Translations under genes and position numbers: made by a program | Shown here: positions 1-52,508 of the stretch, one piece after another | Position numbering within the stretch: the first letter of the stretch is position 1 | How the letters are laid out: every line of letters starts with the position of its first letter | DNA from: Lachnospiraceae bacterium | Lineage (GTDB): Bacteria; Bacillota; Clostridia; Lachnospirales; Lachnospiraceae | Length of the DNA stretch: 52,508 nucleotides | NCBI GenBank assembly: GCA_029338675.1 | Contig: JAQYAV010000155.1 | Coordinates: 1 to 52,508 of the forward strand | Direction of reading: 5' to 3' | Notes under the pieces: generated by a model | What the model was told of the DNA's origin: nothing | Seen by the model: the letters and a program-made list of their open reading frames with translations, nothing else | The model's database searches: none

Positions 1-65
1 ATTAACTATTTAACCTGTGTGTAAGAAATTATAAAAAAATATAAGAAAAATTATTCAAAAATAGT

Positions 66-94
66 TTGATTAGTATTTTCTTTAGTGTTATAAT
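66..94 (+). promoter_or_regulatory. Sigma-A type promoter of the corrinoid operon
   Basis: A TTGATT -35 box (66-71) and a perfect TATAAT -10 box (89-94) are separated by 17 bases. Transcription would start near base 101, just before the cobalamin riboswitch. This is read directly from the sequence. The start site itself is inferred. Confidence 0.75.
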
Positions 95-113
95 ACCACG
101 GAAAATGAATATA

Positions 114-301
114 TAGGTAATTGGTGCCTGAGTAAGTAACATTTTTACAAAGGTTAAAAGGGAAACAGGTGTGAATCCTGTACGATCTCGTCACTGTATT
201 TAAGGAGTGATAAGTAAGTAGTAACATATAATCACTGACGAAAGTTGGGAAGATTTTACTTGTCATGTTGATATATAAGCCAGGAAACCTGCCAATTGCT
301 T
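114..301 (+). promoter_or_regulatory. Adenosylcobalamin riboswitch aptamer
   Basis: The region shows the conserved cobalamin aptamer order: GGTGCC near 123, an AAAAGGGAAACAGGTG block followed by GAATCC, CACTGTA, and the 3' box GCCAGGAAACCTGCC (279-293). An outer P1 helix can form between about 116-123 and 292-299. Cobalamin riboswitches normally shut off corrinoid synthesis and uptake genes when AdoCbl is abundant, which fits the genes downstream (chelatase, importer, cbi genes). The boundaries are approximate. Confidence 0.95.
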
Positions 302-354
302 GGTACAGGATAAAATCCAGATCACGAGTAATTGGTCGTACTGTTTACATATCT

Positions 355-386
355 CCTATGTGTAGTGTATTGCATAGGTGCTTTTT
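355..386 (+). promoter_or_regulatory. First hairpin of the riboswitch expression platform
   Basis: CCTATG (355-360) pairs with CATAGG (373-378), followed by GC and a short T run (382-386). It sits between the aptamer and a clearer terminator, so it may be an alternative or anti-terminator element. Its role is inferred from position. Confidence 0.4.
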
Positions 387-402
387 GATGTGACCATTTG
401 CC

Positions 403-429
403 CCACTCTATTTATGAGTGGATTTTTTC
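403..429 (+). terminator. Riboswitch-controlled intrinsic terminator
   Basis: CCACTC (403-408) and GAGTGG (416-421) form a 6-bp stem with a 7-base loop, followed by ATTTTTTCT. It lies between the aptamer and the first gene, as expected for transcriptional control by cobalamin. It also covers an apparent upstream ATG at 398, which argues against translation starting there. Confidence 0.75.
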
Positions 430-466
430 TGTGCAAAATTATAAAACATATTTGGAGGAACTAAAA

Positions 467-1507
467 ATGAAGAAGAAACTTTTAGTAATGGCAACACTTA
501 CTGCAATGACAATGTCTTGCTTATCAGGATGTGGTGAAAAGAAAGAGACAACAACAGAGCAGACAACTGTAGAAACTACATCTGAAACAACAGCAGCTAC
601 AACAGAGGAAGTAGTTACTACAACAGAGGAAGTAGCATCAGAGTCAGAAGCAGATGAAGAGAATTATAATACTGGAGATGCAAAGTTGGACAATGTTAGA
701 AACCAGGATGAAATTGGTGAAAAAGAGTTATTGGTTATTAGCTTTGGAACAAGCTTTAATGATAGCAGAAGATTAACAATTGGTGCTATTGAGCAAAAGA
801 TTGATGATGAATTTGGAAATGACTACTCTGTAAGAAGAGGTTTTACTAGCCAGATTATTATTGATCATGTTAAGAGAAGAGATGATGTTGCAATTGATAA
901 TGTAAAGGAAGCTTTAGATAGAGCAATTGCAAACAATGTTAAGACATTAGTTATTCAGCCAACTCATCTTATGGATGGTTTTGAGTATAATGACGTTGTA
1001 AATGAAGTAGCAGAGTATTCAGATTCATTTGAAAAGGTAAGCATTGGCAAGCCACTTCTTTCTTCAGATGAAGATTTTGTAACAGTTATGAATGCTATTG
1101 TTAAGGCAACTGAAAAGTATGACGATGGTGAAACTGCAATTTGTTTCATGGGACATGGTACAGAAGCTGATTCAAATGCTGTATACGAAAAAATGCAGAA
1201 TTTATTAAAAGAAAATGGTCATGACAATTATTTTATTGGTACAGTAGAAGCTGAACCAACTCTTGAAACTTTAGTTGGAAGAGTAAAAGAGGGAAATTAT
1301 AAGAAGGTTGTTCTTCAGCCACTTATGATTGTTGCAGGTGATCATGCAAACAATGATATGGCAGGAGACGAAGAGGATTCATGGAAGACAACATTTGAAT
1401 CAAATGGGTATGATGTTACTTGTGTACTTGAAGGTTTGGGCCAAATACCAGAGATTCAGGATTTATTTGTAGAGCATGCAAAGCAGGCAGCTGCAGAAGC
1501 AGAGTAA
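467..1507 (+). CDS. cbiK: Lipoprotein sirohydrochlorin cobaltochelatase (CbiK family)
   Basis: 346 residues. CbiK inserts Co(II) into sirohydrochlorin, the entry step of anaerobic cobalamin synthesis. Family signs are the start ISFGTSFNDSR (91-101) and the two metal-site histidines in MGHGTE (H230) and GDHANND (H293). Unlike cytoplasmic CbiK, the protein begins with a signal peptide and lipobox LSGC (C22), then a Thr/Glu-rich linker to about residue 65, so the chelatase domain should sit outside the membrane. The ATG at 467 follows GGAGG (454-458); an upstream in-frame ATG lies in the terminator and is rejected. First gene under the cobalamin riboswitch and upstream of a BtuF-like binding protein. 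Exported CbiK relatives (Desulfovibrio CbiK-P) have been proposed to work in metal or tetrapyrrole handling, so the true substrate is uncertain. Confidence 0.88.
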   Translation: MKKKLLVMATLTAMTMSCLSGCGEKKETTTEQTTVETTSETTAATTEEVVTTTEEVASESEADEENYNTGDAKLDNVRNQDEIGEKELLVISFGTSFNDSRRLTIGAIEQKIDDEFGNDYSVRRGFTSQIIIDHVKRRDDVAIDNVKEALDRAIANNVKTLVIQPTHLMDGFEYNDVVNEVAEYSDSFEKVSIGKPLLSSDEDFVTVMNAIVKATEKYDDGETAICFMGHGTEADSNAVYEKMQNLLKENGHDNYFIGTVEAEPTLETLVGRVKEGNYKKVVLQPLMIVAGDHANNDMAGDEEDSWKTTFESNGYDVTCVLEGLGQIPEIQDLFVEHAKQAAAEAE

Positions 1508-1513
1508 TAAAAA

Positions 1514-1532
1514 GTATTACAGATAGTAATAC
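1514..1532 (+). other. Intercistronic hairpin after cbiK
   Basis: GTATTAC and GTAATAC form a perfect 7-bp stem around a 5-base loop just after the cbiK stop codon. No U-run follows, so it is more likely an mRNA stability or processing element than a full terminator. Confidence 0.4.
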
Positions 1533-1578
1533 ATATTAATCTATAAAATTTATAATTTTCTGCAAAGGATTTTTAATT

Positions 1579-2544
1579 ATGAAAAAGGAAAATATTTCAC
1601 AAATTGTAATAGCTTTTGTTCTTGGTACTATGCTTTTATCTGGATGTGGAAAGGTAGAAAGTAAAAGCACAATAGCAGAAACAACAAATACAACTGTAGA
1701 AGAAACAACTGAGGAAAACTCTTATGCTTCTTCTACAGAAGAGGTAAAAGAAGCAACAAAATCTGATTCAGATAAGGTGGCATCTTCTGATGAAATGGTT
1801 ACACCTGATGAGGTTGTTTCTAAGGATATGATTCCAGTATATGGCAATCAGGTGAAAGATGGAGAATATGACATAAAGGTTGATTCAAGTTCTTCTATGT
1901 TTAACATTACAGAATGTAAGTTAACTGTTTCTGATGGTAATATGACAGCAGTGCTTACTATGAGTGGCAAGGGCTATAAGTATTTATTTATGGGTAAGGG
2001 CGAAGAAGCTGTAAAGGCAGATGAGTCTGACTATATTAATTACGAAGAGAATGATAAGGGAGAGTATACATTTACTGTTCCTGTTGAGGCCTTAGATAAA
2101 GGGATTGATTGCACAGCCTTTAGTAAGAAAAAAGAAAAATGGTATGATAGAGTAATAGTATTTAGAGTGGATTCCCTTGATACAAATGCTCTTAAAGAAG
2201 ACAGTATTGTAAAACCATCTGATTTAGCTTTGGAAGATGGTGAATATACTGTAGAAGTATTGTTAGCTGGCGGCTCTGGAAAAACTTCCTTGGAAACACC
2301 TGCTAAGCTAATAGTACAAGGAGATATGGTAAATGCTGTTATTGTATTTACAAGCAAAAATTATGATTATGTAATTTTTGATGATGTTAAGTATATGAAT
2401 GAAAATGAGGGTGGAAATTCTACATTTACTATTCCAGTAACTGCTTTTAATGTAAAGCTTCCTCTTATTGGAGATACAACTGCAATGAGTCAGCCTCATG
2501 AAATTGAATATACGGTTTATTTTGATAAGGATACAATAAAATAA
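1579..2544 (+). CDS. Two-domain cell-surface lipoprotein of the corrinoid uptake locus
   Basis: 321 residues with a lipobox LLSGC (C23) and an acidic, Thr/Ser-rich spacer to about residue 85. The rest looks like two related beta-rich domains (about 85-205 and 218-321). Each begins DGEY and contains a Y-x-Y motif (GYKY, NYDY) followed by a T-F-T-x-PV strand (YTFTVPVEA, STFTIPVTA). The second ends with a conserved-looking block around DTTAMSQPHEIEY. I do not recognise a named family with certainty; the layout recalls NEAT-type haem-binding lipoproteins. Position between an exported chelatase and a BtuF-like protein, 2 bases before the next start, suggests it captures or passes a corrinoid, tetrapyrrole or metal. 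That role is inference. Confidence 0.7.
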   Translation: MKKENISQIVIAFVLGTMLLSGCGKVESKSTIAETTNTTVEETTEENSYASSTEEVKEATKSDSDKVASSDEMVTPDEVVSKDMIPVYGNQVKDGEYDIKVDSSSSMFNITECKLTVSDGNMTAVLTMSGKGYKYLFMGKGEEAVKADESDYINYEENDKGEYTFTVPVEALDKGIDCTAFSKKKEKWYDRVIVFRVDSLDTNALKEDSIVKPSDLALEDGEYTVEVLLAGGSGKTSLETPAKLIVQGDMVNAVIVFTSKNYDYVIFDDVKYMNENEGGNSTFTIPVTAFNVKLPLIGDTTAMSQPHEIEYTVYFDKDTIK

Positions 2545-2545
2545 T

Positions 2546-3730
2546 ATGAATAATAAGAAAATATCTTTATTCTTTCTTGTTATAGGAATTATACTTGGTC
2601 TTAGTGGATGTTCCACTAAGGCCACTAATTCCATTAAGGAAGAAACTACAAATACAAAAATTGAACAAAAAAATAATGACATAATAACGAATTTTTCAGA
2701 TTTGGATTTTAGCAAAAAGCTAGAATTAAAATATGCTAAAATGTTTGATGTATCATATTGTGAGGGATATTATTTAATTACAATCAATAATAGTGATAAA
2801 TATCTTGTTATTGAAGAAGGAAGCAAAATAATAGAAAATATTCCACAGGATATAGTTGTTATTAATAAAACAATAAAAAATTCATATGTGGTATCTTCCT
2901 CTGTTATGGATTTGATATATAAGGTTAATAATGCAGAAGGAGTAAGCTTATCAGGGATTAAAGAAGAGGGTTGGTATATTGATAATATCAAGAAGCTAAT
3001 GACTGAAGGAAAAATATCCTATGCAGGAAAATACAATGCGCCAGATTATGAACTCATTTTAAGTAAAAAATGTGATTTGGCAATTGAAAATACAATGATA
3101 TATCATAATCCTGAGGTTAAAGAAAAATTAGAAGAGCTTGGAATTCCAGTATTGGTAGAATATTCAAGCTATGAGGAACATCCACTTGGAAGATTAGAGT
3201 GGATAAAATTATATGGTATATTATATAATGGACTAGATAAAGCAACACTATTTTTTGATGAGCAGCTAGCTGCCATTGAAAATGATATGAAAAAAGAAAA
3301 TACAGGGCTTAAGGTTGCCTTCTTTTATATAAATGGTAATAAAGCAGTTAATGTTAGAAAGCCAAACGATTATATTGCAAAGATGATAAATATGGCGGGT
3401 GGTGAGTATGTGATTACTGAGCTTGAAGAATCAGAGAATTCTCTTTCTACAGTTAACATGCAGATGGAAGAATTTTATAAAGTGGCAAAGGATGCAGATA
3501 TAATTATATATAACAGTACAATAGATGGAGAACTTAACAGTATTGATGAGCTTTTGTCAAAGAGTGAATTATTAAATGATTTTAAAGCAGTAAAAAATGA
3601 TAGAGTGTATTGTACGGGTAAGAATTTATTTCAAGAAACTACCAGTATAGGTAAATTTATTGTTGAGTTAAATCATATTATGAATGATGACAGTATAAAA
3701 AAACTAGAATATATATATAAATTAGAGTGA
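2546..3730 (+). CDS. ABC transporter substrate-binding lipoprotein (BtuF/FepB type)
   Basis: 394 residues. Lipobox LSGC places C22 as the lipid anchor. The body resembles cluster A-II helical-backbone binding proteins for cobalamin and siderophores: a first lobe with KCDLAIENTMIYH, then ELGIPVLVEYSS, a linking helix around RLEWIKLYG, and a second lobe with NMAGGEYV and ADIIIYNST. The ATG at 2546 lies one base after the preceding stop, indicating tight coupling. It should deliver ligand to the FecCD-type permease encoded next. Substrate is most simply a corrinoid because of the riboswitch, but iron-chelate or haem cannot be excluded. Confidence 0.85.
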   Translation: MNNKKISLFFLVIGIILGLSGCSTKATNSIKEETTNTKIEQKNNDIITNFSDLDFSKKLELKYAKMFDVSYCEGYYLITINNSDKYLVIEEGSKIIENIPQDIVVINKTIKNSYVVSSSVMDLIYKVNNAEGVSLSGIKEEGWYIDNIKKLMTEGKISYAGKYNAPDYELILSKKCDLAIENTMIYHNPEVKEKLEELGIPVLVEYSSYEEHPLGRLEWIKLYGILYNGLDKATLFFDEQLAAIENDMKKENTGLKVAFFYINGNKAVNVRKPNDYIAKMINMAGGEYVITELEESENSLSTVNMQMEEFYKVAKDADIIIYNSTIDGELNSIDELLSKSELLNDFKAVKNDRVYCTGKNLFQETTSIGKFIVELNHIMNDDSIKKLEYIYKLE

Positions 3731-3766
3731 TTTAAGACTGGAATTTTTACATTAGGAGGGAATCAA

Positions 3767-4765
3767 GTGAAGAAAATTGTTTCGTTATTTGGATTAAGTA
3801 CTATAATTTTGCTTGTTCTTGTTTTCGTGAATATTAATTCAGGAAGTGTAAGTGTTTCAGTGAAAGAGATAATTGATATTATTTTGAATAATTCAAAGGA
3901 TGAAACATCAATTAGAATTATTATGGATATAAGATTACCTCGAATTATTTCAGCAATTTTATTAGGAGGAGCATTGGCTGTTTCTGGATTTTTGCTTCAA
4001 ACTTTTTTTGGAAATCCTATTGCAGGTCCTTATATTTTAGGAATTTCATCAGGTGCAAAGCTTACAGTTGCTCTGACTTTGATTTTATTTTTACAACGTG
4101 GTATAAAAATAACATCAGTAGGAATGATAATAAGTGCATTTGCTGGTTCTCTTATTGCAATGGTTTTTGTTCTTGTGGTGGCGAAAAAGGTACCTAGTAT
4201 GTCTATATTAATTGTATGTGGAATAATGATAGGATATATTTGTTCGGCAATAACAGATTTTGTTGTAACCTTTGCAGATGATTCTAATATAGTTAACTTG
4301 CATAATTGGTCTATGGGTTCATTATCTGGTATGAATTGGGAAAATGTTAAATATATATGTATAATTATTATTGTAGGAATAATTGTAACATTTTTTATGT
4401 CTAAACCAATTGGTGCATACCAGTTAGGTGAAGTGTATGCAAAAAGCGTAGGGGTTAATATTAAAGGTCTTAGAGTTTGCTTAATAATGTTATCAAGCAT
4501 TCTTGCAGCTACAGTGACTGCCTTTGCTGGACCGATTTCATTTGTTGGAATTGCAGTTCCACATTTAATAAAAACTATTTCTAAAACAGCAAAGCCTATA
4601 ATTCTTATCCCAGGATGTTTTATTGGCGGAGCAATTGTCACATTAGTATGTGATGGAATAGCAAGAACTGTTTTTGCACCTACTGAGATAAGCATTAGCT
4701 CTGTTACAGCAATTATTCTTGTGCCAGTAGTAATTTCAATGTTGTTAAAGAAAAATAAAGCCTGA
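3767..4765 (+). CDS. FecCD/BtuC-type ABC permease
   Basis: 332 residues and strongly hydrophobic, the usual size for this family with about ten membrane helices. Typical blocks are RLPRIISAILLGGALAVSG and FFGNPIAGPYILGISSGA, and FAGPISFVGIAVPHLIK near the cytoplasmic coupling region. The GTG start at 3767 follows AGGAGGG (3754-3760). It partners with the upstream binding protein and the ATPase at 4893 to import cobalamin or a related metal chelate. A hairpin overlaps its stop codon and separates it from the ATPase gene. Confidence 0.9.
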   Translation: MKKIVSLFGLSTIILLVLVFVNINSGSVSVSVKEIIDIILNNSKDETSIRIIMDIRLPRIISAILLGGALAVSGFLLQTFFGNPIAGPYILGISSGAKLTVALTLILFLQRGIKITSVGMIISAFAGSLIAMVFVLVVAKKVPSMSILIVCGIMIGYICSAITDFVVTFADDSNIVNLHNWSMGSLSGMNWENVKYICIIIIVGIIVTFFMSKPIGAYQLGEVYAKSVGVNIKGLRVCLIMLSSILAATVTAFAGPISFVGIAVPHLIKTISKTAKPIILIPGCFIGGAIVTLVCDGIARTVFAPTEISISSVTAIILVPVVISMLLKKNKA

Positions 4766-4783
4766 TTCAAGGCTTTATTTTGT
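4753..4783 (+). terminator. Intra-operon terminator or attenuator
   Basis: AATAAAGCCT and AGGCTTTATT form a perfect 10-bp stem around a 6-base loop, followed by a T-rich tail. The permease stop codon lies inside it. It separates the lipoproteins and permease from the ATPase and the cbi genes, so it may set lower expression downstream. Confidence 0.65.
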
Positions 4784-4892
4784 ATATAAAAAAATATATA
4801 ATTTACACAAGTAGTTAATAGCCAGTATGTGTTATAAGGTTGTTTTATGAGAAGAAAAAACTGTAACATTACTATTATGATGAGGCGAATAT

Positions 4893-5648
4893 ATGATTAA
4901 AACAGATTCTCTTAAGATTGGATATAAAAATAAAATAGTAATTGATAATGTTAATATAGAAGTAGAAAAGGGAAACATAGTAACATTGATTGGTGCAAAT
5001 GGCTCTGGCAAATCTACACTCCTTAAAACCATTGCAACTCAAATCGAAGCACTAGATGGAAAGGTTATTTTAGAAGATAAGAATATTGTAGAATATAATG
5101 AAAAACATATTGCAAAAAAAATGGCCATTGTTTTTTCTGAAAAAATCAATTTTGAACTTATGACTTGCAAGGATGTAATTGAAACTGGTAGATACCCATA
5201 TACAGGTAGTCTTGGAATTCTTTCCAATGAAGATAAAAGCATAGTTGAAAGGATTATGGATCAGGTTAATGTAAAAGAAATTGCTGATGCATATTTTAAT
5301 CAAATAAGTGATGGACAAAAGCAAAGAGTTATGCTAGGAAGGGCGTTGTGTCAGCAACCAGATATACTTATTTTAGATGAACCCACATCATATCTTGATA
5401 TTAAATACAAACTAGAAATACTTAAGTTAATTAAGGATGTTGGCAAAAAAGATAATATTGCAGTAATAATGTCTTTACATGATCTAGATTTAGCAAGAAT
5501 AATTTCAGATAAGGTCATTTGCATTAAAAATCACAAGATAGATAAAATAGGGAAACCAGAAGATATATTTAATGAAGAATATATTAGAGAATTATTTGAT
5601 ATAAAAGTGGGGGGCTATAATCCTTCTTCTGGAGAAGTATGGCTATAG
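4893..5648 (+). CDS. ABC transporter ATP-binding protein (BtuD/FecE type)
   Basis: 251 residues. Walker A GANGSGKST (about 34-42), Q-loop region FSEKINFELMTCKDVIETGRYPYTG, signature ISDGQKQR, Walker B ILILDEPTSYLD and the switch histidine in SLHDLDLA are all present and intact. The MTCKDVIETGRYPY stretch is typical of the vitamin B12/iron-siderophore ATPase group. A GAGGCG ribosome site precedes the ATG. It lies 127 bases after the permease and 16 bases before cbiC, linking transport to the biosynthetic genes. Confidence 0.9.
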   Translation: MIKTDSLKIGYKNKIVIDNVNIEVEKGNIVTLIGANGSGKSTLLKTIATQIEALDGKVILEDKNIVEYNEKHIAKKMAIVFSEKINFELMTCKDVIETGRYPYTGSLGILSNEDKSIVERIMDQVNVKEIADAYFNQISDGQKQRVMLGRALCQQPDILILDEPTSYLDIKYKLEILKLIKDVGKKDNIAVIMSLHDLDLARIISDKVICIKNHKIDKIGKPEDIFNEEYIRELFDIKVGGYNPSSGEVWL

Positions 5649-5664
5649 CAATGAAGAGGATGTT

Positions 5665-6294
5665 ATGAATATAGAATACGTTTTACCAAATGAAATAGAA
5701 AAAAGAAGCTTTGAAATTATTGATGAGGAGCTTGATAAACTAGGAATTAAACTCAATTCAGATGAAGAATTAGTGACAAAAAGAGCAATTCATACTTCAG
5801 CAGATTTTGATTATGCAAGGACTATGACTTATTCGAATGATGCAGTAAAAATTGCTTTAGATTTAATAAAAAATGGTGCTGATATATGTACAGATACTAA
5901 TATGACATTAGCTGGAATTAATAAAGCTGTGCTTGCTAAATTTGGAGGTAAAGCATTTTGTTATATGGCAGATGAACAAGTTGCAAGGGAAGCAAAAGAA
6001 AGAAGTATTACCAGAGCTTCAGTTAGCATGGAAAAAGCATCGAAAAACAGTAAGCCGACTATATTTGCAATAGGAAATGCACCTACTGCTCTTATAACAC
6101 TTAAGGAATTAATGGAAAATGGCTATAAGCCTTCCTTTATTATTGGAGTACCTGTAGGGTTTGTTAATGTAGAAGTGGCAAAGGAACTAATTATTGCTTC
6201 AGATGTTCCTTATATTGTCAATAGAGGAAGAAAAGGTGGAAGTAATATTGCGGCTGCAATATGCAATGCTTTATTATATATGTGTAAAGAATAG
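5665..6294 (+). CDS. cbiC: Cobalt-precorrin-8 methylmutase CbiC
   Basis: 209 residues, full length. CbiC moves the C-11 methyl to C-12, converting cobalt-precorrin-8 to cobyrinate in the cytoplasm. The active-site motif HTSADFDY puts the conserved histidine at residue 43, the position known for CobH/CbiC. The C-terminal VGFVNVEVAKE and NRGRKGGSNIAAA blocks are also typical. The preceding ATPase ends 16 bases upstream and cbiF starts 17 bases downstream, so it is an operon member. Confidence 0.93.
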   Translation: MNIEYVLPNEIEKRSFEIIDEELDKLGIKLNSDEELVTKRAIHTSADFDYARTMTYSNDAVKIALDLIKNGADICTDTNMTLAGINKAVLAKFGGKAFCYMADEQVAREAKERSITRASVSMEKASKNSKPTIFAIGNAPTALITLKELMENGYKPSFIIGVPVGFVNVEVAKELIIASDVPYIVNRGRKGGSNIAAAICNALLYMCKE

Positions 6295-6311
6295 TTTTTT
6301 TGGAGGATATT

Positions 6312-7070
6312 ATGGTTTCATTTGTTGGAGCAGGTCCAGGTGCGGTAGATTTAATAACAGTAAGAGGAATGAAAATGTTACAGGAAGCAGATGTAGTAAT
6401 ATATGCAGGCTCTCTTGTTAATCCAAAGCTTCTTACATATGCAAAAGATACTTGTGAAGTATATAATAGTGCATTAATGACTTTAGATGAAGTTATAGAT
6501 ATAATGAAAGCCGCTTATAAAGTCAACAAAAATGTTGTTAGACTTCACACTGGTGAGCCAAGCATTTATGGCGCAGTTAGAGAGCAAATGGATATATTAG
6601 ACGAACTTTCAATTCCGTATGAGAGTTGCCCTGGAGTTAGTGCTTGCTTTGGTGCAGCTGCAACATTAAATTTGGAGTATACATTACCTGGAATAAGTCA
6701 ATCCCTTGTTATCACAAGAATGGAAGGCAAGACTAAAGTTCCTGCCAAAGAAAGTATTGAAAGCTTTGCTGCCCACAATGCAACTATGGCGATTTATCTT
6801 AGCACTGGAATGCTTGGAAAATTAAGTGAACGATTGATTTTGGGTGGATATAAGGAAGATACTCCAGTTGCTTTAGTTTATAAAGCTACATGGCCAGATG
6901 AAAAAGTATTTATATGTAATGTATCTAGTATGGAAAAGATAGCAAAAGAAAATAATGTAACAAAAACTGCACTTGTTTTAGTGGGGGATGTTATTGGCAA
7001 GAAACATTATGAAAAATCAAGGCTCTATGCACCGGATTTTTCAACTGAATTTAGAAATGCAAAGGAATAG
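6312..7070 (+). CDS. cbiF: Cobalt-precorrin-4 C11-methyltransferase CbiF
   Basis: 252 residues. SAM-dependent tetrapyrrole methyltransferase adding the C-11 methyl. The N-terminal loop VGAGPGAVDLIT, the LHTGEPSIYGA motif and CPGVSACFGAAA around the substrate cleft identify the CbiF/CobM branch. ATG at 6312 is chosen because GGAGG (6302-6306) sits just upstream; a longer TTG start at 6300 would overlap that site. The stop is one base before the cbiG start. Confidence 0.93.
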   Translation: MVSFVGAGPGAVDLITVRGMKMLQEADVVIYAGSLVNPKLLTYAKDTCEVYNSALMTLDEVIDIMKAAYKVNKNVVRLHTGEPSIYGAVREQMDILDELSIPYESCPGVSACFGAAATLNLEYTLPGISQSLVITRMEGKTKVPAKESIESFAAHNATMAIYLSTGMLGKLSERLILGGYKEDTPVALVYKATWPDEKVFICNVSSMEKIAKENNVTKTALVLVGDVIGKKHYEKSRLYAPDFSTEFRNAKE

Positions 7071-7071
7071 T

Positions 7072-8100
7072 ATGAAGATCTTAGTGATTTATTTTACAGA
7101 TACTGGCTTTGAATTGGCAAATAAAATAAAACAAAATAGCGATAGTGACTGTGGGTATGAGTTATTTGATGGTCGAACAAAGGAAGGCATTTCAACAAAG
7201 GATATGCTTAAGAAATATTTTGATATTAAGGGTAAAATAGTATTCATTGGAGCTTGTGGAATAGCTGTAAGGATGATTGCTGCTTTTATTGTAGATAAGC
7301 TTACTGATAGTCCAGTTGTTGTAATTGACGAGAAAGGAACAAATGTAATTCCTATATTGTCTGGGCATGTGGGAGGAGCTAATGAGCTTGCAGTTTATCT
7401 GGCAAATATACTTAACGCCACGCCAATTATCACTACAGCAACAGACATTAACAACAAATTTGCTGTAGATATATTTGCAAAAGAAAATAGTCTTACAATA
7501 GTTAACAAGGAAGATATAGCAAAGGTATCAGCAAAGGTTTTAAAAAATTATAAAATATTAATTTATATTGACGATAAAATTTCTTGTTTTGAGGAATATA
7601 GAAAAAATGCAGAAGCCTATTCGAAGGATGTTAACATTGTATACGATAAAGAAAGTGCGGATGTTGTAATATCTAATATTCCTTGTGAAAATGGAATGTG
7701 GCTTAAACCGAAGGAATATATTTTTGGAATTGGATGCAAAAGAGGTACTAGTAAAGAGGATATTGAGAATTATTTGTTAGATAAATGCCAAGAAAATAAC
7801 ATTAGTATTAATGATATACGAGCCATTGTATCCATTGATGTTAAGAAAAACGAAACAGGTATTATAGAATTTTGCAGTAAAAATGATATACCCTTTATAA
7901 CCTATACTAAGAAGGAACTATTATCAGTAGAAGGAGATTTTACTGGTTCATCATTTGTGCTAGAAAAAGTAGGAGTAGATAATGTTTGTGAAAGAGCAGT
8001 AGCAAAATATCTTGGTAATAGAGGAAAAATTATTATGAAAAAAAAATCTTTTTCAGGAATTACCCTTTCTATTGGATATATGCATTTTAGAGAGCTTTAA
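7072..8100 (+). CDS. cbiG: Cobalt-precorrin-5A hydrolase CbiG
   Basis: 342 residues. CbiG opens the delta-lactone of cobalt-precorrin-5A and releases acetaldehyde, a step found only in the anaerobic route. The N-terminal domain carries FIGACGIAVRMIA and the LSGHVGGANELA motif; the C-terminal domain begins near FGIGCKRGTSKEDI. Start at the ATG at 7072, one base after the cbiF stop, with an AAAGGA site inside the end of cbiF. The last about 20 residues are a basic, hydrophobic tail that looks longer than usual. Confidence 0.93.
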   Translation: MKILVIYFTDTGFELANKIKQNSDSDCGYELFDGRTKEGISTKDMLKKYFDIKGKIVFIGACGIAVRMIAAFIVDKLTDSPVVVIDEKGTNVIPILSGHVGGANELAVYLANILNATPIITTATDINNKFAVDIFAKENSLTIVNKEDIAKVSAKVLKNYKILIYIDDKISCFEEYRKNAEAYSKDVNIVYDKESADVVISNIPCENGMWLKPKEYIFGIGCKRGTSKEDIENYLLDKCQENNISINDIRAIVSIDVKKNETGIIEFCSKNDIPFITYTKKELLSVEGDFTGSSFVLEKVGVDNVCERAVAKYLGNRGKIIMKKKSFSGITLSIGYMHFREL

Positions 8101-8114
8101 CGATAGGAGAAAAT

Positions 8115-8849
8115 ATGGCAAGAGAAATATATGTTGTTGGAATAGGACCTGGTGCAGAAGATATGATGACAGTTCAAGCATTAGAGGTTTTGGATAAATG
8201 TGATGTAATAATTGGATATTCTGTTTATTTGGAGTTACTTGGGGACAGGTATAAGGATAAAGAAAAGCTTCAAACTCCTATGAAGCAAGAGATTAGAAGG
8301 TGCGAAATGTGCTTTGAAGAGGCACAAAAGGATAAAAGAGTGGCAATGATATGTAGTGGAGATGCAGGGGTATATGGCATGGCGGCTCCAATGTATGAAA
8401 TAAATAAGAGATACCCTGATTGTGAGCTTGTTATTGTCCCAGGGGTAACTGCGGCATTAAGTGGTGCGGCAGTATTAGGTGCGCCAATAAATCATGATTT
8501 TGTTGTTATTAGTCTAAGTGATTTACTTACTCCTTGGGAGTTGATTGAGAAAAGACTTGCGGCAGCAGCAATGGGGGATTTTGCAATTGTGCTTTATAAT
8601 CCATCTAGCATAAAAAGAGCAGATTACCTTATGAAAGCCTGTGACATATTACTTAGTAACGGCTGCAAAGAAGATAGAGCATGTGGATATGTTGTTAATA
8701 TTGGAAGAGAAGGAACAACATCAAAATGCCTCACATTAGGAGAACTTAGGAATACAAAGGTGAATATGTTTACAACAGTGTTTATTGGAAACTCAAAATC
8801 CTATATATTCAATAATAAACTTGTAACTAGGAGAGGGTACGAAATATGA
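8115..8849 (+). CDS. cbiH: Cobalt-precorrin-3B C17-methyltransferase CbiH
   Basis: 244 residues. Catalyses C-17 methylation with ring contraction. The N-terminal VVGIGPGAEDMMT loop, ICSGDAGVYGMAAPMYE and PGVTAALSGAAVLGAPINHDF are diagnostic for CbiH/CobJ. An AGGAG site lies 9 bases before the ATG. Its TGA overlaps the ATG of the following fusion gene, indicating translational coupling. Confidence 0.93.
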   Translation: MAREIYVVGIGPGAEDMMTVQALEVLDKCDVIIGYSVYLELLGDRYKDKEKLQTPMKQEIRRCEMCFEEAQKDKRVAMICSGDAGVYGMAAPMYEINKRYPDCELVIVPGVTAALSGAAVLGAPINHDFVVISLSDLLTPWELIEKRLAAAAMGDFAIVLYNPSSIKRADYLMKACDILLSNGCKEDRACGYVVNIGREGTTSKCLTLGELRNTKVNMFTTVFIGNSKSYIFNNKLVTRRGYEI

Positions 8850-10867
8850 AACCTGTGTTAATTTATTCAGGTACAACTGAAGGAAAAAAATTAGCCAATT
8901 TATTAGCAAAACAAAAGATTAATACAATTGTTTGCGTTGCAACAGAATATGGGGAAATGGTGATGGAAGAAAGTGATTATATAAGAGTTAATACAGGAAG
9001 ACTTTCCAAATCAGAAATGGCAGAATTGGTATGTAAGGAAACCCCAATAGCTGTAATTGATGCAACACATCCATTTGCAAAAGCAGTATCTGAGGAAATA
9101 AAAGATAGCATTAAGAATATTGACATTCCATATTACAGATTGAGTAGAGACACTTCTTATGATGATAACTCTAATTTGTTAGTATTTGATAGTATAGAAG
9201 AATGTGTTAGCCAACTTAAAAATACAAGTGGAAATATTTTGCTTACTACAGGAAGTAAGGACTTAGAAAAATTTTGCACCTATGAAAGTATAAAAGACAG
9301 ATTGTTTGTAAGGGTTATCCCAAGTATAGATAGTATTTCGCTATGTGAAAAATCAGGCATATTTGGGAAACAAATAATAGCTATGCAAGGACCATTTTCA
9401 GTGGAACTAAACATGGCTACAATACGTCAATATAATATTAAGTATTTAGTAACTAAAGAAAGTGGAAAAACTGGTGGAGTAGATGAAAAAATTGAAGCAG
9501 CGAATAAGCTAGGAATAAAAACATTTATGATAGCCAATAAGGAGGGTGTAAAAGGAATTTCATTTTCTAAGGTTGTCAGCCAGCTAGAAAAGCTATTAGA
9601 GGTAAAGAATCTCCAAGAAAAAATAAAGATTTCATTAATAGGAATAGGGATGGGAAATCCTGATACACTTACAATGAAAGCGAAAAAGCTTATTGAAGAA
9701 GCGGATTATATATTCGGTGCTGAAAGAATTATTGAGCCCTATAATGCAAAGATAGAAAAGAAAGAGTATTATCTGGCAAAAGATATAATTCCTTATATTG
9801 ATCAAATAAATAATACTAAAGATGAAGCTTTGAATATTGTAGTTTTATTTTCAGGTGACACTGGATTTTATAGTGGATGCAATAACTTAAATGAAAAACT
9901 GAAAAACAAAGGATATAGCAATATTGATATAGTACCAGGCATATCAACAATAAGTTATCTTGCAAGCAGAATTGGAATATGCTGGAATGATGCGAAGATA
10001 ATAAGTTTACATGGTGTTTGTTTTGATGAATGGAAAACAAGTGTTTTTACGGATATAAAATATACTCCTAAAATTTTTTTCCTTTTATCAAATGTAAAAC
10101 AACTTAAGAGTTTGGCGGAATTATTAAAGGATAAATTTGGTGAAGCAAAAGTAATTTTAGGGTATCAGCTTTCATATAAAGAGGAAACAATAACATATAC
10201 TACAGTTAACGAATTAAACTCTATGGTTGACAATTTGCAGGAAGGTCTTTATGCAATGTTTTTATTTAATGAAAAATATATTTTGCGCAAGGCTTCAAAT
10301 AGCATTAATGACGAAGAGTTTATTAGGGGCAAAGCACCTATGACGAAGGCAGAAGTAAGAGATTTATCAATTAGTAAACTTAAGCTAAATGAAAAATCAA
10401 TAGTATATGATATTGGAAGTGGAACAGGCTCAGTTGCAGTAGGGATTGCTGGATTATCAGGAGATATAAAAGTATATGCAATAGAATGTAACAAAGATGC
10501 AGTTTCATTAATTGACCAAAATATTACTAAATTTGGATGTTCAAATGTTTTTGTAATAAAAGGAATGGCACCGTCAGCTTTTAGGGGACTTGAAGTACCA
10601 GATTGTGCATTTATTGGAGGTACAAGGAATAAACTATTTCCTATTTTAGAAGAATTATATAAGATGAACAATAATCTAAGAGTTGTAATAAATGCAATAA
10701 GTATGGAAACAGCTCAATTGTTATTTGAAATTCCAAAGCAATTTAATGTGATTGATTATGAGGTAGTACAAATTCAAATTAACCGTGCTAAAATGATAGG
10801 AAATTATAATATGATGCATGGCGAAAATCCTATATTTGTATGTTCTTTTAATTTTGTCAAGGAATAA
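8846..10867 (+). CDS. Trifunctional CbiJ-CbiE-CbiT fusion protein
   Basis: 673 residues with three enzyme domains in one frame. Residues about 1-250 are CbiJ, the cobalt-precorrin-6A reductase (start VLIYSGTTEGKKLA, IDATHPFA, LTTGSKDL). Residues about 260-470 are CbiE, the C5 methyltransferase (ISLIGIGMGNPDTLT, FSGDTGFYSG, VPGISTISYLASR). Residues about 485-673 are CbiT, the C15 methyltransferase/decarboxylase (RGKAPMTKAEVRDL, SAM-binding DIGSGTGSVAVG). The ATG overlaps the cbiH stop by 4 bases. CbiE-CbiT fusions (CobL-like) are common; adding the preceding reductase would place three successive steps on one chain. No frameshift or stop lies between the domains. Confidence 0.93.
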   Translation: MKPVLIYSGTTEGKKLANLLAKQKINTIVCVATEYGEMVMEESDYIRVNTGRLSKSEMAELVCKETPIAVIDATHPFAKAVSEEIKDSIKNIDIPYYRLSRDTSYDDNSNLLVFDSIEECVSQLKNTSGNILLTTGSKDLEKFCTYESIKDRLFVRVIPSIDSISLCEKSGIFGKQIIAMQGPFSVELNMATIRQYNIKYLVTKESGKTGGVDEKIEAANKLGIKTFMIANKEGVKGISFSKVVSQLEKLLEVKNLQEKIKISLIGIGMGNPDTLTMKAKKLIEEADYIFGAERIIEPYNAKIEKKEYYLAKDIIPYIDQINNTKDEALNIVVLFSGDTGFYSGCNNLNEKLKNKGYSNIDIVPGISTISYLASRIGICWNDAKIISLHGVCFDEWKTSVFTDIKYTPKIFFLLSNVKQLKSLAELLKDKFGEAKVILGYQLSYKEETITYTTVNELNSMVDNLQEGLYAMFLFNEKYILRKASNSINDEEFIRGKAPMTKAEVRDLSISKLKLNEKSIVYDIGSGTGSVAVGIAGLSGDIKVYAIECNKDAVSLIDQNITKFGCSNVFVIKGMAPSAFRGLEVPDCAFIGGTRNKLFPILEELYKMNNNLRVVINAISMETAQLLFEIPKQFNVIDYEVVQIQINRAKMIGNYNMMHGENPIFVCSFNFVKE

Positions 10868-10881
10868 TTTAAAGGAGTATT

Positions 10882-12276
10882 ATGTCACATAATAAAAAAA
10901 TTGGTAAACTAATGATTGCTGCTCCAAGTAGTGGAAGTGGAAAAACAGTAGTAAGCTGTGCTTTAATGAAGTGTTTTAATAATAAAAATATGTCTGTTGT
11001 GGCATATAAATGTGGGCCAGATTATATAGATCCTATGTACCACAAAACAATAATTGGAATTCCTTCTACAAATCTTGATTCGTTTTTTATGGAGGATGAA
11101 GCAATTAGGGAATACTTTGTTAAGAAAAACACAACATATAATGGGGATATTGCTATTATCGAAGGCGTAATGGGCCTGTATGATGGGTTAGGTGGAATAA
11201 GTCAAAAGGGTTCTGCTTATGATATTGCCAGTATATTAGATACACCTATAATACTTGTAATTGATGCAAGAGGAATGGGTAAATCTATTCTTCCACTTAT
11301 ATCTGGATTCTTAAAATATGACTCACATAAGCTAATAAAAGGAGTAATACTTAACAAAACAACAAAAAGCTTTTATGATTTAATTAAACCAATTATTGAG
11401 GATGAGTTTGGAATAAATGTTTGTGGATATGTGCCGAAAAATGAAGCTCTTAATTTTGAAAGCAGACACCTTGGCTTAAAGCTTCCTAATGAAATTGAAC
11501 AGCTTAAAGATAATCTATCAAATGCAGCTGAATTAATAAATAATACTATTGATATAGATAAGCTGGTTTGTATAGCAAATGATAAAAACGAAGAAAAAAA
11601 CATAATCCATGATACAATTATCAATAATAAACAAAGTGATTTGCTTAGATTAGCTGTTGCTAAAGATGAAGCTTTTTGTTTTTATTATGAGCATAATCTG
11701 GACTTGCTTAGAGAAAATGGCATTGAATTAGTATATTTTTCACCATTAAAAGATAAGAAGCTGCCTGAAAATATTCATGGTATTTTGCTAGGGGGAGGAT
11801 ATCCAGAGTTATATGCAAAGCAGCTAAGTGAAAACAAGCCTATGATATCTTCAATTAAAAGCAAGATTTCAGAAGGCGTTCCTTCAATAGCTGAATGTGG
11901 TGGTTTTATGTATTTACATGAAAAACTAATAGACAAAGAAAACAATAGCTATGAGATGGTTGGGGCACACAAGGGATGTGTTTTATATACTGGTAAGCTT
12001 GTAAGATTTGGTTATGTAAATATTAGCGATAAAACAAATCGATTTTTAGGTGTTGGAAATACAATAAAAGGACATGAGTTCCATTATTTTGATAGCTCAA
12101 ATAATGGTGAAGATTGTATTGCAAAAAAGCCAATTGGTGATAAAATGTGGAGTTGTATATGTGTAAAAGAAAATTCCTGGTGGGGATTTCCACATCTTTA
12201 TTATGCATCAAATCCTAGCTTTGTTTCTAGATTTAGAAAATGCATGTTAGAATATAAAAAAAGAATAAGAGCTTAG
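10882..12276 (+). CDS. cbiA: Cobyrinate a,c-diamide synthase CbiA
   Basis: 464 residues. ATP- and glutamine-dependent amidation of the a and c side chains of cobyrinate. The N-terminal dethiobiotin-synthetase-like domain carries the P-loop APSSGSGKT (residues about 13-21), CGPDYIDPMYH and EGVMGLYDG. The C-terminal class I glutaminase domain has GILLGGGYPELYA and the nucleophile cysteine in AECGGFMYL. A GGAG site precedes the ATG, 14 bases after the fusion gene. This is the last clear cobalamin enzyme in the first cluster. Confidence 0.94.
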   Translation: MSHNKKIGKLMIAAPSSGSGKTVVSCALMKCFNNKNMSVVAYKCGPDYIDPMYHKTIIGIPSTNLDSFFMEDEAIREYFVKKNTTYNGDIAIIEGVMGLYDGLGGISQKGSAYDIASILDTPIILVIDARGMGKSILPLISGFLKYDSHKLIKGVILNKTTKSFYDLIKPIIEDEFGINVCGYVPKNEALNFESRHLGLKLPNEIEQLKDNLSNAAELINNTIDIDKLVCIANDKNEEKNIIHDTIINNKQSDLLRLAVAKDEAFCFYYEHNLDLLRENGIELVYFSPLKDKKLPENIHGILLGGGYPELYAKQLSENKPMISSIKSKISEGVPSIAECGGFMYLHEKLIDKENNSYEMVGAHKGCVLYTGKLVRFGYVNISDKTNRFLGVGNTIKGHEFHYFDSSNNGEDCIAKKPIGDKMWSCICVKENSWWGFPHLYYASNPSFVSRFRKCMLEYKKRIRA

Positions 12277-12324
12277 TTTTCTAATACATATTATTGAAAT
12301 ATCGTAATATCGGAGGAAGAAACT

Positions 12325-13452
12325 GTGATACAAAAAGAAGTTACAGAAATTAAAAATACACTAAAATATACAGATTGTAGTATTCATAAAATTGCAGGCT
12401 GTTATGTTGATACAAACAAAATGATTCATATAGTATCACATGAACAGTTTTTATGCTTGCCAGAAGAAGATCAGCACAAATATTTTGCAATAATAAAAAA
12501 AGGCTTATCAGGAAAGGTTGGCAAAAATTTAATTAATCTTTCTTTTGATTCTAATTTTATTGAACGACGTGATTATTTACTTGACCTTGTTAAAAGCGAG
12601 CTAGCAGATGAAGATAAAGTAAATAGTTTGTTTGAAACAATAAGAGACAGCTATCCTTATGTGGATAATTATTATATTATGGCTGTTTATGGAGCTTATG
12701 ATGTACCGGGAGTTTCAACAGATGGAATAGAGATGGATGATGCATCTGATGAGGTATATAAATTTGTTCTTACGCTAATTTGTCCAATGAAGCCTTCAAA
12801 GGCTGGGCTTACATATAATGAAAAAGATAATATATTGGAAAATGCTGTGAGAAATCTGATGGTTGAAGATCCAATGCATGGATTTTTATTTCCGTCCTTT
12901 AATAATAGAGGAACTGATATTCATAATTTACTATTTTATTCAAAGAAGGCAGATGCCATTGAAGAAGGTTTTATAGGAAATTTATTTGGATGTAAAGCTC
13001 CTGCAACTGCAAAAAAACAAAACGAAGTATTCTTAGAGGCGGTATCTACAATTGAAACTCTTACATTTGAAAATGCGGTTAATATATGTACAAGAATTTC
13101 TGAAAAAGAAGAGGAGTCAAAGGTAGATGAAGATAAAATGGTTATCTCAGAAAGAGAAACAGTTAATATGCTTGAGGCTAGTGGTGTTAAAAGCGAGGAT
13201 TTAGAAACCTTTAAGAAAACCCTAAAGGATGCTACTGACGAGACTGGCAATTTACTTACAAGTAATATAATTGAAAAGAGTAATAAATTACATGTAAATA
13301 CTGGAATTACAGAGATTTCAATGCCAATGGAATATGCTGATAACATTGAGGTTCAGAAAATTAATGGAAAAAATTGTATTGTAATTGAAATTAATGATGA
13401 ATTGACTGTTAATGGAATTAAGGTTAATAATTTTAAGAATTTGGAGATATAG
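12325..13452 (+). CDS. DUF4317 family protein
   Basis: 375 residues, cytoplasmic, without signal or membrane segment. The N-terminal block EVTEIKNTLKYTDCSIHKIAGCYVD, then LPEEDQHKYF and LSGKVGKNLINL, match the DUF4317 family common in Clostridia. Its function is unknown. The GTG start at 12325 follows GGAGGAAG (12312-12319). It lies 48 bases after cbiA and 2 bases before the cysteine-rich gene, so it may be co-transcribed with the cobalamin genes. The central region includes FLFPSFNNRGTDIHNLLFY and the C-terminal third is charged. Confidence 0.8.
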   Translation: MIQKEVTEIKNTLKYTDCSIHKIAGCYVDTNKMIHIVSHEQFLCLPEEDQHKYFAIIKKGLSGKVGKNLINLSFDSNFIERRDYLLDLVKSELADEDKVNSLFETIRDSYPYVDNYYIMAVYGAYDVPGVSTDGIEMDDASDEVYKFVLTLICPMKPSKAGLTYNEKDNILENAVRNLMVEDPMHGFLFPSFNNRGTDIHNLLFYSKKADAIEEGFIGNLFGCKAPATAKKQNEVFLEAVSTIETLTFENAVNICTRISEKEEESKVDEDKMVISERETVNMLEASGVKSEDLETFKKTLKDATDETGNLLTSNIIEKSNKLHVNTGITEISMPMEYADNIEVQKINGKNCIVIEINDELTVNGIKVNNFKNLEI

Positions 13453-13454
13453 CT

Positions 13455-13697
13455 TTGGAAAATTCATATAAATATTTTCAAAATAAAAAATGTAAATATT
13501 TTCCATGTCATAAGTATAATGGGGATTTTAATTGCATGTTTTGTTTTTGCCCAATGTATAAACTAGATAATTGTCCAGGAAATCCCTCTTATATTGAAAG
13601 AGGCGATAAGAATATTAAGGATTGTTCTAATTGCGTATTTCCACATATACCTGACAATTATGATAAAATAATGGAAATATTAAGAAGTGAGAAATAA
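13455..13697 (+). CDS. Cysteine-rich small domain protein, putative metal binding
   Basis: 80 residues with nine cysteines: KCKYFPCHK, DFNCMFCFCPMY, DNCPG and KDCSNCVFP. This spacing matches the cysteine-rich small domain (zf-like, Pfam PF04071), presumed to bind a metal. From memory, such domains are often found near or fused to cobalamin and metal genes. The TTG start at 13455 is used because a TTGGAGA site lies 8 bases upstream inside the end of the DUF4317 gene and no ATG is available. Only 2 bases separate it from DUF4317 and 1 base from azlC. Confidence 0.8.
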   Translation: MENSYKYFQNKKCKYFPCHKYNGDFNCMFCFCPMYKLDNCPGNPSYIERGDKNIKDCSNCVFPHIPDNYDKIMEILRSEK

Positions 13698-13698
13698 A

Positions 13699-14427
13699 AT
13701 GAAAGTAGATAAATTAGCCTTTAAAGAAGGGTTACGAGATGGTACTCCTATAGGACTTGGATATTTTGCAGTGGCTTTTTCTTTAGGAATTAAAGCAAAA
13801 ACTGCTGGCTTAAATTGGTTTCAAGGATTTTTGGCAAGTGCAACTACTTATGCTTCTGCAGGAGAGGCAGCAGCATTTACACTAATTGCAGAAAATGCAA
13901 CATATATTCAGATGGTGCTCATGATATTAATTGCAAATGGTAGATATCTTTTAATGAGTTGTGCCTTAAGTCAAAGGTTTTCAGATAAAACAAAATTTTG
14001 CCATCGTCCATTGCTTGGTATATTTATAACTGATGAGTTATTTGGAATTAATATAACAAGAAAAGGAAATATTAATCCTGCATATTTTTATGGAGCAATA
14101 TTGGCATGTGCTCCAGCATGGGCAGTTGGAACTGCTATTGGAGTAGTTTCAGGAAATATCCTTCCAGTAAACATAGTTAGTGCACTTGGCGTTGCTCTTT
14201 ATGGAATGTTTATTGCTATAATTGTTCCACCTGCAAAGGAAAAAGCATCAATGGGTATACTTGTAATAATTTGCTTTTTGCTTAGCTTTTTATCTGGAGA
14301 ACTTCCTAAAATATCAGAGCTTTCTAGTGGCGTGAGAATTATGATTCTTACAGTGGCTATTTCTGCAATAGCAGCAATTCTTATGCCAATAAAGGATGAT
14401 AAGGAGGTTAAGCAAAATGAAACATAA
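13699..14427 (+). CDS. azlC: AzlC family branched-chain amino acid exporter, large subunit
   Basis: 242 residues, mostly membrane helices. The N-terminal FKEGLRDGTPIGLGYFAVAFSLG and the ATTYASAGEAAAFTL segment are typical of AzlC/YgaZ. With AzlD it forms an exporter of branched-chain amino acids or analogues. ATG at 13699 is preferred over the in-frame GTG at 13687, since it has a GAAGTGAG site and starts one base after the upstream stop. It overlaps azlD by 11 bases. Confidence 0.88.
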   Translation: MKVDKLAFKEGLRDGTPIGLGYFAVAFSLGIKAKTAGLNWFQGFLASATTYASAGEAAAFTLIAENATYIQMVLMILIANGRYLLMSCALSQRFSDKTKFCHRPLLGIFITDELFGINITRKGNINPAYFYGAILACAPAWAVGTAIGVVSGNILPVNIVSALGVALYGMFIAIIVPPAKEKASMGILVIICFLLSFLSGELPKISELSSGVRIMILTVAISAIAAILMPIKDDKEVKQNET

Positions 14428-14725
14428 TATATATATTTACATATTAATTATGGCATCTGTAAGTTATCTTATAAGAGTATTGCCCTTGACACTTATTAGA
14501 AAGCAGATAACAAATAGGTTTATTAGGTCATTTCTATATTATGTTCCAATAGTAACCTTAGCTGTTATGACATTTCCTGCAATTATTCAGGCTTCAAGAA
14601 CTCCTATTTCAGGAATAGTAGCATTAATTGTTGGAATTGTATTAGCTTGGAGGGGTGGTAATTTAATTCAAGTAGCAGGAAGCTGTTGCGCGGTGGTTTT
14701 TATTCTTGAATTATTTATTTGCTAA
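14417..14725 (+). CDS. azlD: AzlD family transport protein, small subunit
   Basis: 102 residues with about four hydrophobic segments; SYLIRVLPLTLIRKQI and VPIVTLAVMTFPAI match AzlD. AAGGAGG (14401-14407) lies within the end of azlC, so the ATG at 14417 is the real start. Small partner of AzlC. Its 3' end overlaps the convergent asparaginase gene by 15 bases. Confidence 0.88.
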   Translation: MKHNIYIYILIMASVSYLIRVLPLTLIRKQITNRFIRSFLYYVPIVTLAVMTFPAIIQASRTPISGIVALIVGIVLAWRGGNLIQVAGSCCAVVFILELFIC

Positions 14726-15727
14726 CAGAAATTCGTAAGAAATAGGAATAGTCATATTAGCTACTAAGTCGTTGCCTAATATATTATTAGAGATTAACAA
14801 CCATAATTTAATATACATTGATATCACGGATGCTTTAGGGAGAGCAACAAGATTGTAATCCTTAAAGCATTTTGTACTTTCGTAGGCTGTTCTTTCTTCT
14901 ATCCCAGTCAAAAAGATTGGAATGTTCTTTTCTTGTGCAAGAACAGAAAAGTTATATAACTTTTTAGAGCTTGTATTAATTGTGCCAGAATGAAATGTAT
15001 CAATTAAAATGGCATTTATATTATCAAGAATGGTTGGATATGTCATACAAGGCATAGACTTCATATATAAAATATTTGGTTCTTTACATAATATTGAATT
15101 AGAGTATTTTGGATTAAAAGTAGTTATTTTGAATTTATTATTTTTAAGCAAAGTATCATTCTTAATAAGTCCATAATATAAGTTTTCGATTGAAGTAATA
15201 TCATCTTTATATTGTGAATGAATTTCAAGGAGTGAGGGCTTGTGTATTTTAGGAATATCACAAGTATTTTTGTAGGATACATATATTCCGTTGTTGTTTG
15301 CTTTATTGTTATGCTTTATAAATTGCACAGCGGCTCTAAGATTATCTATTCCGTTTGCTTTTTCATCATCCAAAATAAAATTACTAGAAATAAATACAAT
15401 AGGAATAGCCGCATTGTCAAACATATATTCCATTGCACAGGCAGTGTATTGTAAGGTATCTGTGCCGTGGGTAATTATTATCCCATTATATTTATTAGCT
15501 TGAAGAGCATTGTTTAATGTCTGACTAAGAAGATTGATATGCTTACTACTTAGATTTTCACTTAAAATGCTATAAGCTTCTATTGTGTCATATATAAAAT
15601 CTATTTTATATTTTTGCTCATATTTTTCAATAAGAGTGTATTTTGAATTTGACGATGTTGAAATGTATCCAGTAGAATCAATAGTAGAGCCAATAGTTCC
15701 ACCTGTAAAAATAAATAATAATCTCAT
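14711..15727 (-). CDS. Asparaginase (type I-like)
   Basis: 338 residues, no signal peptide, so probably cytoplasmic. It should hydrolyse L-asparagine to aspartate and ammonia. The two catalytic-threonine motifs are present: TGGTIG at the N terminus (T11) and THGTDT (T89-D90). The start at 15727 is preferred over an upstream ATG because AAAGGA lies just before it and the protein then begins at the expected beta strand. It converges on azlD. The C-terminal half is diverged from well-known enzymes, so specificity is less sure. Confidence 0.85.
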   Translation of the reverse strand: MRLLFIFTGGTIGSTIDSTGYISTSSNSKYTLIEKYEQKYKIDFIYDTIEAYSILSENLSSKHINLLSQTLNNALQANKYNGIIITHGTDTLQYTACAMEYMFDNAAIPIVFISSNFILDDEKANGIDNLRAAVQFIKHNNKANNNGIYVSYKNTCDIPKIHKPSLLEIHSQYKDDITSIENLYYGLIKNDTLLKNNKFKITTFNPKYSNSILCKEPNILYMKSMPCMTYPTILDNINAILIDTFHSGTINTSSKKLYNFSVLAQEKNIPIFLTGIEERTAYESTKCFKDYNLVALPKASVISMYIKLWLLISNNILGNDLVANMTIPISYEFLLANK

Positions 15728-15780
15728 ATAGCATCCTTTCATATATATATGTATATACATAAATAGGGGCTTAATAGCCC

Positions 15781-17073
15781 CTATTCTTCATCTTGCTCTT
15801 CGTTTTCTTCCGCAATAGGAGTAATTGTAAGAACAACACGTTCTATTCTGTTTTTATGTACCTGTGTTACTTTGAAGTGAAGATTGTTAAAATCTGCCTC
15901 TTCGCCCTCAGAAGGAAGCTTGTCAAGAAGCTCAATAACAAATCCTGCTAAGGAATCATAATCATCTGATGAAAGTGAAATATTGAGAGCATCATTTAAG
16001 TCATCTAACTTAATTGCGGCATCAATATCATATGTATTTTCATTGATTTTCTTAATGTTTTCAGCTTCATTTTCATCGTACTCATCTCTGATTTCCCCAA
16101 CTATCTCTTCAATTAAATCCTCCATTGTAATCATTCCTGAAGCAACACCATATTCATCAAGGACAATTGCCATTGTAACTGATGATGTTTTCATATCTGT
16201 AAATATTTGACTACTCTTTTGGTATTCAAACACAAACAATGGTTTACGAAGAATTTTTCGTAGGTTAAAGTTTTCTAGACTATGAGTTTCTCTATAGAAG
16301 AAGAGGTCTTTTAAGTATAATATTCCAATAATGTTTTCTTTATTCTCTTCATATATTGGAATTCTGGAATATGTCTCTTCAATAAAAAGCTGAACTAATT
16401 CTTCGTATGTAGAAGTAATATCTGCACAAACCATATCGGCACGTGGAATCATAATATCCTTTGAAAGCGCGTCACCGAAATCAACAACGTTAGAAATCAT
16501 GAACTTCTCTTCTTGCTCCAAAACCCCTTCCTCGTGACTAACATTTACAATTGTTAATAACTCAGATTCAGTCATAGCTGCATCAGCAGCATCTGGATCC
16601 ACATGTAGTAACTTAAAAATGAATCCAGTAATAACATCCAAAAGAACAATAGCAGGTGTTAATATTATCATTAAGGCTGATATTGGATAAACAAATACCA
16701 TAGAAATCTGAACTGCATATTTTGTTGCAAGAGTTTTTGGTGTAATTTCACCAAATATCAAAACAAGTAATGTAAGAAGTCCAGTTGCATATCCTAGATA
16801 GCGGTTACCAACAAGTTTTGTGCAAAGAGTAGTTGTTAATGCTGAAGCAGCAATATTAACTATATTATTACCAATTAAAATTGTACTTAATAATTTACTT
16901 GATTTTTCAGTAGTTTTTAGAACTTTTTTTGCACTTTTACTTCCGTTGTCTGCGAGGTTTCTAAGCTTGAGCTTATTGACTGTTGTAAGAGCAGTTTCTG
17001 CTGAAGAAAAGAATGAAGATAATAGAAGTAAAATAATAATAACAATAAGTTGCAATATGGAGCTACTGTCCAA
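15781..17073 (-). CDS. CNNM/CorC-type membrane protein with CBS pair
   Basis: 430 residues. An N-terminal DUF21/CNNM membrane domain (about 1-190, starting LIVIIILLLLSSFFSSAETALT) is followed by a CBS pair (about 205-330; MIPRADMV and VTMAIVLDEYG) and a C-terminal CorC_HlyC domain (LDDLNDALNI, DYDSLAGFVIELL). Relatives are called hemolysins or magnesium/cobalt efflux proteins; the likely role is divalent cation export. The TTG start at 17073 follows AAGGTGA at a good distance. It ends 53 bases upstream of the asparaginase start on the same strand. Confidence 0.9.
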   Translation of the reverse strand: MDSSSILQLIVIIILLLLSSFFSSAETALTTVNKLKLRNLADNGSKSAKKVLKTTEKSSKLLSTILIGNNIVNIAASALTTTLCTKLVGNRYLGYATGLLTLLVLIFGEITPKTLATKYAVQISMVFVYPISALMIILTPAIVLLDVITGFIFKLLHVDPDAADAAMTESELLTIVNVSHEEGVLEQEEKFMISNVVDFGDALSKDIMIPRADMVCADITSTYEELVQLFIEETYSRIPIYEENKENIIGILYLKDLFFYRETHSLENFNLRKILRKPLFVFEYQKSSQIFTDMKTSSVTMAIVLDEYGVASGMITMEDLIEEIVGEIRDEYDENEAENIKKINENTYDIDAAIKLDDLNDALNISLSSDDYDSLAGFVIELLDKLPSEGEEADFNNLHFKVTQVHKNRIERVVLTITPIAEENEEQDEE

Positions 17074-17233
17074 AAAAAATCACCTTCCCAATATACTTTT
17101 TAACGTTTATTTTAATGAATAAATATTAAACTGTCAACAAAGGAACCAGAAATATTTAGAAGAAACAATAAATATTATGATGGAACAATAAATGATTATA
17201 AGTATATTTAGAAAATTTATTAAAAAATAAAGT

Positions 17234-17262
17234 ACTCACTATCAAAGACAATGATAGTGAGT
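17234..17262 (-). terminator. Terminator of the DUF378 gene
   Basis: ACTCACTATC (17234-17243) and GATAGTGAGT (17253-17262) form a perfect 10-bp stem with a 9-base loop. Read on the minus strand it is followed by a T-rich stretch, just after the DUF378 stop at 17273. Confidence 0.75.
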
Positions 17263-17272
17263 ATAAAGAAAA

Positions 17273-17476
17273 CTAAACTTCGTTTTTGCATATAAAACCG
17301 TAAAATGTAATAAGATATAATCCACTAAGTCCTACTAGAGAATATATAAGTCTACTCAAAAATGTAGCATTACCAAAGATTGCTGAAACCAAATTAAAAT
17401 CAAATATACCTATTAAGCCCCAATTTAATGCCCCAATAATTGACAAGGTAAGGCATAAACAATTAAATAATTTCAT
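17273..17476 (-). CDS. DUF378 family small membrane protein
   Basis: 67 residues with two hydrophobic segments. The LSIIGALNWGLIGIFDFNLV block and the later YSLVGLSGLYLI block match the DUF378/YuzA family of small two-helix membrane proteins of unknown function. The start at 17476 has a GGAGG site 7 bases upstream; four further residues in frame would not have one. Monocistronic between a terminator and a divergent promoter region. Confidence 0.85.
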   Translation of the reverse strand: MKLFNCLCLTLSIIGALNWGLIGIFDFNLVSAIFGNATFLSRLIYSLVGLSGLYLITFYGFICKNEV

Positions 17477-17631
17477 ATTTTCCTCCATATTAGATCATTT
17501 TAAATTATTCCTATATTAAAATAGAAACAATTCTTTGTTGATAATAGTATTATACGTATAGTAAAAAAATATTTAGGCATTTTTTCCCAAAAAAAATATA
17601 TTATAATGCAAATGTGTGTAGCTATTGTTTC

Positions 17632-17660
17632 TTTACATTCTATTTGAAAATTGCTATAAT
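17632..17660 (+). promoter_or_regulatory. Promoter of the PurF-like gene
   Basis: TTTACA (17632-17637) and TATAAT (17655-17660) are 17 bases apart, 64 bases before the start codon. An 8-bp inverted repeat, CTATTGTT at 17622 and AACAATAG at 17677, brackets the promoter and could be an operator; that part is speculative. Confidence 0.65.
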
Positions 17661-17723
17661 TATTAGCGCGATAAATAACAATAGTTAATTTGAGACAAGT
17701 TTTTTATAACATGGAGGAATAAA

Positions 17724-19130
17724 ATGGGCGGTTTTTTTGGAGTAGCATCAAAAGAAGATTGCGTTTTTGATTTGTTTTTTGGAACAGATTATCATTCTCA
17801 TTTAGGTACTAGAAGAGCTGGTATGGCTGTGTACAGTGAGAAGAATGGTTTTGATAAAGCTATTCATAGTATAGAGAATGCTCCTTTTAGAACAAAGTTT
17901 GACAAAGAAGCAAATAGTATGAACGGTAATATGGGTATTGGCTGTATTTCAGACTTTGAAGCACAACCTATATTAGTAAGATCACATCATGGATCATTTG
18001 CAATATCTACTATTGGAAAGATTAATAATTGTGATGAGATAATTGCTGAAATCTTAAAAGGAAAAACTCATTTCTTTGAGATGAGTAATGGTGAGATTAA
18101 CTCAACTGAATTGGTTGCAGCAATAATTAATCAGAAAGATAATTTTATTGATGGAATTAGATATGCATTAGAGATTATTGATGGTTCCATTTCAATGCTC
18201 ATTTTAACTCCAAAGGGAATATATTGTGCAAGAGATAAATTTGGTAGAACTCCAATAGTTCTTGGTAAGAAGGAGGGTGCTTTTTGTGCAACCTTCGAAA
18301 GCTTTGCATTTCTTAATTTGGGATATACACAATATAGAGAGTTAGGTCCTGGAGAAGTTGTTGTTTTGACTTCAGAAGGTGTAAAGACGTTAGTAGCACC
18401 TGGTAAAGATATGAAGATTTGTACATTTTTATGGATTTATTATGGATATCCATCATCTTCTTACGAAGGAGTAAGTGTTGAGGAGATGCGTTATAAGTGT
18501 GGACAGCTTTTGGCAAGAAGAGATAATGTTAAGCCTGATATTGTCGCAGGTGTTCCAGACTCTGGTACAGCACATGCAATTGGATATGCCAATGAGTCGG
18601 GAATTCCATTTTCTAGACCATTTATTAAGTATACTCCTACATGGCCAAGATCATTTATGCCAACTATACAAAGTAAGAGAAATCTTATTGCTAAAATGAA
18701 ACTTATTCCAGTTGAGAATCTAATTAAAGATAAGAGCTTACTTCTTATTGATGATTCTATTGTAAGAGGTACGCAGTTAAGAGAAACCACAGAATTTTTA
18801 TATGAAAGTGGGGCGAAAGAAGTTCATATTCGTCCAGCCTGTCCTCCTCTTATTTACGGATGTAAGTATCTTAATTTTTCACGTTCTAAGTCAGAGATGG
18901 AGCTTATTACAAGAGTTGTAATTAATGAACTTGAGGGCGATAATGTTTCTGATGAAATTTTACAAGAATATGCAGATTATAATTCAGAAAAATATCAGAA
19001 GATGGTTGATAGAATATGCGAAAAGCTTAACTTTACTTCACTTCGTTTCCATAGACTCGATGATATGTTAGAGGCTGTTGGAATCGAACCAGAGAAGCTT
19101 TGTACATATTGTTGGAATGGTAAAGAGTAA
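17724..19130 (+). CDS. Amidophosphoribosyltransferase-like protein lacking the glutaminase cysteine
   Basis: 468 residues, the size and domain order of PurF: an N-terminal Ntn-type glutaminase fold (about 1-230) and a C-terminal phosphoribosyltransferase (about 250-460). The PRPP loop LLLIDDSIVRGTQL is intact. The cysteines that bind the Fe-S cluster in Bacillus PurF appear retained (KICTF, YGCKY, LCTYC). However, PurF enzymes need Cys as the first mature residue, as in CGVFG; here the protein starts MGGFFG, so the nucleophile is glycine. It cannot release ammonia from glutamine in the usual way and may use free ammonia or serve a different reaction. ATG at 17724 follows GGAGG. No other purine gene is adjacent. 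Confidence 0.85.
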   Translation: MGGFFGVASKEDCVFDLFFGTDYHSHLGTRRAGMAVYSEKNGFDKAIHSIENAPFRTKFDKEANSMNGNMGIGCISDFEAQPILVRSHHGSFAISTIGKINNCDEIIAEILKGKTHFFEMSNGEINSTELVAAIINQKDNFIDGIRYALEIIDGSISMLILTPKGIYCARDKFGRTPIVLGKKEGAFCATFESFAFLNLGYTQYRELGPGEVVVLTSEGVKTLVAPGKDMKICTFLWIYYGYPSSSYEGVSVEEMRYKCGQLLARRDNVKPDIVAGVPDSGTAHAIGYANESGIPFSRPFIKYTPTWPRSFMPTIQSKRNLIAKMKLIPVENLIKDKSLLLIDDSIVRGTQLRETTEFLYESGAKEVHIRPACPPLIYGCKYLNFSRSKSEMELITRVVINELEGDNVSDEILQEYADYNSEKYQKMVDRICEKLNFTSLRFHRLDDMLEAVGIEPEKLCTYCWNGKE

Positions 19131-19165
19131 CTATAGGGAACTGCTTTAGAAAAGGAGGGGGCCAT

Positions 19166-19468
19166 ATGTTAGGTGAAATCAAGAATTCTTGTTGGGATTA
19201 CAGAACATTGCCAAACAAAACACTTGAGTTGGTTAAGAACGTAGGAGATATGCGTCAGGAAGGAACAGGATATTATGTTGATAGTGAGATAGAAATGCTA
19301 ACTGCATTGGCATATCTTAACTATGGTGAAAAGACTAATATTACAGAATCTGTTATGGAACAAATTGACACAGCTGTTAAGTCTCTTGAAGAAAGAAAGC
19401 TTGGAGAGAGGGAAGAAATAGACAAAGAAAGTCTTCAAACAGGATTAGATTTGAATATCAATTTTTGA
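19166..19468 (+). CDS. Hypothetical 100-residue protein paired with the PurF-like gene
   Basis: 100 residues, soluble and acidic, no recognised motif. A strong AAAGGAGGGGG site precedes the ATG. It lies 35 bases after the PurF-like gene and before a strong shared terminator, so the two are probably one transcript. The C-terminal third is charged and probably helical (ESVMEQIDTAVKSLEERK). I do not recognise the family. Confidence 0.75.
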   Translation: MLGEIKNSCWDYRTLPNKTLELVKNVGDMRQEGTGYYVDSEIEMLTALAYLNYGEKTNITESVMEQIDTAVKSLEERKLGEREEIDKESLQTGLDLNINF

Positions 19469-19476
19469 TTTTAATT

Positions 19477-19528
19477 AAACTAGGAGTTAACATTTACATT
19501 TGTAGGTGTTAACTCCTAGTTTGTTTTT
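19477..19528 (+). terminator. Strong intrinsic terminator
   Basis: A perfect 16-bp stem (19477-19492 with 19507-19522) around a 14-base loop is followed by TTTTTG. It ends the PurF-like transcript and, being symmetrical, may also serve the convergent phosphopantetheinyl transferase gene. Confidence 0.88.
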
Positions 19529-19543
19529 GTGTAGATATAAATA

Positions 19544-20203
19544 TTATTTTTCGTTTGAGAAAAAAACATGAATATCCGCTTCTTTTATAATCGTTGGATT
19601 AGTGTAATGTTCGTCTAAACTATAAACTGAAAAAATATAGTCATTATACTCATTAGTATGTAAATTTTTTTGTATGTTAGAAGCAAGACAGTTTAATTCC
19701 TTTAGATCAAAATTAATTCCAGTGCCTTGATATTTTGCATATGCTTCTTTAATAGTCCATATTCTGAAGAAAAATCTATCTTTTTCTAAATCGGTATTAA
19801 GTGAAAAGTAATAGTCTTTTTCTTCTTCGTGTAATACTTTGTTTACAAGCGCCATATTATATGGACGAGGTTTTTCTATGTCAACTCCTATTTCGTGATA
19901 TGACAGCGTAAAAATTATAACATCTCCAGAATGTGAAAAGTTGAAATGCACATTATCATCAGGTGAATAAAATAGTGGCTTTCCGTATTTGTTTTTTGTA
20001 AAAAAAAGCTCATTATTTTTTATATTTGTATGTTGTGATAACATCATACGGCTAAGTAATGCAGAATAAAGACACAATTTTTTTGCTTTATCATTTTTTA
20101 GGTATTTAATTTTTTCTTGTCTTTCTTTTGAAACAAAATAACATAACTCTTTGTCTTTATTATTAAAAACAAGATTATCTAGTGGCAAAATACTAATTTC
20201 CAT
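19544..20203 (-). CDS. 4'-phosphopantetheinyl transferase (Sfp family)
   Basis: 219 residues, close to the usual length of Sfp. It would transfer phosphopantetheine from CoA to carrier proteins. Motifs are FNFSHSGD, the Mg-binding GVDIE (D108, E110) and WTIKEAYAK (W149, K152, E153, K157). The ATG at 20203 follows GAGGA. No NRPS, PKS or carrier protein is in this window, so its targets lie elsewhere; it could act on the fatty acid carrier protein. Confidence 0.9.
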   Translation of the reverse strand: MEISILPLDNLVFNNKDKELCYFVSKERQEKIKYLKNDKAKKLCLYSALLSRMMLSQHTNIKNNELFFTKNKYGKPLFYSPDDNVHFNFSHSGDVIIFTLSYHEIGVDIEKPRPYNMALVNKVLHEEEKDYYFSLNTDLEKDRFFFRIWTIKEAYAKYQGTGINFDLKELNCLASNIQKNLHTNEYNDYIFSVYSLDEHYTNPTIIKEADIHVFFSNEK

Positions 20204-20280
20204 ATGTTCCTCTAATAATAATTATATCTAAGTTCATAAATTATTTACTATTTCTTAAAATATATGAAAATAATATTATC

Positions 20281-20324
20281 ATTTGATGTTATATGCGTCA
20301 ATATTTGATATTATGTGCCTCTAT
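20281..20324 (+). repeat. Two tandem 22-bp direct repeats upstream of the lacI-family promoter
   Basis: Unit one (20281-20302) and unit two (20303-20324) begin ATTTGAT and match at 18 of 22 positions. They end 3 bases before the -35 box at 20328. A 22-bp period is about two helical turns, so two protein molecules could bind the same DNA face. The regulatory role is inference. Confidence 0.6.
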
Positions 20325-20327
20325 AGG

Positions 20328-20363
20328 TGGACATAAATCATTAAAATATAGTATAATTATACT
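20328..20363 (+). promoter_or_regulatory. Promoter and palindromic operator candidate of the LacI-type regulator
   Basis: TGGACA (20328-20333) and TATAAT (20352-20357) are spaced 18 bases. The -10 box sits inside a perfect 14-bp palindrome, AGTATAATTATACT (20350-20363), a plausible autoregulatory operator. The palindrome is seen; binding is inferred. Confidence 0.6.
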
Positions 20364-20380
20364 TTGTTGGAGAATGTTTT

Positions 20381-20404
20381 ATGACCGACCTTGGAGAGGG
20401 TCAT
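20381..20404 (+). other. Leader hairpin before the LacI-type regulator gene
   Basis: ATGACC (20381-20386) pairs with GGTCAT (20399-20404) in the 5' untranslated region, 35 bases before the TTG start. No T run follows, so it is not a simple terminator. Confidence 0.35.
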
Positions 20405-20439
20405 TAATTACTACTACTATTATTTGAGGGGTAATCCAA

Positions 20440-21480
20440 TTGATAACATTAAAAGAAATTGCAAATATGTGTGGTGTAACAGCCAGTACGGTTTCCAATG
20501 TTATTAACAACAAAAATAATGTTGGTGAGGCAACAAAAGAGAGGATACTTAAGGTTATTGAAGAAACAGGATATCAGCCTAATTTTTTTGCCCAGGGAAT
20601 TAGAAAAAATAATACAAAGCTTGTTGGAATAATAACCGAAGATTTGAATGAGTTTAGTACTGCACCAATTGTTGAAAAGATAATGGCATATTGTGATGAG
20701 ATGGGATATAAGACTATACTCACTAATATGAGGTTGTATGATAGATGGACAGATACTTGGTATAACGATGAAGAAAAATATTTATCAGCGTTAAAACCAG
20801 CTATACAACAGCAGATGTCAATAAAGGTTGATGGAATAATATATGTTGCTGGACATTGTAGACACATTAAGTGTTTTGATGATAATATGGATATTCCTGG
20901 AATTGTAGTATATGGATATTCTAGTAATAAAAATTATCCTTCAGTTGTGTTAAACGATGAGAAGGGTGAATATGACATGACTAAGTATGTTATTTCAAAA
21001 GGCCATAAGAAAATTGGTTTAATAACTGGTGAACAACACAATATTCACAATATTAGCAGATTAGAAGGCTTCAAAAGGGCCCTTATAGAAAATGATATAG
21101 CATATGATGACAGTTTAGTATGTGAAGGAAACTGGAATAGAGCTTCTGGATATAATGGTGCAAAAATACTGTGCAACAAGAATGTTACAGCTATTATTTG
21201 CATGAATGATAATATGGCGGCAGGTGTGTACGATTATTTATATGAAAAAGGCGATTTATTAAAGAATATTTCTGTTGTTGGATATGACAATAAAGAGCTA
21301 TCAGAATATCTTAGACCTCTTCTTACAACATATGATTTAGGATTAAAGGAAATAGGGGCTATTGCAGCAAAAATGCTTATTGATAAACTTGAAGACAAAG
21401 AAAAAACTTGGGCTGAAGAAACAGTAGTAATGTTTGATGGAAAGCTAATTGAAAGAGACTCTGTTAATGCGTTGACATAA
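20440..21480 (+). CDS. LacI/GalR family transcriptional regulator
   Basis: 346 residues. An N-terminal helix-turn-helix (about 2-25, TLKEIANMCGVTASTVSNVINN) is followed by the hinge (GYQPNFFAQGIRKN) and a periplasmic-binding-like sugar domain with VGIITED, KVDGIIYVAGH and SVVGYDNKELSEYLRPLLTT. TTG start at 20440 behind TGAGGGG. Its position before GH43 and esterase genes suggests it senses a pentose-containing oligosaccharide. The effector-domain segment YDRWTDTWYNDEEKYL is an insertion not usual in the family core. Confidence 0.92.
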   Translation: MITLKEIANMCGVTASTVSNVINNKNNVGEATKERILKVIEETGYQPNFFAQGIRKNNTKLVGIITEDLNEFSTAPIVEKIMAYCDEMGYKTILTNMRLYDRWTDTWYNDEEKYLSALKPAIQQQMSIKVDGIIYVAGHCRHIKCFDDNMDIPGIVVYGYSSNKNYPSVVLNDEKGEYDMTKYVISKGHKKIGLITGEQHNIHNISRLEGFKRALIENDIAYDDSLVCEGNWNRASGYNGAKILCNKNVTAIICMNDNMAAGVYDYLYEKGDLLKNISVVGYDNKELSEYLRPLLTTYDLGLKEIGAIAAKMLIDKLEDKEKTWAEETVVMFDGKLIERDSVNALT

Positions 21481-21549
21481 CAGAGCATATGGTATACTTA
21501 CGTATAGTAAAACGATTAATTTATTAGCCAATTTAGGAGGGGGATATAT

Positions 21550-22959
21550 ATGAATATAAAAAAACAGGCAGTCAATCCATATTTACCTTCGTGGGAATAT
21601 ATACCTGATGGAGAGCCATATGTTTTTGGTGACAGAGTATATGTGTATGGTTCTCATGATTTATATAATGGTCATGTATTTTGCTTGGGGGATTATGTTT
21701 GTTATTCAGCAGATATTAATGACTTGGGCAATTGGAGATATGAAGGTGTTATATATGAAAAGACAGCAGACCCATTTAATAAAGATGGTTCTATGTGTCT
21801 ATATGCACCAGATGTTACTGTTGGACCAGATGGAAGATATTATTTATATTATGTTTTAGATCATGTTTCAGTTGTTTCTGTTGCAGTATCTGATACACCA
21901 GCTGGAAAGTATGAATTCTATGGATATGTTCATTATGAAGATGGAACAAAGCTTGGTGATAAGGCAGGAGATGAACCACAGTTTGATCCGGGAGTTTTAA
22001 CTGAAGGAGATGTTACATATCTTTATACTGGATTTTGTGGCCCAACAGATAAGTCTAGAACAGGTGCAATGGTAACAGTTCTTGATAAGGATATGCTTAC
22101 AATTAAGCAGGGACCAAAGCGTGTTGTGCCTGGTTGTGAGTATTGTGAAAATACAGGATTTGAGGGACATGCTTTCTTCGAGGCGTCTTCTATTAGAAAG
22201 ATAAATGATACATATTATTTTATTTATTCATCACAGGTAATGCATGAGCTTTGTTATGCAACATGTGACAAGCCAGATGGTGAATTTACATATGGTGGTG
22301 TCATTGTAAGTAATAATGATATAGGTATTGATACATATAAGCCTATTGATATGCCTGCCTTATATGGTGCAAACAATCATGGAAGTATTGTTCAGATTCT
22401 TGACAAATGGTACATTTTCTATCATCGTCAGACAAATGGAACTTGGTATAGTAGACAGGGCTGTGCTGAAGAAATAACAATTGAAGAGGATGGAACAATT
22501 AAGCAGGTACCAATGAGCTCATGCGGATTAAATGGTGGTCCATTGAAAGGCGAAGGCGAATACGCTGCATACATAGCATGCAACTTATTTAATAGCGATA
22601 CACAGCCGTACATTACTGCAGGAGTTTATCCAAAGATTATGCAAGATGGCAAAGATGGTGATGAGGAACTTGGATATATTGCAAACTTTACTGATACAGC
22701 TACAGCAGGCTTTAAATCATTTGAATGTAAAGGAGTCAAAGAATTTGCTATTACAACAAGAGGCTATGGTGATGGGGTTTTCGAGATAAGAACTTCATGG
22801 GATGGAGAGGCTCTTGGAAAAATAAAAGTTAAATATACAAATATTTGGGAAAGATACACTACCCCAATAATTATTCCTGATGGAGTATGTGATATATTCA
22901 TTGTATATACAGGAAATGGTAATGTAAGCTTAAAATCATTTGAGTTTATTACAGAATAA
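21550..22959 (+). CDS. Glycoside hydrolase family 43 protein
   Basis: 469 residues, no signal peptide, so likely cytoplasmic action on imported oligosaccharides. The five-bladed propeller occupies about 10-335. The three GH43 catalytic acids can be assigned as D20 (YIPDGEP), D88 (YAPDVT) and E211 (FFEASSIRK). A C-terminal beta-sandwich resembling CBM6 covers about 345-469. Likely activity is beta-xylosidase or alpha-L-arabinofuranosidase. AGGAGGG precedes the ATG. It lies 69 bases after the LacI-type gene. Confidence 0.88.
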   Translation: MNIKKQAVNPYLPSWEYIPDGEPYVFGDRVYVYGSHDLYNGHVFCLGDYVCYSADINDLGNWRYEGVIYEKTADPFNKDGSMCLYAPDVTVGPDGRYYLYYVLDHVSVVSVAVSDTPAGKYEFYGYVHYEDGTKLGDKAGDEPQFDPGVLTEGDVTYLYTGFCGPTDKSRTGAMVTVLDKDMLTIKQGPKRVVPGCEYCENTGFEGHAFFEASSIRKINDTYYFIYSSQVMHELCYATCDKPDGEFTYGGVIVSNNDIGIDTYKPIDMPALYGANNHGSIVQILDKWYIFYHRQTNGTWYSRQGCAEEITIEEDGTIKQVPMSSCGLNGGPLKGEGEYAAYIACNLFNSDTQPYITAGVYPKIMQDGKDGDEELGYIANFTDTATAGFKSFECKGVKEFAITTRGYGDGVFEIRTSWDGEALGKIKVKYTNIWERYTTPIIIPDGVCDIFIVYTGNGNVSLKSFEFITE

Positions 22960-22965
22960 TTTTTT

Positions 22966-23002
22966 GAAAGCTCCCAGTAGATTTGAATGGGAACTTTCTT
23001 TA
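22966..23002 (+). terminator. Imperfect hairpin terminator after the GH43 gene
   Basis: GAAAG-C-TCCCA pairs with TGGGA-A-CTTTC with one internal mismatch, followed by TTT. It covers an alternative esterase start at 22987 and so supports the later start. Confidence 0.5.
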
Positions 23003-23031
23003 GTGATGTGGAATTGAAAGGAAATATTGAT

Positions 23032-23823
23032 ATGGCTTTAATGAATATTGAATGTTTTTCAGAATGTTTAATGAGAAGAATTACATTTAAGGTTATTCTT
23101 CCTAATGATGCAAATAAAAAAGATAATAAGAATTATGATAGACCAACAAAATTGCTTATGCTTTTACATGGTTATTGCTGCACTGATACAGATTGGATTT
23201 GGAATAGTCAGATAACTTGCTTGGCTGAAAAATACAATATCTGTGTTGTATTGCCAAATGGTGAAAATAGCTTTTATCTTGATGGAAAAGCAACTGGAAG
23301 AAAATATTCTACATTAGTTGGAGAGGAACTTCCAAATTATGTGATTAACACTTTTGGACTTTCAAAGGATAAGAAAGACCATTATATTGGCGGATTTTCA
23401 ATGGGTGGCTTTGGTGCAATCCATGCAGGAATAAAATACGATAAAATGTACAGTAAGCTATTTGCCCTTTCATCAGCACTTATTCCGTACGAATTAGTTG
23501 ATATGCAGCCAGGAACACACAATGGAGTGGCAAATTATGAGTATTTTGATTTGATGTTTGACGGACTAGATGTATTAAAGGAATCAGAGAATCATCCTGA
23601 AATCCTTGTTAGAAATCATCTTGAAAAAAATATTGAGCTTCCAGAGATTTATATGGCTTGTGGAACAGAAGATTTCTTGCTTGATTTTAACAGAAGATTT
23701 GAGAATTTCCTTACTTCAAATGATGTTAAACATACTTATGTGGAAGATAGTGGCTCACATGATTATGGTTTCTGGAATAAGGTTATAGAACCATCTGTTG
23801 AATGGTTATTAAAGGATAATTAA
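23032..23823 (+). CDS. Alpha/beta-hydrolase esterase (esterase D/tributyrin esterase type)
   Basis: 263 residues, no signal peptide. The nucleophile elbow GFSMGG has S123; the acid and histidine are probably in CGTEDF and SGSHDYGF. An oxyanion LLHGYCC motif is at about 44-50. Family PF00756 members deacylate sugars or small esters. Next to GH43, removal of acetyl or similar groups from hemicellulose oligosaccharides is likely. ATG at 23032 is chosen because AAAGGAAA lies just upstream and the longer reading starts inside a terminator hairpin. Confidence 0.85.
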   Translation: MALMNIECFSECLMRRITFKVILPNDANKKDNKNYDRPTKLLMLLHGYCCTDTDWIWNSQITCLAEKYNICVVLPNGENSFYLDGKATGRKYSTLVGEELPNYVINTFGLSKDKKDHYIGGFSMGGFGAIHAGIKYDKMYSKLFALSSALIPYELVDMQPGTHNGVANYEYFDLMFDGLDVLKESENHPEILVRNHLEKNIELPEIYMACGTEDFLLDFNRRFENFLTSNDVKHTYVEDSGSHDYGFWNKVIEPSVEWLLKDN

Positions 23824-23834
23824 GGAGATAATAA

Positions 23835-23900
23835 ATGAAGATAAAAACAGGCGCAATATTGTTACTTCTCGGTGTTTCTATCTTAGGAATTTTTAAATAA
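23835..23900 (+). CDS. Putative 21-residue hydrophobic small protein
   Basis: An ATG at 23835, 7 bases after a good TAAGGAG site, opens a 21-codon frame ending TAA. The product has the pattern MKIKTG, then a single hydrophobic segment ILLLLGVSILGIF, then K: a one-pass membrane micro-peptide. It starts 11 bases after the esterase stop and ends just before the trp promoter. No homology is known to me and expression is unproven. Confidence 0.45.
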   Translation: MKIKTGAILLLLGVSILGIFK

Positions 23901-23905
23901 ACGTA

Positions 23906-23933
23906 TTGACATCTGAAAACATGGTGTTATAAT
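23906..23933 (+). promoter_or_regulatory. Promoter of the trp operon
   Basis: A consensus TTGACA (23906-23911) and TATAAT (23928-23933) are 16 bases apart, placing the transcript start near 23940, at the 5' end of the T-box leader. Confidence 0.85.
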
Positions 23934-23939
23934 TTCCAA

Positions 23940-24228
23940 CATAAATTAATATTATTAAACCGATGAAGCGGAGATAAAGGTGACCATGCTCATACAGAGA
24001 GCCTGATAAGCTGAGAACAGGTTGAAAACAAATCATCAAATGGACCGCCGAGGGCATATGGAACAGCTATATTAGCTTAGTATTATATGACGTGAAAGCA
24101 TACGTTAGTTGCTAAGGATATGATTGTATCCTACAGAGAGTGTAGTTTATTTTAATCTACAAAACAAGGTGGCACCGCGAAGATATTTCGTCCTTGACAA
24201 AATGTATGTTTTGTCGAGGACTTTTTTA
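23940..24228 (+). promoter_or_regulatory. T-box leader, tryptophan-specific
   Basis: The leader contains the T-box sequence AAGGTGGCACCGCG (24166-24179), which pairs with the acceptor end of uncharged tRNA, and a stem I region with AGAGA followed by a likely specifier UGG (24041-24043) and A. A UGG codon matches the downstream trp genes. The terminator helix lies at 24190-24221. When tRNA-Trp is uncharged, the antiterminator forms and trpDCFBA is transcribed. The specifier is assigned by position in the expected loop, not by folding software. Confidence 0.92.
24190..24228 (+). terminator. T-box intrinsic terminator
   Basis: GTCCTTGACAAAA (24190-24202) pairs with TTTTGTCGAGGAC (24209-24221) with one G-T pair, followed by TTTTTTATTTTT. 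It competes with the T-box antiterminator. The 124 bases from here to trpD show no gene and only a weak CAC-TCAA-GTG hairpin. Confidence 0.9.
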
Positions 24229-24352
24229 TTTTTACAATGCTAATGTTAGTGCACTCAAGTGGGATTACTGCTAAAGGGGGAATAAATTAATACTATTGAG
24301 TACATTTAGAACACATTAATAACCACATATTTATTTTTAGGAGGACATTATT

Positions 24353-25369
24353 ATGATAAGAGAAGCAATTGTAAAAATAGTAAATAAAGAGGATTTAACA
24401 TATGAAGAGTCATATGCAGTTATGAATGAGATAATGAATGGTGAAACTACACAGACACAGAATGCAGCATTTTTAGCAGCCTTATCTACAAAGAGTGCTA
24501 AAGCTGAAACAGTAGATGAGATATTTGGATGTGCAGCTGCAATGAGAGAGCATGCAACAAAGGTTGAACATGACTTTGAAACATTAGAGATTGTTGGAAC
24601 TGGTGGAGATGGAGCACATAGCTTTAATATATCAACAACAGCAGCACTTGTAATTGCTGCAGGAGGGGTAAAGGTTTCAAAGCATGGCAACAGAGCAGCA
24701 TCATCAAAATGTGGAACTGCAGATTGTTTAGAAGCACTTGGTGTAAATATTAATCAAGAACCTGAGAAATGTATTGAGTTACTTGATAAAGCAGGGATTT
24801 GTTTCTTATTTGCTCAAAAATATCATATGTCAATGAAATATGTTGGAGCAATTAGAAAAGAACTCGGTTTTAGAACAGTATTCAATATCCTTGGACCATT
24901 AACTAATCCAGCGACTCCTACATATCAGATATTAGGTGTTTATGATGAGTATTTAGTTGAGCCACTTGCAAGAGTATTAAATAGTCTTGGAGTAAAAAGA
25001 GGAATGGTTGTATATGGAATGGACAAATTAGATGAAATATCAATGAGTGCTCCAACAAAGATTTGTGAAGTAAATAATGGAGAATATACTACATATGAGA
25101 TATGTCCAGAAGATTTTGCGTTTGAACGTTGTTCTAAAGAGGATTTAGTTGGTGGAGATCCAACTGAAAATGCAGAGATAACAAAATCAATATTAAATGG
25201 CGAGAAGGGACCAAGAAGAAATGCGGTATGCTTAAATGCAGGAGCAGCACTTTATGTTGCTGGTAAAGCAGATACTTTATCAAATGGAGTTAAGCTAGCT
25301 GGTGAAATAATCGACAGTAAAAAGCCATTAGAAATATTAAATAAGTTCGTTGAGATATCAAATAAGTAG
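24353..25369 (+). CDS. trpD: Anthranilate phosphoribosyltransferase
   Basis: 338 residues. Joins anthranilate and PRPP, the second step of tryptophan synthesis. The [14 protein letters not shown] loop, [21 protein letters not shown] and [11 protein letters not shown] are characteristic. AGGAGG lies 8 bases before the ATG. First structural gene behind the T-box; the trpE and trpG genes usually found before it are missing here. trpC follows after 8 bases. Confidence 0.96.
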
Positions 25370-25377
25370 GTGGATTT

Positions 25378-26163
25378 ATGGAGAATATTTTACAGTTAAT
25401 ATCTGAATATGCAAAAGAAAGAGTTGAAAATTGCAAAAAAACCAAATCTCTTGAAGAAGTAAAAAAAGAAGCTATTGCGATACCAAAAACAAATGAATTC
25501 GCATTTGAAAAGGCACTAGCAAAAGAAGGAATAAGCTTTATTTGTGAGTGTAAAAAAGCATCTCCTTCAAAAGGAATTATTGCTGAGGATTTTAAGTATC
25601 TTGAAATTGCAAAAGATTATCAAAAAGCAGGAGCAACATGCATTTCGGTATTGACAGAACCAAAATGGTTTTTGGGAAAAGATGAATACTTAAAAGAAAT
25701 ATCTGACGCAGTAACTATTCCTTGTATAAGAAAAGATTTTGTTGTCGATGAATATATGATTTACGAAGCAAAAATACTAGGTGCATCAGCTGTATTACTT
25801 ATTTGTTCAATTCTAGATGAAATAACAATTAAAAATTACATAAAATTATGTGACCAGCTTGGACTATCAGCTTTAGTTGAGGCACATGATGAAGATGAGA
25901 TAAAAATGGCTGTTAGAGCAGGTGCAAGAATGATAGGTGTTAACAATAGAAACCTAAAGGATTTTACTGTAAATGTTGAAAATAGCAGACAACTTAGAAA
26001 ATTAGTTCCAAGCAATATATTATTTGTTGCTGAAAGTGGAATTAAAACTAGAGAGGACATAGCGGTTCTTGAAGCTGCTGGCGTAGATGCAGTGTTAATT
26101 GGTGAAACTATGATGTTGGCGAAAGACAAAAATAAAATGTTAAATGAATTAAGAGGTGTTTAA
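25378..26163 (+). CDS. trpC: Indole-3-glycerol phosphate synthase
   Basis: 261 residues, a TIM barrel. Motifs FICECKKASPSKGII, VLTEPKWFLG, IRKDFVVDEYMI, GVNNRNLKDF and VAESGIKTRED carry the expected catalytic lysines and glutamates. It closes the indole ring from CdRP. Its 3' end contains the AGAGGTG ribosome site of trpF and the stop overlaps the region just before the trpF start. Confidence 0.96.
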   Translation: MENILQLISEYAKERVENCKKTKSLEEVKKEAIAIPKTNEFAFEKALAKEGISFICECKKASPSKGIIAEDFKYLEIAKDYQKAGATCISVLTEPKWFLGKDEYLKEISDAVTIPCIRKDFVVDEYMIYEAKILGASAVLLICSILDEITIKNYIKLCDQLGLSALVEAHDEDEIKMAVRAGARMIGVNNRNLKDFTVNVENSRQLRKLVPSNILFVAESGIKTREDIAVLEAAGVDAVLIGETMMLAKDKNKMLNELRGV

Positions 26164-26164
26164 T

Positions 26165-26770
26165 TTGACTAAAATTAAAATATGTGGACTTAAATCAATT
26201 GCTGACATAAATATAGTAAACAAATTGTTGCCAGAATATGTAGGCTTTGTATTTTACCCACCAAGCAAAAGATTTTTAGAACATGTGCAAGCAAGAATAT
26301 TAAAGGATAAGCTTAGTTCCTTGATAAAATGTGTAGGTGTTTTTGTTAATGCTTCAATGGAAGAGATTATAGAACTTGTAGAGAACAAAATAATTGATGT
26401 AGTGCAGTTACACGGAGATGAAGATGATGCTTATATTAGAGAACTTAAGTTGAAGCTTCCAGAGAATACAGAAATAATTAAAGCTTTCTTAATAAAGAAT
26501 GAAAGTGATATTAAAAAAGCAAATAATAGCTTAGCAGATTATATTTTGTTAGATAATGGTCTTGGAACAGGCGAGGTTTTTGATTGGAGTCTTGTTTCTA
26601 AGATTAATCGTAAATTCTTCCTTGCAGGCGGGTTATCAGTAGATAATGTTTCAAAGGCCATTGAATTAGTTAAACCATATTGTGTTGACGTATCAAGCAA
26701 GGTTGAAACAGATGGGATAAAAGATGAAAAAAAGATACAGAGTTTTGTTGATAAAGTAAGAAGTATTTAG
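26165..26770 (+). CDS. trpF: Phosphoribosylanthranilate isomerase
   Basis: 201 residues. IKICGLKS at the N terminus has the catalytic cysteine; VVQLHGDE and the C-terminal LAGGLSVDNV and VDVSSKVETDG blocks bind phosphate. It converts PRA to CdRP. TTG at 26165 is preferred to GTG at 26156 because GAGGTG (26153-26158) is correctly spaced only for the TTG. Confidence 0.94.
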   Translation: MTKIKICGLKSIADINIVNKLLPEYVGFVFYPPSKRFLEHVQARILKDKLSSLIKCVGVFVNASMEEIIELVENKIIDVVQLHGDEDDAYIRELKLKLPENTEIIKAFLIKNESDIKKANNSLADYILLDNGLGTGEVFDWSLVSKINRKFFLAGGLSVDNVSKAIELVKPYCVDVSSKVETDGIKDEKKIQSFVDKVRSI

Positions 26771-26788
26771 AATAAACAGGAGGGTATT

Positions 26789-27982
26789 ATGGAAAATAAT
26801 AACGGAAGATTTGGTGTACATGGTGGTAAGTATATACCAGAAACATTAATGAATGCAGTTATAGAATTAGAAAAAGCATATGAATTTTATAAAAATGATA
26901 AGGAATTTAATGAAGAATTAGAAACTTTGTTTAATGAGTATGCTAATAGACCTAGTAGATTATATTATGCAGAGAAAATGACAAAGGATTTAGGTGGAGC
27001 AAAAATATATCTAAAGAGAGAGGATTTAAATCATACTGGAGCTCATAAAATCAATAATGTTTTAGGTCAGGCTTTATTAGCAAAAAAAATGGGAAAAACA
27101 AGACTTATTGCGGAAACAGGAGCTGGACAGCATGGTGTTGCAACTGCTACTGCTGCAGCATTAATGGGAATGGAATGTGTTGTATTTATGGGTGAAGAAG
27201 ACACAAAGAGACAGGCTCTTAACGTATACAAAATGAGATTATTAGGAGCTGAGGTTGTTTCTGTTACTAGTGGAACAAAAACCTTAAAGGATGCTGTATC
27301 AGAGGCAATGAGAGAGTGGACAAATAGAATTTCTGATACACATTATTGTTTGGGATCTGTTATGGGACCACATCCATTTCCAACAATAGTTAGAGATTTT
27401 CAAAGTGTTATTTCAAAGGAAATAAAGCAACAGATACTTGAAAAGGAAGGAAGACTTCCAGATGTAGTTATGGCATGTGTTGGTGGTGGATCTAACGCAA
27501 TTGGATCATTTTATAATTTTATAGAAGATAAGGAAGTAGAGTTAATTGGATGCGAAGCAGCAGGCAGAGGAGTTGATACATTTGAAACTGCAGCTACAAT
27601 TGCAACAGGTAAGCTTGGTATATTCCATGGTATGAAATCATATTTTTGTCAGGATGAATTTGGGCAGATTGCACCTGTTTATTCAATATCAGCAGGTCTT
27701 GATTATCCTGGAATAGGACCAGAACATGCTTGGCTGCATGATACAAATCGTGCAAAATATGTTGCTATTACTGATGAGGAAGCTGTTAATGCATTTGAGT
27801 ATCTTTCAAAGACAGAAGGTATTATTCCAGCAATTGAATCTTCACATGCACTGGCACATGCTATTAAATTAGCACCTACTATGGATAAGGATAAGATAAT
27901 AGTTGTTACAGTATCAGGTAGAGGAGATAAGGATTGTGCAGCTATTGCAAGATATAGAGGGGAGGACTTAAGAGATGAATAA
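26789..27982 (+). CDS. trpB: Tryptophan synthase beta chain
   Basis: 397 residues, full length. The PLP lysine is in [13 protein letters not shown], and [13 protein letters not shown], the glycine-rich [10 protein letters not shown] phosphate loop and SGRGDKD are all intact. It condenses indole with serine. CAGGAGGG lies before the ATG. This is the TrpB1 type, which partners with TrpA; the stop overlaps trpA by 8 bases. Confidence 0.97.
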
Positions 27983-28745
27983 AATAGAGCAGGCATTTAA
28001 GAATAAAAAAGCATTTATACCATTTGTAACTTGTGGTTACCCTGATATAGATTCTACATATAATATTGTTATGGCTGCATATGAAAATGGTGCAGATATA
28101 ATAGAATTAGGAATACCTTTTTCTGATCCAACAGCTGAAGGACCTACAATACAAGGTGCAAACTATCAAGCACTCAAAAATAATATTACAACAGATGATG
28201 TTTTTGATTTGGTTGTAAGATTAAGAGAAAAGATTGATATTCCATTAGTTTTCATGACATATGCAAATGTAGTATTTTCGTATGGAATAGAAAGATTTTC
28301 AAAAAAGTGTGAAGAGGTTGGAATAGACGGAGTTATCTTGCCGGATATTCCATATGAAGAAAAGGATGAATTTGACAATGTAATGTCAAAATATAATGTA
28401 GCATTAATTTCATTGATTGCCCCTACTTCAGAAAACAGAATTGCAATGATTGCAAAGGAAGCAAAAGGCTTTATATACTTAGTATCTTCTCTTGGTGTAA
28501 CGGGAGTTAGAAGTGAAATTACTACAGATATAAGCAAAATGGTAGAGTTAATTAAGGAAAATTCCTCAATTCCAGTTGCAGTTGGATTTGGAATATCAAC
28601 ACCTGAACAGGCGAAAAAAATGGCTTGTTCTAGTGATGGTGTAATTGTTGGTTCAGCTATTATTAAGCTTATAACAGAACATGGAAAGAACGCAGCTAAA
28701 TATGTTGGTCAATATGTAAAAACTATGAAAGACGCAATTAGTTAA
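27975..28745 (+). CDS. trpA: Tryptophan synthase alpha chain
   Basis: 256 residues, TIM barrel. Catalytic glutamate lies in [20 protein letters not shown] and the aspartate in [23 protein letters not shown] and [10 protein letters not shown] form the phosphate end. It cleaves indole-3-glycerol phosphate and passes indole to TrpB. It overlaps trpB, indicating coupled synthesis. A terminator follows. Confidence 0.96.
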
Positions 28746-28764
28746 AAGTATAATATATTATAAG

Positions 28765-28805
28765 AGATACCTTTGATTTTTATCATCAAAAGGTATCTTT
28801 TTTTA
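28765..28805 (+). terminator. trp operon terminator
   Basis: AGATACCTTTGAT (28765-28777) pairs with ATCAAAAGGTATCT (28784-28797), with a one-base bulge, followed by a run of T (28796-28805). Confidence 0.9.
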
Positions 28806-28919
28806 TTTAAAATATGATAAAATTATTATTGTAACATACAAGGATAAAAAACAATTTGTTAATCTTATTAAAGATAAAAAAATACGTGTAAGGTTTTGAT
28901 TAATTTAGGGGAATAGTTT

Positions 28920-30422
28920 ATGGCAAAAGTTATAATGATACAAGGGACAATGTCTGGAGCAGGTAAAAGCTTAGTTGTTGCAGGGCTTTGCAGAATATTT
29001 AAACAAGATGGATATAAGGTCGCTCCGTTCAAATCTCAGAATATGGCACTTAATTCATATATAACTAAAGAAGGTCTTGAGATGGGAAGAGCTCAGGTTA
29101 TGCAAGCAGAGGCAGCTGGTATTGAACCATCTATTTTGATGAATCCAATATTGCTTAAGCCGACTAATAATATTGGATCCCAGGTTATTGTTAATGGTGA
29201 AGTATTAGGAAATATGAATGCTAGGGATTATTTTGAATATAAGGTAAAGCTTATTCCTGATATACTAAAGGCATATAATAAGTTGGCAAGTGAGAATGAT
29301 ATTATTGTTATAGAAGGTGCAGGAAGTCCAGCAGAGATTAATCTTCGTAAAAATGACATTGTTAATATGGGTATGGCCAAGCTGGTTGATGCACCTGTTT
29401 TATTAGTTGGAGATATTGATAGAGGTGGAGTATTTGCACAGTTGTTAGGTACTTTGATGTTACTTTCTGAGGAAGAAAAGGATAGAGTTTGCGGACTAGT
29501 TATTAATAAGTTTAGAGGCGATAAAACAATTCTTGATTCGGGGATTGATATGCTAGAAGAAAAAGGTAACAAGAAAGTTGTTGGTGTGTTACCTTATATG
29601 AATGTTGATATTGAAGACGAGGATAGTTTAACAGAAAGATTTAATGCTAAAAAGCAGGAATTAATTGATATAGCAGTAATACACTATCCAAGAATATCCA
29701 ATTTTACTGATTTTGCAGTATTTGAAAAAATCAGTGGAGTAAGTGTAAGGTATATTACTAAACCATCTGAAATGGGGAATCCAGATATGATTATTCTTCC
29801 AGGAAGTAAAAATACAATGGGAGATTTATTGTGGATGCGACAGAATGGTATTGAAGCATTAATTAAGAAGATGTCTAGAGAAAAGATTGTTTTTGGCATT
29901 TGTGGTGGATATCAAATGTTGGGAATAGAAATATCAGATCCATATAATGTTGAAGAAGGTGGCTTAGTTAGAGGTCTTGAACTTCTTCCGGTAAAGACGA
30001 CTTTAACAAGTGAAAAAACAAGAACTCAGGTATCTGGAACAATAAATGAAATTAGCGGCCCATTAAAGTTTCTTTCTGGAAGCAAATTAGGTGGGTATGA
30101 GATTCATATGGGTCAAACAATAAATTGCTCTTATGAAGAGGTATCTAAAGATTTTTGTACATTATTTGAACAAGGCACTAACAAAACAAAAATTGATGGA
30201 CTTTCATCAGGAGGAGTTTATGGAACTTATGTGCATGGTATTTTTGATAAAGGAGATATTTGCAAAAAAATCATTGGATATTTTGCAAATGAAAAGGGCA
30301 TAATTTTCGATGATGATCTATTAGTCGACTATGCAAGCTATAAGGAACAACAATACGATAAGCTTGCATATGAAATGAGAAAGCATCTTGATATGGATGA
30401 AATATATCGTATACTAGGATGA
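28920..30422 (+). CDS. cobQ: Cobyric acid synthase
   Basis: 500 residues, full length (CbiP in the anaerobic naming). It amidates side chains b, d, e and g of adenosylcobyrinate diamide. The N-terminal P-loop is [10 protein letters not shown], followed by [10 protein letters not shown]; the C-terminal glutaminase domain has [15 protein letters not shown], the cysteine in [10 protein letters not shown] and a final histidine in [16 protein letters not shown] site precedes the ATG. The 114 bases upstream have no riboswitch, so regulation differs from the first cluster. Confidence 0.96.
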
Positions 30423-30489
30423 GAATATTTTTGACAAGAAGAAAAACTGACATTAATAAAAAAATATTAGATACTTGAGGATTAATTAA

Positions 30490-31488
30490 ATGAAACAGAT
30501 AGTTACAGGACATATGCTTGCGCTTATATTAGGGTATATAATGGATATTATTTTTGGCGATCCATATTCTTTACCCCATCCCATAAGGACCATTGGGAAT
30601 TTAATATCTTTATTTGAAAAGAAATTTATTGGAGATAAAAATAACACAAAAATACTATCAGATAATTCAAAGAAAAAAAGAGGCACCTGCTTAGTTATTA
30701 TTATGTTGGCTATTGTAGGATTAACAACATCATTTCTTATTATTTTTTCATATAAGCTTCATATGATATTAGGGATTTTTGTTGAAGCAATATTGACATA
30801 TTATATTTTGGCAATAAAATGCTTAAAAGATGAAAGTATGAAGGTATATTATGCAATAGAAGATGATGATATTGATAAAGCACGATATGCAGTTTCTATG
30901 ATTGTTGGAAGAGATACAGATAAGCTTGATTATGAAGGAATTACTAAGGCAGCAGTTGAAACAGTAGCAGAGAATACCTCTGATGGTATTATTGCCCCAA
31001 TGCTATATACAGCTATTGGTGGACCTATTTTAGGTTTGCTATATAAAACAGTTAATACAATGGATTCTATGGTAGGATATAAGAATGAAAGATATTTGTA
31101 TTTTGGAAGGGCAGCAGCAAGATTAGATGATGTATTAAATTATCTACCTGCTAGAATTAGTGCATATTTGATGATTATCTCTTGTGCCATATTATGTGAT
31201 GATTTTAACACAAATAATGCGTACAAAATATATAAAAGAGATAAGAGAAAACATTCAAGCCCGAATTCAGCACATACAGAAGCAGTTTGTGCTGGGGCAC
31301 TATCTATAAGACTTGCTGGGAATGCCAGCTATTTTGGAAAGATATATGAAAAACCTTATATTGGTGATGATATAAGACCTATTGAAAATTCCGATATAAA
31401 AAAGGCAAATAAATTATTATATATGACATCATTTGTAAGTATAATAGTATGCGAATTGCTACTTTCGATTTTATTATGTATTATGTAA
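30490..31488 (+). CDS. cbiB: Adenosylcobinamide-phosphate synthase CbiB
   Basis: 332 residues, an integral membrane protein. CbiB joins adenosylcobyric acid to (R)-1-amino-2-propanol phosphate. FGDPYSLPHPIRTIGNLI near the N terminus, AVETVAENTSDGIIAPMLY and KHSSPNSAHTEAVCAGAL are hallmark conserved segments. Start at 30490 has a TGAGGA site. It lies between cobQ and cobD, which make its two substrates. Confidence 0.95.
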   Translation: MKQIVTGHMLALILGYIMDIIFGDPYSLPHPIRTIGNLISLFEKKFIGDKNNTKILSDNSKKKRGTCLVIIMLAIVGLTTSFLIIFSYKLHMILGIFVEAILTYYILAIKCLKDESMKVYYAIEDDDIDKARYAVSMIVGRDTDKLDYEGITKAAVETVAENTSDGIIAPMLYTAIGGPILGLLYKTVNTMDSMVGYKNERYLYFGRAAARLDDVLNYLPARISAYLMIISCAILCDDFNTNNAYKIYKRDKRKHSSPNSAHTEAVCAGALSIRLAGNASYFGKIYEKPYIGDDIRPIENSDIKKANKLLYMTSFVSIIVCELLLSILLCIM

Positions 31489-31519
31489 GCTGCAGGTTAG
31501 GAATTAGTGAGGAAGAAAA

Positions 31520-32548
31520 ATGCACGGTGGAGATATTTATAGAAATAAAGTGAATATAGATTTTTCAGTGAATGTAAATCCACTTGGGATTCCTCAAAGA
31601 GTACTAGATGAAATTGGAAAAGAGTTAGATAAGCTTTCCTGCTATCCAGACTTATTATGTGAAGAATTAAAGAAAAAAATCTCAATAAAATATAGTGTTG
31701 AAAGTAAAAATATAATTGTGGGAAATGGTGCATCTGAATTATTTATGGCGATTATGCATGGCTTACGTCCTAAAAATGCATTAATTCTTGAACCCTCATT
31801 TTTGGGATATAAGAGTGTGTGCGACGCGGTAGATTGCAATGTAAAACAATACTTTCTAAAGGAAAATCAGGATTTCTTATTAACGGAGGATGTTTTGGAT
31901 TATATCGATGATAGTATTGATATAATGTTTTTAACAAACCCCAATAATCCAACGGGAAGATGTATTGAGGATAAGCTCTTAAAGAAGATAATCAATAAAG
32001 CAAATGAAATTGGTGTAACAATTATTGTTGATGAATGCTTTATCGACTTTACTAACATGAAAAGTATAGCTAATTATGTATTTAGCAATAATTATGATAA
32101 TGTTATTATTATAAATGCTTTCACTAAAATATTCTCGTTGCCAGGTCTTAGGTTAGGTTATGGGATTTGTAGTTATGATTTAGCATATATTATAAATAAG
32201 CATCTCCCAGAATGGAATGTATCATATTTGGCACAACGTGCAGGTGTAAAGGCTTTGGAGGAATATGAGTATTTGGCTTATGCTGTTGACTATGTAAAAT
32301 GCGAAAGAGAAAGGCTTGTGGATGCGTTGGAAAGTTTAAAAATTAAGGTGTATCCATCAGAAGCTAATTTTGTTTTAATAAAGTCAAAATATGATTTGTA
32401 TGACATATTACTTAAACAAGGTATATTAATTAGGGATTGCTCAAATTATTCCAACTTAGAAAAAGGATATTATAGAATTGCAGTTAAAACAAATGTAGAT
32501 AATAATTATTTGATTAATGCACTAAAAAAATCAGTACCATGTGATTAA
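31520..32548 (+). CDS. cobD: L-threonine-O-3-phosphate decarboxylase CobD
   Basis: 342 residues, a PLP-dependent fold type I aminotransferase-like enzyme. The N-terminal HGGDIYRN and DFSVNVNPLG are typical of CobD rather than of HisC. Also seen are TNPNNPTG, DECFIDF and the Schiff-base lysine K203 in FTKIFSLPGLRLGY. It makes aminopropanol phosphate for CbiB. HisC is the main alternative, but the HGG start and the cbiB neighbour favour CobD. A GAGGAAG site precedes the ATG. Confidence 0.92.
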   Translation: MHGGDIYRNKVNIDFSVNVNPLGIPQRVLDEIGKELDKLSCYPDLLCEELKKKISIKYSVESKNIIVGNGASELFMAIMHGLRPKNALILEPSFLGYKSVCDAVDCNVKQYFLKENQDFLLTEDVLDYIDDSIDIMFLTNPNNPTGRCIEDKLLKKIINKANEIGVTIIVDECFIDFTNMKSIANYVFSNNYDNVIIINAFTKIFSLPGLRLGYGICSYDLAYIINKHLPEWNVSYLAQRAGVKALEEYEYLAYAVDYVKCERERLVDALESLKIKVYPSEANFVLIKSKYDLYDILLKQGILIRDCSNYSNLEKGYYRIAVKTNVDNNYLINALKKSVPCD

Positions 32549-32597
32549 TTAACCCTATATATTTCCTTACATAGGTTAAATCATTGGTACTGATTTT
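32527..32597. terminator. Bidirectional terminator between cobD and the GH5 gene
   Basis: AAAATCAGTACCA (32527-32539) and TGGTACTGATTTT (32585-32597) form a 13-bp outer stem; TTAACC (32549-32554) and GGTTAA (32574-32579) form an inner one. T runs occur at both ends, so it can stop both convergent transcripts. It overlaps the cobD stop codon. Confidence 0.8.
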
Positions 32598-32600
32598 AGT

Positions 32601-33620
32601 TTATTTGTTATTCCACATAGAAATTAATTTATCAAAAATAGGACTATAGTGCTCGTCTGTAATTCCGAAATCCATTAATTTATAGCTCCATACGGCGCAA
32701 CCAATTTTATATTTTCTAAAAACTTCATTAACGTCTTCAAACCATTTTAAGGTGTCTTCAATAGGAGCTTGATCAATAACTCCAAACTCTCCACAGTAAA
32801 GTGATACATTCGCATTTTGTGCAGCCAGAATAGCTTCTTTAATCATGTATTCAATATATTCAGGTCCCATTTTAATTTGTTCAGCATCATCAATTCCAGC
32901 ACCCTGATAGCCTAATATCTTAGTTTCTTCTTGGAAATATTCCATTGTAGAAGGGTAGAATATATCTTTTTTCGGCATTAGCTTTACCCAGTTGGCTTTT
33001 TGATGAGTAAATAAAAATGGCTCATAAAAATGAAAAGTGAAAATAATATTTTTATCTTTAGGCACCTTGAGAAGCTTTAAGGTTTTAGCACTATTCCACT
33101 GGATACCACCATAAATAATAGGTGTTTCCTTGTTTATTGAGCGAATAGCATTTGTACAGCTTTCAATAAGCTCATTCCACTTGTCAGCATTTTCCTGTTC
33201 AACTACTTCGTTAAGTAGTTCAAAGGCAACATGTGGCTTTTTTCCGTATCTGTTTGCCATGATTTTCCATATATTTATGAAACGGTTTTTTAATTTTTCA
33301 TCGTTAAATAAATTATTTTTTTCTGCACAGCCAGCATCATTAAAATCATAGCCAGGTGCTTTGTGTAAATCTAATATTATATTCAAATTATATTTTTTGC
33401 ACCAGTCAACGGCTTTATCAACGAATATAATTGTCTCTTCCTTTATTGCTTGATTACAATCTTCGATTACCTCGTAATCGATAGGAAGACGAATATGATC
33501 AAAACCTAATTCTGCAATTTTTGATATATCTTGTTCTGTTATAAATGATTTATAGTGCTCCATTGTATGTACACATTGTGATAAAAAACCACCTAAGTTT
33601 ATTCCATTGTTTAAGTTCAT
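32601..33620 (-). CDS. Glycoside hydrolase family 5 (cellulase-type), intracellular
   Basis: 339 residues, a TIM barrel without signal peptide. The GH5 acid/base is E138 in FELLNEVV and the nucleophile is E278 in YCGEFGV. Supporting motifs are DHIRLPIDY, LDLHKAPG and FTFHFYEPF. Likely substrates are beta-1,4-linked oligosaccharides (cello- or mannooligosaccharides) taken up by the cell. The ATG at 33620 follows an AAGGAG site. Single gene facing cobD. Confidence 0.9.
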   Translation of the reverse strand: MNLNNGINLGGFLSQCVHTMEHYKSFITEQDISKIAELGFDHIRLPIDYEVIEDCNQAIKEETIIFVDKAVDWCKKYNLNIILDLHKAPGYDFNDAGCAEKNNLFNDEKLKNRFINIWKIMANRYGKKPHVAFELLNEVVEQENADKWNELIESCTNAIRSINKETPIIYGGIQWNSAKTLKLLKVPKDKNIIFTFHFYEPFLFTHQKANWVKLMPKKDIFYPSTMEYFQEETKILGYQGAGIDDAEQIKMGPEYIEYMIKEAILAAQNANVSLYCGEFGVIDQAPIEDTLKWFEDVNEVFRKYKIGCAVWSYKLMDFGITDEHYSPIFDKLISMWNNK

Positions 33621-33750
33621 GAAATATCTCCTTGTAAATTAATTTTTGTTAGTTTAGATAATAATATAAATGAACAATAAAATAAAGTGTAAATTATAGC
33701 TATAAATAATATGATATTTTTATAATTTATTTGCTATTGATTACTGATTA

Positions 33751-33802
33751 GAAAGAATAAAAATGTATTAATTTCTGAAAGAATAAAAATATAATAATTT
33801 CC
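33751..33802 (+). repeat. Two tandem 26-bp direct repeats upstream of the prfC promoter
   Basis: Units at 33751-33776 and 33777-33802 start GAAAGAATAAAAAT and match at 23 of 26 positions. They end 4 bases before the weak -35 position of the prfC promoter, a placement like that of the 22-bp repeats near 20281. No gene is present in 33621-33915. Confidence 0.6.
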
Positions 33803-33806
33803 TAGT

Positions 33807-33835
33807 AGAAAAAATTATTTGATATATGATATAAT
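33807..33835 (+). promoter_or_regulatory. Probable promoter of prfC
   Basis: A perfect TATAAT lies at 33830-33835; the -35 position 17 bases upstream reads GTAGAA, a poor match. Activation through the adjacent repeats is possible but unproven. Confidence 0.5.
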
Positions 33836-33915
33836 TATATTCTATAGGCATTTTTGCCAATTTAGATTAGATAATAATATTATTACATATAGTAATGTTT
33901 TGTTTGGAGGATAAT

Positions 33916-35511
33916 ATGGCGGAACAATACAAAAATGAAATTGAGAAAAGAAGAACCTTTGCAATCATTTCACATCCTGACGCAGGAAAAACTACTTTGA
34001 CAGAGAAATTTTTGCTTTACGGTGGAGCAATTAATACAGCTGGTTCAGTAAAAGGAAAAGCTAACTCAAAATATGCTGTATCTGACTGGATGGAGATTGA
34101 AAAAGAAAGAGGTATTTCTGTAACTTCTTCTGTTCTTCAATTTAATTATGATAACTACTGTATAAATATTCTTGACACGCCAGGACATCAAGACTTTTCA
34201 GAGGATACTTACAGAACTCTTATGGCTGCAGATTCTGCTGTAATGGTTATTGATGCTTCAAAGGGTGTTGAGGCTCAGACAATTAAACTTTTTAAGGTTT
34301 GTGTTATGAGACATATTCCTATTTTTACTTTTATTAATAAGATGGATCTTGAGGCAAGAGATTCCTTTGAATTATTAGATGAAATAGAAAATGTGCTTGG
34401 AATTAAAACTTGTCCAATTAACTGGCCAATTGGTGCTGGCAAGAGATTCAAGGGCGTATATGATAGAGAGACTAAGAAAGTTTCAATGTTTAAGGCGGTT
34501 TCTGTTGGTGGCGCAAAGAGTGCGGCTGAAACAGATTACTCCATTGATGATCCAGCAATTAAAGAAGAAATTGATGAATTTTTATATAATCAGTTGATGG
34601 AAGAAATTGAACTATTAGACGGAGCAAGTGATGAATTTGAACAAGAACTTGTTGATAGAGGAGAGCTTTCGCCAGTATTTTTTGGTTCAGCACTTACTAC
34701 ATTTGGTGTTGAGACATTTTTAAAACACTTCCTTAAGATGACAAAATCGCCACTACCTAGAATGTCTGATGAAGGAATTATTGATCCTGTTGAAGAACCA
34801 TTTTCTGGTTTTGTGTTCAAAATCCAAGCTAATATGAATAAAGCACATCATGACAGAATTGCATTTATGAGAATATGTTCTGGTAAATTTGATGCTTCAA
34901 AGGATGTATATCATCCACAAAGTGGAAGAAAACTTAAGCTTTCCCAGCCACAACAAATTATGGCGCAGGATAGAAAAATCATTGATGAAGCGTATGCTGG
35001 CGATGTAATAGGCGTATTTGATCCAGGAATATTTTCAATTGGTGATACATTGTGTCAGCCAGGTAAGAAGTTTATTTATGAGGGGATTCCTACATTTGCA
35101 CCAGAGCATTTTTGTCGACTTGTACAGTTGGATTCTATGAAGAGAAAGCAGTTTAATAAGGGTGTAACGCAGCTTGCCCAGGAAGGTGCAATACAGATTT
35201 TTCAGGACTATACATTAGGTTTATCAGAGATAATTGTTGGAGTTGTTGGTGTACTTCAATTTGATGTATTGAAATATAGACTTGAGAATGAGTACGGATG
35301 CGATATTAGGCTTGAGCCTCTACCATATGGGTATATCAGATGGGTTAAAGATCCAAGTACTGATTTGAATAAGCTTAAGATGATTAGTGATTGTAAAAAG
35401 GTAAAGGATATGAAGGATAATCCGTTGTTACTTTTTGCAAATGAGTGGTCAATTAGAATGCTTCTTGAAAGAAATGATGGTTTAGAGTTAGAAGAGTTTC
35501 ATAAGAATTAA
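33916..35511 (+). CDS. prfC: Peptide chain release factor 3
   Basis: 531 residues, full length. This GTPase recycles RF1 and RF2 after translation termination. The G domain has HPDAGKTTLTEK (P-loop), ERGISVTSS (switch I), DTPGHQDFSEDTYR (G3) and NKMDLEARD (G4). SEDTYR after GHQDF separates RF3 from EF-G. Start at ATG 33916, behind GGAGG; seven upstream codons would cover that ribosome site. Confidence 0.96.
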   Translation: MAEQYKNEIEKRRTFAIISHPDAGKTTLTEKFLLYGGAINTAGSVKGKANSKYAVSDWMEIEKERGISVTSSVLQFNYDNYCINILDTPGHQDFSEDTYRTLMAADSAVMVIDASKGVEAQTIKLFKVCVMRHIPIFTFINKMDLEARDSFELLDEIENVLGIKTCPINWPIGAGKRFKGVYDRETKKVSMFKAVSVGGAKSAAETDYSIDDPAIKEEIDEFLYNQLMEEIELLDGASDEFEQELVDRGELSPVFFGSALTTFGVETFLKHFLKMTKSPLPRMSDEGIIDPVEEPFSGFVFKIQANMNKAHHDRIAFMRICSGKFDASKDVYHPQSGRKLKLSQPQQIMAQDRKIIDEAYAGDVIGVFDPGIFSIGDTLCQPGKKFIYEGIPTFAPEHFCRLVQLDSMKRKQFNKGVTQLAQEGAIQIFQDYTLGLSEIIVGVVGVLQFDVLKYRLENEYGCDIRLEPLPYGYIRWVKDPSTDLNKLKMISDCKKVKDMKDNPLLLFANEWSIRMLLERNDGLELEEFHKN

Positions 35512-35550
35512 AACGTGTGAATTTTCTCGTTATTATATATAATATTTTCA

Positions 35551-35597
35551 AAAATAATATTTGTTTTATATGTTTTTTTGAAATATTATTGCTTTTT
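35551..35597 (+). terminator. Weak hairpin terminator after prfC
   Basis: AATAATATTT (35553-35562) pairs with AAATATTATT (35581-35590), followed by GCTTTTT. The stem is all A-T, so strength is doubtful. Confidence 0.35.
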
Positions 35598-35688
35598 GGA
35601 TAGAAGATAGAAAATACATGTTTTTTTAATAAAGCATTTGTCTTTACTATAGGCTTTAGCGTAGTGGAAGATCATATGTTAAATCATC

Positions 35689-35717
35689 TTGAAAAATAGT
35701 AAAAAAATTGGTATGAT
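35689..35717 (+). promoter_or_regulatory. Promoter of the dual-receiver regulator gene
   Basis: TTGAAA (35689-35694) and TATGAT (35712-35717) are 17 bases apart, 41 bases before the ATG. Confidence 0.55.
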
Positions 35718-35758
35718 TTTAATATTAGAGAAAATAAGATTGTGAAAGGAGGAAGAGT

Positions 35759-36520
35759 ATGGGTGGGTTTAAAAATATAGTAATTGTAGATGATGATCAA
35801 CAGTCAAGAATGATACTTGAAAAATACATCAAGTCTGTTGACGGATATAATCCTATACCTCTTTCTTCAGGAATAGAATTGATTGAATATTGTAAAACAT
35901 CAACTCCTGATATTATTTTATTAGATATTGAGATGCCTAATGTTTCTGGCATTCAGGCATTTTCAATGATAAGAGCAATGAGCAATATGGATGGTGTGCC
36001 TGTTGTTTTTTTAACTGGTAAGGAAGACCGAAACACAGTACTTAGATGTATTTCTATGGGGGCAGATGGATATATGGTTAAGCCTGTATCTAAAACAAGC
36101 CTTCTAGACAAGCTTCAGGAGATTTTTGCAAAATTAGATGCATATAAGATTAATAAGACAATTCTTATGATTGATGATGATGCAGACTTCTTGAAGATAT
36201 CGAAATTTAAATTATCAAAATTCTATCGGGTTCTTACAGTGGATTCGGGAAAAACTGCTCTTGATTATTTAGGTAATCATACAGTTGATTTGATTATATT
36301 AGATTATTTTATGCCACTTTATAACGGCAATAATATTCTTAATATTCTTAAGCACAGGGAATCAACAAAGAAGATTCCTGTTATAATGGCTTCTTCGTTA
36401 AGTCGAGATGAAATTGAATTGGCATGTGCAAGAAATATGCCTGATGGAATAATGACTAAGCCTATTAGCATTGATGCATTATTGGAATTAATACAACAAT
36501 TAATTGATAATGTATATTAG
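35759..36520 (+). CDS. Dual receiver-domain response regulator
   Basis: 253 residues made only of two CheY-like domains. The first (about 5-122) has the phospho-acceptor D56 in LLDIEMP and K108; the second (about 134-252) has D182 in LDYFMP and K234. Both acidic pockets (DDD) are intact. No output domain is present, so it probably acts as a phosphate shuttle or by protein contact. AAAGGAGGA precedes the ATG. It lies 125 bases before the hybrid kinase and likely works with it. Confidence 0.88.
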   Translation: MGGFKNIVIVDDDQQSRMILEKYIKSVDGYNPIPLSSGIELIEYCKTSTPDIILLDIEMPNVSGIQAFSMIRAMSNMDGVPVVFLTGKEDRNTVLRCISMGADGYMVKPVSKTSLLDKLQEIFAKLDAYKINKTILMIDDDADFLKISKFKLSKFYRVLTVDSGKTALDYLGNHTVDLIILDYFMPLYNGNNILNILKHRESTKKIPVIMASSLSRDEIELACARNMPDGIMTKPISIDALLELIQQLIDNVY

Positions 36521-36645
36521 AAATAATTGAATTATACATAAGTTGACCGGCAATTGTAGGTTTATGATTTTAGAATGGAAACATCCACTTTTGCTTTTTG
36601 TTTCGGTGGATAGTTATATTTTTGCATTATATAGGAGGACAGCCT

Positions 36646-39543
36646 ATGGTAACTTTGTTAGTAACTATTCATGCAATAGCATCTGTTATTGGATTTTTAA
36701 GTATTATATTATTCATGATACAACCGCCATCATATTATCAAAAAGTACTTACAATGACGGCAACTTGTTCTTTTTTAGGACTGGTTGGATATTTATTGGA
36801 ATTGTTAGCTGATTCTTTAGACGAGGCTCTTGTAGCAGTTAGGGTTGGCTATATAGGAAAATGTTATGCCATGGTCCTTTTTTTATTGTTTATTCAAAAA
36901 TATTGTGATGTTGAAATATCAAAAAAATGGCTATATCCAATACTAGCCTTTGATACCTTTGTTTTGATTCTTATTTTTACATTTCCATGGCATCATCTTT
37001 ATTATACTTCATGGGAATATGTATACGATGGTGATTTTGGTCATTTAGTTCTTGGAAAAGGAATTTTTTATTACTTATTTATGATTGTTACATTAGGGGT
37101 AATGCTTAGATTTGTGTATATTTCCTTTACAACGATGCGACAGCGAAGTGGAAAACAAAGGAGCAGACTGGCATTATTGTTTGCATCTGGATTAGTTCCA
37201 GGGGTTGCGTTAGTACTTAATTTGTCACCTGCATTAAAGGGAATAGATCCAACACCAATGGGTGTATTAATATCAACTATGTTAGCTGGATTAAATGTAT
37301 TAAGATATGGACTTCTTGATACTTTACAGTTGGCAAGTAAGTCAGTTATGGATGCTTCTTCAGCAGGACTTGTTGTTGTTGGAAGTACAAAAAAGTTTTT
37401 GTTTGCAAATCAAACAGCCTACAAAACCTTTGATGAATTGGCTGATAAAAAGATTGCAGATGAGTTTGTTTGGTCTTTATTTGAAGGGGTTGGCAGCAAG
37501 TCTGATAATCCTAAAAAAACTTTTCAAAAAAATGGAAACATATATGAACTTGATTTTTCAACCCTTAATGAAAGTGCAATAAAAAGTGAAAATGGTAATG
37601 GTGGGTATATGGTTTGGATTTTTGATAAAACCAAAGATTATAAATATACTCAGGAATTAGAGAAAATAAGAAAAAAAGCAGAAGAAGCTAACATAGCAAA
37701 ATCAATGTTTCTTGCAAAAATGTCGCATGAAATAAGAACACCAATGAATGGCATCATAGGTTTCACACAACTTATTAGGGAACAAAATATTGATGATACC
37801 ACTAAAGAATATTTAGGGTATATTGATTCTTCGTCACATGCATTACTAGGCATTATTAATGATATTCTTGATATATCCAAAATTGAATCTGGAAAGATGG
37901 ATATTGTTAATATCGAATATTCAGTAGATGATTTATTCAAAGACATTTGTATGATGATAAAGAATCAAGCAGAGGCAAAAGGTCTTACATTTGAATCAGA
38001 TATAAAGCCAGGTATTCCTCAAATGTTATATGGCGATTATACGAGATTTAGAGAAATTTTAGTTAATATTTTAGGTAACGCCGTAAAGTACACCTTTGAT
38101 GGAGAGGTTTCTTTTAACGTTGATTATAAAATTAACGATGATATTATTGTTTTTGATATACATATAAAGGATACTGGTGTTGGAATCAAGCCTGAGAAGA
38201 TTGCTTCAATATTTGATTCATTCGAACAAGCTGACAGTTTAGGCAATTATAACGTAGAGGGAACTGGTTTGGGACTATCTATTGCAAAACAGTTAGCTGA
38301 GCTTATGGGTGGCGATATAAGTGTTGTAAGTGAATATGGCAATGGAAGTGATTTTAATATTAAGCTTACACAGAAAATATCAAAAACAAAATATGTTGAA
38401 AAAATTGAGATTAATAAAAATGTTTCTTATAAAAATGTTAGGATTTTGCTTGTTGATGATAACGAAATAAATCTTAAAGTGGAAAGTAATATTCTCAAAA
38501 AGCTTGGAATTGAAGTTGATATGGTCAATTCTGGTTTGAAGTGTATTTCAATTGCAGAAAAAGAAAAATATGATGTTATCTTTATGGATCATATGATGCC
38601 AGACATGGATGGCGTTGAAACTATGAAAAGACTTAAAGCTGATAGTGTTGTAAATTCAGATACTCCAATTATTGTTGTTACAGCCAATGCAATTGTTGGA
38701 GTAAATAAGGAGTTAATGGATTTAGGCTTTGATGGATATATTTCAAAACCAATTGATAAGAAGGCCTTGAATGAACAATTAGCTAGAGTATTACCTGAAG
38801 AAAAAATAGTTTTTTATGAAGAACAAGGTGAGGAAAGTAAAGAATTATCCTTAGAAGAACAAATTCAGGAAATGCTTGATGACGTTGAAATAAATGTTTC
38901 ACAAGCACTTGAGTATTGTGGAGAAATCGAAGATTATTTGGATATATTAGAGATAATATCGTCAACAACAGAGGATAAAATCAAAAATCTTAACGCATTT
39001 AAAGAAAAAGAAGATTGGGAAAATTATACAATATTGGTTCATGCTCTAAAGAGTGGATTAAATAATATTGGCGCTGCTAGCGCTGGTAATTTAGCTAGAG
39101 AACTAGAGATGGCTGGAAAAGAGAATAGAATAGATTATATACTAGACAATCATGATTATTTTATTAAAACATATTCGGCAGTTAATGACAGCGTTGTGGA
39201 AGTGTTAAAGAAATTCAAACCTGATTTTACTATTGAAAATACAATTTCTGAAGGTAAAATTGTAGGCGAATCGGCAATAGTAGAAGTTCATAGTGATAAG
39301 AACACAGATAGTGAAGTTTCGTTTGGCGATGAACTAGATAAAGATTTGCTTAAGGAAATGGTTGATAGTATTAATTTTTACATTGATGAGCTTGAAGCAG
39401 AAAAAGCTATGAAAATTTTAGATGGATTAAATAATTTCAGCTTTGATGAAGCAGATAGAGAAAAAATCGAAGTAGCTTCTAATGCGCTTCATGTATATAA
39501 TATGGAACTTGCTAAGAGTGTTGTGCAACAATTGCTACATTAG
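36646..39543 (+). CDS. Hybrid sensor histidine kinase with 7TM sensor, receiver and HPt domain
   Basis: 965 residues. Seven hydrophobic segments in about 1-225 resemble the HisKA_7TM sensor. A PAS-like segment (about 230-335) follows, then a HisKA dimerisation helix with MSHEIRTPMNG (H about 361), a HATPase domain with GNAVKYTF, DTGVGI and GTGLGLSI, a receiver with acceptor aspartate in FMDHMMPDMDG (about 647), and an HPt domain with VHALKSGLNNIGA (about 796). A helical tail of about 100 residues ends the protein. The ATG at 36646 follows AGGAGG; a longer frame from 36598 is not needed. Signals could pass His-Asp-His-Asp to the dual-receiver protein. Confidence 0.9.
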   Translation: MVTLLVTIHAIASVIGFLSIILFMIQPPSYYQKVLTMTATCSFLGLVGYLLELLADSLDEALVAVRVGYIGKCYAMVLFLLFIQKYCDVEISKKWLYPILAFDTFVLILIFTFPWHHLYYTSWEYVYDGDFGHLVLGKGIFYYLFMIVTLGVMLRFVYISFTTMRQRSGKQRSRLALLFASGLVPGVALVLNLSPALKGIDPTPMGVLISTMLAGLNVLRYGLLDTLQLASKSVMDASSAGLVVVGSTKKFLFANQTAYKTFDELADKKIADEFVWSLFEGVGSKSDNPKKTFQKNGNIYELDFSTLNESAIKSENGNGGYMVWIFDKTKDYKYTQELEKIRKKAEEANIAKSMFLAKMSHEIRTPMNGIIGFTQLIREQNIDDTTKEYLGYIDSSSHALLGIINDILDISKIESGKMDIVNIEYSVDDLFKDICMMIKNQAEAKGLTFESDIKPGIPQMLYGDYTRFREILVNILGNAVKYTFDGEVSFNVDYKINDDIIVFDIHIKDTGVGIKPEKIASIFDSFEQADSLGNYNVEGTGLGLSIAKQLAELMGGDISVVSEYGNGSDFNIKLTQKISKTKYVEKIEINKNVSYKNVRILLVDDNEINLKVESNILKKLGIEVDMVNSGLKCISIAEKEKYDVIFMDHMMPDMDGVETMKRLKADSVVNSDTPIIVVTANAIVGVNKELMDLGFDGYISKPIDKKALNEQLARVLPEEKIVFYEEQGEESKELSLEEQIQEMLDDVEINVSQALEYCGEIEDYLDILEIISSTTEDKIKNLNAFKEKEDWENYTILVHALKSGLNNIGAASAGNLARELEMAGKENRIDYILDNHDYFIKTYSAVNDSVVEVLKKFKPDFTIENTISEGKIVGESAIVEVHSDKNTDSEVSFGDELDKDLLKEMVDSINFYIDELEAEKAMKILDGLNNFSFDEADREKIEVASNALHVYNMELAKSVVQQLLH

Positions 39544-39571
39544 AAAAAATATGGATGTATAATAATTTTGG

Positions 39572-39600
39572 TTGTACAAAATATAAAATAATGATAAAAT
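39572..39600 (+). promoter_or_regulatory. Promoter of the DegV-family gene
   Basis: TTGTAC (39572-39577) and TAAAAT (39595-39600) are spaced 17 bases, 42 bases before the start codon. Confidence 0.5.
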
Positions 39601-39641
39601 CGCATGTGAGAGTTATATTGAAATAGTGGGAGGAAAAATGG

Positions 39642-40505
39642 ATGCGTACTGCGGTTATGACAGATAGTAATAGTGGAATTACGTGCCAAGAGGGCGAAGA
39701 ACTTGGTATTTATGTTCTTCCAATGCCGGTTATTGTAGATAATGTTACTTATTTTGAAAATAAAGATATAACAATGGAAGAATTTTATGCTTCTATGGAA
39801 GCTGGAAAACAGATTACTTCGTCGCAACCTTCTCCAGGGGATGTTGAAGACATGTGGAATACTATTCTTTCCAATGGATATGATGAAGTAGTTTATATTC
39901 CAATGTCAAGTGGCCTTAGTAGCTCTTGTCATGTGGCAATTTCTTTAGCAGAGGAATTTAACGGAAAGGTTTGTGTTGCTGATAATCATAGAATTTCAGT
40001 TACATTAAGACAGTCGGTATTAGATGCAAAGAAAATGGCTGATTCTGGTATGGATGCTAAATCAATAAAGGCTAAACTTGAAGAGTTAGGTGGGTATTCA
40101 AGCATATATATTGCTGTTGATACATTAGAGTACCTTAAGAGAGGTGGAAGAGTTACTCCTGCTGGTGCGGCAATTGGTTCAGCGTTAAATATTAAACCAA
40201 TTTTAACAATCCAAGGTGAGAAGTTAGATGCATATGCGAAGGTTCGTGGAATAAAGAAATGCGAGAAGAAGATACTTGAAGCTGTTAAGAAGGATTTAGA
40301 AACTAGATTTACAGCTATTCCAGCGGGCAAGCTTGTAATCGGAGCTGCTGGAACATTTCTTAACAAAGAAGATGCTGATAATTGGGAGAACGAGGTAAGA
40401 GAAACATTCCCACAGGCAAAGGTTTATTATAATCAGTTATCATTGAGTATTGGATGTCATGTTGGACCTAATGCAATAGGAATTGGTATATCTGAGGAAT
40501 GGTAA
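39642..40505 (+). CDS. DegV family fatty-acid-binding protein
   Basis: 287 residues. N-terminal VMTDSNSGI, SSQPSPGDVEDMW, MSSGLSSSCHVA and the C-terminal SIGCHVGPNAIGIGI match DegV proteins (FakB relatives), which bind a fatty acid for phosphorylation by FakA. No kinase gene is adjacent. The ATG at 39642 is 8 bases from GGAGG; a nearby ATG at 39638 is out of frame. Confidence 0.92.
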   Translation: MRTAVMTDSNSGITCQEGEELGIYVLPMPVIVDNVTYFENKDITMEEFYASMEAGKQITSSQPSPGDVEDMWNTILSNGYDEVVYIPMSSGLSSSCHVAISLAEEFNGKVCVADNHRISVTLRQSVLDAKKMADSGMDAKSIKAKLEELGGYSSIYIAVDTLEYLKRGGRVTPAGAAIGSALNIKPILTIQGEKLDAYAKVRGIKKCEKKILEAVKKDLETRFTAIPAGKLVIGAAGTFLNKEDADNWENEVRETFPQAKVYYNQLSLSIGCHVGPNAIGIGISEEW

Positions 40506-40532
40506 GATAAAACATAGATTATATATAATTAG

Positions 40533-40582
40533 TCCATAAGCTAGTCTGTTTTACTTTGGAGTAGCTTATGGATTTATTTTTT
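40533..40582 (+). terminator. Intrinsic terminator after the DegV gene
   Basis: TCCATAAGCTA (40533-40543) pairs perfectly with TAGCTTATGGA (40562-40572), followed by TTTATTTTTT. Confidence 0.88.
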
Positions 40583-40674
40583 ACGTTGCTTTACATTTTA
40601 TATAAAATGCATTATTATATATCGAGGTTAAAATAAAATTAAATTTGCTTAAATTGAAAGTGAGGATAATGGTA

Positions 40675-41427
40675 ATGAAGAAAACATTGGCTATTCTTTC
40701 ATTGATTACTTTATCATTAGTATGCGTGGCTTGTGGTAAGGATAATGATAAGAAGAAAACTGAAAATACTACTGTAGCTGAAAAGGAAACATCAACAAGT
40801 GAAGCAACAACTGAAGAAAAGCAAAAATCACAGGTGGTATATGCGACATCAACAGATGTTGATTATTCAAAACAAGAGGATATAAAAATTGGTCGAGCAA
40901 CTGTTTCAGATGCAATGTTAGAAAACAAGTCTATTGGAATAGCATTTCCAGTTACAAAGGATATGCAAGTTCTTTCAGATAGTGAAATTGCAGCTAAACT
41001 AGCAATCGGTCAGAATATGTTTGGGGATGATGAGAGATACACTATTGAAGATTTTGAAGATGCAATGAATGGTATTTCTTATGATTCACTTATTTTATTA
41101 GATGAAGGAAATACACTTATTTCTATCTCGTTTAATAATACAAAAAAGAGTGGAATATATGATGATTCATTAGCTGATTTTGTAAATAAGACAGCTGAAG
41201 CATTAGTTAATAATCAATCTGTAAATTATACAATAAAGAGCATTGAAGATGTGAAATTAGGTGGCAAAAGCTATGTAAGAACTTTAGTAGGTACAGATGT
41301 GGGAAAATCTCAGATGATTTATGTTAGAAGAGAAGCCAACTATATTATTCAGGTTTCTATAACATATCCTGATGAGAAGGAAAGCTGGGCAAAGGAATTT
41401 ATAGATTCATTTGTTGAAGTGAAATAA
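40675..41427 (+). CDS. Hypothetical lipoprotein
   Basis: 250 residues with signal peptide and lipobox VACG, then a Lys/Thr/Glu-rich spacer (about 20-55). The folded part (about 60-250) alternates strands and helices and contains IGIAFPVTKDMQVLSD and a C-terminal WAKEFIDSFVEVK, reminiscent of small secreted PsbP/MOG1-like folds, though I cannot assign a family. ATG at 40675 is preferred over 40669 by distance from GTGAGG. Single gene flanked by terminators on both sides. Confidence 0.75.
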   Translation: MKKTLAILSLITLSLVCVACGKDNDKKKTENTTVAEKETSTSEATTEEKQKSQVVYATSTDVDYSKQEDIKIGRATVSDAMLENKSIGIAFPVTKDMQVLSDSEIAAKLAIGQNMFGDDERYTIEDFEDAMNGISYDSLILLDEGNTLISISFNNTKKSGIYDDSLADFVNKTAEALVNNQSVNYTIKSIEDVKLGGKSYVRTLVGTDVGKSQMIYVRREANYIIQVSITYPDEKESWAKEFIDSFVEVK

Positions 41428-41455
41428 ATTGAGAGTAATGTAACATTAAACAAAT

Positions 41456-41498
41456 AAAAGCTGACAAACGAAGTAATAATTCGATTGTCAGCTTTTTT
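41456..41498 (+). terminator. Intrinsic terminator after the lipoprotein gene
   Basis: AAAAGCTGACAA (41456-41467) pairs with TTGTCAGCTTTT (41485-41496), followed by TT. The loop is 17 bases. Confidence 0.88.
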
Positions 41499-41587
41499 GA
41501 TTTATTATGATGGTTTGCGTGATTTGATTTAGAAGCAAACAATAGGAGTTTTTGTAAGTACATTTTATGTGTTATCAAATCTAATTA

Positions 41588-41689
41588 TCATGACATTATA
41601 CGTTTGTAAGTAAGGAATGTTACATTTGTCATATTACATTTTGACATTGCACACTTAAATTCTTTAACAAAATAAAATACTATATAGTA
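41588..41689 (+). promoter_or_regulatory. Candidate control region of the ABC exporter and two-component operon
   Basis: This gene-free stretch holds related words: TGACATTATA (41591), TGTCATATTACA (41627) and TGACATTGCACA (41642). TGTCA and TGACA form an inverted repeat at 41627-41646. A 12-bp palindrome TACTATATAGTA lies at 41678-41689. No clean -35/-10 pair stands out. Binding by the NarL-type regulator encoded downstream is possible but only inferred. Confidence 0.35.
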
Positions 41690-41728
41690 AACAAAGCAAA
41701 TAATTATTCTTTATAAAAGGAGCAAAAT

Positions 41729-42676
41729 ATGAGTAGTGTAGTAAAAATCGAGAATTTGGTAAAAAGATATAAAGAGATTTTAGCATTAGATCATTTTAAT
41801 CTAGAGATAAAAGAGGGCGAAATATTTGGTTTGCTTGGACCTAATGGTTCAGGAAAAACAACAACAATAAACTGCCTGTTATCTCTTCTAAAATACGACA
41901 AAGGAGAAATTTCAGTATTTGGTGAAAAAATGAAGCCTGATAATTATAAGGCAAAGAGAAATATTGGAGTTGTAATGCAAAATGTTGCAGTTTTTGACGA
42001 ACTTACAGTATATGAAAATATTGATTATTTCTGTGGCTTATATATCAAAGATAAAGCAACTAGAAAGCAGTATGTTGAAGAAGCAATAGATTTTGTAGGA
42101 ATAGCAGAGTTTAAGAAATTTTATCCTAAAAAGCTTTCGGGAGGTTTGCTTAGAAGACTTAATATTGCATGTGGTATTGCTCATAAACCGAAGCTGATTA
42201 TTATGGATGAACCTACAGTTGCAGTAGATCCCCAGAGTAGAAATAAAATACTTGAAGGAATTGAAGAGTTAAATAGAAGAGGAGCAACAATTATTTATAC
42301 TTCACATTACATGGAAGAGGTTGAGCAAATTTGTAATAGAATTGCGATTATGGACAGAGGAAAAAATATTGCAATAGGAACAAAAGAAGAACTTAAAACT
42401 ATGATTAAGAATACTGAAACATTAAGAATTGAAGCAGTAGAGCTAGATGAAAGTCAGATAAAAGAGTTAGAAAAGTTAAAACATGCATATGAGGTTATTT
42501 ATCAGGATAACAATTTAACCATAAAATATTCTGGAGGAAAACATAATTTAATTAATGTATTAAACTTCTTCAATGAAAATAATATTAATTGCGGAAGAGT
42601 ATATTCTGAACTTCCAACATTAAATGATGTATTCCTCGAAATAACAGGAAAGGAATTAAGAGATAGGGAGGCATAA
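41729..42676 (+). CDS. ABC-2 type transporter ATP-binding protein
   Basis: 315 residues. Walker A GPNGSGKTT, Q-loop NVAVFDELTVYEN, signature LSGGLLRR, Walker B LIIMDEPTVAVDPQ and switch histidine YTSHYMEEVEQ are present. The signature LSGGLLRRLNIACG is typical of drug and lantibiotic exporter ATPases. A C-terminal extension of about 85 residues follows the nucleotide domain. AAAGGAGC precedes the ATG. It is followed after 4 bases by the first permease. Confidence 0.92.
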   Translation: MSSVVKIENLVKRYKEILALDHFNLEIKEGEIFGLLGPNGSGKTTTINCLLSLLKYDKGEISVFGEKMKPDNYKAKRNIGVVMQNVAVFDELTVYENIDYFCGLYIKDKATRKQYVEEAIDFVGIAEFKKFYPKKLSGGLLRRLNIACGIAHKPKLIIMDEPTVAVDPQSRNKILEGIEELNRRGATIIYTSHYMEEVEQICNRIAIMDRGKNIAIGTKEELKTMIKNTETLRIEAVELDESQIKELEKLKHAYEVIYQDNNLTIKYSGGKHNLINVLNFFNENNINCGRVYSELPTLNDVFLEITGKELRDREA

Positions 42677-42680
42677 CAAG

Positions 42681-43817
42681 ATGTTTTTACATAGCTTTAA
42701 GTATAATTTATTAAGGACTATAAGAAATAAAACTCAGTTGTTTTGGAGTTTTTTATTCACAATAGCTCTTGGAACAATCTTTTGTATGGTATTTTCTGAC
42801 ATATACGAAAAAAATGATGTTTTTCACAATATCAAGGTTGCAGCTTATATCGATGAACCTATTGTAAAAGATGTATTTAAGGAAATTGAAGAAAACGCAA
42901 AAAATGATTCTGAATCTGATGAAAAACTTTTAGAAGTAACATATGCAGAGTCCATGGATGATGCATTAAAGCTTTTAGAAGATAAAGAAGTTATAGGCGT
43001 ATTTTATTCAGAGGGGTATGAGTTAAAGCTTAAGCTTTTAACCAAAGGAGTAAGCGAAAGTATTCTTTCACAGATTGTAGTTGAGTACCATAAAATGATG
43101 TCTTTGCAAACTAGTCAACCAGTAAATCAGGATGTATCAGTGGAAGCTGTTGAATATCCAATATCTGAAAACAAAGAAATATCTTTTGGAACAGGCAACA
43201 ACGATGTATTTCAACAATATTTTTATAATCTTATTGCAATGAGTTGCTTATTTGCCTCTTTTGTAGGATTAAGCTTTGCAATTGATACACAGGCTAATCT
43301 TTCTACATTAGGAGCTAGAATAGAATTAGGAGAAAACAATAAATTTGTATCTGCATTTGGTGGATTATTATCAATGATAATTGTGTTATCCCTGTTAACG
43401 TTTATTGCAACAATATATCTAAATATTATTGGTGCTAAGATGGGTACTCAATATCAGTATATCTTCTTAATTACATTTGCAGGTAATATGCTTGGCGTTG
43501 GATTTGGATATTTTATTGGAAAAATTAGTAGTCTTCCAAGAAAAATCAAAGAGGCTATTGTAACAGGTGGCTCATTGTTCTTGTGCTTTTTAAGTGGCTT
43601 AATGATTGAAGATATGAGAATGAGAGTAGAAGAGGTTTGCCCACTTATTAATAAAATTAATCCAGCTGTATTAGTTAGTGATTCGTTCGTTTCACTTAAT
43701 CAATTTGGAGATATGGATAGATATATGAATAACGTAATAACAATGATCGTTATGGCAATAGTATTGATAATTGCAGGATTGTTATTAGGAAGGAGAAAAC
43801 AGTATGCAAGTATTTAA
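42681..43817 (+). CDS. ABC-2 family permease, first subunit
   Basis: 378 residues. An N-terminal membrane helix (about 20-40), a large extracytoplasmic domain (about 45-170) and five to six C-terminal helices (about 180-375) give the YhgE/ABC-2 exporter topology. It ends GLLLGRRKQ. It overlaps the second permease by 14 bases, suggesting a heterodimeric channel made in equal amounts. Substrate unknown. Confidence 0.87.
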   Translation: MFLHSFKYNLLRTIRNKTQLFWSFLFTIALGTIFCMVFSDIYEKNDVFHNIKVAAYIDEPIVKDVFKEIEENAKNDSESDEKLLEVTYAESMDDALKLLEDKEVIGVFYSEGYELKLKLLTKGVSESILSQIVVEYHKMMSLQTSQPVNQDVSVEAVEYPISENKEISFGTGNNDVFQQYFYNLIAMSCLFASFVGLSFAIDTQANLSTLGARIELGENNKFVSAFGGLLSMIIVLSLLTFIATIYLNIIGAKMGTQYQYIFLITFAGNMLGVGFGYFIGKISSLPRKIKEAIVTGGSLFLCFLSGLMIEDMRMRVEEVCPLINKINPAVLVSDSFVSLNQFGDMDRYMNNVITMIVMAIVLIIAGLLLGRRKQYASI

Positions 43818-44919
43818 GACTTTTTTTAGAATTACCTGGAAATATAAAGAAGCTTTGTTAATTTATACAGGTATTTTTCTTGTTTTAATGGGAATGTATG
43901 CTTCTTCAGAAACAAAAAATGCAACAAAATTTGAAACTAAAAAAGCAAAAATAACAATATTTGACCATGATAATAGCGAAGCGTCAAAATATTTAACAGA
44001 ATACATAAAGTTATCTCATGATATAGTTGAGCTTGAAGATAGTGAACAGGATATAGAGAATGCAATACTATATCAAAAGGTAGATTATGTATTATACATT
44101 AATGAGGGATATAGCAAATCTGGTTCATTAAATAATATGAAAAGAAGTGGAACGTATATAGGTTTATATGTGGATAATGACATTTCTAATTTTCAGGATA
44201 CAATGAAAGCACTTACAGAAAAAGGATATTCATTAGAAAAAGCTTTCGATGAAACTGTTAAGCTTCTCAATCCTGAAGATTTGGTTGAAATATCAGGTGA
44301 AACAAAACAAAAAAACATGGTTTATTACTTTTATTTATATATCCCATATATTTTGCTAATGCTTTTTTTCACTGGAATAGGTCCTGTAATTATGACATTT
44401 AATAAAAAAGAAATTAGTAATAGAACGGAAATCTCATGTTTATCTATTAAGAAAAAAACAATTCAGATTATTATGGGAACATTAGTGCTTACAGTTGCTA
44501 TGTTAGTAGTGTTTGTATTATTATCTTGGATTATGTGTGGAGAATTATTGTTCGAGGAAGATTTTATACATATAATTCTTAATGCAATTGCTTTTACATT
44601 TGTAGGGATTGGAATGGTTAGTATATTATCAGGCTTTGATTTAAGCATGGATGCTGTTAATGGGATATCCAATATTATATCACTTGCTATGGCATTTCTT
44701 GGTGGAATATTTGTTCCAATGGATTTATTGGGAAATGGGGTAAAGTTTATATCGAATTTTATACCAACACATTGGTATGTAGTCGCACATCAAATAATTT
44801 TTGATGGAGGAAGTAAGACAGAGTTATATAAATGTTATGGATATCAGGTTTTATTTGGAATAGTATTTTTATCAATAGCAATGCTTATTGCCAAGAAAAA
44901 TAGAATTCAGGAAGCATAA
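43804..44919 (+). CDS. ABC-2 family permease, second subunit
   Basis: 371 residues with the same layout as its neighbour: first helix (about 18-33), external domain (about 40-175) and several C-terminal helices (about 180-365), including NGISNIISLAMAFLGGIFVPMDLLG, a conserved ABC-2 segment. GGAGAAAAC in the upstream gene serves as ribosome site. With the ATPase and first permease it forms a complete exporter, probably for a lipid, peptide or antibiotic. Confidence 0.87.
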   Translation: MQVFKTFFRITWKYKEALLIYTGIFLVLMGMYASSETKNATKFETKKAKITIFDHDNSEASKYLTEYIKLSHDIVELEDSEQDIENAILYQKVDYVLYINEGYSKSGSLNNMKRSGTYIGLYVDNDISNFQDTMKALTEKGYSLEKAFDETVKLLNPEDLVEISGETKQKNMVYYFYLYIPYILLMLFFTGIGPVIMTFNKKEISNRTEISCLSIKKKTIQIIMGTLVLTVAMLVVFVLLSWIMCGELLFEEDFIHIILNAIAFTFVGIGMVSILSGFDLSMDAVNGISNIISLAMAFLGGIFVPMDLLGNGVKFISNFIPTHWYVVAHQIIFDGGSKTELYKCYGYQVLFGIVFLSIAMLIAKKNRIQEA

Positions 44920-44995
44920 AAATAAAGACAAAATAAAATAAGAGTGTTAAAATGATAAAAAGTAAGTATAGTAGAAATAATTATTGGAGGACTTT

Positions 44996-46090
44996 ATGAA
45001 ATATATTTTTGATAAAATAATTATTTTGCTCTTATCATTAGTAACATTTGGAAAAATTAGAAGCGCAGAGGATATTTTAATTGCGCTTCTATTTGTGATT
45101 TTATATATTTCATCAAATTCTTTTTCTGAAACTAAAAGAATGTCTGTTATTTCAAGCATAATATACGCATTTATTATGCCGATTTTTCCAAATATGATAT
45201 GCTTTATTCCTTTGGTCGTTATTGAAGCTATGCTCTCAAAATGCTGGTATATACTAGTTTTTACTGCTTTATCTGGTATATATACATTTTCAGAATTAGA
45301 TTCAGATGGATTTTTTTTAGCAAAAATAATAATGGTTTGCGTATTTTCTATGTATCTTGTTATTAATTCATATAATAAAATAAATAACGAAAGAGCAGCA
45401 AAGAAAATACGTGATGACAGCTATGAAAAAAGTTTATTTCTAGAAAAAAACAATAAAATACTTACTGAAAAGCAAAATTATGAAGTGTACGCAGCAACCT
45501 TAAAAGAAAGAAATAGAATAGCAAGAGAGATACATGATAATGTTGGACATGTAATAACAAGATCAATTTTGCAAATTGGCGCATTAATGACAATATATAA
45601 GGAAGAGCCTTTACATGGGCAACTAGAGTCAATAAAAAATAATATGGATATTGCAATGAACACTATTCGAGAAAGTGTTCATGATTTACATGATGAAGCT
45701 ATAGATATGAAGCACGTTATTGGCGAAATTGTAGATGAACTAAAAACAAAATTTGATGTTAAATTTGAATATGATATTAGCAAAAACACAGACAAAAAAT
45801 ATAAATATGCTATTATTGGAATTGTTAAAGAAGCAAGCTCTAATATAATTAAACATAGTTCAAATAGCAATGTAAATGTTTTAATCAGAGAACACCCTAG
45901 CATGTATCAGATTGTTGTTCACGATTATTGCTTTAATAACAGAAATGAAAAAAAAGATTTTGAAGCATATAATGGTGATGGAATTGGTTTAAGTAATATT
46001 AAGGACAGAGTTGAAAGCTTAAACGGAATATTGAGAATTGATACTAGTAACGGCTTTAAAGTATTTGCTACGATTCCCAAAAAAGAATAG
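44996..46090 (+). CDS. Sensor histidine kinase, NarL/DesK class (HisKA_3)
   Basis: 364 residues. About four membrane helices (5-125) are followed by a coiled linker and a HisKA_3 domain with ERNRIAREIHDNVGH, phospho-histidine H180. The ATPase domain has KEASSNIIKHS (N-box) and GDGIGLSNIKDRVE (G-box). ATG at 44996 is chosen over TTG at 44984, since GGAGG (44986-44990) lies between them. It probably senses the membrane or the exporter substrate and phosphorylates the regulator at 46139. Confidence 0.9.
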   Translation: MKYIFDKIIILLLSLVTFGKIRSAEDILIALLFVILYISSNSFSETKRMSVISSIIYAFIMPIFPNMICFIPLVVIEAMLSKCWYILVFTALSGIYTFSELDSDGFFLAKIIMVCVFSMYLVINSYNKINNERAAKKIRDDSYEKSLFLEKNNKILTEKQNYEVYAATLKERNRIAREIHDNVGHVITRSILQIGALMTIYKEEPLHGQLESIKNNMDIAMNTIRESVHDLHDEAIDMKHVIGEIVDELKTKFDVKFEYDISKNTDKKYKYAIIGIVKEASSNIIKHSSNSNVNVLIREHPSMYQIVVHDYCFNNRNEKKDFEAYNGDGIGLSNIKDRVESLNGILRIDTSNGFKVFATIPKKE

Positions 46091-46138
46091 TAAATACAAT
46101 ATATCAGTTGTAGTTTATGATGAAATAAAGGAGAATTT

Positions 46139-46771
46139 ATGAAAATAGTAATTATTGATGACGATGCATTGGTGGCAATATCTCTTAAAACAATTTTAGA
46201 AGCAGATTCCCAAGTGGAAGTCTTAGCAACTGGAAATAGCGGAAAAGAAGCAATTTCATTATATGAGCAGTATCAACCTGAAATAATGCTAATGGATATT
46301 AGAATGAATGAAATGTCAGGTCTTGAAGCTGGTGAGCAGATAATTAAAAATCATCCAGAAGCAAAAATTCTATACTTAACAACATTTCTTGACGATGAAT
46401 ACATTGTTAAGGCAATAAATCTAGGGGCAAAAGGATATATTTTAAAACAGGATTTTGAAGGAATTATACCAGCATTAAAAGCAGTATATGAGGGTCAAAG
46501 TGTGTTTGGACAAGATATTGTTTGTAAATTACCAGATTTAATTAATAAAAACAGTAAAGTTGATTTTGTAAAATATGAAATATCTGATAAAGAAGCTTCT
46601 ATTATGGCAGAGGTCGCTGCGGGGTTAAGTAATAAAGAAATTGCACAAAAGCTATTTCTTAGTGAAGGTACAGTACGTAACTATATAAGTACAATACTTG
46701 AAAAAACACAATTGAGAGATCGAACTCAGCTTGCAATATTTTATTTAATAGGTGAAGTATCAGGAATGTGA
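46139..46771 (+). CDS. NarL/FixJ family response regulator
   Basis: 210 residues. Receiver domain (1-120) with D53 in LMDIRM and a LuxR-type helix-turn-helix (about 145-205) with AAGLSNKEIAQKLFLSEGTVRNYISTIL. Cognate partner of the kinase 48 bases upstream and likely regulator of the ABC-2 exporter operon. AAGGAGA precedes the ATG. Confidence 0.93.
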   Translation: MKIVIIDDDALVAISLKTILEADSQVEVLATGNSGKEAISLYEQYQPEIMLMDIRMNEMSGLEAGEQIIKNHPEAKILYLTTFLDDEYIVKAINLGAKGYILKQDFEGIIPALKAVYEGQSVFGQDIVCKLPDLINKNSKVDFVKYEISDKEASIMAEVAAGLSNKEIAQKLFLSEGTVRNYISTILEKTQLRDRTQLAIFYLIGEVSGM

Positions 46772-46815
46772 AATTTGAAAAAATATATTTTTTTACATAA
46801 AAAAACAAAATGGAA

Positions 46816-46870
46816 TCGTATATATAATATACGAGCCAGAATTTACTAGTGACTGGTCGAAATATCGACC
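46816..46870 (+). promoter_or_regulatory. Palindromic elements upstream of the ECF sigma gene
   Basis: TCGTATAT-ATA-ATATACGA (46816-46834) and GGTCGA-AATA-TCGACC (46855-46870) are two perfect inverted repeats in the 124-base gap before the sigma gene. The first contains TATAAT. CGTATA resembles an ECF -10 motif, but no matching -35 is obvious. They could be operators or 5' UTR hairpins. Confidence 0.4.
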
Positions 46871-46895
46871 TCTTTATATACATAGGAGGTTATTT

Positions 46896-47477
46896 GTGAC
46901 AGATATAGAATTTCAACAGGCTATTATGGGAGTAGCAGCTGGCGATAAAAATTCGCTAAAACTAATCTACCAAGATTACGTAAGTATGATATACATAACA
47001 GCATACGATAAGCTTAAGAATAAAGAAAATGCGGAAGATATTACTTCTGAATTTTTTATAAAGTTAATTAGAGTGGCACCATCATTCAAACAAGGAAGTC
47101 CACATAAAGCATGGTTAATTACAATTGTAAGAAATATGTGCATTGATTTTTTAAGAAAAACAAATCGCGAGATAGCATATTCGGGTTACGAAGATGAAGA
47201 GGACGATAGAACAATAGAAGATAAGTTTGAAGAGCTGAATTTTGCTAATCGTGAGAGTAACCCAGTTGAAAATAAAATAGTATTAGCAGAAGATATGAAA
47301 AAAGCAATGACATATCTAAATGATGCTGAAAGAGAAATAATAAACATGAGACTGCTAGGTGAAATTAAATTTAAAGATATTGCAGCCCAACTTAATAAAT
47401 CTATTGGTACAGTTACATGGATATATAATCAAGGAATAAAAAAAATAAGGAGGTGTCTAAATAATTATGTCCAATAA
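46896..47477 (+). CDS. ECF-type RNA polymerase sigma factor
   Basis: 193 residues. Region 2 (about 20-90) has YITAYDKLKNKENAEDITSEFFIKL and AWLITIVRNMCIDFLRK; region 4 (about 130-190) has AEREIINMRLLGEIKFKDIAAQLNKSIGTVTWIYNQGIKKIRR. No region 3, as in ECF factors. GTG start at 46896 behind AGGAGG. The 3' end overlaps the next gene by 11 bases, the typical sigma/anti-sigma arrangement. The acidic linker (EDEEDDRTIEDKFEEL) is long. Confidence 0.92.
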   Translation: MTDIEFQQAIMGVAAGDKNSLKLIYQDYVSMIYITAYDKLKNKENAEDITSEFFIKLIRVAPSFKQGSPHKAWLITIVRNMCIDFLRKTNREIAYSGYEDEEDDRTIEDKFEELNFANRESNPVENKIVLAEDMKKAMTYLNDAEREIINMRLLGEIKFKDIAAQLNKSIGTVTWIYNQGIKKIRRCLNNYVQ

Positions 47478-48636
47478 AGAAGAAAAGATGAATGAAGAAA
47501 AAGAAATTCAATTGTTTGAAAATGAAATAAATGCATACATTAAAGCAATAGAAAAAGACACTCCTGATTTGTGGGACAAAATATCTGCTGGTTTTGATCA
47601 AGAGGTAAAGAATTTATCAAATGAGTCTAAAATAGAAAATAATCTTAACAAAGAAAATATAGATTCAAGTATTTCCACTGGTATAACTAATCAGACAGTA
47701 GCTGCCAATTCGTTAAGCAACACTAAAAGTACTACAGAAATGAGTAGTGCAGAATTTGTAAATGACCAAAGAATTAATTTTATTTCAAAGAAGAAAAAAA
47801 GGAATATAGGGCGTTTTTCATTACTTGCCGCGGCATTATTGGCAATAGTTATTGTAGTTCCTATTTTTTCTAGCATAAATAATCCAAAATCTGATAATAG
47901 TAGCAATCACATAGATGAAAAAATGTATTCAAATAGTATAGAATTGTCAAATAGCTTAGACGAATCAAAAACAGAAAATATTAATGACAAAATGGCAAAT
48001 GCTGAAGAAATTCAACAAATTGAAGATGTTGATTATTTTGATAATGATAATTCTACTGATAATAATTCTTTTGATGAAGATGGTAATGGGTATAATATTT
48101 ATAAAAAAAGATTTGAAGATTCAGAGGACAAGAATAAAAAAGATAATAAAACAGGAGCTTCTACAAGCAAAAATGACATAACAGAAAGCAAAACAACAGA
48201 AAGCAAGACAACAGAAAGCAAAACAACAGAAAGCAAGACTACAGAAAGCAAAACAACAGAAAGCAAGACTACAGAAAGTAACATAACAGAATCGTCAAAT
48301 AATAAAAGGGAAAATACAAGTAGTGAAGAAAAAGGATCTGCAAACAAAACAGAAACTAATAGTGACAAGTACGCTGATGTAGTATTTACTGTAGTATTTG
48401 AAAGTGAAAGTGCATTTTTGATACCATCTAAAATTAATAATATTCCTGAAAATATGCCACAGATTAAAGAAAATATACGATATGAATTAGTTGATTTCTT
48501 TGATTTTGAAGCAGCATATAACACAAAATATGAAGGTAGTAACTATACTGGAGAAGAAGTGTCTGGAAAAATAGAAATATTTGAGGAAGATGGTAACAAA
48601 AAATGTAGAGTAAAAGAATTTACAAAAAAAAAATAA
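47467..48636 (+). CDS. Putative membrane anti-sigma factor with TESKT repeats
   Basis: 389 residues. The cytoplasmic N-terminal part (1-112) contains TPDLWDKISAGFDQE, which resembles the sigma-binding start of anti-sigma factors. One membrane helix covers about 116-137 (FSLLAAALLAIVIVVPIF). Outside lie an Asn/Asp/Ser-rich spacer, seven five-residue TESKT-type repeats (239-273) and a small C-terminal domain (about 300-389) with YADVVFTVVFESESAF. The start overlaps the sigma gene and AAGGAGG lies inside it. The order fits a sigma regulator that senses the envelope, but I do not recognise the external domain. Confidence 0.72.
   Translation: MSNKEEKMNEEKEIQLFENEINAYIKAIEKDTPDLWDKISAGFDQEVKNLSNESKIENNLNKENIDSSISTGITNQTVAANSLSNTKSTTEMSSAEFVNDQRINFISKKKKRNIGRFSLLAAALLAIVIVVPIFSSINNPKSDNSSNHIDEKMYSNSIELSNSLDESKTENINDKMANAEEIQQIEDVDYFDNDNSTDNNSFDEDGNGYNIYKKRFEDSEDKNKKDNKTGASTSKNDITESKTTESKTTESKTTESKTTESKTTESKTTESNITESSNNKRENTSSEEKGSANKTETNSDKYADVVFTVVFESESAFLIPSKINNIPENMPQIKENIRYELVDFFDFEAAYNTKYEGSNYTGEEVSGKIEIFEEDGNKKCRVKEFTKKK
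48181..48285 (+). repeat. Seven 15-bp in-frame tandem repeats
   Basis: Seven units of ACAGAAAGCAARACW, the last diverged. The first six alternate AAA and AAG in the lysine codon, giving a 30-bp higher-order unit repeated three times. This suggests growth by copying pairs of units. Length probably varies between strains. Confidence 0.9.
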
Positions 48637-48646
48637 AGAACAATTA

Positions 48647-48690
48647 AGTAGTAAAATATTAGTGATTTAATTTTCTAGTATTTTACTACT
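48647..48690 (+). terminator. Hairpin terminator after the anti-sigma gene
   Basis: AGTAGTAAAATA (48647-48658) pairs perfectly with TATTTTACTACT (48679-48690). The T tract after it is short, so termination may be partial. Confidence 0.55.
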
Positions 48691-48718
48691 TTACTATGTG
48701 AAAGTAATTTGCTATACT
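48690..48718 (+). promoter_or_regulatory. Promoter of the GH13-like and YerC-like operon
   Basis: TTTACT (48690-48695) and TATACT (48713-48718) are spaced 17 bases. The -35 box abuts the preceding terminator stem. Confidence 0.6.
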
Positions 48719-48755
48719 TTAGGTAAATTTATGCTTAAAAATCGGAGGGGAAGAA

Positions 48756-50201
48756 ATGTCTATTAATGGAACAATAATACAATTTTTTCATGATAATGAT
48801 GATTGTGAAGAGAGTTTATGGGCATCACTAAAAAAAGAAACAACAAAACTTTCTCGCTTAGGTTTTACTGCGGCGTGGCTTCCACCAGCATTTAAGGGAG
48901 CACTAGGAGCAAAGGATGATGGTTATACTCCATATGATTTGTACGATTTAGGCGAGTATAATCAAAAGGGTACCATTTCTACAAAGTATGGTAATAAGGA
49001 AGAGTATATTGATGCAATAAAATCATTGCATCAGAAAAAAATAAACGTATACACAGAAATAGTAATTGATAAAAAACATGGGGCAGACGAAATTGAGTAT
49101 GTAGATTCAGAAGATTTTATGAAACAGGATAACTGTCAAATGGTAGGCAAGAACAAAAAAATTGTTGGTCTATCAAAATTTACATTTCCTGGTAGAAATC
49201 ATGAAGAGTCAAATTATGAATATAGCTGGAAGGATTTTTCATATATTGAATGGAACAAAGAAAAAGCAATTCATGATTTGAATAAAAACATTTCAGTAGA
49301 ACAGCTAAAAGAGTTAGACAATGGGGATTTTATTATTGGCAATAAAATAAACTACAATAACTCCAACACAAAAAAAGAATTAATTAAATGGGGACAATGG
49401 TATCAGAAAAATACAAAGCTAGATGGATTTGTTTTCGATGCTAATTATGATTTATTAAATGTATATAAAGATTTATTCGAAAACGTTCGCCATAAAATGA
49501 AAACAGACTTATTTGGTCTTACTAAAATGTGGCAATGGAATGTTGATGAGATAAAAAAATATATCGACTGTTTTGGTGGAAAAGTCAGTGCTATAGATGT
49601 TCCATTACATTACAATTTATATAATTGTTCAAAGGGACATGGTGACTATGATTTGAGAAAAATTTTTGATGGAACACTTGTAAGTGAAAGACCATATAAT
49701 GCCATTACATTTGTTGATAATAGTGACACTTTAACAGGTGGAATATTTGAGTCAACAGTAGAAGATTGGTTCAAGAAAATAGCATATTCATTGATTTTGC
49801 TTAGAAAGGATGGATATCCTGTTGTTTCATATCCGGACTATGTTGGAGAATGTGATGTTAAAAACTTCAAAAAGGATTTAGATAAAATTCTTAAATTACG
49901 TGTCGAAAAAGCTTACGGTGAGCAACATGATTATTTTGATAATCCAAATTGCATTGGTTGGACAAGAGAAGGAGTAGCTGATATAAAAGATTCTGGTATG
50001 GCAGTTGTGATTTCCGATGGAATAGGAGGAACAAAACGAATGTACATTGGAAAGCAGTTTGCAGGTGCTCATTTTTCTGATGCATTAGGAAATGCAAAAT
50101 ACAACATAAAAATAGATGATAATGGATATGGCGATTTCTATGTTAATCGTGGAGCAGTTGCTGTTTGGATTAGAAAGGAAAATAAGAAACAGGTGATTTA
50201 A
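48756..50201 (+). CDS. GH13 alpha-amylase homologue with lost catalytic residues
   Basis: 481 residues, the full length and order of a cytoplasmic GH13 subfamily-5 amylase, including GFTAAWLPPAFKG, DVPLHYNLYN, the DYDLRKIFDGTLVS block and the C-terminal GGTKRMYIGKQFAG domain. Against Bacillus liquefying amylase the four conserved regions are changed. Region I DVVINH is EIVIDK (E101, D105, K106). Region II GFRLDA is GFVFDA (V226; D228 kept). The region III acid in AEYW is TKMW (K257). Region IV DNHD is DNSD (S323). Loss of the general acid, the invariant Arg and the His should abolish hydrolysis, so this may be a glucan-binding or regulatory protein. Coupled to the YerC-like gene. GGAGGGGAAG precedes the ATG. 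Confidence 0.88.
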   Translation: MSINGTIIQFFHDNDDCEESLWASLKKETTKLSRLGFTAAWLPPAFKGALGAKDDGYTPYDLYDLGEYNQKGTISTKYGNKEEYIDAIKSLHQKKINVYTEIVIDKKHGADEIEYVDSEDFMKQDNCQMVGKNKKIVGLSKFTFPGRNHEESNYEYSWKDFSYIEWNKEKAIHDLNKNISVEQLKELDNGDFIIGNKINYNNSNTKKELIKWGQWYQKNTKLDGFVFDANYDLLNVYKDLFENVRHKMKTDLFGLTKMWQWNVDEIKKYIDCFGGKVSAIDVPLHYNLYNCSKGHGDYDLRKIFDGTLVSERPYNAITFVDNSDTLTGGIFESTVEDWFKKIAYSLILLRKDGYPVVSYPDYVGECDVKNFKKDLDKILKLRVEKAYGEQHDYFDNPNCIGWTREGVADIKDSGMAVVISDGIGGTKRMYIGKQFAGAHFSDALGNAKYNIKIDDNGYGDFYVNRGAVAVWIRKENKKQVI

Positions 50202-50497
50202 TGGGAAAGACAATAAGAACAGATGCTGTAAAAGAATTTTTTGAGGCAGTTTTGTCTCTTGAAAATGTAGATGAATGTTTTGACTTTTTTGAAGATGTAT
50301 GCACAGTAAATGAAGTGCTATCAATTGCACAGAGATTTTCAGTTGCAAAAATGTTAAAGGAAAATCATACATATTTAGAAGTTGCAAAAGAAACTGGCGC
50401 TTCTACTGCAACGATAAGTAGAGTTAATCGTTCATTGAATTATGGAAATGATGGTTATGAAATGGTGTTAGCTAGACTTAAGGAAAAACAGAAATAG
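50201..50497 (+). CDS. YerC/YecD-type TrpR-like regulator
   Basis: 98 residues. The protein has a TrpR-superfamily helix-turn-helix: VCTVNEVLSIAQRFSVAKML, then YLEVAKETGASTATISRVNRSLNYGNDGYEMVL. This matches the YerC/YecD family of unknown target. The ATG shares a base with the stop of the amylase-like gene, so translation is coupled. There is no link to the trp operon in the sequence beyond the shared fold. Confidence 0.9.
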   Translation: MGKTIRTDAVKEFFEAVLSLENVDECFDFFEDVCTVNEVLSIAQRFSVAKMLKENHTYLEVAKETGASTATISRVNRSLNYGNDGYEMVLARLKEKQK

Positions 50498-50742
50498 TAG
50501 ATAAATAGAGAAATCCTTCTGCAAGTAACTTTCTCGAACGTGGAATCTAGAAAAATTAGAATATACAATATAACAAAGAAAGGTGTGAAGATAGTAGAAG
50601 CAAAAATTGCAACCCTAAAATACAACCCCAATACCATATAGCGTTGAGCTGAAATTGTAAGTGAAAATGGTGGTTGGGTATTGAAAAAATATTTAAGTAG
50701 AATATTAATTAAATCTATATAAAATAATTAACAGAAATATAA
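50498..50742 (+). other. Gene-free region after the YerC-like gene
   Basis: No credible reading frame with a ribosome site is seen. CAATACC near 50629 can pair with GGTATTG near 50679, so a structured 3' UTR or small RNA is conceivable. Nothing else stands out. Confidence 0.3.
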
Positions 50743-50823
50743 AAATAGCTATGGATACTACATTCAAATCATTTATGTAAAAATATTTACAGTGATATGA
50801 ACAAACATTCCATAGCTATTTTT
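50743..50823. terminator. Bidirectional terminator between convergent genes
   Basis: AAAAATAGCTATGGA (50743-50757) and TCCATAGCTATTTTT (50809-50823) are perfect 15-bp inverted repeats around a 51-base loop, with T runs in both directions. It separates the YerC-like gene from the convergent gene at 50845. Confidence 0.75.
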
Positions 50824-50844
50824 CTTGCTATAACACTTGGTATG

Positions 50845-52092
50845 TTAATGTTTTGCGAAGTCAATTTGCATAATGCTGTTGGAAGCTCCGTCTTCAGTTA
50901 GATAAAAACCAGAGCTTTGTATTCTAGCAAGTGATGAATTCGCATTATCTTTAATATCATAATTTGTAACGCAATTTTTTAAGAAAATTGCTCCAACATT
51001 CGCTTCTTTAAGAGTAAGCAAAATATCATCGCCTGAGTCATTCTTTTTCCATACTTTTAAGTTATCATAAATTATGTCATTTTCATCAATCCATCCATTT
51101 TGATCAATATCATAATTACTCAAATCTTGAAAGCCGTTCCCCGATGCAGTACCAAATAATTCAGAACCATCATTAATTACTCCATCATTATTCTTGTCAT
51201 AAACAAGAAAAGCACTGCCTTTTTTTAGTAAAGGGATAGTATCTAAATGACCATCTGAATCAATGTCAAATGACCAAAACTGATCACTAACTCCTGTTGG
51301 ATTAGAATCAAGATTAATTACAAGTGGATCGGTGAATAGAACTTCAATTGACTCATATTCTTCAATAGAAGAGTACGCAAAAGAATTAGACATATCCAAA
51401 GAAATACTAAAGTCAATTGATTTTCCGTCTTTTGTAATAACAGTACCTGTAGAATCAAATATTAAAGAATGTTTTTCATCGTATGAAAATTCAACATAAT
51501 TATGTCTTTTCCAAACATTTATATTATTATTTGTAAATGATGAGTTGGTAGATTGCAATGAAAGAAAATGATTATTCTTTGTATTTGATGTTCTACTTAA
51601 AAAAGATATCTGATCATGAATAAACAAAATATATTTTCGAAGTTCATTTACAAAATATTGCTGTGTGGATAAATTATTTGAATTACTTTGCAATATAGAT
51701 AAATTCTTATTAATCCTATTATTTGAATAATTTATGTAAGTTACAGGTAAATTAATTTGGCTTTTTTGCGACAACGGTAAAAAGTTAATAATTTTTTCGT
51801 TAGAATTGTTTGGTATAGTATTATTTTCGATTTTGGGATTACTATTGTTAAAATAGTATTTCTTGTTATCGGAAATTGAACTAGTAACACTATTAATTTT
51901 TTTTGATGTTGATTTGATACCAATATCAGAATTAAAATTTTTAATTCTGTTCAATTGTTCTTTGTTCGTATAAGTTGATTTGATACCAATATCTGAATTA
52001 AAATTTTTAGTTTGCGAAATAACATTATTTCCATATGAAATGGACGATGTGCTCTTAGAACACATATTAACTGAACTTGTACATATCCTCAT
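50845..52092 (-). CDS. Repeat-containing protein with calcium-binding-like C terminus
   Basis: 415 residues, no signal peptide or membrane helix visible. Residues 1-200 are Asn/Ser-rich and include two copies of KNFNSDIGIKST (about 29-40 and 52-63). The C-terminal half (about 235-415) has acidic loops: DIDSDGHLD, DKNNDGVINDGSELFG and DIDQNGWIDENDI. The DxNxDGxIxDxxELFG form occurs in calcium-binding, RTX- or EF-hand-like modules of large surface proteins. ATG at 52092 follows AGGAGG. Function unknown; a surface or secreted protein exported by a non-Sec route is possible. Confidence 0.75.
   Translation of the reverse strand: MRICTSSVNMCSKSTSSISYGNNVISQTKNFNSDIGIKSTYTNKEQLNRIKNFNSDIGIKSTSKKINSVTSSISDNKKYYFNNSNPKIENNTIPNNSNEKIINFLPLSQKSQINLPVTYINYSNNRINKNLSILQSNSNNLSTQQYFVNELRKYILFIHDQISFLSRTSNTKNNHFLSLQSTNSSFTNNNINVWKRHNYVEFSYDEKHSLIFDSTGTVITKDGKSIDFSISLDMSNSFAYSSIEEYESIEVLFTDPLVINLDSNPTGVSDQFWSFDIDSDGHLDTIPLLKKGSAFLVYDKNNDGVINDGSELFGTASGNGFQDLSNYDIDQNGWIDENDIIYDNLKVWKKNDSGDDILLTLKEANVGAIFLKNCVTNYDIKDNANSSLARIQSSGFYLTEDGASNSIMQIDFAKH
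51909..52008 (-). repeat. Direct DNA repeat inside the Asn/Ser-rich protein gene
   Basis: A segment of about 35 bases starting GTTGATTTGATACCAATATC occurs at 51909 and again at 51974, 65 bases apart, with a single A/T change in the first 34 positions. The spacing is not a multiple of three on its own; the encoded repeats lie 23 codons apart (69 bases) because the matching windows differ in offset or include local indels, so register should be checked. Confidence 0.55.
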
Positions 52093-52243
52093 AATAAACC
52101 TCCTAATGATTAATAATTTGGAATGTACAACACATAAAGGCTTTTTTCATTACACAGTATATATCGGAATAGTTAATGGTAATTATAAGTATTTTATCTA
52201 AAAAAAATATAAATATTTATCTGAACAAAAAATAAAAAAGGTA
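52093..52243. other. Gene-free AT-rich stretch before the final promoters
   Basis: No gene with a ribosome site is seen. The stretch holds the AGGAGG site of the minus-strand gene at its left end and then AT-rich sequence leading to the first of two promoters. Confidence 0.3.
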
Positions 52244-52272
52244 TTGACTTATAAAAAACATAGTGGTATATT
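52244..52272 (+). promoter_or_regulatory. Strong promoter P1 at the window end
   Basis: TTGACT (52244-52249) and TATATT (52267-52272) are spaced exactly 17 bases. A short CTGT/ACAG hairpin follows near the expected transcript start. Confidence 0.7.
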
Positions 52273-52337
52273 AAACAAGCTGTCGCGAAAAACAGAGATT
52301 GATTAAGAAACGGCAGTAAAAATAAATAAAAAAGTTG

Positions 52338-52366
52338 TTGACAAACAAACAGCTTTTTGATATTAT
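52338..52366 (+). promoter_or_regulatory. Strong promoter P2 at the window end
   Basis: Consensus TTGACA (52338-52343) and TATTAT (52361-52366) are spaced 17 bases. GTTGTC-GCTAAT-GACAAC (52373-52390) forms a hairpin at the expected transcript start. Two such promoters in tandem suggest a highly expressed transcript. Confidence 0.72.
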
Positions 52367-52390
52367 AAATGAGTTGTCGCTAATGACAAC

Positions 52391-52508
52391 GAATAATGAA
52401 CTTTGACATATTAATAACATGACAACCCTGAAAATTCTTTAAGAGATTTTCAAGGATTTAGAAAAATCCTATTCCAAGAATGGAAACACAAAACAGTAGA
52501 TAGGATCT
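52391..52508 (+). other. Probable leader of a stable-RNA operon beyond the window
   Basis: After P2 there is no ORF but a chain of small hairpins: GAAAAT/ATTTTC around TCTTTAAGAG, GGATTT-AGAA-AAATCC (52455-52470) and TTCCA-AGAA-TGGAA. CTTTAAGAG loosely recalls a boxA antitermination signal. This is what an rRNA or tRNA operon leader looks like, but no mature RNA sequence is reached before the window ends. Confidence 0.4.

Follow-up and report, generated by a model that had tools for sequence, protein, structure and literature searches.

A GH13_5 amylase homologue with a decayed active site stays under purifying selection directly upstream of hisR in a Lachnospiraceae bacterium

Why should a bacterium keep a full-length amylase gene in which most of the catalytic residues have been replaced? 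The question is raised by a 52,508-nt stretch of Lachnospiraceae DNA (contig JAQYAV010000155.1), here called the window, whose own genome is referred to as G000. An ORF at 48756-50201 on the forward strand starts with ATG, is open throughout and encodes 481 amino acids, which are matched by the NCBIfam profile NF006969 (alpha-amylase) with E 1.2e-143, above cut-off, and of which only the C-terminal domain is detected by Pfam. The ORF downstream (50201-50497) encodes 98 amino acids and matches TIGR02531 (yecD_yerC; E 3.3e-41, 139.6 bits against a cut-off of 42.2). The original prediction for this locus had described the first gene as a GH13 pseudo-amylase that is maintained by selection, overlaps the start of a YerC-type regulator gene and may act as a glucan sensor or partner controlling that regulator.

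The features of the gene pair, named amy and hisR hereafter, are collected in Table 1. Two neighbouring genes were also noticed. Directly after an ECF-type sigma factor gene (46896-47477), and ending about 120 bases before amy, a gene at 47467-48636 encodes a protein of 389 aa that contains a single membrane-like segment and a stretch of TTESK repeats and has no Pfam match; it may be an anti-sigma protein, or be linked to the sigma factor in another way, with a stalk of low complexity. On the reverse strand, positions 50845-52092 encode a protein of 415 aa whose N-terminal segment is repeated (KNFNSDIGIKST) and whose C-terminal half is rich in DxDxDG and resembles EF-hands; its Pfam matches were sub-threshold only.

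Table 1. Positions of the features of the amy-hisR locus in the window.
Feature	Position	Strand	Basis
Possible replacement operator: a further near-palindrome of HisR type, TACTTTA-N6-GAAAGTA, that overlaps the -35 and has 3 mismatches	48687..48706	+	Weak alone, shuffle p 0.04
Promoter of sigma-70 type: -35 TTTACT (48690-48695), 17-nt spacer, extended -10 TGcTATACT	48690..48718	+	Pattern scan; 31 other genus members have this -35/-10 arrangement before amy
Ancestral HisR operator site, immediately following the -10; the left half is retained and the right half degraded, with 6 mismatches to consensus	48715..48734	+	Comparison with genus
Shine-Dalgarno GGAGGGG	48744..48750	+	Sequence
amy, GH13_5 pseudo-amylase, 481 aa; sole match of its kind in G000	48756..50201	+	Profiles, PDB alignments
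Residues 1-100, N-terminal part of barrel (domain A); 37/43 near-invariant positions kept	48756..49055	+	
Residues 101-205, region I and domain B with former calcium site; 24/51 near-invariant positions kept; omega 10.5x background	49056..49370	+	
Residues 206-390, second barrel part including V226, D228, K257, S323, D324; 49/72 near-invariant positions kept; omega 7.5x background	49371..49925	+	
Residues 391-476, domain C; 41/43 near-invariant and 17/17 hisR-linked-clade-specific positions kept	49926..50183	+	
Four extra codons (KQVI) from the place of the genus relatives' stop codon	50187..50198	+	By eye
TAATG, one-base overlap of amy stop and hisR start	50199..50203	+	
hisR (yerC), TrpR-family histidine repressor, 98 aa	50201..50497	+	TIGR02531; HisR identity from PMC9413887

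PDB alignments to Bacillus amylases (6toy, 6ag0, 1hvx, 1bli; E about 1e-112) confirmed every residue register that had been predicted for the intact frame (ExxxDK, Val226, Lys257, Ser323, Asp228, Asp324), and the overlap with the YerC-type gene was found as described, with one shared base in TAATG. Region I (101-106) reads EIVIDK, Lys106 taking the place of its His; V226 stands for the region II Arg, K257 for the general acid Glu and S323 for the region IV His. The nucleophile D228 and the region IV Asp, the stabiliser D324, are both kept, leaving the GH13_5 catalytic Asp-Glu-Asp triad with its region II Arg and regions I/IV His incomplete. The places of BLA Asn104, Asp200, Asp202 and Asp204 are occupied by Asp105, Lys197, Asn199 and Asn201, with BLA Asp194 kept as Asp191; these five BLA residues are ligands of the calcium site between domains A and B. 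Compared with the Bacillus-type enzymes, the window protein accordingly has neither the acid, the region II Arg and the His of regions I and IV nor most calcium ligands, yet it has the sequence and fold of GH13_5 domains A, B and C. Such a protein would probably not hydrolyse alpha-1,4-glucan. On the barrel, residues of surface-binding sites are kept according to the alignment (BLA Phe257 as F253, BLA Tyr358 as Y354), and so presumably is BHA Trp347, as W338; the BHA Trp439/Trp469 site presumably falls on Arg428/Tyr458. Surface-binding sites on GH13_5 enzymes are described in PMC8467227. A new fold in domain C was rejected, as a 91-residue model of it matches the ordinary GH13_5 domain C. Inspection by eye revealed no signal peptide in the amylase of the genus, which is therefore probably cytoplasmic.

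An orthologue is found in 36 of the 37 genomes of the genus, the exception (G017, 87% complete) having no amy match; in G013 and G033 a second piece of match was also seen, and the frame of G033 runs off the contig end. Catalytic residues are intact in 33 of the 36; besides the window, the exceptions are two sister genomes, G015 and G024, in which the acid Glu is changed to Asp, the stabiliser Asp to Glu, and regions I and II are altered. The expectation that orthologues would share both the substitutions and the yerC linkage was thus half borne out: the linkage is common to the genus, but the window substitutions are peculiar to G000. The window protein is 51-56% identical to the genus members, which average 82% among themselves. 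At the junction, amy stop and hisR start are separated by 10 to 46 bases in the 34 other members that could be measured (11 bases in 18 of them; 10-15 in 29 and 19-46 in five). Where the relatives have their stop codon the window has AAA, so that the frame continues for four codons (junctions compared by eye), and the one-base overlap is derived within the genus. Outside it, the same overlap occurs in six loci (L042, L049, L055, L058, L069, L075); as the active site is intact in four of these, the overlap is no mark of a pseudoenzyme.

The G000 amylase branch has accumulated 1.45 substitutions per residue, with all other tips below 0.2, and a branch codon model gave a dN of 0.35 on it against 0.03-0.05 on the other tips, at a background omega of 0.023. 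Because dS is saturated on this branch, with the free fit reaching its bound, omega can be given only as a range, namely 0.76, 0.37, 0.12 and 0.06 for an assumed dS of 0.5, 1, 3 and 6, respectively, with the likelihood rising with dS. Omega = 1 is nevertheless rejected (lnL -9987.19 with free time versus -9940.06). The tips of G015 (L081/L156) and G024 (L030/L155), both without a HisR operator before amy, are less saturated (dS 0.72 and 0.58) and have an omega of 0.05. A generally fast genome was rejected as the cause of the long branch, since rpoB of G000 is ordinary in identity, at 91% to that of its nearest relative G006, although dS on the rpoB branch (0.86) is above that on the other tips tested (0.29-0.78). 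When the intact gene of G006 was allowed to drift neutrally to the same identity in 200 simulation runs, 23.6 stops were expected on average and at least 15 in any run, and none is observed. With stops forbidden, 34.5 polar residues (minimum 23) were expected at 175 always-hydrophobic columns, against 14 observed, and at most 160 of 273 invariant columns were kept, against 188 observed; as all divergence counts as neutral in the simulation, and its starting point is a living relative instead of the true ancestor, with no earlier constrained phase, the neutral part is somewhat overstated in these figures. The gene fits well neither with a dead pseudogene nor with a frame kept open only for translation. 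With an unbroken frame and non-neutral evolution it lacks the marks of a pseudogene, and its product, with catalytic residues lost and fold and selection retained, has those of a GH13 pseudoenzyme.

Selection is unevenly spread over the protein. With the branch time fixed at one value for four parts, the ratio of G000 omega to background was 3.1 for residues 1-100, 10.5 for 101-205, 7.5 for 206-390 and 2.2 for 391-476, and the corresponding likelihood ratio statistics were 21.5, 94.2, 100.2 and 3.4, only the last, that of domain C, being not significant. Fourfold synonymous divergence is alike in the four regions (0.47-0.53 in 86 close pairs), so that the constraint lies on the protein and not on the DNA; a hidden hisR promoter or leader in the 3' part is not supported. 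Neither is recent recombination of the 3' part, for the fourfold divergence of G000 from all relatives is 0.671 in domain C and 0.663 in residues 206-390, with single relatives down to 0.52 in domain C. Together with the absence of stops, the rejection of omega = 1 and the simulation, the regional omega upholds the predicted retention by selection of a protein that has lost its catalytic machinery.

The same results bear on the alternative that the protein is useless and its frame open only for the sake of hisR, which would depend on the amy promoter for its transcription and on ribosomes translating amy to reach its start. Polarity of this kind would exclude stops and frameshifts, and it would suit both the HisR-type promoter before amy and the little room that the short junctions of the genus, and the overlap in the window, leave for a promoter of hisR itself. 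It predicts, however, that amino acids change neutrally, but the hydrophobic core and the invariant positions are kept above the neutral simulation without stops, and domain C combines a near-background omega with ordinary synonymous divergence; polarity on its own is therefore regarded as unlikely.

Decay of the active site recurs among the relatives. From 82 loci, L072-L074 (<440 residues) were dropped for the domain tests, which left 79 rows, 69 of them distinct; the 10 duplicate rows are still counted in the 79-row tallies (near-invariant positions, upstream HisR sites, domain-loss cells). This set was seeded with the window protein and is no random sample of the family, and most of the named records are MAGs; L036, Lachnospiraceae bacterium C6A11, has the amy-hisR pair and carries no MAG label. 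Degenerate active sites occur in 9 of the 69 distinct orthologues of at least 440 residues. A tree of 96 sequences, a few of whose outgroup rows (L114/L041, L116/L037) appear to be the same as main rows, unites the hisR-linked enzymes in one clade with a support of 100, which also holds L034 (Eubacterium ruminantium) and L080, for both of which hisR was not found in the DNA examined, L080 ending at a contig end. The nine degenerate sequences stand at about eight places, all inside this clade and most beside intact sisters, on branches longer than those of the sisters (0.91 for the window), which suggests about eight independent events. Five are clear by chemistry: the window; L048, L057 and L062, in which the nucleophile is changed to Ala, Glu and Ser, respectively; and L075, with the acid changed to Ala. 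Decay is probable for G015 with G024 and for L063, and L058 is a mild case, with only the region I His changed to Arg.

A family survey of 250 genomes from 249 genera, closer to a random sample than the seeded set, yielded GH13_5 at E 1e-100 or better in 32 genomes, 30 of which were examined as loci. Eight of these are hisR-linked and 22 unlinked, and both degenerate ones (the window and the L062 genome) are linked; unlinked here means no hisR within the DNA examined, which is at most 1.5 kb downstream for survey loci, 365 bases for L123 and 444 bases for L126. The contrast between linked and unlinked enzymes, with decay confined to the former, is suggestive. Replacement by a second copy was rejected: G000 has no second GH13_5 match, with other GH13 subfamilies present, and each of the eight other degenerate genomes has one strong GH13_5 match, the remaining matches being at E 1e-9 or weaker. 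Loss of glycogen metabolism was likewise rejected as a cause, as G000 has full-length matches to glycogen synthase and glycogen phosphorylase. Three further records deserve mention: L043, titled Bacteroides sp., has an amylase identical to that of the genus member L023, so the label looks wrong; in G118 there are six close matches to GH13_5, in long frames of 649-882 aa, compared with a single match elsewhere; and the unlinked homologues L067, L073 and L074 are apparently broken copies, their match being spread across two or three frames, whereas the degenerate copies linked to hisR have open frames.

When the catalytic positions and their three neighbours on each side are set aside, the nine degenerate sequences together have lost 7 of 387 near-invariant cells in domain C, versus 137 of 1251 elsewhere. 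The intact rows have lost 37 of 3010 and 66 of 9730, respectively, so that by this measure domain C is not generally the quieter part. Taken singly, three of the nine differ significantly between the regions, and L063 runs against the trend, with 4 of 43 cells lost in domain C and 11 of 139 elsewhere. Domain C of the hisR-linked clade is also peculiar in its intact members. In two identity bands matched over residues 1-390, with L034 and L080 left out of both groups, the ratio of the distance in domain C to that in residues 206-390 is 0.60 and 0.53 for the linked clade, as opposed to 1.20 and 1.44 (104 and 13 pairs) for 24 unlinked amylases. Positions conserved only in the linked clade number 17 in the 84 residues of domain C and 18 in the other 390 (p 1.2e-5); G000 keeps all 17 of the former and 11 of the latter, and the other degenerate copies keep 13 to 17 of the 17.

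The second gene is, judged by its profile, that of HisR, a TrpR-family histidine repressor. According to PMC9413887, HisR is the product of yerC in B. subtilis, its operators read cacTTTAnnnnnnTAAAgtg, and the HisR of Ruminococcus gnavus requires L-histidine for DNA binding; amylase is mentioned zero times in the main text of that source. HisR thus described and the window neighbour share the TIGR02531 assignment, and palindromes of HisR type lie before amy in the genus and, weakly, before hisZ in G000. Of the 36 genus members, 33 have a site with at most 3 mismatches within 130 nt upstream of amy, and under a lax rule 32 of these sites overlap a promoter-like element. Directly after the -10 such a site is found in 32 of 36, the others being the window (6 mismatches), G015 (8), G024 (9) and G031, where the contig ends 101 bases upstream; decay of active site and operator hence coincides in both events of the genus. 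With an operator, recognised by its motif, inside the promoter, the amylase would probably belong to the histidine regulon, provided that HisR binds there. Outside the genus 10 of 33 loci have a site with at most 3 mismatches within 250 nt upstream of amy, and the putative link to histidine control is well supported for the genus only. At least in the genus, the amylase thus appears to lie between a HisR-controlled promoter and hisR.

Pattern searches were less telling. The promoter scan gave 7 promoter-like sites in the stretch versus 14.8 expected from shuffles and proves nothing alone; HisR sites by pattern alone were uninformative in G000, where 198 were counted against 247 for the reversed pattern, without genome-wide enrichment. 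The sites before amy and before hisZ have 3 mismatches each, neither being significant alone. The latter is a near-palindrome, AACTTTAGTGCAATGAAGTA, about 70 nt before hisZ of an apparent hisZ-hisG-hisD-hisB operon (L154 on contig C61; hisD by profile, its neighbours by eye); its right half resembles the site before amy, and the operator consensus may have drifted in the G000 lineage. The best match to the HisR consensus in the genome, with 1 mismatch, lies at position 1501 of L143 (contig C89) and precedes a gene which by eye is glutamate dehydrogenase-like, either by chance or as part of an extended regulon. Among hisR copies away from the amylase, 18 of 28 have a HisR site within 250 nt upstream of hisR itself, a count made without a shuffle control.

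A second alternative is that the gene is half way through a slow pseudogenisation, the amylase being dispensable and the barrel decaying, and domain C being kept through early folding or through protection from a misfolded product. The long branches of the degenerate copies would fit this, as would the slipped stop codon of the window, the operators decayed in all three degenerate members of the genus and the broken copies among unlinked relatives (L067, L073, L074). Against it stand a window gene free of stops and frameshifts after a divergence for which at least 15 stops are expected, about eight parallel cases that keep the frame, and a domain C already unusually constrained in the intact hisR-linked enzymes; we consider slow decay improbable to a similar degree as polarity.

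That the protein is a glucan-binding sensor or physical partner controlling YerC/HisR, as first proposed, is not supported and seems very unlikely. The conserved adjacency with hisR and the kept surface-site residues F253, Y354 and W338 would favour it, but the linkage is ancestral and common to enzymes with an active site, the residues of the catalytic cleft are gone and the Trp pair of BHA is presumably replaced. HisR moreover responds to histidine (PMC9413887), and only one of its residues, at position 43, is near-fixed in amylase-linked genomes only (unlinked group: 25 of 28, L182-L184 left out), so that a partner surface on HisR was rejected. An altered instead of a lost catalysis, in which the retained Asp228 and Asp324 serve a new reaction or substrate, is hardly credible, since Arg, acid and most calcium ligands are gone together from the window protein and other degenerate copies (L048, L057, L062) have lost the nucleophile instead.

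We therefore lean, with some reserve, towards reading the window protein as a pseudoenzyme that is maintained for a non-catalytic role in which domain C is central. In this explanation amy would be the first gene of a two-gene amy-hisR operon, the product of which in most genus members would be a GH13_5 alpha-amylase with a HisR-type operator in its promoter. In the window lineage the active site and most of the calcium site would have decayed, and purifying selection would have continued to act on the frame, on the fold and most of all on the C-terminal beta-sandwich (domain C), because a second, non-catalytic function, located mainly in domain C and older than the catalytic loss, would keep the gene. 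Possible roles are glucan tethering (the surface-site residues on the barrel are kept), protein binding or stabilisation of a complex; domain C may also be kept simply for the stability of the folded protein. More tentative, and on balance doubtful, is an extension to the whole clade: captured by the operon of the histidine repressor, it would have gained a non-catalytic function on a remodelled domain C (GNAKYNIKIDD-G-G-FYVNR), catalysis would have become dispensable and been lost repeatedly in genes without a close duplicate, and the whole amylase would have turned into a scaffold or regulator linked to histidine metabolism.

The nearest counterparts of the window protein are the intact hisR-linked GH13_5 enzymes of Lachnospiraceae (e.g., L032, L036, L042, L071), which are orthologous, share the clade-specific domain C and, as all hisR-linked rows, have hisR directly downstream, but keep the catalytic residues that the window protein has lost. 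GH13-fold proteins without demonstrated catalysis that are retained for other roles are described in plants (isoamylase ISA2; PMC12510319) and mammals (rBAT/4F2hc; PMC8537225), and in vertebrate rBAT homologues other conserved regions outlast the catalytic residues (PMC8537225). As described there, ISA2 is a paralogue beside an active ISA1, whereas no further strong GH13_5 match was found in the window genome or in those of the other decayed copies, and here several hisR-linked orthologues have undergone the loss in parallel; 4F2hc/rBAT are membrane-bound subunits, unlike the window protein. Among the titles listed in searches of the open literature there was no bacterial GH13 protein without known catalysis, and no paper was found there on HisR together with an amylase in Lachnospiraceae.

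As the NCBIfam profile calls the window protein an alpha-amylase above its cut-off, glycogen metabolism can be wrongly reconstructed for such genomes. The hisR-linked clade offers a natural series of about eight apparently parallel losses, mostly with intact sisters alongside, in orthologues that have no close duplicate, and this series lets one ask what role the amylase has beyond cutting glucan, and why it stands before a histidine repressor.
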